Shown: positions 1 through 48,797 of the stretch, one piece after another
How positions within the stretch are numbered: position 1 is the first letter of the stretch
Layout of the letters: each line of letters starts with the position of its first letter
Assembly: GCA_020852555.1 (NCBI GenBank)
Contig: JADZAQ010000070.1
Coordinates: 1 to 48,797, forward strand
DNA length: 48,797 bases
From: Burkholderiales bacterium
GTDB lineage: Bacteria > Pseudomonadota > Gammaproteobacteria > Burkholderiales > Casimicrobiaceae
Direction of reading: 5' to 3'
The notes under the pieces: generated by a model
Told to the model about the DNA's origin: nothing
Seen by the model: only the letters and a program-made list of their open reading frames with translations
The model's database searches: none
Position numbers and translations under genes: made by a program

Positions 1-471
1 CACGCGCCCGGCGGCACCTTCGTGCGCCATGCGGATCGCCTCGGCGACCGGCGGCATGTAGCGATACTCGTGCGCCACCCAGACGATCCCCGCGGTGTCG
101 CGCCGGCGGCGTTCGGCTTCGCGCGCAACGAGCTCGACGCCGTCCTCGATGCGGGTGACGAGCGGCTTCTCGACGAGGATCGGAAGGTCGGTCGCAAGCG
201 CCTCGCGCAGCACCTCGGCGTGCGTGAAATTGGGCGTGGCGATGACGACCGCGTCGCACAGGCCGCTCGTCAGGAGTTCGCGCGGCTCGTCGAAGCTGCG
301 CGGCTCGCTACGGCAGATCGCGAGCGCCGCATCGCGGCTTGGTGCGTGCGGATCGGCGATCGCCGTGATGCTGGCCCCTCCGTCGGCGCGGGGCATCGCC
401 TGGATGTTCTCGATGTGCTCGCGGCCCATGCTGCCGCAGCCGATGATGCCGTAGCGAAGATGCCTCGTCAT
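1..471 (-). CDS. Gfo/Idh/MocA-family oxidoreductase, N-terminal part (cut by window edge)
   Basis: The first 157 codons of an NAD(P)-dependent dehydrogenase are visible; the rest lies beyond base 1. The N-terminus reads MTRHLRYGIIGCGSMGREH, a Rossmann GxGxxG fold start. It is followed by the family's ATPNFTHAEV segment and LVEKPL, which carries the lysine used to bind cofactor and substrate (EKP motif). The start at 471 is the first ATG of the frame and directly precedes the dinucleotide-binding strand. The gene is last of the visible leftward transporter operon, 47 bases after the second permease. Family members oxidise or reduce sugars, inositols and similar polyols; the substrate here is unknown. 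From context it may act on the compound brought in by the importer. The family assignment is firm, the substrate is open. Confidence 0.85.
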   Translation of the reverse strand, partial: MTRHLRYGIIGCGSMGREHIENIQAMPRADGGASITAIADPHAPSRDAALAICRSEPRSFDEPRELLTSGLCDAVVIATPNFTHAEVLREALATDLPILVEKPLVTRIEDGVELVAREAERRRRDTAGIVWVAHEYRYMPPVAEAIRMAHEGAAGRV

Positions 472-518
472 GTCTGTCGTCCTGGAATGTTGGCGCCGGC
501 GTGACCGGCGATGCCCCG

Positions 519-1346
519 TCAACCCTTCAGTCCACCTTGGGTGAGTCCGCCCACGACGCGTTCCTGGAAGATCGCGATGAGGACCGCGATCGGCACGATG
601 GCGACCACGAGGGCGGCCGAAATGGTGGGCCAGGGAAAGGTGAACTCGCCCTGATAGAGCGTGATGCCGACCGGGAGCGTGCGCATCCCGGCGCTCGCAT
701 TGAGCGACAAGGCAAGGAGGAACTCGTCCCACGCGTTGACGAAGGCGAGGATGCCCGCGGTGAAGACGCCCGGGGCGGCGAGCGGCACGACGACGCGCCA
801 GAGCGCGCCGACCCGCGTGCAGCCGTCGATCATCGCGGCGTTCTCGAGATCGCGGGGGATGCTCTGGAAGAAGCCGACGAGGACCAGCGTGCACACCGGC
901 AGGCTCAGCACTGTGTACGGCAGCACGAGCGCCGTGTAGGTGTTGAGCAGGCCCAGCGCACGCATCGTCTGGAAGATGGGAACGAGCAACGTCACCAGCG
1001 GAAACATGCTCGAGGCGACGATGCAGGTGAGGATGAGCTGCCGGCGGCGCAGGTTGAGCCGCGCGATCGCGTACGCGGCGAGTGCCGACACGACCAGCGC
1101 GAGTAGCGTGGACAGCGTCGCCACCGCGAGGCTGTTGCCGAGGTAGCGCAGCAGCGGCTGGTCGGTGAACGCCCGCTCGAAGTTGGCGAGCGTCGCCTGG
1201 CGCGGCCAATAGGTGATCGGCTTGCTGACGAGCTCCGCCTCGGTCTTGAGCGAGGTGAGCAGGATCCACACCGCCGGGAAGAAGCCGTTGACGACGACGA
1301 TCGCCGCAGCAACGAGCGTCAGCGGCCGGCCACGCGGGAGCGTCAC
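519..1346 (-). CDS. CUT1-type ABC transporter permease, MalG/UgpE-like
   Basis: Inner-membrane permease of about 275 residues, one of the two pore subunits of a carbohydrate-type ABC importer. It has an N-terminal membrane segment (about residues 10-30), several later hydrophobic segments, and the cytoplasmic EAA loop near ENAAMIDGCTRVGALWRVVVPLAAPG, which contacts the ATPase. The start is a GTG at 1346 whose last bases overlap the TGA of the upstream permease (GTGA), indicating translational coupling. A longer reading frame extends upstream but lies antisense to nothing useful and inside the neighbouring permease. Typical MalG-family length fits. The substrate cannot be read from the permease. 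Confidence 0.9.
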   Translation of the reverse strand: MTLPRGRPLTLVAAAIVVVNGFFPAVWILLTSLKTEAELVSKPITYWPRQATLANFERAFTDQPLLRYLGNSLAVATLSTLLALVVSALAAYAIARLNLRRRQLILTCIVASSMFPLVTLLVPIFQTMRALGLLNTYTALVLPYTVLSLPVCTLVLVGFFQSIPRDLENAAMIDGCTRVGALWRVVVPLAAPGVFTAGILAFVNAWDEFLLALSLNASAGMRTLPVGITLYQGEFTFPWPTISAALVVAIVPIAVLIAIFQERVVGGLTQGGLKG

Positions 1347-2245
1347 GCCTGGCTCCCGATACGGCGGAGATAGACCATGGTCACCGCGAGCGAGATCGCG
1401 AACATGAAGACGGCGAGCGTCGAGCCGTAGCCGACGTCGAGGTACTCGATCGTCGTCTTGTGGATGAGCATGGCGAGCGTCTCGGTCGCGTTGCCGGGTC
1501 CGCCGCGAGTCATCGTGTACGGGATGTCGAAGGTCTGCAACGCCGTGATCGTGCGAAAGATGAGCGCGACGATGATCGACGGCATCAGCATCGGAATCGT
1601 CACCTCGCGGAACTGTAGCCAGCGCGACGCGCCGTCGACCTCGGCTGCCTCGTAGAGCGAGCGCGGGATCATCTGCAGGCCGGCGAGCAGGATGAGCGCC
1701 ATGAACGAGCTCGTCTTCCAGATGATGGTGAGGCAGATCGCGGCGAATGCCCAGGCGGGGCGCAACAGCCACATCGTCGGCTCGCTGCCAAGACCCAGTC
1801 GGCGCACGAGGTCGTTGACGACGCCGTATTCGGTGTGGAAGAACCACGCGAAGATGAGCCCCGCGAAGGCGAGCGGCAGCGCCCACGGCAGCAAGAGGGC
1901 GAGGCGCACCGGCCACTGGCGCTTGAACGGCAGGTTCGCGAGCAGCGCGAGTCCCAGGCCGACGACGAGCGCCCCCGGCACCGTGATGACCGTGATGAGG
2001 AGCGTGTTGAACGTCGCGTTCCAGAAATCGCCGTCCTTCAGCACCAGGAGGTAGTTCTCGACGCCGACGAACTTCATCTGCCCGCCGCCGGAGAGCCGCA
2101 AATCGAAGAAGCTGTTGAAGACGAGCATGGCGATCGGATAGACGACGATGAGCGCCAGGAGCAGGAACGCCGGCGTGAGCAGCAACAGCCCGAGCGCCGC
2201 CTCGCTCGGGTCACGCAAGCGCCCCCACACGCTGGTGCCGGTCAT
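1343..2245 (-). CDS. CUT1-type ABC transporter permease, MalF/UgpA-like
   Basis: A 300-residue inner-membrane protein forming the second pore subunit of the importer. Hydrophobic segments begin at about residues 17-37 (LLLLTPAFLLLALIVVYPIA) and continue through the protein. The EAA loop is visible as YEAAEVDGASRWLQFREVTIPML. It lies 22 bases downstream of the binding-protein gene and overlaps the next permease by four bases. This gene order (ATPase, binding protein, permease, permease) is that of sugar and glycerol-phosphate importers of the CUT1 class. Nothing unusual is seen in the sequence. Substrate unknown. Confidence 0.9.
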   Translation of the reverse strand: MTGTSVWGRLRDPSEAALGLLLLTPAFLLLALIVVYPIAMLVFNSFFDLRLSGGGQMKFVGVENYLLVLKDGDFWNATFNTLLITVITVPGALVVGLGLALLANLPFKRQWPVRLALLLPWALPLAFAGLIFAWFFHTEYGVVNDLVRRLGLGSEPTMWLLRPAWAFAAICLTIIWKTSSFMALILLAGLQMIPRSLYEAAEVDGASRWLQFREVTIPMLMPSIIVALIFRTITALQTFDIPYTMTRGGPGNATETLAMLIHKTTIEYLDVGYGSTLAVFMFAISLAVTMVYLRRIGSQA

Positions 2246-2267
2246 GGTCGACCCGATCGCTTCGCGT

Positions 2268-3539
2268 TCAGCGCATCACTCGGGAGAGCCGCGATTCGAT
2301 CTCGGCCACCCCCGCTTCCGGCGTCTTGGTCCGGGCGAGCACCGCGCTCGTCGTGGTGCGGATGACGTCGCTCACTTGCCCGTAGTCCTTCGACAACGGC
2401 CGGCTCTTGCCGTCGATCACCACCTTCGCCGCGTCCTTGAACCAGGGCACGGCCTTGACGACTTCGGGGTCGACGTAGACGCTCTGGTAGACGGGCAGGA
2501 GCGAGCCTTCGACCGCGAGGAACTTGCTCGCCGCGGGCGTGGACATGAATTTCACGAGCTTTGCCGCCTCGGTCTTGTGCTTGCTGAACGCGCTCACTGC
2601 CCATTGCCAACCGCCCACGCAGGTGGCACTCTTGCCGCCGGTCATCGCCGGCAGCGGCATCACGCCGACCTTGCCCTTGACGGTGGAGTCATTGTCGACC
2701 TGGAAGCGATCCCACGCGAAGCCCCAGTTGATCGCGAAGACCACCTGACCCGCCTTGAACTCGTTGACGGTGTCGGGCGTCTTGACCTCGGCGACGTTCT
2801 TCTTGATGACGCCGTTGTCGACCATCCCGAGCCACATGTTGAGCCCCTTGACCGCGGCGGCCTTGTCGAGGGTGAGCTTGCCCGACGAGTCGTTGAACTC
2901 CTTCCCTTGACTCCAGTACGGCAGCAGGAAGGTGCACACCGCGCCCTCGATCGGCGCACCCTGGATGGACAGGCCCTGCAAGTTCGGATTGCCTTCGCCG
3001 GCCTGGATCTTCTTGGCGGCGCTCGCGAGTTCGTCCCAGGTCTTGGGCTCGGGAATCTTGTATTTCTCGAGAAGATCCTTGCGGTAGTACATGAACATCG
3101 CATCGGCGAAGGCAGGCATCGCGGCGACCTTGCCGTCGACGACGTTCGATTGCAGGTAGACGGGCAGGTACGCTTTCAACGCTTCCGCCGGAGCGCCGAC
3201 GAATGCATTGAGCGGCTCGAGCCAACCGGCGCCGAAGTACTGCGCCGGATTGACGATGTCGATCATGTAGATGTCGATCGCCGAGTCCTTGGCGTTGAGA
3301 ACGGTTGACAGATACTGCCGTTGCAGTTCGCTCGTCGCGCCGCCGGTCTCGATCCCGATCTTCACGCCGGGGTTGGCTGCCTGATACTGGTCGAAGAGCT
3401 TGCGCATGAGGTCGGGGCGTTGGTTGGCGCCGCCCGAGAACACGCGCAGCGTCGTGTCGGCAAGCGCGCTCGTCGCGCCGGACGCCACCGTGAAGCCGGC
3501 GCACAGCGCCAGCGCCTTCAATAACTTCAGTCGTTGCAT
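2268..3539 (-). CDS. Periplasmic solute-binding protein of a CUT1 ABC importer
   Basis: A 423-residue extracellular binding protein of the MalE/UgpB type (family 1 solute-binding). A signal peptide is clear: MQRLKLLKALALCAGF, then a small-residue stretch ending SALA before the mature DTTLRVFSGG. The start at 3539 is chosen because AGGAGAT stands seven to eight bases upstream and the signal peptide starts there; the frame is open 15 codons further but without merit. The mature part shows the family's PAFADAMFMYYRKDLLEKYKIPEPKTWDEL region. It sits between the ATPase gene (28 bases) and the first permease gene (22 bases). As the specificity subunit it decides what is imported. In context a sulfonated sugar, polyol or acid is inferred but not shown. 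Confidence 0.9.
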   Translation of the reverse strand: MQRLKLLKALALCAGFTVASGATSALADTTLRVFSGGANQRPDLMRKLFDQYQAANPGVKIGIETGGATSELQRQYLSTVLNAKDSAIDIYMIDIVNPAQYFGAGWLEPLNAFVGAPAEALKAYLPVYLQSNVVDGKVAAMPAFADAMFMYYRKDLLEKYKIPEPKTWDELASAAKKIQAGEGNPNLQGLSIQGAPIEGAVCTFLLPYWSQGKEFNDSSGKLTLDKAAAVKGLNMWLGMVDNGVIKKNVAEVKTPDTVNEFKAGQVVFAINWGFAWDRFQVDNDSTVKGKVGVMPLPAMTGGKSATCVGGWQWAVSAFSKHKTEAAKLVKFMSTPAASKFLAVEGSLLPVYQSVYVDPEVVKAVPWFKDAAKVVIDGKSRPLSKDYGQVSDVIRTTTSAVLARTKTPEAGVAEIESRLSRVMR

Positions 3540-3567
3540 CGTCGATCTCCTATGGATGGAACGCGGG

Positions 3568-4641
3568 TCAAAGCAGCGCCGCACCGGTCGCGGCGTCGAA
3601 CAAATGCAGATGCCCCGGGGACACGTGAAGCGTCACCGCGCTGCCCGGCGGATCGCGGAACGATGCCGGGCAGCGCGCGACCATCTCCACGCTCCCGACT
3701 TTCAACGTCACCAGCGTCTCGGCCCCGAGCGGCTCCAAGAGCGAAACCTCCGCCGGAACTGCGATGTCGGTGGAGGTGGGAGCGAGGCGCAGGTTCTCGG
3801 GGCGCACGCCGAACTTGACGGCGGCAACGCCGGCGCCTCGCGCGGCGAGATCGGCGGGCAGCGGGACGCGCACGCCGCCCAGGTCGGCGGCGCGCTCGAC
3901 GATCGTGCAATCGACGAGGTTCATCGGCGGCGCCCCGGTGAAGCCGGCGACGAAGACCGCCGCTGGACGATGGTAGATCGCGTCGGGCGTGTCGTACTGC
4001 ATCTTGTGTCCCGCCGAGAGCACCGCGATGCGATCGGCGAGCGTCATCGCCTCCACCTGGTCGTGCGTCACGTAGACGATCGTCGCGTTGAGGCGCTGGT
4101 GGAGGCGCTTGATCTCGGTGCGCATCTCGTTGCGCAACTGCGCGTCGAGGTTGGACAGCGGCTCGTCGAAGAGGAAGACCTTGGGCTCGCGCACGATCGC
4201 GCGCCCGATCGCCACGCGCTGGCGCTGGCCACCGGAAAGCGCCGCCGGTCTTCGCTCGAGCATGTGCTCGATGCGCAGGAGCCTGGCGACGTTCATCACG
4301 CGCTCGCGAATCACCGGCTCGGGCGTCTTGCGCAGGCGCAACCCGAACGCCATGTTCTCGTAGAGCGTCTTGTGCGGGTAGAGCGCGTAGTCCTGGAACA
4401 CCATCGCGATGTCGCGGCTGCGCGGCGGCAGATCGTTGACGGTCACGCCGTCGATGCGAACCTCGCCGCCGGAGATCGACTCGAGCCCCGCGATCATCCG
4501 CAGCAGCGTGCTTTTGCCGCAACCGGAGGGCCCCACGAAGACGACGAACTCGCCGTGCCGGATCTCGAGGTCGATCCCGTGCACGACCGTGGTCTTTCCG
4601 TCGTAGCTCTTGGTGACGCCGCGAAGCTCGACCTGCGCCAT
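3568..4641 (-). CDS. ABC transporter ATP-binding protein, UgpC/MsmK/MalK-like
   Basis: A 357-residue cytoplasmic ATPase that powers the importer. Walker A is GPSGCGKST (residues 37-45), the Q-loop is VFQDYALYPH (81-90), the signature is LSGGQRQR (135-142) and Walker B is FLFDEP (156-161). These are followed by the D-loop SNLDAQLR and the H-loop YVTHDQVEA. The C-terminal third is a regulatory TOBE/OB-like domain, as in MalK and UgpC. The start at 4641 is fixed by MAQVELRGVTKSY, the usual beginning of this family, and by the TGATG junction with the aldolase gene. All catalytic motifs are intact. Confidence 0.92.
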   Translation of the reverse strand: MAQVELRGVTKSYDGKTTVVHGIDLEIRHGEFVVFVGPSGCGKSTLLRMIAGLESISGGEVRIDGVTVNDLPPRSRDIAMVFQDYALYPHKTLYENMAFGLRLRKTPEPVIRERVMNVARLLRIEHMLERRPAALSGGQRQRVAIGRAIVREPKVFLFDEPLSNLDAQLRNEMRTEIKRLHQRLNATIVYVTHDQVEAMTLADRIAVLSAGHKMQYDTPDAIYHRPAAVFVAGFTGAPPMNLVDCTIVERAADLGGVRVPLPADLAARGAGVAAVKFGVRPENLRLAPTSTDIAVPAEVSLLEPLGAETLVTLKVGSVEMVARCPASFRDPPGSAVTLHVSPGHLHLFDAATGAALL

Positions 4642-5432
4642 CAGTAGCTGCCTTCGATGCGGTAGGCGACCGGCGCGGCGCGCAACGCCTGCACGGCACC
4701 CTGCGCGGCGCGCATGAGGAGGCCGAGGTCGGAGGCGATCGCCACGTAGTCGTAGCCGATCTCGCGGTAGCGCGCGACCACCTCCGGCGTGCCGCCGACG
4801 CTGCCGATCGGCTTGCCGACGGCGCGCGCGCGGCGCGCGGCATCGGCCATCGCCGCCATCACGTCGGCGTGCGTCGGTTGGCCGGGGAGGCCCATGCTGC
4901 CGGAGAGGTCGCCAGGACCGACGAAGAGCGCGTCGATGCCCGGCACCGCGGCGATCGCTTCGAGATTGGCGATCGCCTGCGGCGTTTCGAGCTGCACCAC
5001 GACGCCGATCGTTGCGTTCGCGCCGCGCAGGAAGTCGGGCGTGGTGCCGAAGCGCGAGGCACGACTCATCCCCGCCATCCCGCGCACGCCCTCGGGCGGA
5101 TAGCGGGTGGCGGCGACCGCACGCGCCGCTTCCTCGGCGTTCTGGATGAAGGGAAAGAGCAGCGTCGGCGCGCCTGCGTCGAGCACGCGCTTGACGCTGA
5201 CCGTATCGTTCCAAGGCACCCGCACCACCGGCGCCATCGGCGTATTGCCGACTGCCTGCAGGAGGTGGACGAGCCCCATGAGGTCGATCGGCGTGTGCTC
5301 CATGTCGAGGACGCCCCAATCGAAGCCCGCGGCACCCACGGCCTCCGCGACGATCGGGCTCGCGGACATCACCCAGGTGCCGAGCGGGGTCTTCGTCGCA
5401 CGGTCGGCCAGCAGTCGGTGGAATACGTTCAT
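4641..5432 (-). CDS. HpcH/HpaI-family class II pyruvate aldolase
   Basis: A 263-residue metal-dependent aldolase that cleaves 2-keto-3-deoxy acids to pyruvate plus an aldehyde, or catalyses related lyase reactions. Compared with E. coli HpaI the catalytic set is intact: D43 and H46 in LDMEHT, R71 in VRVPWND, and the metal ligands E149 (QLETPQ) and D175 (VGPGDL). The segment RYPPEGVRGMAG is also typical. It is the first enzyme of the leftward operon and its stop codon overlaps the start of the ATPase gene, so it is coupled to import. The 2-keto-3-deoxy-6-sulfogluconate aldolase of the bacterial sulfo-Entner-Doudoroff route is, as I recall, of this family. With the sulfolactate genes next door that is an attractive role, but it is inference. 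Confidence 0.88.
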   Translation of the reverse strand: MNVFHRLLADRATKTPLGTWVMSASPIVAEAVGAAGFDWGVLDMEHTPIDLMGLVHLLQAVGNTPMAPVVRVPWNDTVSVKRVLDAGAPTLLFPFIQNAEEAARAVAATRYPPEGVRGMAGMSRASRFGTTPDFLRGANATIGVVVQLETPQAIANLEAIAAVPGIDALFVGPGDLSGSMGLPGQPTHADVMAAMADAARRARAVGKPIGSVGGTPEVVARYREIGYDYVAIASDLGLLMRAAQGAVQALRAAPVAYRIEGSY

Positions 5433-5505
5433 CGGAACTCTCGCGTGAGTGGATCGTGATTTCGGGCCTCGGCAGCGTCGACGGTGTCGTGCGCGCTGTG
5501 CGCGG

Positions 5506-6285
5506 TCAGGTGGGCCGCGACAACTGGTTCACGTAGTCGTGCGTCGTCGTGACGATGGTGCTCACCCGATACTCGACGGGGCGGCCGCCGAGCGCGATCG
5601 CCGTGCGCCTGACCTGGAGCACCGGGACACCGGGTGACACGCCGAGCGCGCGCGCGTTCGCCCGGTCGGCGAGCGCCGCGCGCAGCCGCTCGCGGGCCCG
5701 CACGACGGTGACGCCGAATTCGCTCTGGTAGAGGTGGTAGATCGTACTCGGCCGCTCGCGCAGGCGCTTCTCGGTCAAGCCGCGGAACTGCGTCGCGGAA
5801 ACGACGACGCGGTCGTGGACGATCGCCTTGCCCTGGAGCGCCAGGCGATTCTCGAATTGGAATCCCGGTGCACCGGCGCGCGTCGCGAGCGCCGCCGCGG
5901 CGTCGTCGTCCAGGCGGACCCGTTCGAATCCCAGGAGCTCGACGGTGGGCGCCTCGCGCAGCCCGTCGCTACGCTCGACGTGAAAAAACTGGAAGAGGAA
6001 ACGGTCGCGCGTGTGCGTTGCGACGAACGTGCCGCGTCCCTGACGCCGCACCAGGATATGCTCCGCGACGAGGTCGTCGACCGCGCGACGCAAGGTGCCG
6101 ACCGCGACGCCGAACGTCCCGGCGAGGTCGGCCTCGTTGGGCAGCGCTGCACCCGGTGCCAACTTTCCTTCCTCGATCGCGCGCAGCAACGCGCGCCGCA
6201 CGGCGCGGTACAGCGGCATGCCCGCCGCGTCGGGTGCGATCGGCGCGAAGGGGAGGGCGGAAGCGCGAGTCCGGGCGGGTGACAT
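5506..6285 (-). CDS. GntR-family transcriptional regulator with UTRA ligand domain
   Basis: About 259 residues. The N-terminal winged helix is plain: PLYRAVRRALLRAIEEGKL, then LPNEADLAGTFGVAVGTLRRAVDDL and the wing RRQGRGTFV. The C-terminal two thirds is a UTRA-type ligand-binding domain (HutC subfamily), ending YRVSTIVTTTHDYV. The start at 6285 (MSPARTRAS) is preferred to the ATG at 6321. A leftward -10-like TATGAT at 6322-6327 would put the transcript start downstream of 6321. There is no clear ribosome site at either. The gene lies at the head of the leftward operon and faces the suyA promoter, so it probably controls both directions in answer to a pathway compound. Confidence 0.88.
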   Translation of the reverse strand: MSPARTRASALPFAPIAPDAAGMPLYRAVRRALLRAIEEGKLAPGAALPNEADLAGTFGVAVGTLRRAVDDLVAEHILVRRQGRGTFVATHTRDRFLFQFFHVERSDGLREAPTVELLGFERVRLDDDAAAALATRAGAPGFQFENRLALQGKAIVHDRVVVSATQFRGLTEKRLRERPSTIYHLYQSEFGVTVVRARERLRAALADRANARALGVSPGVPVLQVRRTAIALGGRPVEYRVSTIVTTTHDYVNQLSRPT

Positions 6286-6322
6286 GCGGCCATTGTGGCG
6301 TCGTCCGTTCGACGCGTCCATA

Positions 6323-6334
6323 TCATATAGATGA
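6323..6334. promoter_or_regulatory. Candidate operator TCAT-ATAG-ATGA in the divergent control region
   Basis: A short perfect inverted repeat, TCAT and ATGA separated by four bases, lies five bases upstream of the rightward -35 element. It overlaps a leftward -10-like TATGAT (6322-6327). It is the only AT-rich patch between the regulator and suyA. Its position would let one bound regulator affect both directions. The link to the neighbouring GntR protein is inference. Confidence 0.4.
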
Positions 6335-6339
6335 CGTGA

Positions 6340-6369
6340 TTGACGACGCTGCCGCGGCGCCCCGATACT
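6340..6369 (+). promoter_or_regulatory. Candidate sigma-70 promoter for suyA-suyB-slcC-comC
   Basis: TTGACG at 6340-6345 is followed after 18 bases by GATACT at 6364-6369, about 50 bases upstream of suyA. The -35 matches consensus at five of six positions and the -10 at four of six. It lies just downstream of the inverted repeat at 6323-6334. Confidence 0.45.
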
Positions 6370-6421
6370 GCGCCTCGACGACCCCGGAGCACCGTTGCGC
6401 GGGGCGCGAGAGGAGGCAGCG

Positions 6422-6703
6422 ATGATTCATTTCGTATTGCACGACGCGAAGGACAGCGTGGCCGTCGTCGTCGTCGAGGGCGTCAAGGCGGGAATGGAAC
6501 TCTCCGGCTGGATCATGGACGACGACCGGACGACACGGGTCACGGCGAAGCAGGACATCCCCATCGGCCACAAGGTTGCGCTGCGCGACATGGCGGTGGG
6601 CGACACCGTGATCAAGTACGGCATCGACATGGGCAAGGTCGTCAAGTCGATCCACGCGGGCGAGCACGCGCACGTCCACAACATCAAGACCAAGCGCTGG
6701 TGA
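6422..6703 (+). CDS. suyA: (R)-sulfolactate sulfo-lyase, small (SAF-domain) subunit
   Basis: A 93-residue stand-alone SAF domain of the UxaA family. It contains [22 protein letters not shown] and the C-terminal [14 protein letters not shown], which ends in the HVHN motif typical of family N-domains. In altronate dehydratase this domain is fused to the large one; here it is separate and 17 bases upstream of the large subunit. That is the arrangement of SuyA/SuyB, which split 3-sulfolactate into pyruvate and sulfite. Start 6422 has GAGGAGG-like bases (AGAGGAGGCAGCG) just upstream. The family is certain. The sulfolactate role rests on the split layout, the partner and the two neighbouring dehydrogenases. 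The alternative is another two-subunit hydroxyacid dehydratase. Confidence 0.78.
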
Positions 6704-6720
6704 GACGGAGAACAACGACC

Positions 6721-7896
6721 ATGGCAACGATCGGCAAGGACACCACCTTCCTGGGCTACCGGCGCGAGAACGGGCGCGTCGGTGTGCGCAACCACGTCAT
6801 CATCCTGCCGCTGGACGACCTGTCCAATGCGGCGGCGGAAGCGGTGGCGCACAACATCAAGGGGACGATGGCGATCCCGCACCCGTACGGGCGCCTGCAG
6901 TTCGGCGCCGACCTCGATCTCCATTTCCGCACGCTTATCGGCACCGGCTGCAATCCGAACGTGGCAGCGGTGGTGGTGATCGGCATCGAGGACGGCTGGA
7001 CGCAGAAGGTCGTCGACGGCATCAAGGCGACCGGCAAGCCGGTCTGCGGCTTCGGCATCGAGTTGCACGGGGACCACGACACCATCCTGCGCGCCTCCAA
7101 GGCGGCGCGCGAGTACGTGCAGTGGGCGAGCGAGAAGCAGCGCGAGCGCTGCGGGATCTCCGAGCTGTGGGTCAGCACCAAGTGCGGCGAGAGCGACACC
7201 ACGAGCGGCTGCGGCGCCAATCCGTCGGTCGGCAACGCCTTCGACAAGCTGCATCCGCTCGGCAACTACCTGTGCTTCGGCGAGACGACCGAGCTCACCG
7301 GCGGCGAGCACATCGTCGCCGCGCGTTGCGCGAACGATGCGGTGCGCGAGCGCTTCATGTTCATGTTCGACCGCTACCAGGACGTCATCGACCGCCACAA
7401 GACGAGCGATCTGTCGGACAGCCAGCCGACCAAGGGCAACATCGCCGGCGGGCTCACGACGATCGAGGAGAAGGCGCTCGGCAACATCCAGAAGATCGGC
7501 AAGAAGTGCACCGTCGACGGCGTCATCGACAAGGCCGAGATGCCGACGCACCCGGGGCTTTGGTTCATGGATTCGTCGAGTGCTGCCGCTGAAATGGTCA
7601 CGCTGTGCGCGGCCTCGGGTTATGCGGTGCACTTCTTTCCGACGGGGCAGGGCAACGTCATCGGCAATCCGATCCTCCCGGTCATCAAGATCTGCGCGAA
7701 TCCGCGTACCGTGCGGACCATGAGCGAGCACATCGACGTCGACGTGACGGGCCTCCTGCAGCGTGAGATGACGCTCGACCAGGCCGGCGACAGGCTCCTC
7801 GAGTGCATGCTGCGCACCGTGAACGGGCGGCTGACCGCCGCCGAGGCGCTCGGCCACCGCGAGTTCGTGCTCACCCGGCTGTACGAGAGCGCATGA
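6721..7896 (+). CDS. suyB: (R)-sulfolactate sulfo-lyase, large subunit (UxaA/GarD family)
   Basis: About 391 residues of the UxaA/GarD dehydratase large domain; the start is [19 protein letters not shown] at 6721, with GAGA a few bases upstream. Visible family blocks are [36 protein letters not shown] (a conserved cysteine block), [33 protein letters not shown] and [13 protein letters not shown]. These blocks closely resemble SuyB as I remember it, down to an end like EALGHREF. With SuyA it should cleave the C-S bond of (R)-3-sulfolactate, releasing sulfite and pyruvate in the cytoplasm. Sulfite disposal genes are not in view. The enzyme could instead be a dehydratase for a sugar acid, but the neighbours favour sulfolactate. 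Confidence 0.76.
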
Positions 7897-7921
7897 TCGC
7901 CCACGTGCCGGGAGCCGGGCG

Positions 7922-8848
7922 ATGAGCCGGATCGTCATCACCGAGTTCATGGACGAGCGCGCGGTGGCGAAGCTCGCCGCGCGTCACGACGTGCTCTACG
8001 ATCCGGCGCTCGTCGATGACGCGCCGCGCCTCGCGCGCGAGGCGGCGGGTTGCGACGCCATCGTCGTGCGCAACCGCACGCAGGTGCGTGGGGCGTTGCT
8101 GGGCGCGCTCGCTCGCTGCCGCGTCGTCGGCCGTCTGGGTGTCGGCCTCGACAACATCGATGTCGCCGCTTGCGCCGCGAAGGGGATGCAGGTGATTCCC
8201 GCCACCGGCGCCAACGCGCTGGCGGTCGCCGAGTACGTGATCGGGACCGCGATGCTGCTGTTGCGCGGCGTCTACCGGTCGTCGTCGTCGGTCGCTGCCG
8301 GCGAGTGGCCGCGCACCGCGCTGTCGTCGGGACGCGAGCTTGCCGGCAAGACGCTGGGCCTCGTCGGTTTCGGGTCGATCGGGCAGCTCACCGCGCGGCT
8401 CGCCCGCGCACTGGGCATGGAGGTCGTCGCGTGCGATGCGCTGCTGGATATGCACGATCCCGCCTACGGCGCTGCCGGTGTGCGCGCAGCGGACCTCGAC
8501 GAGGTCCTGCGCACGGGCGACGTGGTCAGTCTGCACGTGCCGCTCGTCGAGTCGACGCGGGGCCTCTTCTCGGCAGCGCGCATTGCCGCGATGAAGCGCG
8601 GTGCCGTGCTCATCAATACCGCCCGCGGCGGCATCGTCGACGAAGTCGCGCTCGCCGATGCCTTGCGCAACGGCCACCTCGGCGGCGCTGCGATCGACGT
8701 ATTCGGCGTCGAGCCGCTGCCTGCTTCACCGCACTTCGTGGACTGCCCGAATCTCATCCTGACGCCGCACGTCGCCGGCGTCACCGCCGAGGCGAACGAG
8801 CGGGTGAGTTTCCTCATCGCGGATCGCGTGCTGGAGGCGCTGGCGTGA
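7922..8848 (+). CDS. slcC: D-2-hydroxyacid dehydrogenase, probable (S)-sulfolactate dehydrogenase
   Basis: A 308-residue NAD-dependent dehydrogenase of the D-isomer-specific 2-hydroxyacid family. The dinucleotide site is GFGSIG (residues 149-154). The catalytic triad is present: R235 in NTARGGIVDE, E264 in FGVEPL and H283 in TPHVAG. In Chromohalobacter salexigens a member of this family (SlcC) oxidises (S)-sulfolactate to sulfopyruvate, and the next gene type (ComC) reduces it to the (R) form used by SuyAB. The same two gene types follow suyAB here, with a four-base overlap between them. The family assignment is strong and the substrate is inferred from this set. Confidence 0.78.
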   Translation: MSRIVITEFMDERAVAKLAARHDVLYDPALVDDAPRLAREAAGCDAIVVRNRTQVRGALLGALARCRVVGRLGVGLDNIDVAACAAKGMQVIPATGANALAVAEYVIGTAMLLLRGVYRSSSSVAAGEWPRTALSSGRELAGKTLGLVGFGSIGQLTARLARALGMEVVACDALLDMHDPAYGAAGVRAADLDEVLRTGDVVSLHVPLVESTRGLFSAARIAAMKRGAVLINTARGGIVDEVALADALRNGHLGGAAIDVFGVEPLPASPHFVDCPNLILTPHVAGVTAEANERVSFLIADRVLEALA

Positions 8849-9846
8849 GACTCTCCATCGACGAGGCGCGTGCCGTGGTCGCGCGTGCCCTCGTGCAGGC
8901 AGGGGCCTCGTCCGCGATGGCCGAATCGACCGCGCGCGCGCTCGTGCTTGCGCAAACGCAGGGCTTGGGATCGCATGGTCTGTCACGCGTTGCGCAGTAC
9001 GCGACGCACCTTCGCAACGGGCGCGTCGATGGCGCGGCGGTGGCGTCGGTCATCGGTCACAAGGGCGGTGCCATCGTCGTCGATGCAGCGAGTGGCCTCG
9101 CCTTTCCGGCCTGCGACCTCGCGATCCGCGAGGCGATCGCCGCCGCGCGCGAGCACGGTGTGGCCTACGCCGCGGTGACGCGCAGCCATCATTGCGGCGT
9201 GCTCGTCGATCACCTGCGGCCGGTCGCCGCCGCCGGGATGGTCGGGCTCGGCTTCGCGAACTCGCCTTCCGCCATGCCGGCGGCCGGCGGGCGCCACGCG
9301 ATCTTCGGCACCAATCCGATCGCCGCGGTATTTCCCCGACGCGCGGCGGATGCGCTACTCATCGATTTGAGCCTGTCCGAGACGGCGCGCGGCAAGGTGA
9401 TGGTCGCCGCCAAGGAGGGCAAGCCGATCCCGCTCGGCTGGGCGCTCGATGCTCAGGGTCAGCCCACCACCGACGCCAAGGCGGCACTCGACGGCTCGAT
9501 GCTGCCGATCGGCGCGGCATCGTCGCCGAAGGGCGCGATGCTGGCGCTTGTCGTCGAGCTTCTCGTGACCGCGTTGATCGGCGGCCGCTACGGCTTCGAA
9601 GCGTCGAGTTTCTTCGTCGACGAAGGCAATCGTCCGGGCATCGGCCAGGCGTTCATCGTCGTCGATCCCGGCGCCCTCGCCGGCGCCGACGCATACTTCG
9701 ATCGCCTCGAGGTACTGGTGACCGAAATGCTGAAGGACGCAGGCGTACGCCTGCCCGGCGCGCGCCGCGAAGCACTGCGTCGGCGGGCCGAGGCCGACGG
9801 CATCGACGTGCCGGACGAGCTCGTCAGTCGGGCACGCGGCGGCTAA
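8845..9846 (+). CDS. comC: Ldh2/malate dehydrogenase-family oxidoreductase, probable (R)-sulfolactate dehydrogenase
   Basis: A 333-residue NAD(P)-dependent dehydrogenase of the lactate/malate type 2 family, unrelated in fold to its neighbour. It shows the family's GLGSHGLSRV, the VTRSHHCGVL block with the catalytic histidine region, GGRHAIFGTNPIA, and SPKGAMLAL with FFVDEGNRP. The start is a GTG at 8845 sharing bases with the TGA of slcC (GTGA), so translation is coupled. ComC proteins interconvert sulfopyruvate and (R)-sulfolactate. With SlcC it would make a two-enzyme racemase feeding SuyAB. The last four bases overlap the convergent protease gene. Confidence 0.78.
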   Translation: MRLSIDEARAVVARALVQAGASSAMAESTARALVLAQTQGLGSHGLSRVAQYATHLRNGRVDGAAVASVIGHKGGAIVVDAASGLAFPACDLAIREAIAAAREHGVAYAAVTRSHHCGVLVDHLRPVAAAGMVGLGFANSPSAMPAAGGRHAIFGTNPIAAVFPRRAADALLIDLSLSETARGKVMVAAKEGKPIPLGWALDAQGQPTTDAKAALDGSMLPIGAASSPKGAMLALVVELLVTALIGGRYGFEASSFFVDEGNRPGIGQAFIVVDPGALAGADAYFDRLEVLVTEMLKDAGVRLPGARREALRRRAEADGIDVPDELVSRARGG

Positions 9847-11984
9847 ATCGGCGAGCAGAACACCACCGCCTCCGTCCCCGACCCCTCCGCGACCCACGCG
9901 CGGTTGTTCATGCCGCGGCGCACGGAGAGATCGACCGTGTAGCGGTGGTTGGCGTCCTGCCGGCCGTTGAAGAAGCGATACACGGGCAGCGTGTGCTGCG
10001 GGCAGCTGCCGCCGGCATCGGGAATCTGGATGTAGAAGGCGTTCGCGGTCTCGAGATCCCACACGCCAGGCCAGTTGAGCAGCACCGCGAGGCACTCGTC
10101 GAAGTTGGCCGAGTAGTAGTGCGAGTTGATCAGCGTGTCGGCGTTCGCATAGAAGCGGCACACCGGCTGCACGTCGGCCGGTGCGGTCGCCGGGTCGAGC
10201 CACGCGTAGAAGTAAAGCCCCGTACGCTTGAAGATGTCACCGAGGCTGGCATCGATCCATGCTGCCTCGGCGGGATCGGCGGTGATGAAGTAATGATCGA
10301 GGTCGCTGCGGTAGTACTCGACGACGGGGGTCGTGCCGGGCGGGGGTGCGCCGCCACCAGGGAGCAGGCTGCCGACCGCGCTGGCGGCATCGAGCATGCC
10401 CGCGCCGCACACGTTGGGGACGAGACACGGCGAGCCCGGCGGCCAGTCGTGCGCGGTGCCGGTGAGCAGATCGAGCACACGTCCGCCGGTGATGAGGCTG
10501 TCGCGGGCGATCAGCATCGCGGCCACACCGGAGACCAGCGGGGCCGCGAAGCTCGTGCCCGCCGCGTAGCCGTACGACGGCTCGGTGGGCACCGTCGCAC
10601 CGTCGTTGGTGAGTCCGAAGATGAGATCGGTCAGCGGCCGGTCGCCTCCCGGAGCCGTGAGGTCGATGCGCCGTCCGAAGTTCGAGTAGCTCGTGAGCTC
10701 GCCTTGCGCCCCGTGGGCGCCGACGGTGATGACACCGCTGCAGTTGGCGGGGGCGACGTCGGCGGCCTCGAGCGACGAATTGCCGGCGGCGGCGACGATC
10801 ACCGAGCCTTGCGCGAGGGCGAGATCGACCGCTTCCTGCATCGCCTGGTCGCAGGCGCCGTAGCCGCCCAGCGAGAGGTTGATCACCTTGGCGGGATTCT
10901 GATTGGGCGGCACGCCGGCGATCGGCACCCCCGACGCCCAGAGCATGCCTTCGAGGACGTCCTCGAACGTGCCGCCGCACTTGCCGAGCACGCGCACCGG
11001 CAGGATCTGCACGCCGCTGGCCACGCCCGCGATGCCGATCCCGTTATTCGAATTGGCGGCGATGACGCCGGAGACGAAGAGCCCGTGGAAGAAGCTCGGA
11101 AAGTCGGCGCCGCCACAGTCGCCAGCGCTCCAGTCGCCCTCGTCGCGCGGGTTGGGATCGCGGGCGTCGCCGTCGCGTGCGCGGCCGGGATCGGAGATGA
11201 AATCGTAGCCCGGCAGGACGCGGCCCACGAGATCCGGGTGCGGCAGGATGCCGGTGTCGACGACGGCGACGGTGATGCCGTGCAGGTCGGGCTGCAGCGT
11301 CCACGCGGTCTCCGCGTTGACGCCGGCGACCGGGTTGTGCAGGCCCCACTGCAGCGGATAGTACGGGTCGTCGGGAGCGGCAAAAGCCGTCACCCGGCGG
11401 ACGGGATCGGCATAGCGCACCTCGGGCTGCGTCTGGATGAGTTGCGCCATCGTGCGCAGGGTGCCGATCGACTGCTGGGAGCCGGTCTCCAGCACGTAGA
11501 CCTGCGCGATCTGCCGCACGAGCGTCAACGGCGTGCCGACCAGTGCGGACAGGCGAGCGAGGAGCGACGGCAAATCCGGGGTGGCGTCGTCGCGCAAGCG
11601 GACGAGGAGGCGCCGCCCGGGCTCGCGGTCGGCGTCGATGACGGCTGCCGAGCGCGCGGCAACCTCCCGCACGATGGGCTCCGCCCACAGTACGCCACGG
11701 TCGACGCGCAGCTCCTTCACCAGTGCGGCGGCGACGTCGTCGCTGACCGGCGCCGGCAGCGCGAGTTCGAGCGCGCCGGTGCGCGTGGTGCCGACGAGCG
11801 TCAGCGGGCTGGCGACGATGGCCTCGAGGCTGGCCCTGGCGGTCGCGGGCCATTCGCCCGGCGCCGCCGTGTACGGATGCAGCATGACGCGCAGCGCGCT
11901 CACGCTTCCGGCAAACGCGGGCACTGTCGCGCACGAGAGGAAGGCCAAGGCGCCGATCAGCGCGCCGCGAATCGCGTAGTGCAT
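9843..11984 (-). CDS. Secreted S8 (subtilisin-family) serine protease with C-terminal repeat domain
   Basis: A 713-residue exported protease. The signal peptide is MHYAIRGALIGALAFLSC followed by TVPAFA. A prodomain-like part runs to about residue 205. The catalytic domain holds D243 (VVDTGI), H300 (HGLFVSG, in place of the usual HGTHVAG) and S478 (GTSFAAP), with the oxyanion region AAAGNSS. After a Gly/Pro linker (LPGGGAPPPG) there are about 160 residues of repeats such as VVEYYRSDLDHYFIT, CRFYANADTLINSHYYS and VYRFFNGRQDANHRYT. These resemble the DUF5648 beta-propeller-like repeat common in betaproteobacterial surface proteins. It probably acts outside the cell. It converges on comC with a four-base overlap. 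The triad is complete, so activity is expected. Confidence 0.9.
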   Translation of the reverse strand: MHYAIRGALIGALAFLSCATVPAFAGSVSALRVMLHPYTAAPGEWPATARASLEAIVASPLTLVGTTRTGALELALPAPVSDDVAAALVKELRVDRGVLWAEPIVREVAARSAAVIDADREPGRRLLVRLRDDATPDLPSLLARLSALVGTPLTLVRQIAQVYVLETGSQQSIGTLRTMAQLIQTQPEVRYADPVRRVTAFAAPDDPYYPLQWGLHNPVAGVNAETAWTLQPDLHGITVAVVDTGILPHPDLVGRVLPGYDFISDPGRARDGDARDPNPRDEGDWSAGDCGGADFPSFFHGLFVSGVIAANSNNGIGIAGVASGVQILPVRVLGKCGGTFEDVLEGMLWASGVPIAGVPPNQNPAKVINLSLGGYGACDQAMQEAVDLALAQGSVIVAAAGNSSLEAADVAPANCSGVITVGAHGAQGELTSYSNFGRRIDLTAPGGDRPLTDLIFGLTNDGATVPTEPSYGYAAGTSFAAPLVSGVAAMLIARDSLITGGRVLDLLTGTAHDWPPGSPCLVPNVCGAGMLDAASAVGSLLPGGGAPPPGTTPVVEYYRSDLDHYFITADPAEAAWIDASLGDIFKRTGLYFYAWLDPATAPADVQPVCRFYANADTLINSHYYSANFDECLAVLLNWPGVWDLETANAFYIQIPDAGGSCPQHTLPVYRFFNGRQDANHRYTVDLSVRRGMNNRAWVAEGSGTEAVVFCSPI

Positions 11985-12218
11985 CGAGTCACTCCTGCGT
12001 CGATGGAACCGGCGTTGCGCCGACCGCGGATGCGCGCCGGCGACGCGCCGTGCCAGCCGAAGGCGAGCAAGTGCGATGCCAGGCGCCCCGTGCTATGCCG
12101 GAAGCATACGACGCGTAAGCGGTTGCTGACCAGCGCGGCTATCGGATGGTATGCCGGACGCCGTGCGCGCCATCGCTGCCGGCGCCGCAACGGAGTCCGT
12201 CGGCCGTCTCGCGTCCGG

Positions 12219-13031
12219 TCAGGGGACGCGGGCCGGCAGGCTGGCCCGAAAGGGCGCCAGCGTTGCCACCATCTGCGCGAAGATCTTGGGGTTGGCGGCG
12301 ATGACCTGGCCGCCGTGCAGGTAGTTCTCGTCGCCGGCGAGGTCGCCGATGAGCCCGCCCGCCTCGAGGATGAGGAGGCTGCCCGCAGCGACGTCCCACG
12401 GATTGAGGCCGACCTCCCAGAACCCATCCGAGAAACCGGCGGCGACGTACGCGAGATCGAGTGCCGCGGCACCGGGGCGGCGCAGCCCCGCGGTCTGCAT
12501 CATCATCGTCTTCAGCATCGCGAGATAGTGGTCGAGCTGGCTGCCATCGCGGTACGGAAAGCCGGTGCCGATGAGGCAATCGCGCAGGTGCGTGCGTTTG
12601 GCGACGCGGATGCGCCGGTCGTTGAGGAACGCGCCACGCCCGCGCGTCGCGGTGAAGAGGTCGTTGCGGATCGGATCGTAGATCACGCCCTGCTGGACGA
12701 CGCCTTTGTGCGCGAGCGCGATCGACACGCAATACTGCGGGAAGCCGTGCAGGAAGTTGGTGGTGCCGTCCAGCGGATCGATGAACCACACGTAGTCGGC
12801 GCTCGGGTTGTCCCCCTGGCGCGTGCCTTCCTCGGCGAGGATGGCATGATCGGGGTACGCCGAGAGCAGCGTCTCGACGATGGCCGCCTCGGCTGCCTTG
12901 TCGACCTCGCTCACGAAGTCCTTGGGTCCCTTGGTGGTGACGGTCAGCAGATCGAGGTCGCGCGCGCCGCGATTGATGATGGTGCCGGCACGGCGGGCGG
13001 CCTTGACGGCCGTCGTGAGCATGGGGTGCAT
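12219..13031 (-). CDS. suhB: Inositol-1-monophosphatase family protein SuhB
   Basis: A 270-residue phosphatase of the IMPase superfamily. Metal and catalytic motifs are EEGT (residues about 68-71), the [12 protein letters not shown] block and NPWDVAAG near the C-terminus. In E. coli SuhB also binds the rRNA antitermination complex. The start [13 protein letters not shown] at 13031 matches the family. A longer frame begins at 13091, but a -10-like TAAAAT (13073-13078, leftward) lies between the two starts and argues for the short form. It is divergent from trmJ. The pair suhB/trmJ upstream of cysE-isc is known in other proteobacteria. The 234 bases between it and the protease start (11985-12218) hold no gene or clear signal that I can see. 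Confidence 0.92.
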
Positions 13032-13133
13032 GGGAGTGTCGAGCAGCGGGGCGGTGCGGATGGAATCCGGGTATTTTAGCTGCTTCGCCATTCCGGCCGC
13101 CGGTTACAGCGACGGCCGTCGCAGCTGGACACG

Positions 13134-13892
13134 ATGAACGACAGCGCGCGTTCCCCCCCGGCACTCTCCCGCCTGCGCGTGGTGCTCGTGCACACCACGC
13201 ACCCTGGCAACATCGGCGCCGCGGCGCGCGCGATGCTCACGATGGGCATCGAGCGACTGGTGCTCGTGCAGCCGGCGCACTTTCCGCATCCCGGGGCCGT
13301 GGCGCGTGCGGCGGGCGCCACGCGCATCCTCGATACCGCCCGCGTGGTGACGAGCCTTTCCGAGGCGCTCACCGGGTGTGCGCTGACCGTCGGGCTCTCG
13401 GGGCGGCCGCGCGCCTTCGCCGGCCGGGTGCTCGGTGTCCGGGAGGCGATGGGCGAGGCAATCACCGCCGCCGCACGCGGCGACGTGGCGCTCGTCTTCG
13501 GCACCGAGATGTCCGGGCTCACCAACGCCGAACTCGCGCAGTGCGGCATCGCGGCGGCGATTCCCGCCAACCCTTCCTATGCCTCGCTCAATCTCGCCGC
13601 CGCGGTGCAGGTTGTTGCCTACGAGGCGCGGCTCGCCGCCGGGGCGGATGCGGTGTGGCAGGCGCAGCGCTTCGCGCCGGCGAGCCACGACGAGGTCGCT
13701 GCGCTGTACGCGCACGCGGCACGCACGCTGACGGCGCTGCGCTTTCTCGATCCGCAGCGGCCGCGGCTGCTCATGCCGCGCCTGCGCCGCCTCTTCGGGC
13801 GCGCCGGACTCGAGCACGAGGAGGTCAACATCCTGCGCGGCATTCTCGCGCGCATCGACGGACTCGTCGCGCGGATCGGGCGCGGTGGCTGA
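13134..13892 (+). CDS. trmJ: tRNA (cytidine/uridine-2'-O-)-methyltransferase TrmJ
   Basis: A 252-residue SPOUT-class RNA methyltransferase that modifies the 2'-OH of position 32 in several tRNAs. Family motifs are visible: VLVHTTHPGNIGAAARAM near the N-terminus (motif 1), LVFGTEMSGLTNAEL (motif 2) and IPANPSYASLNLAAAVQVVAYE (motif 3), which together form the knotted S-adenosylmethionine site. The length suits TrmJ, with a helical C-terminal extension containing FLDPQRPRLLMPRLRRLFGRA. It lies upstream of cysE and the isc operon, an order shared with gammaproteobacteria such as Azotobacter. A divergent promoter region of about 100 bases separates it from suhB. Confidence 0.93.
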   Translation: MNDSARSPPALSRLRVVLVHTTHPGNIGAAARAMLTMGIERLVLVQPAHFPHPGAVARAAGATRILDTARVVTSLSEALTGCALTVGLSGRPRAFAGRVLGVREAMGEAITAAARGDVALVFGTEMSGLTNAELAQCGIAAAIPANPSYASLNLAAAVQVVAYEARLAAGADAVWQAQRFAPASHDEVAALYAHAARTLTALRFLDPQRPRLLMPRLRRLFGRAGLEHEEVNILRGILARIDGLVARIGRGG

Positions 13893-13904
13893 CCGGCCAC
13901 GGTC

Positions 13905-14900
13905 ATGGCGATGTCGAGCGATGCTGCTGGCGATGGCGCGCCGCGTCCGCTGACGGTGGCATCCGATACCTGCCGCAACTGCGGCGCGCACGCCCCGGGG
14001 CACTACTGCGGCAACTGCGGCCAGGAAACGCGCCTTACGCTACCCACCTTCCCGGCGTTCATGCGCGAGGCCGCGGGCCGCTACGTGGCGCTCGACGGGC
14101 GCCTGTGGCGAACGCTCGCGACGCTCGTGGCGCGGCCGGGCTTTCTCACGCTCGAATATCTGCGCGGCCGGCGCAAACGCTACATCCGCCCGGCGCGCCT
14201 GTTCCTCGTCCTCTATCTCGTGCTGTTCGCGGTGATCGGCCTCGTGCAACCGCCGACCGGCCTGTCCGACGAGGTCGTGTTCGTCGATGCGCGTCCGACG
14301 GGGCCTGGGACCGACGAGGTGCCAGCGCCGGACGGCGCGCCGGCGACGACGGCAGCAGCAGGACGCAACGCGCGCGGCGGACCGCTCTTCGAACTCGACA
14401 AGGATCTCAATCTCACGCTGCGCGTCGGCGACGAGGCCGTGCCGCTCCCGCCGGCGGTGCGTAAGCGCTGGGACCAGTTCCGCACGCTGCCGCGCGAGGA
14501 GAAGGCCGAACGGATCTACGCCGGCATCCTGCGCTACGGGCCCTACGCCATGGTGGCGCTGCTGCCGGTGTTCGCGCTCCTCTTGAAGCTCGCGTACCTC
14601 GGCCGCGGCCGCGCCTATCCGCAACGCCCGCGGCGCTATGCCGAACACCTCGTCTACGGCGCGCACCTGCACGCCTTCGCGGCGGCGATGCTCCTCGTCC
14701 TCGTCGTCGTGCCGTGGCCGATCGCACGGGTGCCGGTCGTACTCTGGGTCGTCTATTACGCGATGCGCTCGCGGCACGTCGTGTACGGCGGGCGCTGGTG
14801 GGCAGGCGCCTTGCGCGCGCTGGTCATCGGCCTCACCTATCTCATGCTGCTCGGACTCGCGATGGCGGCGCTGGTGGTGGCATCGGTGATGCTACGTTAG
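13905..14900 (+). CDS. DUF3667 zinc-ribbon membrane protein
   Basis: A 331-residue protein of unknown function. A zinc ribbon opens the protein (CRNCGAHAPGHYCGNCGQ, two CxxC pairs). A short conserved stretch follows, with GFLTLEYLRGRRKRYIRPARLFL running into the first membrane segment (YLVLFAVIGL). After a hydrophilic central part there are three or four further hydrophobic segments in the C-terminal third, for example near AMVALLPVFALLLKLAYL and LVLVVVPWPIARVPVVLWVVYY. This matches the DUF3667 pattern. It begins 12 bases after trmJ, so it is probably co-transcribed, and separates trmJ from cysE, which are often closer. No function is proposed. Start 13905 is used; 13911 is equally possible. 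Confidence 0.8.
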   Translation: MAMSSDAAGDGAPRPLTVASDTCRNCGAHAPGHYCGNCGQETRLTLPTFPAFMREAAGRYVALDGRLWRTLATLVARPGFLTLEYLRGRRKRYIRPARLFLVLYLVLFAVIGLVQPPTGLSDEVVFVDARPTGPGTDEVPAPDGAPATTAAAGRNARGGPLFELDKDLNLTLRVGDEAVPLPPAVRKRWDQFRTLPREEKAERIYAGILRYGPYAMVALLPVFALLLKLAYLGRGRAYPQRPRRYAEHLVYGAHLHAFAAAMLLVLVVVPWPIARVPVVLWVVYYAMRSRHVVYGGRWWAGALRALVIGLTYLMLLGLAMAALVVASVMLR

Positions 14901-15075
14901 CGCTGCGCCCGCTCGTTGCCGCAGGCGGGAGGACGGCGGCGAATGAGTCGGGGATCCCGTGGGCGATACTCGATTAAAATGATCGGATAAGCACCCGCGC
15001 CGCCGGTCCGATGGTGGCGACCCCCAGCGGGCCGAGGCCGCCACCGCCGGGCCACCGCGACGCCACCTCCTCGCC

Positions 15076-15846
15076 ATGTTCGACCGCCTTCGCGAAGACA
15101 TCACCTGCGTATTCGACCGGGACCCGGCGGCCCGCACCCGTTTCGAGGTGCTCACCTGCTATCCGGGGTTGCACGCGCTGGTCTGGCACCGGGCGGTAAC
15201 CAGTCGGCTGTGGCGCATCGACTTGCGCTGGCTCGCCCGCTGGCTCGCCCACTGGGGGCGCTGGCTCACCGGGATCGAGATCCATCCCGGCGCGACGATT
15301 GGTCGCCGCGTCTTCATCGATCACGGGATGGGCGTGGTGATCGGCGAGACCGCGATCATCGGTGACGACTGCACGCTCTATCACGGGGTCACGCTCGGCG
15401 GCACGTCGTGGCACAAGGGCAAGCGCCATCCCACGCTCGGGCGGGGGGTGATCGTGGGCGCCGGTGCGAAGATCCTGGGGCCGATTCTGATCGCGGATGA
15501 CGCCAAGATCGGCTCCAATGCCGTCGTGGTGCGCGACGTTCCCACCGGCGCGACGGCGGTCGGCATCCCCGCGCGGATCGTCGGCGCCGACGATCCGCAA
15601 CATCCTGCGGCTGCCCGCGAAGCCGGCTTCGCGGCGTATGCGGTCGCGGCCGACATGCGCGATCCGATGGTGCAGGCCATCCATCAGCTCCTCGACCACG
15701 CCGCCGCCAGCGAGGCGCGCTTCGACGAGTTGGTGAGGCGCCTCGCCGAGCAGGGCGTCGAGTGCGGGGAGAGCGCGACCCGCGCCGCCTTCGATCCGGA
15801 GGTGATCAACAAGCTCCTCGACGGAACTCCCGGGCGATTTAGTTGA
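15076..15846 (+). CDS. cysE: Serine O-acetyltransferase
   Basis: A 256-residue enzyme making O-acetylserine from serine and acetyl-CoA, the first step of cysteine synthesis. The left-handed beta-helix hexapeptide region is clear from [30 protein letters not shown] through [19 protein letters not shown] to [10 protein letters not shown]. The catalytic histidine lies in DHGMGVV. The N-terminal helical part begins [19 protein letters not shown], as in the short proteobacterial CysE type. It stands directly before iscR and its stop codon overlaps the iscR promoter, so sulfur supply and Fe-S assembly are adjacent. In Azotobacter a cysE paralogue heads the isc operon in the same way. The 176 bases upstream include a TAAAAT (14975-14980) that could be a -10 box. 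Confidence 0.95.
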
Positions 15847-15871
15847 CTAAAACGTTAAGGTATAGGATGAT
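15841..15871 (+). promoter_or_regulatory. Candidate iscR promoter with IscR type 1-like site
   Basis: TTGACT (15843-15848), a 17-base spacer and GATGAT (15866-15871) form a plausible sigma-70 promoter. The bases around the -35, TAGTTGACTAAA from 15839, closely match the left part of the E. coli iscR type 1 site (TAGTTGACCAATT). There, [2Fe-2S]-IscR represses its own operon. The -35 overlaps the cysE stop codon. Autoregulation by IscR is inferred. Confidence 0.55.
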
Positions 15872-15877
15872 ATGTCC

Positions 15878-15913
15878 GTCCAGGACAAGCTAGGCGTCCA
15901 GGACGAGCTAGGC
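15878..15913. repeat. Two tandem copies of an 18-bp unit in the iscR leader
   Basis: GTCCAGGACAAGCTAGGC (15878-15895) is followed at once by the same 18 bases with one change, A to G at the tenth position (15896-15913). The pair lies between the isc promoter and the iscR ribosome site, so it would be in the 5' untranslated RNA. Role unknown. Confidence 0.85.
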
Positions 15914-15990
15914 GTTTCGCACGGTTCGCGGTGGCAAGCGTTCTTGCCGTCGGCGGCCAGTGGCGGCGCCGATCGCGAGAGGAGTTGCAC

Positions 15991-16476
15991 ATGCGCCTGA
16001 CAACCAAGGGGCGGTTCGCGGTGACCGCCATGATCGACGTCGCCATGCACGGTGGATCCGGGCCGGTCGCGCTCGCCGCGGTGTCGAGCCGGCAAAAGAT
16101 CTCGCTGTCGTATCTCGAGCAGCTCTTCGGCAAACTGCGCCGCTCGGGGTTGGTCGAGAGCGTGCGCGGGCCGGGCGGCGGGTATCACCTGGCGAAGCCG
16201 CAGCGCGAGGTATCGGTGGCCGACATCATCGTCGCGGTGGACGAGCCGATCGATGCGACGCAGTGCGGCGGCAAGGAGAACTGCCTCGACGATCACCGCT
16301 GCATGACGCACGACCTGTGGATGAGCCTCAATGCGCACATCTTCTCGTTCCTGGCGGGGGTGACGCTCGCCGACCTCGTCGCGCAGCAGCACGCGGAGCC
16401 CGTCGCGGTGTTGCACGACCACCGTCGCGCGGCAGCCGGGCCGGCGCCGCCGGTGCCGGTGAGCGAACCCGTGTGA
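15991..16476 (+). CDS. iscR: Fe-S cluster-sensing regulator IscR (Rrf2 family)
   Basis: A 161-residue Rrf2-type winged-helix regulator that senses Fe-S status through a [2Fe-2S] cluster and represses the isc operon when clusters are plentiful. It begins [18 protein letters not shown], with the wing at [12 protein letters not shown]. The ligands C92, C98, C104 and H107 lie at exactly the E. coli positions. Start 15991 has GAGAGGAG about seven bases upstream; an in-frame ATG at 15931 is rejected because it has neither family match nor ribosome site. The C-terminal tail is proline/alanine rich. It heads the isc operon and is likely to act on the site at 15841-15871. Confidence 0.96.
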
Positions 16477-16510
16477 CGCGCGACACCTGTCGATCGTGAT
16501 GGAGCCAACG

Positions 16511-17731
16511 ATGATCAAACCGATGAAATTGCCGATCTACCTCGACTATTCCGCGACCACGCCGGTCGATCCGCGCGTGACGCAGAAGATGGTCACCTAC
16601 CTCACCGACGAGTTCGGCAATCCGGCATCGCGCTCGCATTCGTTCGGGTGGACGGCGGAGGCGGCGGTCGAAGAGGCGCGCGAGAACGTGGCGGCGCTGG
16701 TCGGCTGCGACCCGAAGGAGCTCGTGTGGACGTCGGGCGCCACCGAGTCGATCAACCTCGCCTTGAAGGGCGCGGCGCACTTCTACCAGGACAAGGGCAA
16801 GCACCTCGTCACCGTCAAGACCGAGCACAAGGCGACGCTCGACACCATGCGCGAGCTGGAGCGCGAGGGCTTCGCGGTGACCTACCTCGACGTGCAGCCG
16901 GACGGCCTCGTCGACCTCGAGGCGTTCAACGCGGCGCTGCGCCCGGACACGATCGTCGTCTCGGTCATGTACGTGAACAACGAGATCGGCGTGATCCAGG
17001 ACATCCCGGCGATGGGCGAGATCTGCCGAGCGAAGGGCATCATCTTCCACGTCGACGCCGCGCAGGCGACCGGCAAGATCGTCGTCGACCTCGCCAAGCT
17101 CAAGGTCGATCTGATGTCGTTCTCGGCGCACAAGACCTACGGTCCGAAGGGCATCGGCGCGCTTTTCGTGCGCCGCAAGCCGCGCGTGCGCATCGAGGCG
17201 CAGATGCACGGCGGAGGGCACGAGCGCGGCATGCGTTCGGGGACGTTGCCGACGCACCAGATCGTCGGCATGGGCGAGGCCTTTCGCATCGCCAAGACCG
17301 AGATGGCGACCGAGAACGAGCGCATCCGCATGCTGCGCGACCGGCTGTGGCGCGGCCTGTCCGCGCTGCCGGAGGTCTACGTCAACGGTGACCTCGACAA
17401 GCGCGTGCCGCACAACCTGAACGCGAGCTTCAATTTCGTCGAGGGCGAATCGCTCATCATGGCGATCAAGGACATCGCGGTGTCGTCCGGGTCGGCGTGC
17501 ACGTCGGCGTCGCTCGAGCCGTCGTACGTGCTGCGCGCGCTGGGCCGCAGCGACGAGCTTGCGCACAGTTCGATTCGCTTCACGATCGGCCGCTTCACGA
17601 CCGAGGCGGAGATCGACTACGCGATCGACGTCATCACGCGCAAGGTCGGCAAGCTGCGCGAGCTCTCTCCGCTGTGGGAGATGCACCAGGAAGGCGTCGA
17701 CCTCGCGAAGGTCGAATGGGCGGCGCACTAG
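16511..17731 (+). CDS. iscS: Cysteine desulfurase IscS
   Basis: A 406-residue PLP enzyme that takes sulfur from cysteine and passes it to IscU and to tRNA thiolation. The PLP lysine is K208 in [12 protein letters not shown] and the sulfur-carrying cysteine is C330 in [14 protein letters not shown]. Both are shifted by exactly two from E. coli IscS, which fits the two extra N-terminal residues. Start 16511 ([18 protein letters not shown]) has GGAG seven bases upstream; an ATG at 16496 is less likely. The gene follows iscR by 34 bases and precedes iscU by 10, so it is in the operon. All catalytic residues are intact. Confidence 0.97.
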
Positions 17732-17741
17732 GAGAACGAAG

Positions 17742-18173
17742 ATGGCATACAGCGACAAGGTACTGGATCACTACGAGAACCCGCGCAACGTGGGCTCGTT
17801 GCCGAAGGATGCCACCGACGTCGGCACCGGCATGGTGGGGGCGCCGGCGTGCGGCGACGTCATGAAGCTGCAGATCAAGGTCGGCGCCGACGGCATCATC
17901 GAGGACGCCAAGTTCAAGACCTACGGTTGCGGCTCGGCGATCGCGTCGTCGTCGCTGGTCACCGAATGGGTCAAGGGCAAGACGCTCGACGAGGCGATGG
18001 GCATCCGCAACACGCAGATCGCCGAGGAGCTCGCGCTGCCGCCGGTGAAGATCCACTGCTCGATCCTCGCCGAGGACGCGATCAAGGCGGCGGTGAGCGA
18101 CTATCGCCAGAAGCACGCGGAAGCGCCGGCATCCGCCGACGGCGGCGCGCGCGCGGCGCTCGCCGCGGACTGA
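17742..18173 (+). CDS. iscU: Fe-S cluster scaffold protein IscU
   Basis: A 143-residue scaffold on which IscS sulfur and iron are built into [2Fe-2S] clusters. The ligands C37 (ACGD, with D39), C63 (YGCGSA) and H105-C106 (IHCS) are present. The chaperone-recognition motif LPPVK (residues 99-103) is what HscA binds. The start [18 protein letters not shown] at 17742 has GGAG upstream; a longer frame is a chance extension. Compared with E. coli IscU (128 residues) there is an alanine-rich C-terminal tail of about 15 residues. Confidence 0.97.
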
Positions 18174-18189
18174 GCGCGGGAGCCTCGTC

Positions 18190-18513
18190 ATGGCCGTGAC
18201 GCTGACCACCGCTGCCGCGAAGCATGTGGGTGCTTTTCTCGCCAAGCGCGGGAAGGGCGTCGGATTGCGCCTGGGCGTGCGCACCACGGGCTGCTCGGGG
18301 CTCGCCTACAAGCTCGAGTACGTCGACGAGACGCGCCCCGAGGACGTGACCTTCGAGAGTCAGGGCATCACCGTGGTGATCGACCCGAAGAGCCTGCCGT
18401 ACATCGACGGCACCGAACTCGACTTCGCGCGCGAGGGGTTGAACGAGGGCTTCAAGTTCAACAATCCGAACGTGAAGGATGCCTGCGGCTGTGGGGAGAG
18501 CTTCAGCGTGTGA
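18190..18513 (+). CDS. iscA: A-type Fe-S carrier IscA
   Basis: A 107-residue A-type carrier that passes Fe-S clusters to apo-targets. The three invariant cysteines are C35 (TTGCSGLAY) and C99/C101 (ACGCGESF), at the positions found in E. coli IscA. The length is normal. It is 16 bases after iscU. The following 111 bases (18514-18624) before hscB hold no gene and no clear signal; in many isc operons this gap is shorter. Confidence 0.96.
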
Positions 18514-18624
18514 GTGGTGCGGCGCGCGCGTCTCGCTCGCGCGGCACTCGCGTTCCGTGGGTGGTTCGAGCGACGATAGCCGCGGCGCCGGCATATGCGG
18601 CCACGCGACAGCGCAGCTTCATCG

Positions 18625-19155
18625 ATGATCGATTTCTCCCGCAACCACTTCGCGCTCTTCGACCTGCCCGAGCGCTTCGCCATCGACGTACCCGCGCTCG
18701 ACGCGGCGTATCGACGCCTGCAGGCGGAAATTCATCCCGATCGCCACGCCGGCGACGCCGATGCCGAGCGGCGGCTCGCCGCGCAATCGTCGGCGCGCCT
18801 GAACGAGGCGTACGGCGCGCTGAAGACGCCGCTGACCCGCGCGCAGTATCTCCTGGCGCTCCACGCCGTCGACGCCGTCGATGAGCGCGATACGCGGCTC
18901 GATCTCGATTTCCTCGAGCGGCAGCTCGCGCGCCGCGAGGCAGCCGATGCGGCGAACGCGGTGGTGGACGTCGAAGCGCTCGAGGCGTTGCACGCGGAGG
19001 CGCTGGCGGAGGTGCGCGACCTCGAGGCCATGCTCACCCGCGACCTCGATCGCGATGGCGCCGACTTCGCGGGCGCGAAGCCGCGCGTGCGCGAGCTGGC
19101 CTTCCTCGTCCGGCTCGCCGACAGCCTCGACGCGATGATCGCGGCGCACGATTAG
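18625..19155 (+). CDS. hscB: Fe-S assembly co-chaperone HscB
   Basis: A 176-residue J-type co-chaperone that brings IscU to HscA and stimulates its ATPase. The J domain begins [21 protein letters not shown] and has the HPD motif at residues 37-39 (EIHPDRH). The C-terminal three-helix part that binds IscU is acidic and helical. Start 18625 fits the family; an in-frame ATG at 18595 would add ten unrelated residues. It is 17 bases from hscA. Confidence 0.95.
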
Positions 19156-19172
19156 CGTGGACACACCCTAGC

Positions 19173-21035
19173 ATGGCGCTCCTGCAGATCGCCGAGCCCG
19201 ATGCCTCCCCGGCGCCGCACGCGCGCAAGCGGGCGATCGGCATCGACCTCGGAACCACCCATTCGCTGGTGGCGACCGTCCGCCACGGTCTGGCGGTGGT
19301 CCTGCCCGACGCCGAAGGCCGGCCGCTGGTGCCGTCGATCGTGCGTTACGGCGAGGATGGCGTCACCACCGGCTATGCGGCGATGGCCAAGCAGGCGGCC
19401 GATCCGCACAACACGATCGTGTCGGCGAAACGCCTCATGGGCCGCGGGCTCGCCGATCTCGACGACGAGCGCCGCTTTCCGTATCGTTTCGTCGACGCGC
19501 CAGGGATGGTCCGGATCGGCACGCGGGCCGGCGTCAAATCGCCGGTGGAGGTCTCCGCCGATCTCCTGCGCGCCTTGCGCGAGCGCGGCGAGGCGTCGCT
19601 CGGCGGCCCCATCGACGGCGCGGTCGTCACCGTGCCGGCGTATTTCGACGAAGCGCAGCGCCAGGCGACCAAGGACGCCGCACGGGTCGCCGGACTGCCG
19701 GTCCTGCGCCTCCTGAACGAGCCGACCGCCGCGGCGATCGCGTACGGCCTCGACAATGCCGCGGAGGGGGTATACGCGGTCTACGACTTGGGCGGCGGCA
19801 CCTTCGACATCTCGATCCTGCGGCTCGCCAAGGGCGTGTTCGAGGTGCTGGCAACGAGCGGCGACACCGCCCTTGGGGGCGACGATTTCGACCATCGCGT
19901 GTTCTGCTGGATCATCGAGGCGGGCAAGCTGCCGCCGCCGTCCGCCGCCGACGCGCGTTCGCTGCTGGTCAAGGCGCGGACCGCCAAGGAGCAACTCACC
20001 CTGCACGACGAGGTGCCGATCGTCGCGCGGCTTGCCGATGGCACGCCGGTCGACCTCGTCCTCACCCGGACCACGCTGACCGAGATCACCGCCAATCTGG
20101 TCGCCAAGACGCTGCAGCCGGTCAAGCGCGCGCTGCGCGACGCGAAGCTCACGGTGTCGCAGGTGAACGGCGTGGTGCTCGTCGGTGGCGCCACCCGCAT
20201 GCCGCAGGTGCGGCGCGCCGTCGCCGAGCTCTTCGGGCAGCCGCCGTTGACCAATCTCGACCCCGACGAGGTAGTGGCGCTCGGTGCCGCGATCCAGGCG
20301 AACAAGCTCGTCGGCAATCGCGAGGACGACGACTGGCTGCTGCTCGACGTGACGCCGCTCTCGCTCGGCCTGGAGACGATGGGCGGGCTCGTGGAGAAGG
20401 TCATCCCGCGCAATTCGACGCTCCCCGTCGCCCGCGCGCAGGAGTTCACCACCTTCAAGGATGGCCAGTCGGCGATGGCGATCCACGTGGTGCAAGGCGA
20501 GCGCGAGAAGGTCGCCGACTGCCGCTCGCTCGCGCGCTTCGAGTTGCGCGGCATCCCGCCGATGGCCGCGGGTGCGGCCCGCGTCCGCGTCAGCTTCGCG
20601 GTCGACGCCGACGGACTCCTCGAGGTGAGCGCGCGGGAAGAAGCATCCGGCGTCGCGGCGCAGGTCAGCGTCAAGCCGTCGTACGGCCTGTCCGACGGCG
20701 AGATCGCGCGGATGCTGCAGGATTCCTTCGCCCACGCCGCCGACGACATGCGCGCCCGCGCGCTCGCCGAGGAGCAGGTCGAGGCCGACCGCCTCGTCGA
20801 AGCCACGCGCAGCGCGCTCGCCGCCGACGGCGACCTCGTTGCCGCCGACGAGCGTGCCCGTATCGATGACGCGCTCGCGACCGTCGCGCGGCTGCGCGCC
20901 GGCGGCGAGCACGCCGCGCTGCGCGCCGCCAACGCGCAACTCAACCGCGTCACCGAACCCTTTGCCGCACGTCGCATGGATCGCGGGGTACGGCGAGCGC
21001 TTGCCGGGCGCCGCGTCGACGCGCTCTCCGACTGA
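19173..21035 (+). CDS. hscA: Hsp70-class chaperone HscA
   Basis: A 620-residue specialised Hsp70 that releases the cluster from IscU. The nucleotide-binding domain shows [12 protein letters not shown] (phosphate 1), [44 protein letters not shown] (phosphate 2) and [10 protein letters not shown] (adenosine). The substrate domain carries [17 protein letters not shown] and [11 protein letters not shown], and lacks the long acidic tail of DnaK, as expected for HscA. Start 19173 is about 17 residues before the first strand, as in HscA. It lies within isc, and the gap before fdx is unusual (see the repeat there). Confidence 0.96.
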
Positions 21036-21049
21036 TGAACGAGCCCCCA

Positions 21050-21067
21050 CGCTCGCTTCGCTCGCTG
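21050..21067. repeat. Short direct repeat CGCTCGCTT/CGCTCGCTG after hscA
   Basis: Two nine-base units differing in one base lie 15 bases after hscA. Similar GCTCGCTTCGCTCGC strings are common between genes in betaproteobacteria, in my experience. It belongs to the same 176-base hscA-fdx spacer as the larger inverted repeat. Confidence 0.4.
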
Positions 21068-21102
21068 CCGCCACGGGCGCCGCTGACGAAAGACTTCACC
21101 AA

Positions 21103-21154
21103 GAGACGCCGAGACGCGGAGAAGAGGCATTCTTTCTCTGTGCCTCTGCGTCTC
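21103..21154. repeat. Imperfect inverted repeat (GAGACGC...GCGTCTC) between hscA and fdx
   Basis: The arm 21103-21121 (GAGACGCCGAGACGCGGAG) pairs with 21136-21154 (CTCTGTGCCTCTGCGTCTC) at 15 of 19 positions, with a 14-base loop. The purine-rich arm and pyrimidine-rich partner have the look of a dispersed intergenic repeat seen in many environmental proteobacteria. The codon-like texture of the flanking genes is absent here. It could fold in the operon mRNA and lower or stabilise the fdx-iscX part. Confidence 0.65.
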
Positions 21155-21211
21155 CTGTGATCTGCACATGGAGTCCGAGATGAAAAAGCCCACCGCTTGC
21201 TGCCTGATCCG

Positions 21212-21547
21212 ATGACCGAGATCGTCGTTCTCCCCCATCCCGAGTTGTGCCCCGAAGGCAAGACCTTCGACGCAACGCCGGGCACGTCGCTCCTCGACAA
21301 CCTGCTCGCGCAGGGCATCGAGGTCGAGCACGCCTGCGAGAAGGCGTGCGCGTGCACCACCTGTCACGTGATCGTGCGCGAGGGCTTCGCTTCACTGCCA
21401 CCCTCGTCGGATGACGAGGACGACATGCTCGATCGCGCGTGGGGTCTCACCTCGGTGTCGCGACTGTCCTGCCAGGCCAAGGTCACCGATACCAAGCTCG
21501 TGGTCGAGATTCCGAAGTACACGATCAACTACGCCAAGGAGCGCTGA
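21212..21547 (+). CDS. fdx: ISC-type [2Fe-2S] ferredoxin
   Basis: A 111-residue adrenodoxin-type ferredoxin that supplies electrons for cluster assembly. The ligands are C42, C48, C51 and C87 (HACEKACACTTCHVI and LSCQAKV). The extra C46, also present in E. coli Fdx, is conserved. Start 21212 (MTEIVVLPHPELCPEG) matches the family. It is separated from hscA by a 176-base spacer containing a repeat, and from iscX by only two bases. Confidence 0.96.
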   Translation: MTEIVVLPHPELCPEGKTFDATPGTSLLDNLLAQGIEVEHACEKACACTTCHVIVREGFASLPPSSDDEDDMLDRAWGLTSVSRLSCQAKVTDTKLVVEIPKYTINYAKER

Positions 21548-21549
21548 CG

Positions 21550-21741
21550 ATGAAGTGGACCGACGTCACCGACATCGCGATCGCCCTCACCGAAGCGCAT
21601 CCCGAGGTGGACCCGCGCACGATCCGCTTCACCGACCTGCACCGCTGGGTGATGGCGTTGCCGGGGTTCGCCGACGAGCCCGGACACAGCGGTGAGAAGA
21701 TCCTCGAGGCCATCCAGGCGGCCTGGATCGACGAGCTTTGA
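21550..21741 (+). CDS. iscX: Fe-S assembly protein IscX
   Basis: A 63-residue acidic protein that binds IscS and iron and tunes desulfurase activity. The sequence MKWTDVTDIAIALTEAHPEVDP, then FTDLHRWVMALPGF and EKILEAIQAAWIDE, is typical and full length. It closes the isc operon and converges on serB. Confidence 0.95.
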   Translation: MKWTDVTDIAIALTEAHPEVDPRTIRFTDLHRWVMALPGFADEPGHSGEKILEAIQAAWIDEL

Positions 21742-21746
21742 GCGCC

Positions 21747-21766
21747 GCGCGGCGGGGACGCCGCGC
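21747..21766. terminator. Possible bidirectional stem-loop between iscX and serB
   Basis: GCGCGGC and GCCGCGC form a perfect 7-bp GC stem around GGGGAC in the 27-base gap between two convergent genes. There is no T run, so if it ends transcription it does so weakly or with help from Rho. Confidence 0.35.
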
Positions 21767-21768
21767 CG

Positions 21769-22617
21769 TCAGGCGAACCAGTTGACCGCGCCGCTCAAGT
21801 CGCAGAAATCGAGCGCGCAGGTCGCCGCCGCGCGCACGATCGGCTTCGCGCGGTACGCGATCGATACGTCAGCGGCGGCGAACATCGGCAGGTCGTTGGC
21901 GCCGTCGCCAATGGCGACCACGAGGCCGTCGTGGCCGCGGTGCTTCGCCGCGAGCTCGCGCAGCGCGGCCGCCTTGCCGTTCGCATCGACGATGGCGCCG
22001 GTGATCCGGCCGGTGAGGCGGTCGCCGCGCATCTCGAAGACGTTGGCGATCGCCACGTCGAATCCCAACCGCGCCTGCAAGCGATCGGTGAAGAAGGTGA
22101 AGCCCCCGGACAGCAGCGCGGTGGCCGCGCCCGCGGCGCGGAACGCGGCGAGCATGCGCGCGGCGCCCGGCGAGATGCGCAGGCGCTCGTCGTAGACCCG
22201 TGCGAGATCCGCGGCCGGCAGCCCGGCGAGGAGCGCGACGCGCCGGGTGAGGCTCTCCGCGAAGTCGATCTCGCCGCGCATCGCGCTGCGCGTGATCGCC
22301 GCCACCTCCGGCTTGATGCCCTTCATGTCGGCGATCTCGTCGATGCATTCGATCGTGATGAGCGTCGAGTCCATGTCCATCGCCACCACCCGAACCCGAT
22401 CGAGCCGGCGCGCCTCGGGGACCAATGCCGCGTCGCAGCGCGCGGCGCGCGCGGCATCGACGAGCGCCGGGTCATCGTGCGCGTCGAGCAGCCGGTACGC
22501 CACCGGTGAGCCGAAACCGATCGGCACGATGGCGCGCGCGCCCGCGGCGGTCGCCAGGCGCCGCAACGTGTCGTGAGTGGCGGCCGGCGCCTGCACGACC
22601 AGCGAACCGGCGCTCAT
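21769..22617 (-). CDS. serB: Phosphoserine phosphatase
   Basis: A 282-residue HAD-superfamily phosphatase doing the last step of serine synthesis. The nucleophile motif is MDMDSTLI with D81 and D83, followed by ECIDEIADMKG. Motif II is LLSGGFTFF, and motifs III/IV are K followed by VAIGDGANDLPMF. The roughly 75 residues before the catalytic domain are a reduced version of the N-terminal ACT-like part. Start 22617 (MSAGSLVVQ) is preferred over the far upstream ATG at 22716, which would add 33 arginine-rich residues. It lies 126 bases downstream of rnr on the same strand. Confidence 0.94.
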   Translation of the reverse strand: MSAGSLVVQAPAATHDTLRRLATAAGARAIVPIGFGSPVAYRLLDAHDDPALVDAARAARCDAALVPEARRLDRVRVVAMDMDSTLITIECIDEIADMKGIKPEVAAITRSAMRGEIDFAESLTRRVALLAGLPAADLARVYDERLRISPGAARMLAAFRAAGAATALLSGGFTFFTDRLQARLGFDVAIANVFEMRGDRLTGRITGAIVDANGKAAALRELAAKHRGHDGLVVAIGDGANDLPMFAAADVSIAYRAKPIVRAAATCALDFCDLSGAVNWFA

Positions 22618-22743
22618 GCGAGTTCCGATCGGTGCGCTACGAAGGGTGCCATCGATGCGAGCAAGAGTTCGAGCCGGCGACGCGCGGATCGCCATTATAG
22701 GGATTCGCTTGCGCACGAATCCCGCGCCACGCGGCGCCGCCGG

Positions 22744-25074
22744 TCACCCGCCGCTGCGACGACCCTTGCCCTGACGTGACCCCTTGCGCGGCGCGCCGTC
22801 GCGCGCGAGCGGCTCGGCGAATGTTGGATGGGCCGCGGTGGTGCCGGCGGTGGTGGCACCGACTTCCTTATCGACCGTGCCCTGCGCGAGCACGAAGTCG
22901 ATCTTCGCCTGCTCCATGTCGACGCGCGCCACCTTCACGCGCAGCCGTCCGGCGAGCTGGAAGGTCACGCCGCTGTGCTCGCCGACGAGGGCGTGGCGCA
23001 CGGCATCGAAGTGGAAGTAGTCGCGGCCGAGCTCGGTGACGTGCACCAGGCCATCGATGGCGAGATCGTCGAGGGCGACGAAGACGCCGAAGCTCGTGAC
23101 TCCGCTCACCGTGCCGTCGAATTCCTCACCGATGCGGCCCTGCATGTAGTGGCACTTGAGCCAGTTCACCACGTCGCGCGTCGCCTCGTCGGCGCGGCGC
23201 TCGGTCATCGAGGTATGCACGCCGAGCTGCGCCCAGGTCATCCCGGTCGGCGCATACGTCTGGCCGGCGAGCGCCGCCTTGATGCCGCGATGGACGAGGA
23301 GGTCGGGGTAGCGGCGGATCGGCGACGTGAAATGAGCGTACGCCTCGTACCCCAGCCCGAAATGACCACCGTTGTCGGGGCGGTACTGCGCCTGCGACAG
23401 CGAGCGCAGCAGCACCGTCTGCAGGAGGTCGCCGTCGGTGCGTCCGTGCGCGGCGTCGAGGAGCTTCGCGTAGTCGGAAGCGCTTGGCCGTTCGCCACCG
23501 CCCAGGTGCAGCGCGGACATCGCGAGGAACTCGCGCAGCGCGGCGAGCTTGTCGATCGGCGGCGAGTCGTGCACGCGAAAGAGCGTCGCCTGCTTCTCGC
23601 GCAGCAGGAAGTCCGCGGCGCACACGTTGGCGGCCAGCATGCACTCCTCGATCAGCCGGTGCGCGTCGTTGCGCGGTGCGGATGCGATCCGCGCGATCTT
23701 ACCGTGCTCGTCGAACTCGATCGCCGGTTCCTCGGTGTCGAAGTCGATCGCGCCGCGCCGGCGGCGGGCGGCCGCGAACGCGGCATACAGTCTGTGCAGG
23801 TCGCGCAGGTGCGGCAGGAGTGCTTTCGCCTGCGGGGTCGTCGCCGCTTCGCCGTCGGCGAGCCACGACGACACCTCCGTGTACGTGAGCCGCCCCTGCG
23901 AGTGCATCACCGCCGGATAGAACGTGTACGCCTCGATGGCGCCTTCGGCGGCGACGTCCATGTCGCAGGCGATGCACAGACGGTCGACGCCACCCTTGAG
24001 CGAGCACAACTCGTCGGAGAGCGTCGCCGGCAGCATCGGAATCACCCGGCGCGGGAAGTAGACCGACGTGCCGCGCTCGCGGGCGTCGCGGTCGATGGCG
24101 TCGCCGTCGCGCACGTAGTGGGCAACGTCGGCGATGGCGACGACGAGGCGCCAGCCGCGTCCCTTGCGCTCGCAGTAGACGGCGTCGTCGAAGTCGCGCG
24201 CGGTCTCGCCGTCGATGGTGACGAGCGGCAGCGCCGTCAAGTCGTGGCGCCCCTTCCGGTCGGCGGGGCGAACCTCGCCGGGCAGGCGCTTCGCCTGTCG
24301 CTGCGCGTCGGCGCTGAAGGTGAACGGCAGCGCGTGCTTGCGCAGCGCGATCTCGATCTCGATCCCGGGATCGGTCGCATTGCCGAGCACCTCGGTGACG
24401 CGCGCCACCGCCTCGCGCTCGCCGGTCGGCTGCTCGACGATCGTCGCCACCACGACCTCGCCGATCCTCGCGCTGCCGAGGCCGTCGGCGGGAACCAGGA
24501 AATCCTGGCTGATGCGCCGGTTGAGCGCCTCGATGAAGTGCACGTCGCGCTCCACGTGGAGCCTTCCGACGACCGACAGGTTGGCGCGAGCGAGCACCTC
24601 GACGATCTCGCCCTCGCGGCGCCCCTTGCGGTCGAAGCCGGACATGCGCACCACGGCGCGGTCTCCGTGCAGCACCTTGTGCATCTCGCGCGGCGAGAGG
24701 AAGAAATCGGTGCCGCCGTCCTCGGGGGCGAGGAAGCCGAAGCCGTCCGGATGTCCCTCGACGATGCCGACCGCGAGGCCGAGCTTGCCGACGAGACCGA
24801 GCTCGCCTTTGCGGTTGGTGAGGATCTGCCCGTCGCGCTCCATCGCCGCCAGGCGGCCGGCCAGCGCGTCGTGCACGATGGGCGGAGCCGCCAGCGCACG
24901 GATGAGCTCATCGGGTGGCAGTGGCGTGCCCGCGGCGGTGAGCGCGTCGAGGATCGCGTCGCGCGAGGGAAGGAGAGTGGGGTCGAAATCGTCAGCGCGC
25001 GGCCGCCGCGTGGGGCTGCGCGGCTTCGCGGGCGCGCCAGCGGCGCGAGCGGAGGTGGATCGCTTATCGGACAA
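22744..25074 (-). CDS. rnr: Ribonuclease R
   Basis: A 776-residue 3'-to-5' exoribonuclease of the RNB family that degrades structured RNA. In order: an N-terminal basic and winged-helix part, cold-shock domains (GHPDGFGFLAPEDGGTDFFLSPREM is clear), the catalytic RNB domain with DLTALPLVTIDGETARDFDDAVY (the acidic metal site) and SPIRRYPDLLVHRGI, and an S1 domain (GTVSGVTSFGVFVAL). The basic tail ends GSRQGKGRRSGG. The C-terminal tail and total length suit RNase R rather than RNase II. It is divergent from tRNA-Leu, whose promoter overlaps its upstream region. Confidence 0.95.
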   Translation of the reverse strand: MSDKRSTSARAAGAPAKPRSPTRRPRADDFDPTLLPSRDAILDALTAAGTPLPPDELIRALAAPPIVHDALAGRLAAMERDGQILTNRKGELGLVGKLGLAVGIVEGHPDGFGFLAPEDGGTDFFLSPREMHKVLHGDRAVVRMSGFDRKGRREGEIVEVLARANLSVVGRLHVERDVHFIEALNRRISQDFLVPADGLGSARIGEVVVATIVEQPTGEREAVARVTEVLGNATDPGIEIEIALRKHALPFTFSADAQRQAKRLPGEVRPADRKGRHDLTALPLVTIDGETARDFDDAVYCERKGRGWRLVVAIADVAHYVRDGDAIDRDARERGTSVYFPRRVIPMLPATLSDELCSLKGGVDRLCIACDMDVAAEGAIEAYTFYPAVMHSQGRLTYTEVSSWLADGEAATTPQAKALLPHLRDLHRLYAAFAAARRRRGAIDFDTEEPAIEFDEHGKIARIASAPRNDAHRLIEECMLAANVCAADFLLREKQATLFRVHDSPPIDKLAALREFLAMSALHLGGGERPSASDYAKLLDAAHGRTDGDLLQTVLLRSLSQAQYRPDNGGHFGLGYEAYAHFTSPIRRYPDLLVHRGIKAALAGQTYAPTGMTWAQLGVHTSMTERRADEATRDVVNWLKCHYMQGRIGEEFDGTVSGVTSFGVFVALDDLAIDGLVHVTELGRDYFHFDAVRHALVGEHSGVTFQLAGRLRVKVARVDMEQAKIDFVLAQGTVDKEVGATTAGTTAAHPTFAEPLARDGAPRKGSRQGKGRRSGG

Positions 25075-25082
25075 GGAATCAG

Positions 25083-25088
25083 TATAAT
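25083..25088 (+). promoter_or_regulatory. -10 element (TATAAT) of the tRNA-Leu gene
   Basis: A perfect consensus TATAAT lies 31 bases before the mature tRNA and 9 bases outside the rnr start codon. It is the only such hexamer nearby. No good -35 is seen at 16-18 bases (TCGCTT at 25060-25065 is weak). Confidence 0.5.
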
Positions 25089-25119
25089 TGTCGATTGTGG
25101 TTTTGCGCGGTGCGGTGTC

Positions 25120-25206
25120 GCCCAGGTGGCGGAATTGGTAGACGCACTAGGTTCAGGTCCTAGCGGTGGCAACACTGTGGGGGTTCGAGTCCCTTCCTGG
25201 GCACCA
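25120..25206 (+). tRNA. tRNA-Leu (anticodon CAG)
   Basis: The acceptor GCCCAGG (25120-25126) pairs with CCTGGGC (25196-25202), followed by the discriminator A and an encoded CCA. The D-arm holds GGAATTGGTAGACGC. The anticodon stem CTAGG/CCTAG encloses TTCAGGT, giving anticodon CAG for CTG codons. A long variable arm, as expected for a class II leucine tRNA, precedes the T-arm GGGTTCGAGTCCC. The gene is 87 bases and complete. Confidence 0.97.
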
Positions 25207-25243
25207 CGACTTTAGCACCGCCGCCGAAATCGCGTTGCTTCAC

Positions 25244-25273
25244 CGAAGCGCCCGCCACGAGCGGGCGTCTTCG
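25244..25273 (+). terminator. Intrinsic-type terminator downstream of tRNA-Leu
   Basis: CGAAGCGCCCGC, loop CACGA, then GCGGGCGTCTTCG: a perfect 7-bp GC core (CGCCCGC/GCGGGCG) extended by four more pairs with one bulge. It is followed by a pyrimidine-rich TCTCTGC. It starts about 40 bases after the tRNA and before the next gene. Confidence 0.6.
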
Positions 25274-25378
25274 TCTCTGCTTTACCCACTCGACTGTCGA
25301 CTGCCGCCCCCGGCTACTGGGGCGCGACGTTTGTTGGTATTCTCCGCGCGTTGCGGTCCGATCATGGGGGATCATGCG

Positions 25379-26002
25379 ATGGGCGACGAGAAGAATCTGT
25401 TGACGAGAATCGGCGAAGTCGTGGATGCGGCCAAGGAGAAGGCGCAAGCGCTCGGTTCGATGGTTGCCGACAAGGCGCAAGCGGTCGTCGCCGACACCAA
25501 GGAGGCGGCGGATAAGGCTGCGACGCACGTCGCCAAGCAGGCGAAAGCGGCGCGCGCCACCGTGGCGCGGAAGACCCGTGCCGCGAAGCGCGACGCGAAG
25601 TCGATGCTCGGCCGAGCCGAGCGCTCGGTGCAGCGTGGCGCCAAGTCCGCGAAGAAGGCGGCGAAGCAAGCGGCGGGCTCGCTGCGCCAGGCGGTCGCGG
25701 GCGCGGCGCCGGCGCGCAAGAAGGCGACCAAGACCACCCCGGCCAAGAAGGCCAAGAAGGCCAAGAAGGCGCTCGCCGGCACCAAGTCGGCCGCGAAGAA
25801 GACCGTCGCCAAGAGCAGATCGGCTGCCAAGAAGACCGTGACCAAGGCCAAGTCGGCTGCCAAGAAGACCGTGGTAAGGACCAAGACCGCCGGGAAGAGG
25901 GTTGCCGCCAAAACGAAGACGGCCGCGAAAAGGGTGGCGGCGAAGGCCCCCGGCCGCAAGGCCACGGGACGCAAGGCCGCCGCACGGAAAGCGTCGGCGT
26001 AG
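25379..26002 (+). CDS. Lysine/alanine-rich histone H1-like protein
   Basis: A 207-residue, very basic protein. The first 70 residues are helical and of mixed charge (NLLTRIGEVVDAAKEKAQALGSMV, with alternating K/A/E). The rest is almost only Ala, Lys, Thr, Arg and Val, with repeats such as SAAKKTV and RVAAKTKTA, like the tails of eukaryotic H1, bacterial AlgP and the Hc2-type proteins. It probably binds DNA nonspecifically and compacts the nucleoid. Start 25379 is chosen because GGGGGAT lies eight bases upstream; 25364 is in frame. It converges on the phosphoribosyltransferase gene with three bases between them. Low-complexity composition makes homology hard to judge. Confidence 0.8.
   Translation: MGDEKNLLTRIGEVVDAAKEKAQALGSMVADKAQAVVADTKEAADKAATHVAKQAKAARATVARKTRAAKRDAKSMLGRAERSVQRGAKSAKKAAKQAAGSLRQAVAGAAPARKKATKTTPAKKAKKAKKALAGTKSAAKKTVAKSRSAAKKTVTKAKSAAKKTVVRTKTAGKRVAAKTKTAAKRVAAKAPGRKATGRKAAARKASA
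25742..25768 (+). repeat. Three tandem GCCAAGAAG units inside the H1-like gene
   Basis: A nine-base unit encoding Ala-Lys-Lys is repeated exactly three times. It can gain or lose copies without shifting the reading frame. Confidence 0.85.
25787..25885 (+). repeat. 33-bp period repeat, three copies, inside the H1-like gene
   Basis: TCGGCTGCCAAGAAGACCGT-type blocks start at 25787, 25820 and 25853, exactly 33 bases apart. The last two blocks are identical over 21 bases and the first differs in a few. The unit encodes an 11-residue SAAKKTV-type repeat, so unequal recombination would change the tail length in frame. Confidence 0.85.
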
Positions 26003-26005
26003 GCT

Positions 26006-26515
26006 TCAGCGCCCGTCGAGCCGCGCCGCGAGCTGCTGCGGTCGCAGGTTGTCGTAGACCTCGAAGGGCTGGCAGATCCACGGGCTGTCCGGGAGATACT
26101 CGACGAAGTAGTCGGGCTTGAACACCGAGCAGCCCTTCCACCACAGCACCGCGGTCTTCAGCGCCGTGAGATGCGGGAAGCGCTGCGGCAATTCCTTGTA
26201 GACCGCTGCCAGCGTGTGCCCCGAGTCGACCATGTCGTCGACCAGCAGCACGCGATCGCCCAGGCGTGGTTTGGTCATCGTCATGTGCTCGGCAATCACC
26301 AGTTCGCCGCGAATCGTGCCACTTTCGGCGGCGTACGAGTGCGTCGAGAGGATGGCGAGCGGCAGGTCGAAGATCCGCGACAGGACGTCGCCGACGCGCA
26401 GGCCGCCGCGGGCGATGCAGATGATCTGGTTGAAGTCGAAGCCCGACGTGTGCACCGCCTGCGCGAGACGCTCGACCAGCGTGTTGTACTCGTCCCAGGT
26501 GACCTTGCGGCTCAT
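26006..26515 (-). CDS. Phosphoribosyltransferase (purine PRTase-like)
   Basis: A 169-residue type I PRTase. The PRPP loop is VLLVDDMVDSGHTL, with the usual pair of acidic residues. The pyrophosphate-loop region is IICIARGGLRVGDVLS, and a hood-like segment reads PDSPWICQPFEVYDNLRPQQ. The start MSRKVTWDEYNTLVERL is typical of the short bacterial and archaeal Gpt-like proteins often annotated as hypoxanthine or xanthine PRTase. It follows purA by five bases, which supports a purine salvage role. The precise base is not readable. Confidence 0.88.
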   Translation of the reverse strand: MSRKVTWDEYNTLVERLAQAVHTSGFDFNQIICIARGGLRVGDVLSRIFDLPLAILSTHSYAAESGTIRGELVIAEHMTMTKPRLGDRVLLVDDMVDSGHTLAAVYKELPQRFPHLTALKTAVLWWKGCSVFKPDYFVEYLPDSPWICQPFEVYDNLRPQQLAARLDGR

Positions 26516-26520
26516 TGCGA

Positions 26521-27876
<1,356 letters not shown>

Positions 27877-29025
27877 TTACGCCACCTTCCACTGCGTACC
27901 GTCGCGCTGGAGGCGACGCGCACCACTGCCGTGCTCGCCCGGCAGCGCGACGATGACGCGTTCGCCGCGCGCACGCAAGGCCGCGATCGCCGCCGCCAGC
28001 GCGGGATCGGGATCGTCGGGCGCGACGATCACGCTCGTCCCCTCGCGCGGCGGCGCGAGCGACGCCAAGTGTCGCAGATCCATCGAGAAACCGGTGGCCG
28101 GGCGCGCCCGACCGAAGGCGCGCCCGACGCCGTCGTAGCGGCCACCGCGACCGCAGTCGGTGACGGCCCCGCTCGCATCCTGCACGAAGACGCTGAACGT
28201 CGCTCCCGTGTAGTAGTGGTAGCCGCGCAAATCGGCGAGGTCGACGTGGACCGCGGCGACCCCCTCGGCAGCGCTCGCGAGGGCGCCGAGGGCATCGAGG
28301 GCCGCCGCCACGTCGGGCAGCGCGGGCAGCGCCTGGCGCGCGGCCGCGAGGGTGGTCATCGCCGGACCATAGAGCGTGGCGAGCGCGCGCAACGCGCCGC
28401 GTGCCGGTTCGGGCAGGGCGCCGGTGAGCGCCTCGACCGCCGGGCCGTCCTTGTCGCGCAGCGCGCGGAAGAGCTCGGCGTCGTCACCCTCGCCGCTGCC
28501 GTCGAGGCCGGCGGCGCGTGCGAGCGCGCGATACAGCCCCACGTGCCCGAGGTCGAGATGCAGGCCGGCGATGCCGGCGGCGGTGAGCGCCGACACCAGG
28601 AGGCGCATCGTCTCCCGATCGGCGGCGATGTCGGCGTGTCCGTAGAGTTCGGCGCCGACCTGGATCACCTGCCGCGAGTCGCCCGGCGCGGCAGCGGTGC
28701 GCAGCACGCTCCCCGCATAGCACAGGCGGGTCACACCCGGTTCGTTGAGGAGGTGCGCATCGATCCGTGCCACCTGCGGTGTAGTGTCGGCGCGCAGGCC
28801 GAGCATGCGTCCCGACAGCGGATCGACCGTCTTGAAGGTGAGCAGGTCGAGGTCGCGCCCGGTGCCGGTGAGCAGCGAGTCGAGGTGCTCGACGAGCGGC
28901 GGCTGCACGAGACGGTAGCCGCGACGCTCGAAGTGGTCGAGCAGCGCGCGCCGCAGCGCCTCGACGCGTGCCGCCTCGGCGGGCAGGACGTCGGCGATCG
29001 CTTCGGGAAGGAGCCAGTTACGCAT
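27877..29025 (-). CDS. hisZ: ATP phosphoribosyltransferase regulatory subunit HisZ
   Basis: A 382-residue paralogue of histidyl-tRNA synthetase that lacks the anticodon-binding domain and activates the short form of HisG. Class II motifs are visible: LRADTTPQVARI (motif 2 region), GELYGH-like VGAELYGHADI, and the HisA-type DLRGYHYYTGATFSVF and GGRYDGVG. In betaproteobacteria it typically sits between hflC and purA, as here. Start 29025 (MRNWLLPEAIADVLPAEA) overlaps the end of the small membrane-protein gene by eight bases. The true hisS lies at 36344-37669. Confidence 0.93.
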   Translation of the reverse strand: MRNWLLPEAIADVLPAEAARVEALRRALLDHFERRGYRLVQPPLVEHLDSLLTGTGRDLDLLTFKTVDPLSGRMLGLRADTTPQVARIDAHLLNEPGVTRLCYAGSVLRTAAAPGDSRQVIQVGAELYGHADIAADRETMRLLVSALTAAGIAGLHLDLGHVGLYRALARAAGLDGSGEGDDAELFRALRDKDGPAVEALTGALPEPARGALRALATLYGPAMTTLAAARQALPALPDVAAALDALGALASAAEGVAAVHVDLADLRGYHYYTGATFSVFVQDASGAVTDCGRGGRYDGVGRAFGRARPATGFSMDLRHLASLAPPREGTSVIVAPDDPDPALAAAIAALRARGERVIVALPGEHGSGARRLQRDGTQWKVA

Positions 29026-29206
29026 GACGGATGAGCACGAGGGCGACGAGGCCGGCGACGATCGAGGCGAGTCCCATGAAGCGGATCTGGCCATCGGAGA
29101 GTTCGCCGATGCGGCGGAAGGCGTCACGCCACAGGCGCGGCGCGGCAAACGGCAGCAGGCCCTCGAGAATCAGGAGCATGGCCAGCGCGATCCACAACGA
29201 GTCCAC
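29018..29206 (-). CDS. Small DUF2065 inner-membrane protein
   Basis: A 62-residue protein with two hydrophobic segments (IALAMLLILEGLLPFAA and MGLASIVAGLVALVLI) around a polar WRDAFRRIGELSDGQIR. This is the DUF2065 (YjeT-like) pattern, usually found right after hflC, as here. It ends inside hisZ with an eight-base overlap and starts 69 bases after hflC. The position suggests a role with HflKC, but none is known to me. Confidence 0.88.
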   Translation of the reverse strand: MDSLWIALAMLLILEGLLPFAAPRLWRDAFRRIGELSDGQIRFMGLASIVAGLVALVLIRHA

Positions 29207-29275
29207 GTCAGTCGGCGACGAGCACGGCGGCAGCCGAGGCGGTCGGTGACGGCGAGGCGGCGCGCGTGCCGACGG

Positions 29276-30175
29276 CTACTTCGCCGCCGGCGTCCGTGGC
29301 ACGGCGCCGCGACCGGAGCCCGACTGGCGGAAGTAGTTGAAGAACTCTCCCGATGGCTCGAGGACCATGATGTCGTTGCGGCGGAACGACGCCTTGTAGG
29401 CCTCGAGGCTGCGGTAGAACGCGAAGAACTCGGGGTTCTGGCCGTAGGCGGCCGCGTAGATCGCCGCGGCGCGGGCGTCGCCCTCACCCTTGATCTTCTG
29501 CGCCTGCCGATAGGCGTCGGCGAGGATCACCTGCCGCTGGCGGTCGGCGTCGGCGCGGATCTTCTCCGACTCGGCGGCGCCGAGCGAGCGCAGTTCGTTG
29601 GCCACGCGCCGTCGCTCGGATTCCATCCGCGCGTACACCGGGCCGGTGACGTCGGCCGGCAGCGCGAGCCGGCGCAACCGCACGTCGACCACCTCGACGC
29701 CGATGTTGCGCGCATCCTGGTCGGCCTTCTGCCTCGTCTCGCTCATGATCCCCTCGCGGCCGGTGGAGATCGCCTCGTGCATGGTCGACTTGTTGAACTC
29801 CTCCGCGAGGTTGCTGCGCACCGTCTGCGACAGTCGCGCGCGGGCGGCGTCCTCGTTACCCTGCACCGCGACGTAGTACTGTTTCACGTCGGTGATGCGC
29901 CAGAGGACGACGAAGTCGACTTCGAGCGGCGTCTTCTCCGAGGTGACGACGCGATCGACGTCGCTGTTCTCCAGAAGGAGGTTGCGCCGGTCGAAGTAGC
30001 GCACGTTCTGCACCAGCGGCAGCTTGAAGTACAGGCCGGCACGATCGTTGATGTCGACGATCTCGCCCAGCTGGAAGCGGATCGCGTATTTCGTCTGGTC
30101 GACGGTGTACACCGCCTGCGAAGCGACGAGCAGGAGCGCCACGACGAGCGCGAGCAGGGGCATGGTAAGGCGCAT
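29276..30175 (-). CDS. hflC: Membrane protease modulator HflC
   Basis: A 299-residue SPFH/band 7 protein with an N-terminal membrane anchor (LLALVVALLLVASQAVYTV) and a periplasmic SPFH domain. It contains DQTKYAIRFQLGEI, DFVVLWRITDVKQYY, and AAIYAAAYGQNPEFFAFYRSLEAYK. With HflK it forms a large ring complex that encloses and restrains FtsH. It is nine bases downstream of hflK. Length and motifs are normal. Confidence 0.95.
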   Translation of the reverse strand: MRLTMPLLALVVALLLVASQAVYTVDQTKYAIRFQLGEIVDINDRAGLYFKLPLVQNVRYFDRRNLLLENSDVDRVVTSEKTPLEVDFVVLWRITDVKQYYVAVQGNEDAARARLSQTVRSNLAEEFNKSTMHEAISTGREGIMSETRQKADQDARNIGVEVVDVRLRRLALPADVTGPVYARMESERRRVANELRSLGAAESEKIRADADRQRQVILADAYRQAQKIKGEGDARAAAIYAAAYGQNPEFFAFYRSLEAYKASFRRNDIMVLEPSGEFFNYFRQSGSGRGAVPRTPAAK

Positions 30176-30184
30176 CGCCGTCTC

Positions 30185-31399
30185 CTAGCGCTCGCGGTTG
30201 CGCAGGCCGTCGCGGGTGCGCGACGCATCCGGGCTCGCGGCGGGCGCGGGCTCGGGGACCGGCGGGAGCGGAGCGCGGGTGGCGCCGGTGTCGGCGGCAG
30301 CGCCGGCGGCGGGCAGGCCCTGCTGCATGAGTTTGTCGAGCGGCAGGTAGAGGAGGTTGCCGCCCTGTTTCTGGTCGACGATCACCTTGCTGGTGTTGGC
30401 GAGCACCGACTGCATCATGTCGAGGTACATCCGATCGCGGGTGACGCCGGGTGCCTTCGCGTACTCGGTGGCGATCGAGCGGAAGCGCGCCGCGTCGCCC
30501 TCCGCGCGCTGCGTGACTTCGGTGCCGTAGCCGTTGGCTTCCTCGAGGAGGCGCGAGGCGAGACCGCGCGCCCGCGGCACGACGTCGTTGGCGTACGCCT
30601 GGCCTTCGTTGACGAGGCGAACCCGGTCCTGCTGCGCCTTCACCGCATCGTCGAAGGCGGCTTGCACCTTCTCCGGCGGTTGCACGCTCTGCAGCGTGAC
30701 CTTCTGCACCGATACGCCGGTCTTCAGCCGATCGAGCGAGCGCTGCATGAGGTCGCGCGTCTGCTGCGCGATTTGCTCGCGGCCCTCGTAGAGCGCGAAG
30801 TCCATCTTGGCCTTGCCCACCACCTCGCGGATCGCCGATTCGGCGACCACCTTGACGATCTCCTCGGGACGGCGGTTGTTGAAGACGAAGTCCTGGGCCG
30901 ACACGAGGTTGTATTGCACCGCGAACTGGATGTCGATGATGTTCTCGTCCTCGGTGAGCATCGTCGCTTCCTTGGCGTTGCGGTTTGCCGTGGTGTTGCG
31001 GTAGCCCACCTCGACGGTGCGCACCTGCGCGAAGTCGACGAGCTCCACCGCCTCGACGGGCGCCGGCAAGTGCCAGCGCGGACCCGGGAGCGTCGTCTCG
31101 GTGTACTTGCCGAAGCGGGTCACCACCCCGCGGCGGCCCTCGTCGACGATGTAGAAGCCGCTCGCCAGCCACACCAGGAGCACCAGGCCGACGATGAGGC
31201 CGACGCCACTGGCGGCGAGGCCGCGCCGCGGCGGCCCGCTGCCGTTGCCGCCGGCATCACCGCCGCCGCCGCGGCGATTGAACAATTCGCTCATGCGGCG
31301 ATTGACGTTGCGCCAGATCTCGTCGAGGTCGGGTGGCCCACCGCCACCGCCCCCGCCGCCGGTCCCGCGCTTGCCCCATTGGGGATCGTTGAGCGACAT
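30185..31399 (-). CDS. hflK: Membrane protease modulator HflK
   Basis: A 404-residue SPFH/band 7 partner of HflC. The N-terminus is glycine/proline rich (MSLNDPQWGKRGTGG, then poly-Gly). A membrane segment follows at about residues 65-85 (GVGLIVGLVLLVWLASGFYIV). The SPFH domain contains EGRRGVVTRFGKY, LTEDENIIDIQFAVQY and the coiled-coil region RARGLASRLLEEANGYG. The C-terminal tail is rich in Pro and Ala. It lies 84 bases after hflX and is co-directional. Confidence 0.95.
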   Translation of the reverse strand: MSLNDPQWGKRGTGGGGGGGGPPDLDEIWRNVNRRMSELFNRRGGGGDAGGNGSGPPRRGLAASGVGLIVGLVLLVWLASGFYIVDEGRRGVVTRFGKYTETTLPGPRWHLPAPVEAVELVDFAQVRTVEVGYRNTTANRNAKEATMLTEDENIIDIQFAVQYNLVSAQDFVFNNRRPEEIVKVVAESAIREVVGKAKMDFALYEGREQIAQQTRDLMQRSLDRLKTGVSVQKVTLQSVQPPEKVQAAFDDAVKAQQDRVRLVNEGQAYANDVVPRARGLASRLLEEANGYGTEVTQRAEGDAARFRSIATEYAKAPGVTRDRMYLDMMQSVLANTSKVIVDQKQGGNLLYLPLDKLMQQGLPAAGAAADTGATRAPLPPVPEPAPAASPDASRTRDGLRNRER

Positions 31400-31483
31400 C
31401 GGTCGTGGAAAATTCGTGAAAGGTTACGTCGAGGACGTCGACGATGGATGAACGGATGGAAGACGACGACGCCCAACCACGAC

Positions 31484-32635
31484 TCAGGCCGGACGCACGC
31501 TGGAGTCGTCGATCGCAGACTCGGGCGACGGTGGCACCGGCGACGCACCACCTGGGAAGCGCTCGGCGAGCGCAGCCACGAGAGCGTCGCATCCGGCACC
31601 GCTCGCGGCGCTTACGCGAACCGTGGTGATGGTACCACAGGCGTCGCGCTCGATTCCGGGGGGGATGCCAGTCAGGTCGATCTTGTTGACGACGGTGATG
31701 CGCGGGACGTCGGCGGCGCCGATCGCCGCCAGCACCTCCTCGACCGCGGCCTCCTTCAACTCGCGTTCCGCCGCGCTGCCGTCGACCACGTGCATGATGA
31801 GATCGGCGTCGGCCGCCTCGGCGAGCGTGGCGCGGAACGCCGCCACGAGGTCGTGCGGCAGGTCGCGGATGAAGCCCACCGTATCGGAGAGGACGACGGC
31901 CTGCCCGCCGGGAACGTGGACCTTGCGCAGCGTGGTGTCGAGGGTGGCGAAGAGCTGGTCGACGACGACCGTGCGCGCTCCGGTCAGGCGGTTGAAGAGC
32001 GTCGACTTGCCGGCGTTGGTGTAGCCGACGAGTGCGACCGTGCGCACCGCGTGCCGGCGCCGGGTCCGGCTTTGCACCGCGCGGCTCTTCGCGACGCGGC
32101 CGATGCGCTCGCGCAGCACCTTCACGCGGTTGCCGATCAAGCGTCGGTCGGTCTCGAGCTGCGTTTCGCCGGGGCCGCGCAGGCCGATGCCGCCCTTCTG
32201 TCGCTCGAGGTGCGTCCAGCCACCGGCGAGCCGCGTGGCGAGATGCCCGAGTTGCGCCAGTTCGACCTGCAGCTTGCCCTCGGCGCTGCGCGCCCGCAGC
32301 GCGAAGATGTCGAGGATGAGGCTGGTGCGGTCGACGACGCGGCACTGCAGCCGCTCCTCCAGGTTGCGCTGCTGCACGCCGGTCAGCGTGTGGTCGAAGA
32401 TGACCAGATCGGCACCCGTCTCACGGCGCAGCGCGTCGATCTCGTCGACCTTGCCGCGGCCGGCAAAGAACGCGGCATCGGGCCGTGCGCGTTTGCCGGT
32501 GACGGCGCCGGTCACGGTCGCGCCGGCGGCCGCCGCCAGTTCGGCGATCTCCTGCCGGCGATACCCGGGGTCGTCGTCGCCCAAATCGAGGGCGACCAGG
32601 AGCGCGCGGTTGCCGCGCGTCGGACGGTCGAACAT
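31484..32635 (-). CDS. hflX: Ribosome-rescue GTPase HflX
   Basis: A 383-residue GTPase that splits stalled or heat-damaged 70S ribosomes. The N-terminal domain begins with [10 protein letters not shown] and has the [10 protein letters not shown] and [14 protein letters not shown] motifs. The glycine-rich [12 protein letters not shown] precedes a central coiled helix. The G domain has GYTNAGKST (204-212), [11 protein letters not shown] and NKIDL. The C-terminal tail is short. It is six bases after hfq, the common hfq-hflX pairing. Confidence 0.95.
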
Positions 32636-32641
32636 CAGGGG

Positions 32642-32890
32642 TCAGTTGTCCCCGTCGTTGCCGGGTGCGTGATGCGGCATCGTGACCGGGCGCGCCGGCA
32701 CGACGGTCGAGATCGCGTGCTTGTACACCATCTGCGTGACCGTATTCTTGAGCAGCACGACGTATTGGTCGAACGACTCGATCTGCCCCTGCAGCTTGAT
32801 GCCGTTGACGAGGTAGATCGACACCTGAACGTGCTCCTTGCGCAGCGTGTTCAGGAACGGGTCTTGTAGCATTTGCCCTTTGTTGCTCAT
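32642..32890 (-). CDS. hfq: RNA chaperone Hfq
   Basis: An 82-residue Sm-like hexameric RNA chaperone that pairs small RNAs with mRNAs. It has the Hfq N-terminus [19 protein letters not shown], Sm1 ([20 protein letters not shown]) and Sm2 ([12 protein letters not shown]), with the conserved rim and proximal-site residues. The tail is short and acidic/histidine rich ([11 protein letters not shown]). It lies 50 bases after der. Confidence 0.98.
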
Positions 32891-32940
32891 GGTCGCGAGC
32901 TCCGCGTTATTGTTCGGCCGCGGCGCTGGCAGGAACGAGA

Positions 32941-34308
32941 TCAGCGACGCCGGGGCGAGGATTCCACGTACGGGTTGGAACCGGCCTTGAATTGTATCCT
33001 AAGGGGAGTTCCGCGCAGTTGGAACGCCTCGGCGAAGAAACGTTCCAGGTACCGGCGGTAGGCGTCCGGGATGTGGCGCAGCGCGGTGCCGTGGATCACC
33101 ACGAGCGGCGGATTGACCCCACCCTGGTGCGCGTAGCGCAGCTTGGGGCGCACCAATCCGGCGCGCGGCGGTTGCTGGCGCTCGACCGCGAGTTGCAGGG
33201 TGCGCGTGAGCCGCGGCGTCGGGAGCTTCACCATCGCCGCGGCGAACGCTTCGCGCACCGACTTCAGCACCGCCGCCACGCCGGCGCCGTCCCGCGCCGA
33301 GATGGTGTGACACGGCGCGAAGGCGAGGAAGGAGAGCTTGCGCTCGTAGTCGCGTTTGGCCTGCGCGCGGACCTCGACCGAGGCGGCGTCCCATTTGTTG
33401 ATCGCGACCACCAGGGCGCGGCCGGCGTCGAGGATGTGGCCGGCCAGATGCGCGTCCTGCTCGGTGATCGTGTGCAGCGCATCGAGGAGGAGGACGACCA
33501 CGTGCGCGTCCTCGATCGCCTGCAGCGTCTTGATCACCGAGAATTTCTCGACGGCCTCGAACACCTTGCCGCGGCGCCGGATGCCGGCGGTGTCGACCAG
33601 CGTGTACTTCTGGCCACCGCTTTCGAAATCGACGTCGATCGCGTCACGGGTGGTGCCGGGCTCGTCGAAGGCGATCATGCGTTCCTCGCCGAGGATCGTG
33701 TTGACGAGCGTCGACTTGCCGACGTTGGGGCGACCTACGAAGGCGACCCGGATGGTGTCGGGCCGCTCACGGTCGGCCGCGGGGCTCGCCGGCGCCTCGA
33801 CCTCGTCCGCACCGCCGCCGGCGAGATCGAGTGCATGCTCGACGAGCGCATTGACGTTCTCGCCGTGGGCGGCGGAGATCGCCACCGGCTCGCCCAGGCC
33901 CAACTCGTGGAACTCGGCGACCGCCCGATCGGACGATCGACCCTCGGACTTGTTCACCGCGAGCACCAGCGGCCGCCCGGCGCGGCGCAGGAGGTCGGCG
34001 ATGACCGCATCCTGCGGGGTGAGGCCGTCGCGGGCGTCGACCAGGAGGACGACCACGTCGGCCTCGGCGATCGCCTGGCGCGTCTGCCGCGCCATCGCGT
34101 GCAGGATGCCGCTCGTCGCCTTGGGCTCGAAGCCACCGGTGTCGACGACGAAATACGTCCGCTCGCCCAGGCGGGCCCGGCCGTAGTGACGGTCGCGGGT
34201 GAGGCCGGGCACGTCGGCGACGAGCGCCGCGCGGCTCTTCGTCAGCCGATTGAAGAGCGTCGACTTGCCGACGTTGGGACGACCGACGAGGGCGATGGTG
34301 GGCAGCAT
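32941..34308 (-). CDS. der: Ribosome biogenesis GTPase Der (EngA)
   Basis: A 455-residue protein with two tandem GTPase domains and a C-terminal KH-like domain, needed for 50S assembly. G domain 1 is GRPNVGKST near residues 8-16, with DTGGFE and NKSEG. G domain 2 repeats GRPNVGKST, with [10 protein letters not shown] and NKWD. The KH-like end is [15 protein letters not shown] and [18 protein letters not shown]. Start 34308 ([12 protein letters not shown]) is standard; the frame's upstream extension overlaps bamB and is spurious. Confidence 0.97.
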
Positions 34309-34358
34309 GCGGGGGAACGGCGGGGTTGCCGGCGGGCGCTCTCGCGTTCCCGCCGCGC

Positions 34359-35552
34359 CTACTTCGCGGTGACGGCGTAGACGTTGCCGCCCGCCGACTG
34401 CCAGAGGATGTTGGACAGGAACGGTGCCGGCTGCCCGGTAGCCGGGGTGCCGTCGGTTTGCAGGCGGCCGACGTAGGCGCCGTTGCTCGCGGCGAGGAGG
34501 TGCGCGTAGCCTTCGACGTCGATCACCGCGACGAAATCGCCCAGAGCCTGCGGCCCGCCGATCTTGCGCGCGGCGAGGAGGTCCTGCTTCCACAGCGACG
34601 CACCGGTCGTGCGGTCGAGCGCGTGCACGGCGCCCTTGTCGTCGGTCACGAAGATGCTCTTGCCGTCGCCGGCGATGCCGGTGAGGCTGCTGATGTCGCG
34701 CGACCAGTTGAGTGTGCCGCGCGTGATCTCGAAACAGGCGACGCGCCCCTGGTAGGCGACCGCGCACACCTGGTTGCCGTCGATGAGCGGGAGCGAGGCG
34801 ACGTCGGCGATGCGTTCGAGTTCGGTGGCACCTTTCGGGATCGCCACCGCGGCATCCCAGCCGACGATGCCGGTGTTCACGTCGAGCGCGACGAGACGCC
34901 CGCCGGCGGTGCCCACGAAGAGGCCGCCGCGGGTCGACGTTCCGCCCGCGTAGTTACGCACCGTGAGCGGCGGCGCGGTCCGTTGCAGAACCCATTTCTT
35001 GGCGCCGTCGGCGGCGGCGAAGGCGTGCAGCGAGCCGTCGCCGACAAAGACCGCCACGATGCCGTCGACCACCCGTGGCGGCGCCATGATCTCGGTCGGC
35101 ACGCGGGCGGTCCATTTCGGCTTGCCGGTGGCGTCGAAGGCGAGGACCTCCCCCTTGTCGGTGCCGACGACGATGGTATCGGGGCCGGCGCCGGGTCCGG
35201 CGGAGATCGTCTTGCCGACCTGCGTGCGCCACGCCACGCGGCCGGTGGCGGGATCGAGACGGACGAGCGTGCCGTCGACCGCGGCGGCGTAGATCGCATC
35301 GGGCTGCACCGCCGGCGCAAAGCCGGGGACCGCCTTGCCGACGCTCGCCTGCCACGACACGCTGACCACCCCCGACGGCTTCAGATCGGGCAGCGGCCCG
35401 GGCTTCTTGCTGTCCCACAGCCAGCGCAGCGAGAACGCCGGCGGCACCGGGAGGTAGTCGTAGATCGAGAAGTTCGATGTGGCGCAACCGGCCAGCACGA
35501 GGCTCGCCACCACGCCGAGCGTGACGGCCCGCACGGGGCGCCGCCGGCTCAT
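34359..35552 (-). CDS. bamB: Outer-membrane assembly lipoprotein BamB
   Basis: A 397-residue lipoprotein of the BAM complex, with a PQQ-like eight-bladed propeller. The signal sequence ends in a lipobox, LVLAGC, with C23. Blade repeats of the type [54 protein letters not shown] and [19 protein letters not shown] are clear. Overlap of four bases with the upstream yfgM gene and closeness to der match the conserved order. Confidence 0.95.
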
Positions 35553-36292
35553 GGCTTCGCCGGCGCCGCTGCCGGTGCCGCTGCCGCGGCTGGACTCGCC
35601 GGTACGCCGGCGGCGCCACTGCCGCCACCCGGTGCGCCCGCCGCGGCGGCGCCCGGCAGCGTGCCGCCCAACGCTTCGAGCTTGACCTCGACGTAGCGCC
35701 GGTACTGCGATTTGGCGTCGAGTTTGGCGAGCGCGGTCTCGTAGGCGGCCTTCGCGTCCGCGGATTTCCCGGCGGCGGCGAGCGCGTCGCCGCGCAGGTC
35801 CGCGTAAAGGCCGGCGAAGGGCTCGCCGTGCTTGGCATCGAGCACCTTGAGCGCGTCGTCGTAGCGCTTCTCGTCGAGCAGGATCTCAGCCAGGCGATAG
35901 CGTGCGATCTCCTTGAGCTCGGTCTCGTCGCCGTGGTCGATCACCCACGTGAGTTGCGCCTTGGCGCCGGCGGCGTCGCCGCCATCGAAGAGCGCCTTGG
36001 CGAGCAGCAGCGCGCCGCGCGGCGCGTAGCCGGTCCGTGCGTAACGATCGGTGAGTTGCGTGGTGGCGTCCTTGGCACGCGGCAGGTCGTGATCGCGGAC
36101 CGCGGCGGACAGCGCACCGTAGAGCACGCCCGCCTCGTCGGCCTGCCGCAGCGTGTACCAGCGCCAGCCCTGCACGCCGATGGCGACCGCGCTGGCGATG
36201 ACGACGACGGTGGTGACGACGTTGCCCCAGCGCGCCCACCACGCCTTGAGATCGTCGAGTTGCTCCTGCTCGTGGGAATCGTAGACGGCCAT
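35549..36292 (-). CDS. yfgM: YfgM-type tetratricopeptide membrane protein
   Basis: A 247-residue protein with one N-terminal membrane segment (VVTTVVVIASAVAIGVQGWRW) and a periplasmic TPR region, matching YfgM, an ancillary factor of the Sec translocon linked to periplasmic chaperones. It starts MAVYDSHEQEQLDDLKAWWARWG, the typical cytoplasmic lead. The C-terminal 45 residues are an Ala/Pro/Gly-rich tail not seen in E. coli. It lies between hisS (51 bases) and bamB (overlap), the usual position. Confidence 0.93.
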   Translation of the reverse strand: MAVYDSHEQEQLDDLKAWWARWGNVVTTVVVIASAVAIGVQGWRWYTLRQADEAGVLYGALSAAVRDHDLPRAKDATTQLTDRYARTGYAPRGALLLAKALFDGGDAAGAKAQLTWVIDHGDETELKEIARYRLAEILLDEKRYDDALKVLDAKHGEPFAGLYADLRGDALAAAGKSADAKAAYETALAKLDAKSQYRRYVEVKLEALGGTLPGAAAAGAPGGGSGAAGVPASPAAAAAPAAAPAKP

Positions 36293-36343
36293 GCGTTCCT
36301 CGTGTCGTTCGTGTATTGCCGTGGTATCCGCGGTGCGCGGGGG

Positions 36344-37669
36344 TCAGCGGGTGAGCGCGGCGAGGCGCGTCGCGAGTTCGCCCGCCGGCACCGCGAATTG
36401 CTCGCCACCCCCGCGCAACGGCTTGATGGCGACGGTTCCGGTGCGCGCCTCGTCGTCGCCGATGATGAGCGCGTACGCGGCGCCGCTCGCGTCGGCGCGT
36501 TTCATCTGTGCCTTCATGCTGCCGTCGCCGGCATTGGTGACGATCGCCACGCCGGCGTCGCGCGCCGCTTCGGCGGCCCGGCGCGCGAGGGTGCCCGCGG
36601 CGTCGCCGGCGTGCACCACGTAGGCGAGCGGTGCCGGTGCACAGTGCGCCCCCAGCGCCGCGAGCAGCAGGATCATCCGCTCGATGCCGATCGCGAAGCC
36701 GCAAGCGAAAGAGGGCTTGCCGCCCAAGATCTCGAACAGCGCGTCGTAGCGCCCGCCACCGGCGACGGTGCCTTGCGCGCCCAGCGTGCCGCTCGCGTCG
36801 ATCCACTCGAAGACGGTGCGGTTGTAGTAATCGAGACCGCGCACGAGCCGGGCGTCGATCGTGTACGCGAGCCCCGCCTCGGTGAGCAGGCGCTGCAGTT
36901 CCTCGAAGTGCGCGCGCGAATCGTCCTCGATGAAGTCGATGAGCTTCGGGGCAGCGGCCAGCATCGGCTGCAGCGCCGGGTTCTTGCTGTCGAGGATGCG
37001 CAGCGGATTGGCGTGCAGACGCCGTTGCGCGTCGGCGTCGAGGAGATCGGCGTGGCGCTCGAAGTGCGCGACGAGCGCCTGGCGGTGCGCGGCGCGCTCG
37101 CCGGCGTTGCCGATCGAGTTGATGTGCAGCTCGATCCCGGCGAGGCCCAGCGCCTTCCACAGCCGTGCCAGCATCACGATCTGCTCGGCGTCGACGTCGG
37201 GACCGGCAAAGCCCAGCGCCTCGGCGTCCATCTGGTGGAACTGGCGATAGCGGCCCTTCTGCGGACGCTCGTGGCGGAACATGGGTCCGCTGGTCCACAC
37301 GCGCTGCGGCCGGTCGTAGATGAGGCTGTGTTCGATGCTCGCGCGCACGATGCCCGCCGTGGCCTCCGGGCGCAGCGTGAGCGACTCGCCGTTGAGCTTG
37401 TCCTCGAAGGTGTACATCTCCTTCTCGACCACGTCGGTGTATTCGCCGATGCCGCGCACGAAGAGCGCGGTGGACTCGACGATGGGCACCCGGATGTTGC
37501 GGTAGCCGTACTGCGCGAAGACGCGGCGTGCGGTGTCCTCGAAGAGCTCCCAGAGCGGGGCCTCGTCGGGGAGGATGTCGTTCATGCCGCGTATCGCCTG
37601 CAGGCGGGTCGGCTTGACGGGGGCGGCGGCCTTCGGGCCGGAAGGCGGCAGGGTCGGGTGCTCGTTCAT
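36344..37669 (-). CDS. hisS: Histidyl-tRNA synthetase
   Basis: A 441-residue class IIa synthetase. Motif 1 lies around [14 protein letters not shown]; motif 2 includes [12 protein letters not shown] and the [19 protein letters not shown] block. The histidine-binding [15 protein letters not shown] and motif 3 GFAIGIERM are present. The C-terminal anticodon-binding domain is complete. The true N-terminus, [13 protein letters not shown], is preceded by about 20 extra residues ([17 protein letters not shown]). Start 37669 is used; 37717 is less likely. It directly follows the place where ispG is usually found. Confidence 0.96.
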
Positions 37670-37676
37670 CGTGCGG

Positions 37677-37739
37677 TCAGGCGTGGCGCTCGAGCGCGCC
37701 GCGGACGGCGACGGCACCGGCGCGTGGAATGGAGCGCAT
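37677..37739 (-). other. 20-codon ORF in the position of ispG (possible remnant)
   Basis: A short reading frame, [20 protein letters not shown] then stop, begins two bases after the rodZ stop and ends seven bases before the hisS start. IspG proteins of related bacteria often begin with a short basic stretch containing PRR and AVRV, which this faintly recalls. It may be a deletion scar of ispG or chance coding in GC-rich DNA. It is too short to decide. Confidence 0.25.
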
Positions 37740-37741
37740 CG

Positions 37742-38635
37742 TCACTTCACCTGGAACTTGGCGACGTTTTGCTTGATGTAGGGCGCGGTATCGAACGCCT
37801 CGCCGCGCACCGAGATCTGCACCGCTTCGGCATTGCCGAGCACGACTTCGAGCGGCAAGGCGCCGCCGACGGCGTGGCGGGCGCCGGGATAGCCCATGGT
37901 CGAGAGCAGCACGTTGCCGCGCGCATCCTTCACCTCGACCCACGAGGTTCCGCGAAAGACGAGCACCAGCGGGGTATCGCCCGCGCCTGGCGCTGCCGTG
38001 GCCGGCGTTTCAGAGGTCGCGGTCGGGGCTGGCGCCGGCGCTGGCGCCGCCGCCGATAGCGGTTCGGTGCTGGCTGCCGCCGGGGCCACGGGCGCTGCTG
38101 CGTCGGGCCCCGGTGCCGGACGCGCCGCCCCCGGCGCCACCGCGCCGGGCAGCATCGGCACGACCTGCTCGTCGGCGCTGGCACCGCGGGTACGCTCGCC
38201 CACCGGCCGCCACAGGTACAGCGCGGCGAGCGCGACGACGGCGACGATGACGAGGGGGATCACCCACCGCGCGGCGCCGCCGCGGACGGTGGTCTCGGCG
38301 GGCAACTCACCCATCACCCGCGTGGTGGGCCCGAGCGTCGGGCGATCGAGCGACGCGCTGCCACCCTCGGGCAGCGTGGCGAGCAACGCATCGGCGTCGA
38401 GTCCGAGCAGGCGCGCGTAATTGCGCAGGAAGCCGCGAACGAAGGTGCGACCAGGCAGCAGGGCATAGTCGCCGGCCTCGAGCGCTCGCACCTGGCGCGG
38501 GGCGAGCTTCAACTGGCGCGCCACGTCGTCGACGGACCACCCCGCGACCTCGCGCGCGCTGCGCAGGACCTCGCCTGGCGCGGGCGGCACTACCGGGGCC
38601 GGAATGGTGGCCGCCGCGTCGTTGGGCTCGCTCAC
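37742..38635 (-). CDS. rodZ: Cytoskeletal/cell-shape protein RodZ
   Basis: A 297-residue bitopic protein linking MreB to the cell wall machinery. The N-terminal Xre-type helix-turn-helix (LRSAREVAGWSVDDVARQLKLAPRQVRALEAG) is followed by FVRGFLRNYARLLGLD. The membrane segment is at residues 124-141. A long Ala/Pro/Thr-rich periplasmic linker precedes a DUF4115 domain (LVLVFRGTSWVEVKDARGNVLLS). It lies ten bases after the pilF-like gene. Confidence 0.93.
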   Translation of the reverse strand: MSEPNDAAATIPAPVVPPAPGEVLRSAREVAGWSVDDVARQLKLAPRQVRALEAGDYALLPGRTFVRGFLRNYARLLGLDADALLATLPEGGSASLDRPTLGPTTRVMGELPAETTVRGGAARWVIPLVIVAVVALAALYLWRPVGERTRGASADEQVVPMLPGAVAPGAARPAPGPDAAAPVAPAAASTEPLSAAAPAPAPAPTATSETPATAAPGAGDTPLVLVFRGTSWVEVKDARGNVLLSTMGYPGARHAVGGALPLEVVLGNAEAVQISVRGEAFDTAPYIKQNVAKFQVK

Positions 38636-38645
38636 CCCTGGATGC

Positions 38646-39476
38646 CTATTCGCACTTGCCCGGCGGGATCGCGCGGGCCTCCGGCGAGTCCGGGTAACGG
38701 TTGCGCAGTTGCGCGATGTACGACGCCTCGGAGGCGCGGTCGCCGAGGGAGCGCTCGATGCACATGCCGAGATACAGCGCCTCCGGGGGTGCCGACGCCT
38801 GCTGGGTGACGCGGCGGATCATCGTCCGCGCGTCGTCGTAACGCGATTCGCGGAACCTGAGGAGCGCGAGGTTGTACGCGGCCTGCGTGCTGCCCGGATT
38901 GACGCCGAGCGCACGGCGAAAATACTCGTCGGCACGTCGCGTCTCGCCGATCTCCACGGAGCACTTGCCGGCGTTGACGAGCGCCACGTCCGGCGTCCGA
39001 TACAGAGGGTTCTTCACCGCGAGGTCGAACTCGGCGATCGATTCGCGCGGCTTGCCGTGCGAGCACAGATACCAGCCCCAGTTCTGGCGAATTTCCGAAT
39101 CGTCGGGGGCGAGCGCCAGCGCGCTCTGGAAATTGGCGGCCGCCTTCGCCTCCTCGCCGAGCATCGCGTAGACGAGCCCGTAGATGTTGTAGATCTTCGC
39201 GTTCTTCGCATCGAGCTTGACCGCGGCGTCGAGCTCCTGCAGCGCGATGTCCATCTGCCCGCGCTCGTAATAGCCCGCCGCGATATCGGCGTGCAGTTGC
39301 GCGCGCACCGGTGCCGGCGCCTCCTGCACCGGTGGCGGCTGCGGCGCGGGCGGCAGGGCCGGCGCCTGCGCTTGCTTGCTCGAGGTCGATTCGCAGCCGA
39401 CAAGGGCGAAAGCGGCGGCGCAGAGCAGCGCGGCGACGAGGTTGCCCGCTGGATGACGGAAGGGGGACGTGGGCAT
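38646..39476 (-). CDS. pilW: Type IV pilus assembly lipoprotein PilF/PilW (TPR)
   Basis: A 276-residue outer-membrane lipoprotein whose TPR repeats help PilQ secretin assembly. The lipobox is ALVGC with C28. TPR units follow: AAGYYERGQMDIALQELDAAVKLD, KIYNIYGLVYAMLGEEAKAAANFQSAL, and AAYNLALLRFRESRYDDARTMIRRV. It stands between rlmN and rodZ, the usual proteobacterial site of pilF/pilW. The start 39476 overlaps the rlmN stop by one base (TGATG). Confidence 0.92.
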   Translation of the reverse strand: MPTSPFRHPAGNLVAALLCAAAFALVGCESTSSKQAQAPALPPAPQPPPVQEAPAPVRAQLHADIAAGYYERGQMDIALQELDAAVKLDAKNAKIYNIYGLVYAMLGEEAKAAANFQSALALAPDDSEIRQNWGWYLCSHGKPRESIAEFDLAVKNPLYRTPDVALVNAGKCSVEIGETRRADEYFRRALGVNPGSTQAAYNLALLRFRESRYDDARTMIRRVTQQASAPPEALYLGMCIERSLGDRASEASYIAQLRNRYPDSPEARAIPPGKCE

Positions 39477-40618
39477 CAGCTCGAGGCGACCGGGGAGGCG
39501 GTTCGCACCGGGACGATCCGCGTGGCGAGGCGCCGCTTGATCCGGTCCTGAACCTGACCGGCGAGCTGGCCGCAAGCGGCGGCGATGTCGTCACCGCGCG
39601 TCTTGCGGACGGTGGCGACGAGTCCGGCGTCATTGAGGCGCTGCTGGAAGGCGACGATGCGCGCGCGGGGGCTGGTGCGGAACTCGCTGCCCGGGAAAGG
39701 ATTGAAGGGAATGAGGTTCAACTTGCACGGCACGTCGCGGACGAGCTGCACGAGTTCGGTCGCGTGCGTGTCCTGGTCGTTCACGCCGTCGAGCATCACG
39801 TATTCGAAGGTGATGAAATCGCGCGGCGCCGCCGGCAGGTAGCGCCGGCACGCGGCCATGAGTTCGGCCAGCGGGTGCTTGCGGTTGATCGGCACCAGGC
39901 GATCGCGCAGCGCATCGTTGGGCGCGTGCAGCGAGACCGCGAGCGCCACCGGACAGGCCTCGCGCAGGCGGTCGATCGCGGGCACGATCCCCGATGTCGA
40001 CAGCGTGACGCGGCGGCGCGACAGGCCATAGGCGTTGTCGTCGAGCATGAGGCGCAGCGCGCCGACGACGTGGTCGAAGTTGGCGAGCGGCTCGCCCATG
40101 CCCATCAGCACGACGTTGGTGATCGGCGCGCGTCCCGCCTCGACCCATGGCGTGGGCGACGGCGCGTCCGCCAGGTCGGCGAGGAGCGTGCGGTTGGCAT
40201 GCCAGAGCTGGCCGATGATCTCGCCCGTCGTGAGGTTGCGCGCGAAGCCCTGCTTGCCGGTCGAGCAGAACGCGCAATCGAGCGCGCACCCCGCCTGCGA
40301 CGAGACGCACAGCGTGCCGCGATCATCCTCGGGGATGTACACGGTTTCGACGGCATTGCCTGAGCCCGCGGCGAGCAGCCACTTGCGGGTGCCGTCGGCC
40401 GCTGTGGTGTCGCCGATGACGGTGGGGCCGACCACCTTCGCTTCCGCGGCGAGCGCCGCCCGCGACGCCTTGGAAAGGTCGGTCATCGCCTCGAAGTCGC
40501 CCACGAATCGCTGGTGCAGCCAGCGCAGGACCTGCCGCGCGCGAAATGGCTTTTCGCCACGCGCGGCGAGCCAGTCCGCGAGCGCGGACGGCGACAGGTC
40601 GAGGAGGTTCGTGGTCAT
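39476..40618 (-). CDS. rlmN: Dual-specificity 23S rRNA/tRNA adenine-C2 methyltransferase RlmN
   Basis: A 380-residue radical SAM enzyme that methylates A2503 of 23S rRNA and A37 of some tRNAs. The cluster cysteines are C111, C115 and C118 (CALDCAFC). The GEPLANFD and LSTSG blocks of the SAM site are present. A C-terminal [17 protein letters not shown] holds the catalytic cysteine. Start 40618 ([17 protein letters not shown]) fits; the frame further upstream is antisense to ndk-side sequence and rejected. Confidence 0.96.
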
Positions 40619-40655
40619 CGCGAAACGCGGATCCGCGCTGGCGGCGAGGGCGGTC

Positions 40656-41081
40656 CTAGCGCGAGTAGATGGCGAGCGCCGGGAAGAAGTACGCGATCTC
40701 GGTGCGCGCCGTCTCCGCGGCGTCGGAGCCGTGGACGGCGTTGGCGTCGATCGACTGCGCGAAGTCGGCGCGGATGGTTCCCGCGGCCGCCTTCTTGGGG
40801 TCGGTGACGCCCATGAGCTCACGGTTGCGGGCGATCGCGTTCTCGCCTTCGAGCACCTGGATCATCACCGGGCCGGAGATCATGAAATCGACCAGGTCGC
40901 GGAAGAAGGGGCGCTCCTTGTGCACGGCGTAGAAGCCCTCGGCCTCGGCCTTCGACAGCCAGGCCATGCGCGCGGCGGCGATCTTGAGTCCGGCGCTCTC
41001 GAACCGGGCGAGGATGGCGCCGATCGCGTTCTTGGCGACGGCATCGGGTTTGATGATGGAAAGCGTGCGTTCGACCGCCAT
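40656..41081 (-). CDS. ndk: Nucleoside diphosphate kinase
   Basis: A 141-residue kinase that equalises nucleoside triphosphates. It starts [18 protein letters not shown]. The phospho-accepting H117 lies in NAVHGSDA. The length is typical. It heads the leftward run. A TAAAAT at 41122-41127 (leftward) lies about 40 bases upstream and may be its -10 box, although no good -35 is seen. Confidence 0.97.
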
Positions 41082-41193
41082 GGTTGCTCCGGATGAAAAA
41101 GGCCAGGAAAGAGAACCCATTATTTTAGCACTGGACCCCGACACGCGGACCGCGCGTTCGGCTACCATCGCGCCGTCTTCCCGGAGGATCGCG

Positions 41194-42171
41194 ATGTTGC
41201 GCAACGCATGGCGCGTCGTCGTCGGACTGGCGCTCGCGGCGCTGGCCGGCGGTGCCGGCGCCCAGGACTTCCCGAAGCGGCCGATCACGATCGTCGTTCC
41301 GTTCGCCGCCGGCGGCCCGACCGACACCGTCGCCCGCCTCGTCGCGCAGGCGATGACCGCTGACCTGCAACAACCCGTACTCGTCGAGAATGTCGCTGGC
41401 TCCGGCGGCACCGTCGGAGCCGCGCGCGTGGCCAGCGCCCCCGCCGATGGCTACACGCTGCTGCTGCACCACATCGGCCTCGCGAGCGCCCCCAGCCTGT
41501 ATCGCAAGCTGCCGTTCGATCCGCAGCGCGACTTCGCGCCGATCGGCCTCGTCACCGAAGTGCCGATGATGATCGTCGCGCGCAAGGATTTCCCGGCGCA
41601 GGACGCGCGAGACCTCGTGGCCTACGTCAAGGGGAACCGCGACAAGGTGGCGCTTGCGCATGCCGGCCTGGGCTCGGCGTCGCACCTGTGCGGGATGCTC
41701 TTCATGACCGCGCTGGGCACCGAGCTGACGACCGTTCCGTATCAGGGCACGGGCCCGGCGATGGATGATCTGGTCGCGAAGGAAGTGGACCTGCTGTGCG
41801 ACCAGACGACCAACACCAGCGCGCCGATCCGCGCCGGCAAGATCCGGGTCTACGCGGTGACGGTGCCGGAGCGGATCCCGTCGCTGCCGAAGGTGCCGAC
41901 GTTGCGCGAAGCTGGCATGGAGGGCGCCGACGTGGCGGTATGGCACGGCCTGTACGCACCCGCCGGCACGCCGGCAGCGGTCGTCGGCCGTCTGGCGACG
42001 GCGTTGCAGGTCGCGCTCGCCGATCGCACCGTGGAGGCGCGCTTCGCCCGCCTCGGAGGCACCCCCGTCGCCGCCGCGCAGGCCACGCCGGAAGCCCTCG
42101 CCGCGCGGTTGCGCCAGCAAATCGAGCTGTGGCGGCCGATCATCCGCGAGGCGGGCGTGTACGCGGACTGA
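41194..42171 (+). CDS. Bug/TctC-family tricarboxylate transporter binding protein (orphan)
   Basis: A 325-residue periplasmic binding protein of the Bordetella uptake gene family. The signal peptide is [23 protein letters not shown] and the mature part starts [21 protein letters not shown], the family's signature. It also has [17 protein letters not shown] and [14 protein letters not shown]. The start at 41194 has GGAGG seven bases upstream. No TctA/TctB membrane genes are near, so it is an orphan, a common state in Burkholderiales. It is divergent from ndk. The ligand is unknown; such proteins bind carboxylates. Confidence 0.9.
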
Positions 42172-42220
42172 CGCATCGCCGAGGTTGATCCGGCGCGGGC
42201 GGTGGCTTGCCTCTCGCCGG

Positions 42221-43585
42221 CTACGGCGGCTTGGCGATCCAGTCTTCCAGGGGGCGCGCCTGCCAGCGTACGACGATGCCATCGTCGCCGGCACTCGCGG
42301 CAAACGCCGGGTCGATGCCGAGCCCGGGCACCGCCACGAGCCGGTCGCCGGCGACGATGAGCGGCACGCTCGCGCGCGCCCACGGCGGCCAGTCGGCATC
42401 GTGCAGGATCGCTTTCAGCGCGCGGCGCGGGCGGTCGGGTGCGAGGCGAAAGCGCTCACCGCCCCGGCGCCGACGCACCCGAAGCGGCCCCGGTAGCCGC
42501 GCAGCAGCGATGCCGCCTGGACCGCGGCCGAAGCCGAGCGTGCCGTGCGGCAGCGTGAGCGTCGCTTCCCCGCGCCACTCGACGTCGTAGGGCGGCGGCA
42601 CCGGCGCGTGGACGTGCACCACACCGCGGTACACGCCGAGCACGACGCCGGCGTGCTCGATCGCCACTCGCGCGTCGCTGGCCGCGGTCGTGAGCTGGTC
42701 GAGCATCGCCGCGAGCCGTGCGGTGGACGGCGCCGGCAGGTCCAGCCCGCGCAGGTGGAAGCGCAGCAGGTTGCGTGCGCGATGCCGCGGGAGGGCGGCG
42801 AGCGTGGCGCAGGCGAGCGTGGCGGGGTCGTGGCCGGTTCCGGCATCGAGGCGCGCGAGGTCGTCGGCCAGGCGGGCGGCTTCGGCCTGATGTTGCGCGG
42901 CGCGTGCAATCGCGGCGACGGCCTGCGGCGCGACCTCGCGCAGCGCCGGCATGACGAGGTGACGCAGCGCATTGCGGCGGTGGCGCAGCCCGGCATTGCT
43001 CTCGTCGTCGACGTAGTCGAGCCCGTGGGACTGCACGTAGGCGTCGATGTCGGCACGGTCGGCGTCGAGGAGCGGGCGCCACCACGCGATGCCACGCGCA
43101 TCGTCGCGCAGCGGCGGCATCGCCGCGAGCCCGCGCGGCCCGGCGCCGCGCAGGAGTTGGAGGAGGAGCGTCTCCGCCTGGTCGTCGCGGTGGTGGGCGA
43201 GGGCGACATGGCGGCAGCCGGCCCGCGCGGCGAGGTCGACGAGCGCGGTGTAGCGTGCGCGCCGTGCCGCGGCTTCGAGGCTCGTGCTGTCGGCGCGCCG
43301 CACCGCTACCGTCGCAGCGAGGAACGGCACGTCCCAGCGCGCGCACAACTCGCCGCAGAATGCGCGCCAGCGAGGCGCGTGCGGCGACAGACCGTGATCG
43401 ACGTGCGCCGCGCACACCACGTGGCCGCGCGGCGGCGCCACCGCGCGCAGCGCGGCGAGCAGGGCCACCGAATCGCGCCCTCCCGACAATGCCACGAGGA
43501 TGGGCGCGCCCGCGGGCAGGTCGCGCGCGAGCGCTTCGGCGACGAGGCCGGGCAGGTGCGCGCGGTCGGGAGTTTCGTCGGCCAT
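42221..43585 (-). CDS. tilS: tRNA(Ile)-lysidine synthase TilS
   Basis: A 454-residue ATP-dependent ligase that puts lysine on the wobble cytidine of tRNA-Ile2 so that it reads AUA. The PP-loop is SGGRDS at residues 34-39, with HVDHGLSPHA and HVALAHHRDDQAETLLLQLLRG following. TilS-type central and C-terminal domains extend to a normal total length. It is convergent with the Bug gene (49 bases) and lies downstream of accA by 57 bases. Some residues between 40 and 100 are alanine/arginine heavy but no frameshift is seen. Confidence 0.94.
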   Translation of the reverse strand: MADETPDRAHLPGLVAEALARDLPAGAPILVALSGGRDSVALLAALRAVAPPRGHVVCAAHVDHGLSPHAPRWRAFCGELCARWDVPFLAATVAVRRADSTSLEAAARRARYTALVDLAARAGCRHVALAHHRDDQAETLLLQLLRGAGPRGLAAMPPLRDDARGIAWWRPLLDADRADIDAYVQSHGLDYVDDESNAGLRHRRNALRHLVMPALREVAPQAVAAIARAAQHQAEAARLADDLARLDAGTGHDPATLACATLAALPRHRARNLLRFHLRGLDLPAPSTARLAAMLDQLTTAASDARVAIEHAGVVLGVYRGVVHVHAPVPPPYDVEWRGEATLTLPHGTLGFGRGPGGIAAARLPGPLRVRRRRGGERFRLAPDRPRRALKAILHDADWPPWARASVPLIVAGDRLVAVPGLGIDPAFAASAGDDGIVVRWQARPLEDWIAKPP

Positions 43586-43642
43586 GCGCGGCGATCCCGC
43601 CTGGAGGGGGCGCCGGACGGTGCGCTACCGGCGCGGACCCGA

Positions 43643-44611
<969 letters not shown>

Positions 44612-44769
44612 GACGGATGCCCCGGAGATGCCGGTGTGGCCGATGGAAGTGGCGCGCATGATAACGCGGTGGAGGGGCGGTGCCTATCGTGTGCCGGTCG
44701 CGGCGGCGGGGTGCAGCCTATGGCGTTCGATGCGGTGGGTCGGCGCCGTTCCCTCGGCTTGACTCTGAA

Positions 44770-44799
44770 TTGACTCATGGCGACGCGTGACTCTAAAAT
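44770..44799 (+). promoter_or_regulatory. Promoter of the toxin-antitoxin pair with repeated TGACTCT motifs
   Basis: TTGACT (44770-44775), 18 bases, TAAAAT (44794-44799). A second TTGACT lies 11 bases upstream (44759-44764). The strings TTGACTCTGAAT and GTGACTCTAAAAT resemble each other, like operator half-sites. The inferred start, near 44806, leaves about 20 bases before ATG 44827, supporting that start for the antitoxin. Confidence 0.55.
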
Positions 44800-44826
44800 G
44801 GTTCCATTGTGAATCCGTCAGGCGCC

Positions 44827-45063
44827 ATGTCGACACTCACGCTCAAGAATATTCCGCCTCACCTGCATGCTCGCCTTCGCGAAAGCGCCGAGAGGAACCG
44901 CCGCAGCCTCAATAGCGAGATCCTCGCGAGGCTCGAGCGTGAACTTGCGGTGCCGACGGTCGACCGGGACAAGCTTGCGCGCGAGTTGAGCGCCTTTACC
45001 AAGCGGCTTCCCTGTGTCGACCACAGGATCGGCGATCGTTACAAGCGCAAGGGTCTCAAGTGA
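44827..45063 (+). CDS. FitA/VapB-like antitoxin (ribbon-helix-helix, Arc type)
   Basis: A 78-residue protein. MSTLTLKNIPPHLHARLRES is an Arc-type beta strand and first helix, and RNRRSLNSEILARLERELA is the second helix. The C-terminal part, LSAFTKRLPCVDHRIGDRYKRK, should wrap the toxin. ATG 44827 is preferred to GTG 44809, which would put the start at the edge of the transcript. The last bases overlap the toxin start (GTGA), the classic arrangement. It probably represses its own promoter together with the toxin. Confidence 0.85.
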   Translation: MSTLTLKNIPPHLHARLRESAERNRRSLNSEILARLERELAVPTVDRDKLARELSAFTKRLPCVDHRIGDRYKRKGLK

Positions 45064-45464
45064 TCGTTGTCGACACCAATGTCATCCAATATTGCTGGGT
45101 GCGCGGCCAGTACACCGAGACCGCCCAGGCGGTGCGGGAGAAGGATCCCGAATGGCACGCACCGATTCTGTGGCGGTCGGAGCTGCGCAACGTACTGACG
45201 GCGTATTTGCGGCGAAGGATGCTGACGCGCACGCACGTCATGGAAATACTCGGCGCTGCCGACCATGCGCTTGCCGAGCGCGAGCACATCATTCCCGATC
45301 ATCTTGTGCTTGATGTAGTGGCGAGCAGCGCTCTGACGGCGTATGACGCCGAATTCGTTGCGCTCGCCGGAGCCTTGTCCGTCCACCTGGTGACCGCAGA
45401 CAAGGCAGTACTCAAGGCATTTCCGGAGCGCGCGCTAACGATGGAAGCGTTTCTTGACTCGTAG
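45060..45464 (+). CDS. vapC: PIN-domain ribonuclease toxin (VapC/FitB type)
   Basis: A 134-residue PIN domain endonuclease. Acidic residues for metal binding are present: D5 (VVDTNVI), E41 (RSELRNV), D96 (YDAEFVAL) and D114 (TADKAVL). All four are intact, so an active RNase is expected. It starts with GTG 45060 overlapping the antitoxin TGA. RNA target and physiological role are unknown. Confidence 0.88.
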   Translation: MIVVDTNVIQYCWVRGQYTETAQAVREKDPEWHAPILWRSELRNVLTAYLRRRMLTRTHVMEILGAADHALAEREHIIPDHLVLDVVASSALTAYDAEFVALAGALSVHLVTADKAVLKAFPERALTMEAFLDS

Positions 45465-45488
45465 AGGCGGCGCTTCCTTCCCCAGATC

Positions 45489-48194
45489 GTGACTTCCGCC
45501 AACGGCGTCGCATCGCTTTCCCTCGCGCTGACGCCGCAGGGGCAGCTGCGGCTCGCCAACGACGCGGAAGCGCCGCCGGTCGCACCCGAGCTCGCGCGCC
45601 GGCTCGCGGCGGCGTTCGACCGCGGCGCCGGCCGCGGCCTGTTGCACCTCGGCGCCTGCGAAGTCGGCCGTGCGCTGCCGCCGGTGCTCGCCTACTGGCG
45701 CGAGTTCGCCGCCCGTTACGTCGGCGCGCTGTGCGCCACTCCGGAGGGCGCGCCGATTGCGGTTGCCGCCATGGACCGTGCGACGGTCGAGTCGCTGGTG
45801 ATCGACGCGCCTCCCATGCGTGGGGCGGAGTACCTGTCGTCGGACGTGGTGGCGACGCTGTGGACGCAGATCGATACCGCGGCGCGCGAGGCACTCGCCG
45901 AGTCGAAGCTCGCGCTCCCCGAGTTGCTCAAGAGCTGGCATCCGGCGTGGCATCGGGTCGGTCGGGTGCACTTCAATCTCGCCGAGAACCGCAAGGATGC
46001 GCAGGCGCCGTTCGCGTTCCTCGCCACGTATACGACGCGCCTGTCGGCGCACGGCAAGGCGCAGCATCAGCCGCTGTCGGCGGCGCTGGCGGAGTTTTCG
46101 GGCGGCCGCAAGAAGGCGCAGCTCCTGTCGCTGCTGGTGCCGGTGCAGCGCGCGGCCGAGCAATGCGACTGGCTGCGCGACATGGTCGATGCGGACGAGA
46201 TCTATCATCCGCTGCGCTGGAGCGCGGACGAGGCGCTGCGCTTTCTGCACGATGCGCCGACGCTCGAAGACAGCGGCATCGTCGTGCGCATGCCGGGAAA
46301 TTGGCAGGCGGGTCGACCGCCGCGGCCGCGCGTCAGCGCGGTGGTGGGCTCGGCAGCGCCATCGATGCTCGGCCTCGAGGCCCTGCTCGACTTCAAGATG
46401 GCGATCACGCTCGACGGGGAGCGGCTGAGCGCAACGGAGATTGCGTCGCTGCTGCGCGGCGCCGAGGGTCTGCAGCTCATTCGCGGCCGCTGGGTCGAGG
46501 TGGACGCGAAGGCGCTGGGGCGGTTGATGGAGCGATTCCGAACCATCGAGCGCCGGGCCGCACAGGACGGGCTCCCCTTCGCGGAGGCAATGCGGCTCGT
46601 CGCCGGTGCGGCCCTCGAAGGCGACAGTGAAGGCAGCGAACGCGCGGACTGGTCGGAGGTCGTGGCCGGGGACTGGCTCGCCGAAACGTTGCGCAGCCTG
46701 CGCGCGCCGGAGGGCCTCGCTCGGGTCGATCCGGGCCAGGCGCTCAAGGCGACGCTGCGTCCCTATCAGCAGGCCGGGCTGCGCTGGCTCTATCTCTTGA
46801 CGCGGCTCGGGCTGGGCGCTTGTCTCGCCGATGACATGGGACTCGGCAAGACGATCCAGGCGCTCGCGTTGCTGCTGGTGCTGAAGCAGGAGCGGGCGAA
46901 GAGCGGCGCGCTGCATCGCGCGAGCCTTCTCGTCGCACCCGCGTCGCTCCTCGCGAATTGGGCCGCGGAAAGCGAGCGCTTCGCGCCCGATCTGCGCGTG
47001 CTGATCGCGCATCCTTCCGCGCTCCCGGCGGCCGAGTTGCGCAGCCTCGACCGCGCGGCGCTCGAAGCCGTGGACCTCGTCGTCACGAGCTACGGCACGC
47101 TGCTACGCCTGCCTTCGCTGTCGCAGGTCCGTTGGCGCATCGTGGTCGCCGACGAGGCGCAGGCGATCAAGAATCCCGGCGCCAAGCAGACGCGGCAGCT
47201 CAAGGCGCTCGAGGCGGACGCACGCATCGTGCTCACCGGCACGCCGGTCGAGAATCGACTCTCGGACCTGTGGTCGCTGTTCGACTTCACGCATCCCGGG
47301 TTGCTCGGCTCGCAGAAGGTCTTCGCCGATTTCACCAAGCGACTCGCCGGCACGGAGCACTTCGCTCCCTTGCGCAACCTGGTCAAGCCGTACATCCTGC
47401 GCCGCCTCAAGACCGACAAGCGCGTCATCGACGACCTGCCCGACAAGACGGAGCAGAACGCGTGGTGCCACCTTTCGCCCGCGCAGGCGGCCCTCTATCA
47501 GCAGTCGGTGAAGGAGCTGGCGCGCGCGCTGGATGATGCCGACGGCATCGCCCGCAAGGGTATCGTCCTGTCCTTCCTCATGCGCTTCAAGCAGATCTGC
47601 AATCATCCCTCGCAATGGCTGGGGGATGCGGCCTGGCGCGCCGACGACAGCGGCAAGTTCGCGCGCCTGCGCGAGCTCGCCGAGGTGGTGCGGGAAAGGC
47701 AGGAGAAGGTGCTGGTGTTCACGCAGTTTCGCGAGGTCACCGAGCCGCTCGCTTTTTTTCTCGGCGCGATTTTCGGGCGCGAGGGCCTGGTGCTGCACGG
47801 CGGCACGCCGGTGGCCCGGCGCCGCGAGCTGGTCGAGCGCTTCCAGAACGACGAGCTCACGCCTTTTTTCGTGCTCTCGCTCAAGGCGGGAGGGTCGGGA
47901 CTGAATTTGACCGCCGCCTCGCACGTGATCCACTTCGACCGCTGGTGGAATCCGGCGGTCGAGAACCAGGCGACCGACCGCGCGTTCCGCATTGGCCAGC
48001 GCCGCAACGTCCTGGTGCACAAATTCGTCTGTCGCGGCACCGTGGAGGAGCGCATCGATGCGCTGATCGAATCGAAGCAGCGATTGGCGACCGAGGTGCT
48101 GGAGGGCGGCGCCGAACTGCAGCTCACGCAAATGAGCGACCGCGAGTTGCTCGACCTGGTGCGCCTCGATATTCACGCGGCGCAGGAAGACTGA
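45489..48194 (+). CDS. SNF2-family DEAD/DEAH-like ATPase (helicase)
   Basis: A 901-residue protein. The N-terminal 420 residues resemble the SNF2-associated bacterial domain and contain no known catalytic motif. The ATPase core has a Walker A region, DDMGLGKTIQ (D448-Q457), motif II DEAQ (555-558), and TGTPVENRLSDLWSLF. The C-terminal helicase part has VFTQFREV, SLKAGGSGLNLTAASHVIHFDRWWNPA and DRAFRIGQ. Such proteins translocate on duplex DNA or nucleoprotein. The start is a GTG at 45489, 24 bases after the PIN toxin. The following gene is a SWIM zinc-finger protein, a recurrent partner in bacteria. Confidence 0.93.
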   Translation: MTSANGVASLSLALTPQGQLRLANDAEAPPVAPELARRLAAAFDRGAGRGLLHLGACEVGRALPPVLAYWREFAARYVGALCATPEGAPIAVAAMDRATVESLVIDAPPMRGAEYLSSDVVATLWTQIDTAAREALAESKLALPELLKSWHPAWHRVGRVHFNLAENRKDAQAPFAFLATYTTRLSAHGKAQHQPLSAALAEFSGGRKKAQLLSLLVPVQRAAEQCDWLRDMVDADEIYHPLRWSADEALRFLHDAPTLEDSGIVVRMPGNWQAGRPPRPRVSAVVGSAAPSMLGLEALLDFKMAITLDGERLSATEIASLLRGAEGLQLIRGRWVEVDAKALGRLMERFRTIERRAAQDGLPFAEAMRLVAGAALEGDSEGSERADWSEVVAGDWLAETLRSLRAPEGLARVDPGQALKATLRPYQQAGLRWLYLLTRLGLGACLADDMGLGKTIQALALLLVLKQERAKSGALHRASLLVAPASLLANWAAESERFAPDLRVLIAHPSALPAAELRSLDRAALEAVDLVVTSYGTLLRLPSLSQVRWRIVVADEAQAIKNPGAKQTRQLKALEADARIVLTGTPVENRLSDLWSLFDFTHPGLLGSQKVFADFTKRLAGTEHFAPLRNLVKPYILRRLKTDKRVIDDLPDKTEQNAWCHLSPAQAALYQQSVKELARALDDADGIARKGIVLSFLMRFKQICNHPSQWLGDAAWRADDSGKFARLRELAEVVRERQEKVLVFTQFREVTEPLAFFLGAIFGREGLVLHGGTPVARRRELVERFQNDELTPFFVLSLKAGGSGLNLTAASHVIHFDRWWNPAVENQATDRAFRIGQRRNVLVHKFVCRGTVEERIDALIESKQRLATEVLEGGAELQLTQMSDRELLDLVRLDIHAAQED

Positions 48195-48213
48195 TCGAAG
48201 GAAAGGGTAAGGT

Positions 48214-48797
48214 ATGAGCTACGGGGGATGGAAGCCTTACGTTCCCGTTGCCGCGCGCCGGAAGAAGGCGGCATCGGCAGCGGCCGGCGCGAAGAAGGCG
48301 GGCAAGGCGCTGTCGCCCATCGCGCCCTCGCGCGGCGCCATCGCCAGGACGTTCTGGGGCAAGGCGTGGTGCGACAACCTCGAGCGCTACAGCGATTTTT
48401 CCAACCGGCTGCCCCGCGGACGCACGTATCTGCGCAGCGGATCGGTCATCGACCTCGCCATCGACGCGGGCGAAGTGCGCGCGCAGGTCGTCGGGTCACG
48501 TCTGTATCGTGTCGAGGTGCACGTGGCGGCCGTGGGCGAGAAGCCCTGGAAGGCCATCGCCGCCGATTGCGCCGGCTCGATCGACTCGATGATCGAGTTG
48601 CTTCGCGGGACGTTCTCGAATGCCGTGATGCAACGCTTGTGCAGGCAGGGCGACGGCATGTTCCCGGCGCCGAAGGAGATCGAATTCACCTGCAGTTGTC
48701 CGGACTGGGCGTCGATGTGCAAGCATGTCGCCGCCGTGCTGTATGGCGTCGGGGCGCGGCTCGATCAGCAACCGGAGCTCTTGTTCCGGCTGCGCCG
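48214..48797 (+). CDS. SWIM zinc-finger protein, N-terminal part (cut by window edge)
   Basis: The first 194 codons are visible; the gene continues beyond base 48797. The start MSYGGWKPYVPVAARRKKA lies 19 bases after the SNF2 gene. The SWIM motif CSCPDWASMCKHVAAVLY (CxC-x6-CxH) is complete at about residues 160-180 and should bind zinc. The N-terminal 45 residues are rich in Ala and Lys. SWIM proteins with SNF2 ATPases are a known pair. Function is unknown to me; a role in DNA transactions is likely. Confidence 0.88.
   Translation, partial: MSYGGWKPYVPVAARRKKAASAAAGAKKAGKALSPIAPSRGAIARTFWGKAWCDNLERYSDFSNRLPRGRTYLRSGSVIDLAIDAGEVRAQVVGSRLYRVEVHVAAVGEKPWKAIAADCAGSIDSMIELLRGTFSNAVMQRLCRQGDGMFPAPKEIEFTCSCPDWASMCKHVAAVLYGVGARLDQQPELLFRLR

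Follow-up and report, generated by a model that had tools for sequence, protein, structure and literature searches.

The window, that is, the 48,797-nucleotide stretch of Burkholderiales DNA analysed here, carries at positions 1–9846 an import and aldolase operon on the reverse strand that diverges from suyA–suyB–slcC–comC on the forward strand. All named parts were located, and the pairing of sulfolactate genes with a CUT1 importer, an HpcH/HpaI aldolase and a Gfo/Idh/MocA gene is present as the original prediction described it; the GntR/UTRA regulator that separates the two halves goes unmentioned there. Annotation covered the window up to position 12,500. The left flank is unreadable because base 1 is the end of the contig, in an assembly of 282 contigs.

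1..471, reverse: Gfo/Idh/MocA-fold protein, N-terminal 157 aa, running off base 1 (PF01408, 82 bits)
519..1346, reverse: CUT1 ABC permease, MalG-type position (PF00528, BPD_transp_1)
1343..2245, reverse: CUT1 ABC permease, MalF-type position (PF00528, BPD_transp_1), a conserved neighbour
2268..3539, reverse: periplasmic binding protein, SmoF-type (sulfoquinovosyl glycerol/sulfoquinovose), SBP_bac_1, nearest to SmoF
3568..4641, reverse: UgpC-type ABC ATPase (PF00005, TOBE_2, OB_MalK; NCBIfam UgpC subfamily)
4641..5432, reverse: HpcH/HpaI aldolase (PF03328, 145 bits), putative KDSG aldolase (pyruvate + 3-sulfolactaldehyde)
5506..6321, reverse: GntR/UTRA regulator between the two operons (PF00392 + PF07702)
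6323..6334, no strand: operator-like palindrome TCATATAGATGA (family consensus TCATNTANATGA), from an alignment of 18 intergenic regions
6340..6369, forward: predicted sigma-70 promoter of suyA (TTGACG, 18 nt, GATACT; consensus scan), immediately after the palindrome
6422..6703, forward: suyA, putative (R)-sulfolactate sulfo-lyase small subunit, 93 aa, 73% identical to a Cupriavidus pinatubonensis HN-2 protein adjoining suyB
6721..7896, forward: suyB, putative (R)-sulfolactate sulfo-lyase large subunit (GD_AH_second, GD_AH_C)
7922..8848, forward: slcC-like (S)-sulfolactate dehydrogenase (2-Hacid_dh domains)
8845..9846, forward: comC-like (R)-sulfolactate dehydrogenase (NCBIfam NF040650 best model, below cut-off)

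Sulfolactate operon and importer

SuyA had no Pfam match at 1e-5, and neither Pfam nor NCBIfam gave a hit to a model specific for SuyAB; SuyB is 85% identical to a C. pinatubonensis HN-2 protein that adjoins annotated hpsN and hpsO. The pair reads as a two-subunit UxaA/GarD-family enzyme in an SlcC/ComC context, and we regard it as a putative (R)-sulfolactate-cleaving enzyme. Since no such model matched, an ordinary galactarate/altronate dehydratase was considered, and it was rejected on the split gene, that 85% identity and the SlcC/ComC neighbours; the other UxaA-type genes of the source genome are 31–36% identical. ComC scores 176 bits against the L-sulfolactate dehydrogenase model NF040650 (cut-off 500). 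At the 20 SuyB loci of relatives, suyA is always present (20/20), slcC and comC occur in 13 each and the GntR regulator in 11. Several Suy loci hold tripartite-tricarboxylate-type binding proteins, and a SmoF-type binding protein was not seen in the nearest relatives by SuyB (97, 96 and 92%). For sulfite disposal, a search of the source genome returned no PF03601 protein and a single PF00174 protein, YedY-like by eye.

Compared with solved structures, the binding protein is nearest to SmoF (7nbz; 468 bits, E 2.8e-139), with maltose-binding protein next at 213 bits, which suggests that the importer may bind sulfoquinovosyl glycerol. The ATPase passes the NCBIfam UgpC subfamily cut-off (472 versus 432). 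The aldolase falls below the cut-offs of the NCBIfam equivalogs GarL, HpaI and rhamnonate aldolase; by family it would belong to the sulfoglycolytic Entner-Doudoroff (sulfo-ED) set, as PF03328 is the family given for KDSG aldolase in the available text of PMC9594981.

Sulfo-ED genes at related loci

Across 78 related importer loci, mostly from Burkholderiales, the importer stands with sulfo-ED genes in 39, with SMO-type (sulfoquinovose-monooxygenase) genes in 25 and with both in none. The predicted coupling of importer and suy genes goes beyond chance. In 13 of the 78 loci the importer shares a retrieved stretch (up to about 21 kb) with one or more of suyA, suyB, slcC and comC. All 13 are sulfo-ED loci, so that Suy-set genes occur at 13/39 ED versus 0/25 SMO loci (p = 9e-4), and genome-wide SuyB is found in 22/26 ED versus 1/22 SMO genomes (p = 1e-8), although the genomes are kin and neither locus nor genome counts are independent. 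Such a distribution is expected if Suy consumes sulfolactate, the ED product. The permease at 519–1346 has a counterpart in 35 of the 39 ED loci (69–90% identical), and an HpcH/HpaI aldolase is close to the importer in 38 of the 78. One contig (L074) carries dehydratase, aldolase, importer, GH188-type Gfo, SDR, suyA, suyB, slcC and comC on one strand, and isolates with the full gene set include Rhizobacter sp. Root404 and Piscinibacter defluvii SH-1.

The Gfo protein, listed as a dehydrogenase in the original prediction, is most likely a glycosidase acting upstream of the pathway rather than a dehydrogenase within it, given that its relatives are closest to GH188. A full-length relative scored 335 and 332 bits against GH188 SqgA structures and 310 against 8zn9, with the next match at 87. 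The entry 8zn9 bears only the name 'Oxidoreductase, putative'. We checked the GH188 residue set K107, Y136, R166, K172, E189, H193 and H321, which the relatives possess; the window fragment spans K107 and Y136 only, retaining both (in EKP and EYRYMPP) and stopping short of the sulfonate-binding loop. Among the 28 ED loci with a visible loop motif, the K107, Y136, E189/H193 and H321 motifs are found in 27–28. We infer that the fragment belongs to a GH188 NAD-dependent sulfoquinovosidase. Position 170 is Tyr in all 28 of these ED loci and Leu in the 20 SMO loci with the motif; as an absolute rule this division is broken by a Leu in a Burkholderia multivorans plasmid ED cluster. GH188 need not be the sole glycosidase, because the source genome also has a GH31 gene. 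Glycerol-3-phosphate dehydrogenase genes at 5/39 ED and 5/25 SMO loci are consistent with glycerol freed from SQGro.

The steps absent from the window are those that ED relatives supply by an IlvD/EDD dehydratase (PF00920; in 35 of the 78 loci), an SDR dehydrogenase (PF13561) and a lactonase (PF08450; in 10 of 39), alongside the PF03328 aldolase. This corresponds to the dehydrogenase, lactonase, dehydratase and aldolase families of known sulfo-ED in the accessible part of PMC9594981. An improbable alternative is that the left operon serves Dahms-type breakdown of an unsulfonated sugar or pentose and adjoins the sulfolactate operon by accident. NCBIfam calls the relatives' dehydratase an L-arabinonate dehydratase (899 bits versus a cut-off of 882), the best model for their SDR is D-xylose 1-dehydrogenase (under cut-off), the solved structures closest to the aldolase are GarL and HpaI, and close relatives have a Suy operon but no import operon. 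However, the SDR is closest to the sulfoquinovose 1-dehydrogenase of Pseudomonas putida (261 bits; unnamed SDRs follow at 237 and 223), and the SmoF-type binding protein, the GH188-type Gfo, the exchange of ED for SMO genes beside the importer, the SuyB distribution and the palindrome at both modules (see below) likewise speak against an unsulfonated substrate. The SDR loop reads W-M/L-R-G-R-P in 19 of 19 readable ED loops (11 of 30 were unreadable by pattern), and this motif is the sulfonate pocket described in the available portion of PMC12133307.

Searches of the source genome, run gene by gene, gave a best dehydratase candidate of 64% on another contig (C37), beside a different sugar cluster. 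At first regarded as unrelated, this IlvD was placed by the tree as sister to the sulfo-ED dehydratases, on a long branch and with support (93/83) short of full. The same contig yielded, incidentally, a gene with 34% similarity to the lactonase. No SDR sulfoquinovose dehydrogenase above 36% identity and no match to the Gfo C-terminus were found in the source assembly; for the SDR this cannot show absence, because Gfo is cut by the contig end, and the SDR directly follows Gfo in a same-genus genome. Inspection by eye of the 13 Suy-linked loci revealed no dedicated sulfolactaldehyde dehydrogenase (SlaB/GabD). GabD-type genes near three other relatives' clusters are nearer to general succinate-semialdehyde dehydrogenases and not specific by sequence, and a GabD-type gene of the source genome (61%, contig C74) is unlinked to the locus. 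Among solved structures, 8c54 is RlGabD and 7oh2/7olf are SmoC.

A palindrome shared by the two modules

The palindrome occurs once exactly in the window, with two more sites at one mismatch, against a shuffled expectation of 0.13 (one mismatch or fewer). Of the 21 exact sites counted in the window and the related loci, 20 precede Suy or sulfo-ED-type genes, and with one mismatch allowed five genomes have it at both modules. The suyA promoter was the one site found by the scan (0.1 expected), and every one of the 18 aligned spacers contains TTGAC, which in some of them overlaps the palindrome. As the GntR start at 6321 abuts the operator, the true start is probably near 6285. The GntR protein probably represses suyA at the palindrome beside the promoter. 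It may also co-control the import operon behind its own gene in this genome; the gap from the GntR gene to the aldolase gene is 73 bases, with no terminator-like site inside.

A putative sulfo-ED and SuyAB tandem

What the sequence shows, namely which genes are present, the families closest to them, the conservation of synteny, the co-occurrence and the palindrome, makes it highly probable, in our judgement, that the locus is part of a sulfo-ED and SuyAB tandem converting sulfoquinovose (SQ) to pyruvate and sulfite. From these observations we infer the activities, substrate and regulation. The SmoF-type CUT1 importer would bring in sulfoquinovosyl glycerol or SQ, and the GH188-type Gfo protein would release SQ and glycerol. 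Oxidation by an SDR SQ dehydrogenase, hydrolysis by a lactonase or spontaneously, and dehydration by an IlvD/EDD sulfogluconate dehydratase would then yield 2-keto-3,6-dideoxy-6-sulfogluconate, which the aldolase at 4641–5432 would cleave to pyruvate and (S)-3-sulfolactaldehyde. After oxidation to (S)-sulfolactate by some aldehyde dehydrogenase, SlcC and ComC would convert this through sulfopyruvate to (R)-sulfolactate, and SuyAB would split the latter into pyruvate and sulfite. Two central claims of the original prediction thus most likely hold: an importer and aldolase serving a sulfosugar, and a route ending in pyruvate and sulfite within one organism. Both draw on the binding protein of SmoF type, the relatives in GH188, the sulfo-ED genes, the co-occurrence of Suy and the shared operator. 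Its suggestion of a chemically new route is not supported, given that the relatives' genes are the known sulfo-ED set and a very similar tandem design is published, as the available text of PMC12421959 describes.

That design, a sulfofucose tandem of Paracoccus wurundjeri, shares (in the same part of PMC12421959) an ED-type route, SlcC, ComC, SuyAB, an ABC importer and a PF03328 aldolase, and there too the sulfolactaldehyde dehydrogenase is given as not identified; it differs in sugar, host and dehydratase family (PF13378/PF02746). Sulfofucose as the substrate here would fit this common design, yet we consider it very unlikely, given the PF00920 dehydratase of the relatives and the SmoF-type and GH188-type proteins, which indicate SQ glycosides. 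Neither dehydratase type is seen in the window itself. Equally unlikely is that the importer supplies the Suy operon with sulfolactate or dihydroxypropanesulfonate, both C3 sulfonates, and that the aldolase is incidental, as the importer's position beside that operon and directly behind the GntR gene might suggest, since it is also found beside SMO-type genes in genomes without SuyB, several Suy loci have the tripartite-tricarboxylate-type binding proteins, and the nearest solved relative of its own binding protein binds sulfoquinovosyl glycerol.

The SQ tandem is best read as known sulfo-ED chemistry whose coupling to SuyAB is a variant of the published design. In known sulfo-ED, sulfolactate is exported (according to the accessible parts of PMC12890257 and PMC10599462), whereas here an SlcC/ComC/SuyAB module is linked. 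GH188 within sulfo-ED clusters is already published (PMC10755693; PMC11465081); the Tyr170 loci here resemble Tyr variants reported there, whose clusters also include sulfolactate lyase genes, although the two clusters shown come from Actinobacteria and look most like sulfo-EMP. Sulfo-SMO clusters share the importer family, Gfo (21/25) and a GntR-type regulator (24/25) but lack Suy genes (0/25) and have Leu at position 170 in the 20 with the motif. Ensifer sp. HO-A22 was suggested to take SQ to sulfite in one organism by sulfo-ED and a DHPS-degrading cluster; its sulfonate module is thus a different one, and close linkage, an operator and GH188 are undescribed in the available part of PMC10599462. 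The Chromohalobacter-type slcC/comC/suyAB operon has the racemase-plus-lyase gene set in common but differs by name in regulator (suyR) and importer (SlcHFG), as far as the available text of PMC6018796 goes.

Sulfoquinovose is produced at about 10 billion tons per year (PMC10755693), and its breakdown to sulfite is commonly described as split among different bacteria; a recent review, in its accessible part, leaves the sulfo-ED product sulfolactate to other bacteria (PMC12890257). Here, one bacterium appears to import this plant sulfolipid sugar, split it into two three-carbon units and remove the sulfur as sulfite. We lean slightly towards a broader model in which a Burkholderiales GntR repressor and one palindromic operator jointly control sulfolactate desulfonation and the import and cleavage of SQ (sulfo-ED, GH188). 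In that model SQ would be mineralised by single cells instead of two-member consortia, and at this locus both halves would be served by one divergent promoter region. A 2026 probing study, in the part available, regards 13C-sulfoquinovose-labelled Burkholderiaceae, which had no canonical cluster and encoded sulfolactate degradation, as probable secondary feeders (PMC13372026); the tandem, if true, would be a testable alternative for these bacteria. As named isolates carry the gene set, the prediction is directly testable; if Burkholderiales do link sulfo-ED and Suy in a tandem under a shared operator, single cells could free the sulfur of SQ.

Gene neighbourhoods of the importer

Read from its gene content, the window's locus very probably forms part of a tandem in which a sulfoglycolytic Entner–Doudoroff (sulfo-ED) pathway and the sulfolactate sulfo-lyase SuyAB would together convert sulfoquinovose (SQ) to pyruvate and sulfite. 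The window spans 1–48797 of contig C70 in a genome assembly of 3.83 Mb in 282 contigs (completeness 94.0, contamination 5.1). The relevant genes, most of which receive only general names from Pfam and NCBIfam, are as follows.

Window, 5506–6321, minus strand: GntR-type regulator gene
Window, minus strand, in order after GntR: genes for the aldolase, the ATPase, the binding protein and two permeases, then a Gfo/Idh/MocA gene (Gfo) of which the first 157 codons are present; successive gaps from GntR to Gfo of 73, none, 28, 22, none and 47 bases
Window, plus strand: suyA, suyB, slcC and comC in succession (the Suy set)
Window, 9843–11984, strand opposite to comC: open reading frame, by eye resembling a subtilisin-type protease extended at its C-terminus, overlapping the end of comC by 4 bases

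The closest solved structure to the binding protein is SmoF (468 bits; runner-up, 213). Scanning the genome collection with this protein by a pattern-based method that detects close relatives only, we obtained 83 matches and retained 80, representing 78 distinct loci; by record titles these are mostly Burkholderiales or betaproteobacteria, and among the exceptions are Methylobacillus, Amantichitinum, Deinococci and a single bin titled Cytophagales. When the neighbouring genes at the 78 loci were compared all against all and by tblastn, two kinds of cluster emerged around the importer: an ED class (that is, with IlvD/EDD dehydratase or HpcH aldolase; 39 loci) and a class resembling the SQ monooxygenase (SMO) pathway (that is, with luciferase-type monooxygenase or flavin reductase; 25 loci). 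No locus fell into both classes, and the 14 that fell into neither were excluded from the two-class tests. The ED loci encode HpcH aldolase (38 of 39), dehydratase (35), a short-chain dehydrogenase/reductase that is a putative SQ dehydrogenase (SDR; 29), LacI (29), Gfo (29), epimerase (12) and lactonase (10), with Pfam assignments checked on examples; the accessible text of PMC9594981 gives the same families for sulfo-ED.

Loci of the SMO class (25)
L071, L086, L091, L093, L094, L096, L097, L099–L102, L105, L108–L111, L113, L115, L117–L119, L122, L123, L127, L136

Limnohabitans-type and related genomes carry the same importer family beside SQ-monooxygenase-like genes, and a glycerol-3-phosphate dehydrogenase gene is present in 5 of the 25 SMO loci. 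The ED-type cluster occurs in two copies in Piscinibacter defluvii SH-1 (L078, L143) and in genome G109 (L092, L103). A sulfo-ED-like cluster that includes a GH188-type Gfo (L194; NZ_CP048444.1, 39784–56986) lies on a plasmid, typed as conjugative, of a Burkholderia multivorans sputum isolate. Its annotated genes comprise the dehydratase–aldolase–importer–epimerase–SDR–Gfo set, accompanied by glycerol kinase and glycerol-3-phosphate dehydrogenase; this cluster is possibly a mobile sulfoquinovosyl-glycerol utilisation island.

Candidate enzymes for sulfoquinovose release and oxidation

Against solved structures, a full-length Gfo (from L143) matches the GH188 sulfoquinovosidase SqgA best (335 and 332 bits), followed by the unnamed oxidoreductase 8zn9 (310) and nothing else above 87, and the residues listed for GH188 in the accessible text of PMC10755693 (K107, Y136, R166, K172, E189, H193 and H321) are conserved in the alignment of the relatives' Gfo. 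L170 touches the sulfonate through its backbone only. Wherever the loop motif is present, position 170 is occupied by Tyr in the ED loci (28 of 28) and by Leu in the SMO loci (20 of 20); the motif is missing in 11 ED and 5 SMO loci. The rule is not absolute, as Leu is found in the ED cluster of B. multivorans; Tyr variants of GH188 are reported in the accessible part of PMC11465081. The window's Gfo fragment ends just short of this loop, whose pattern is EHRxPF[Y/L]xK. The relatives' SDR likewise has SQ 1-dehydrogenase as its closest solved match (261 bits; next, 237 and 223), and Arg152 and Arg154, published as SQ-binding residues (PMC12133307, in part), map to a W-x-R-G-R-P stretch: among 30 ED-class SDR matches at ≥45% identity, all 19 readable loops (11 were unreadable) have W-M/L-R-G-R-P. 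A second loop pattern, which itself required basic residues at those positions, gave 25 matches in ED loci.

In a relative of the same genus (G012), SDR directly follows Gfo. Searches of the window's own genome with the relatives' Gfo C-terminus found no match, and with their SDR nothing above 36% identity. A dehydratase candidate lies on contig C37 (64% identical to the relatives' sulfo-ED dehydratase); it is sister to the sulfo-ED dehydratases in the tree (support 93/83, long branch) and adjoins a LacI-type gene on a contig that holds another sugar cluster. That second cluster (L185, 1279–15116 of C37) has its own CUT1 importer, lactonase, SDR, amidohydrolase-type gene and Gfo, some families being assigned by eye. 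A GabD-type gene on contig C74 is 61% identical to a query that resembles succinate-semialdehyde dehydrogenases generally, and nothing ties this gene to the SQ pathway. Counting against the sulfo-ED reading, the relatives' dehydratase exceeds the NCBIfam cut-off for L-arabinonate dehydratase.

Probable coupling to sulfolactate desulfonation

At least one Suy-set gene lies within 13 of 39 ED loci and 0 of 25 SMO loci, a lower bound owing to contig ends. A genome-wide SuyB search covering 28 of the 39 ED loci and 22 of the 25 SMO loci (50 of 78 in all; 48 genomes) found SuyB at E ≤ 1e-100 in 23 genomes, that is, 22 of 26 ED genomes versus 1 of 22 SMO genomes (Fisher p = 1e-8). Relatedness among the species means that these counts are not independent, and by title many of the SMO genomes belong to the Limnohabitans type. 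Isolates that combine an ED cluster with SuyB include Rhizobacter sp. Root404, Piscinibacter defluvii SH-1 and Polaromonas sp. P2-4. The SMO route frees sulfite immediately; the ED route leaves sulfolactate. The skew agrees with this chemistry. The aldolase yields the S form (PMC12421959, in part) and SuyAB acts on the R form of sulfolactate, which accounts for the presence of SlcC and ComC together.

In the wider set of relatives, SuyB was found at E ≤ 0.001 in 42 of 61 genomes, the class at 79–97% identity being well separated from other UxaA-type matches (≤48%). Twenty SuyB loci from these genomes, some of which stop at contig ends, contain suyA (20 of 20), slcC (13), comC (13) and a GntR gene (11). 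The window's SuyB is 85% identical to a protein adjoining annotated hpsN and hpsO in Cupriavidus pinatubonensis HN-2, labelled there merely as a UxaA family hydrolase; C. pinatubonensis is a published SuyAB user (PMC9594981, in part). In the closest relatives by SuyB (97, 96 and 92%; G001 is just 89% complete) a window-like binding protein was not found; this too counts against the sulfo-ED reading, and the importer–Suy pairing in the window's genome is therefore probably recent. A PF03601 protein follows comC in L142 (20052–21083), with related genes in L085 and L121 and none found in the window's genome; PF03601 is the putative sulfate exporter or SuyZ family.

A probable shared palindromic operator

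Alignment of 18 GntR–suyA spacers yielded the palindrome TCATNTANATGA, which adjoins or overlaps a TTGAC present in all 18. Exact copies occur 21 times in 2.20 Mb (window and loci), 20 of them within 300 bases upstream of Suy, GntR, SlcC or sulfo-ED-type genes and one elsewhere; sulfo-ED-type genes account for seven rows, or six distinct places (L137 and L146 being one and the same). An exact copy also precedes suyA in C. pinatubonensis HN-2. With at most one mismatch, the palindrome marks both modules in five genomes (those of L121, G022, G015, G002 and G003). Except in the L121 genome, the sulfo-ED-type cluster lacks an adjoining Gfo and its binding protein is just 51–66% identical, which makes the cluster's substrate less certain. 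Among LacI-type ED clusters close to the window's importer, L121 alone has the palindrome, which is thus not universal. Some Suy and ED promoters (L029, L041, L137/L146, L147, L151, L157 and L159) contain overlapping copies about 9 bases apart, which suggests cooperative or alternative repressor binding.

The window has one exact palindrome, between GntR and suyA, followed by a promoter-like site; given that the import operon directly follows GntR, joint control of both operons is plausible. We lean slightly towards a model in which a GntR repressor at one operator would govern SQ import and cleavage together with sulfolactate desulfonation in single cells. Leu at position 170 in the B. multivorans ED cluster, together with the weaker identity of the palindrome-sharing clusters, makes us slightly less confident in both this model and the tandem.

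Literature searches, among the matches listed and mostly outside subscription papers, returned no sulfo-ED/SuyAB tandem for SQ in Burkholderiales and nothing on the operator described above; a Chromohalobacter operon has the known regulator suyR (PMC6018796, in part). Close precedents, as far as the accessible portions of these sources describe them, are the sulfofucose tandem (PMC12421959) and a suggestion for Ensifer HO-A22 (PMC10599462), and already known are SuyAB as part of extended sulfo-TAL clusters (PMC9594981), the occurrence of GH188 within sulfo-ED clusters (PMC10755693) and clusters that combine a Tyr-variant GH188 with a sulfolactate lyase (PMC11465081). Given these precedents, the tandem would represent a variation on known systems rather than a wholly new one.
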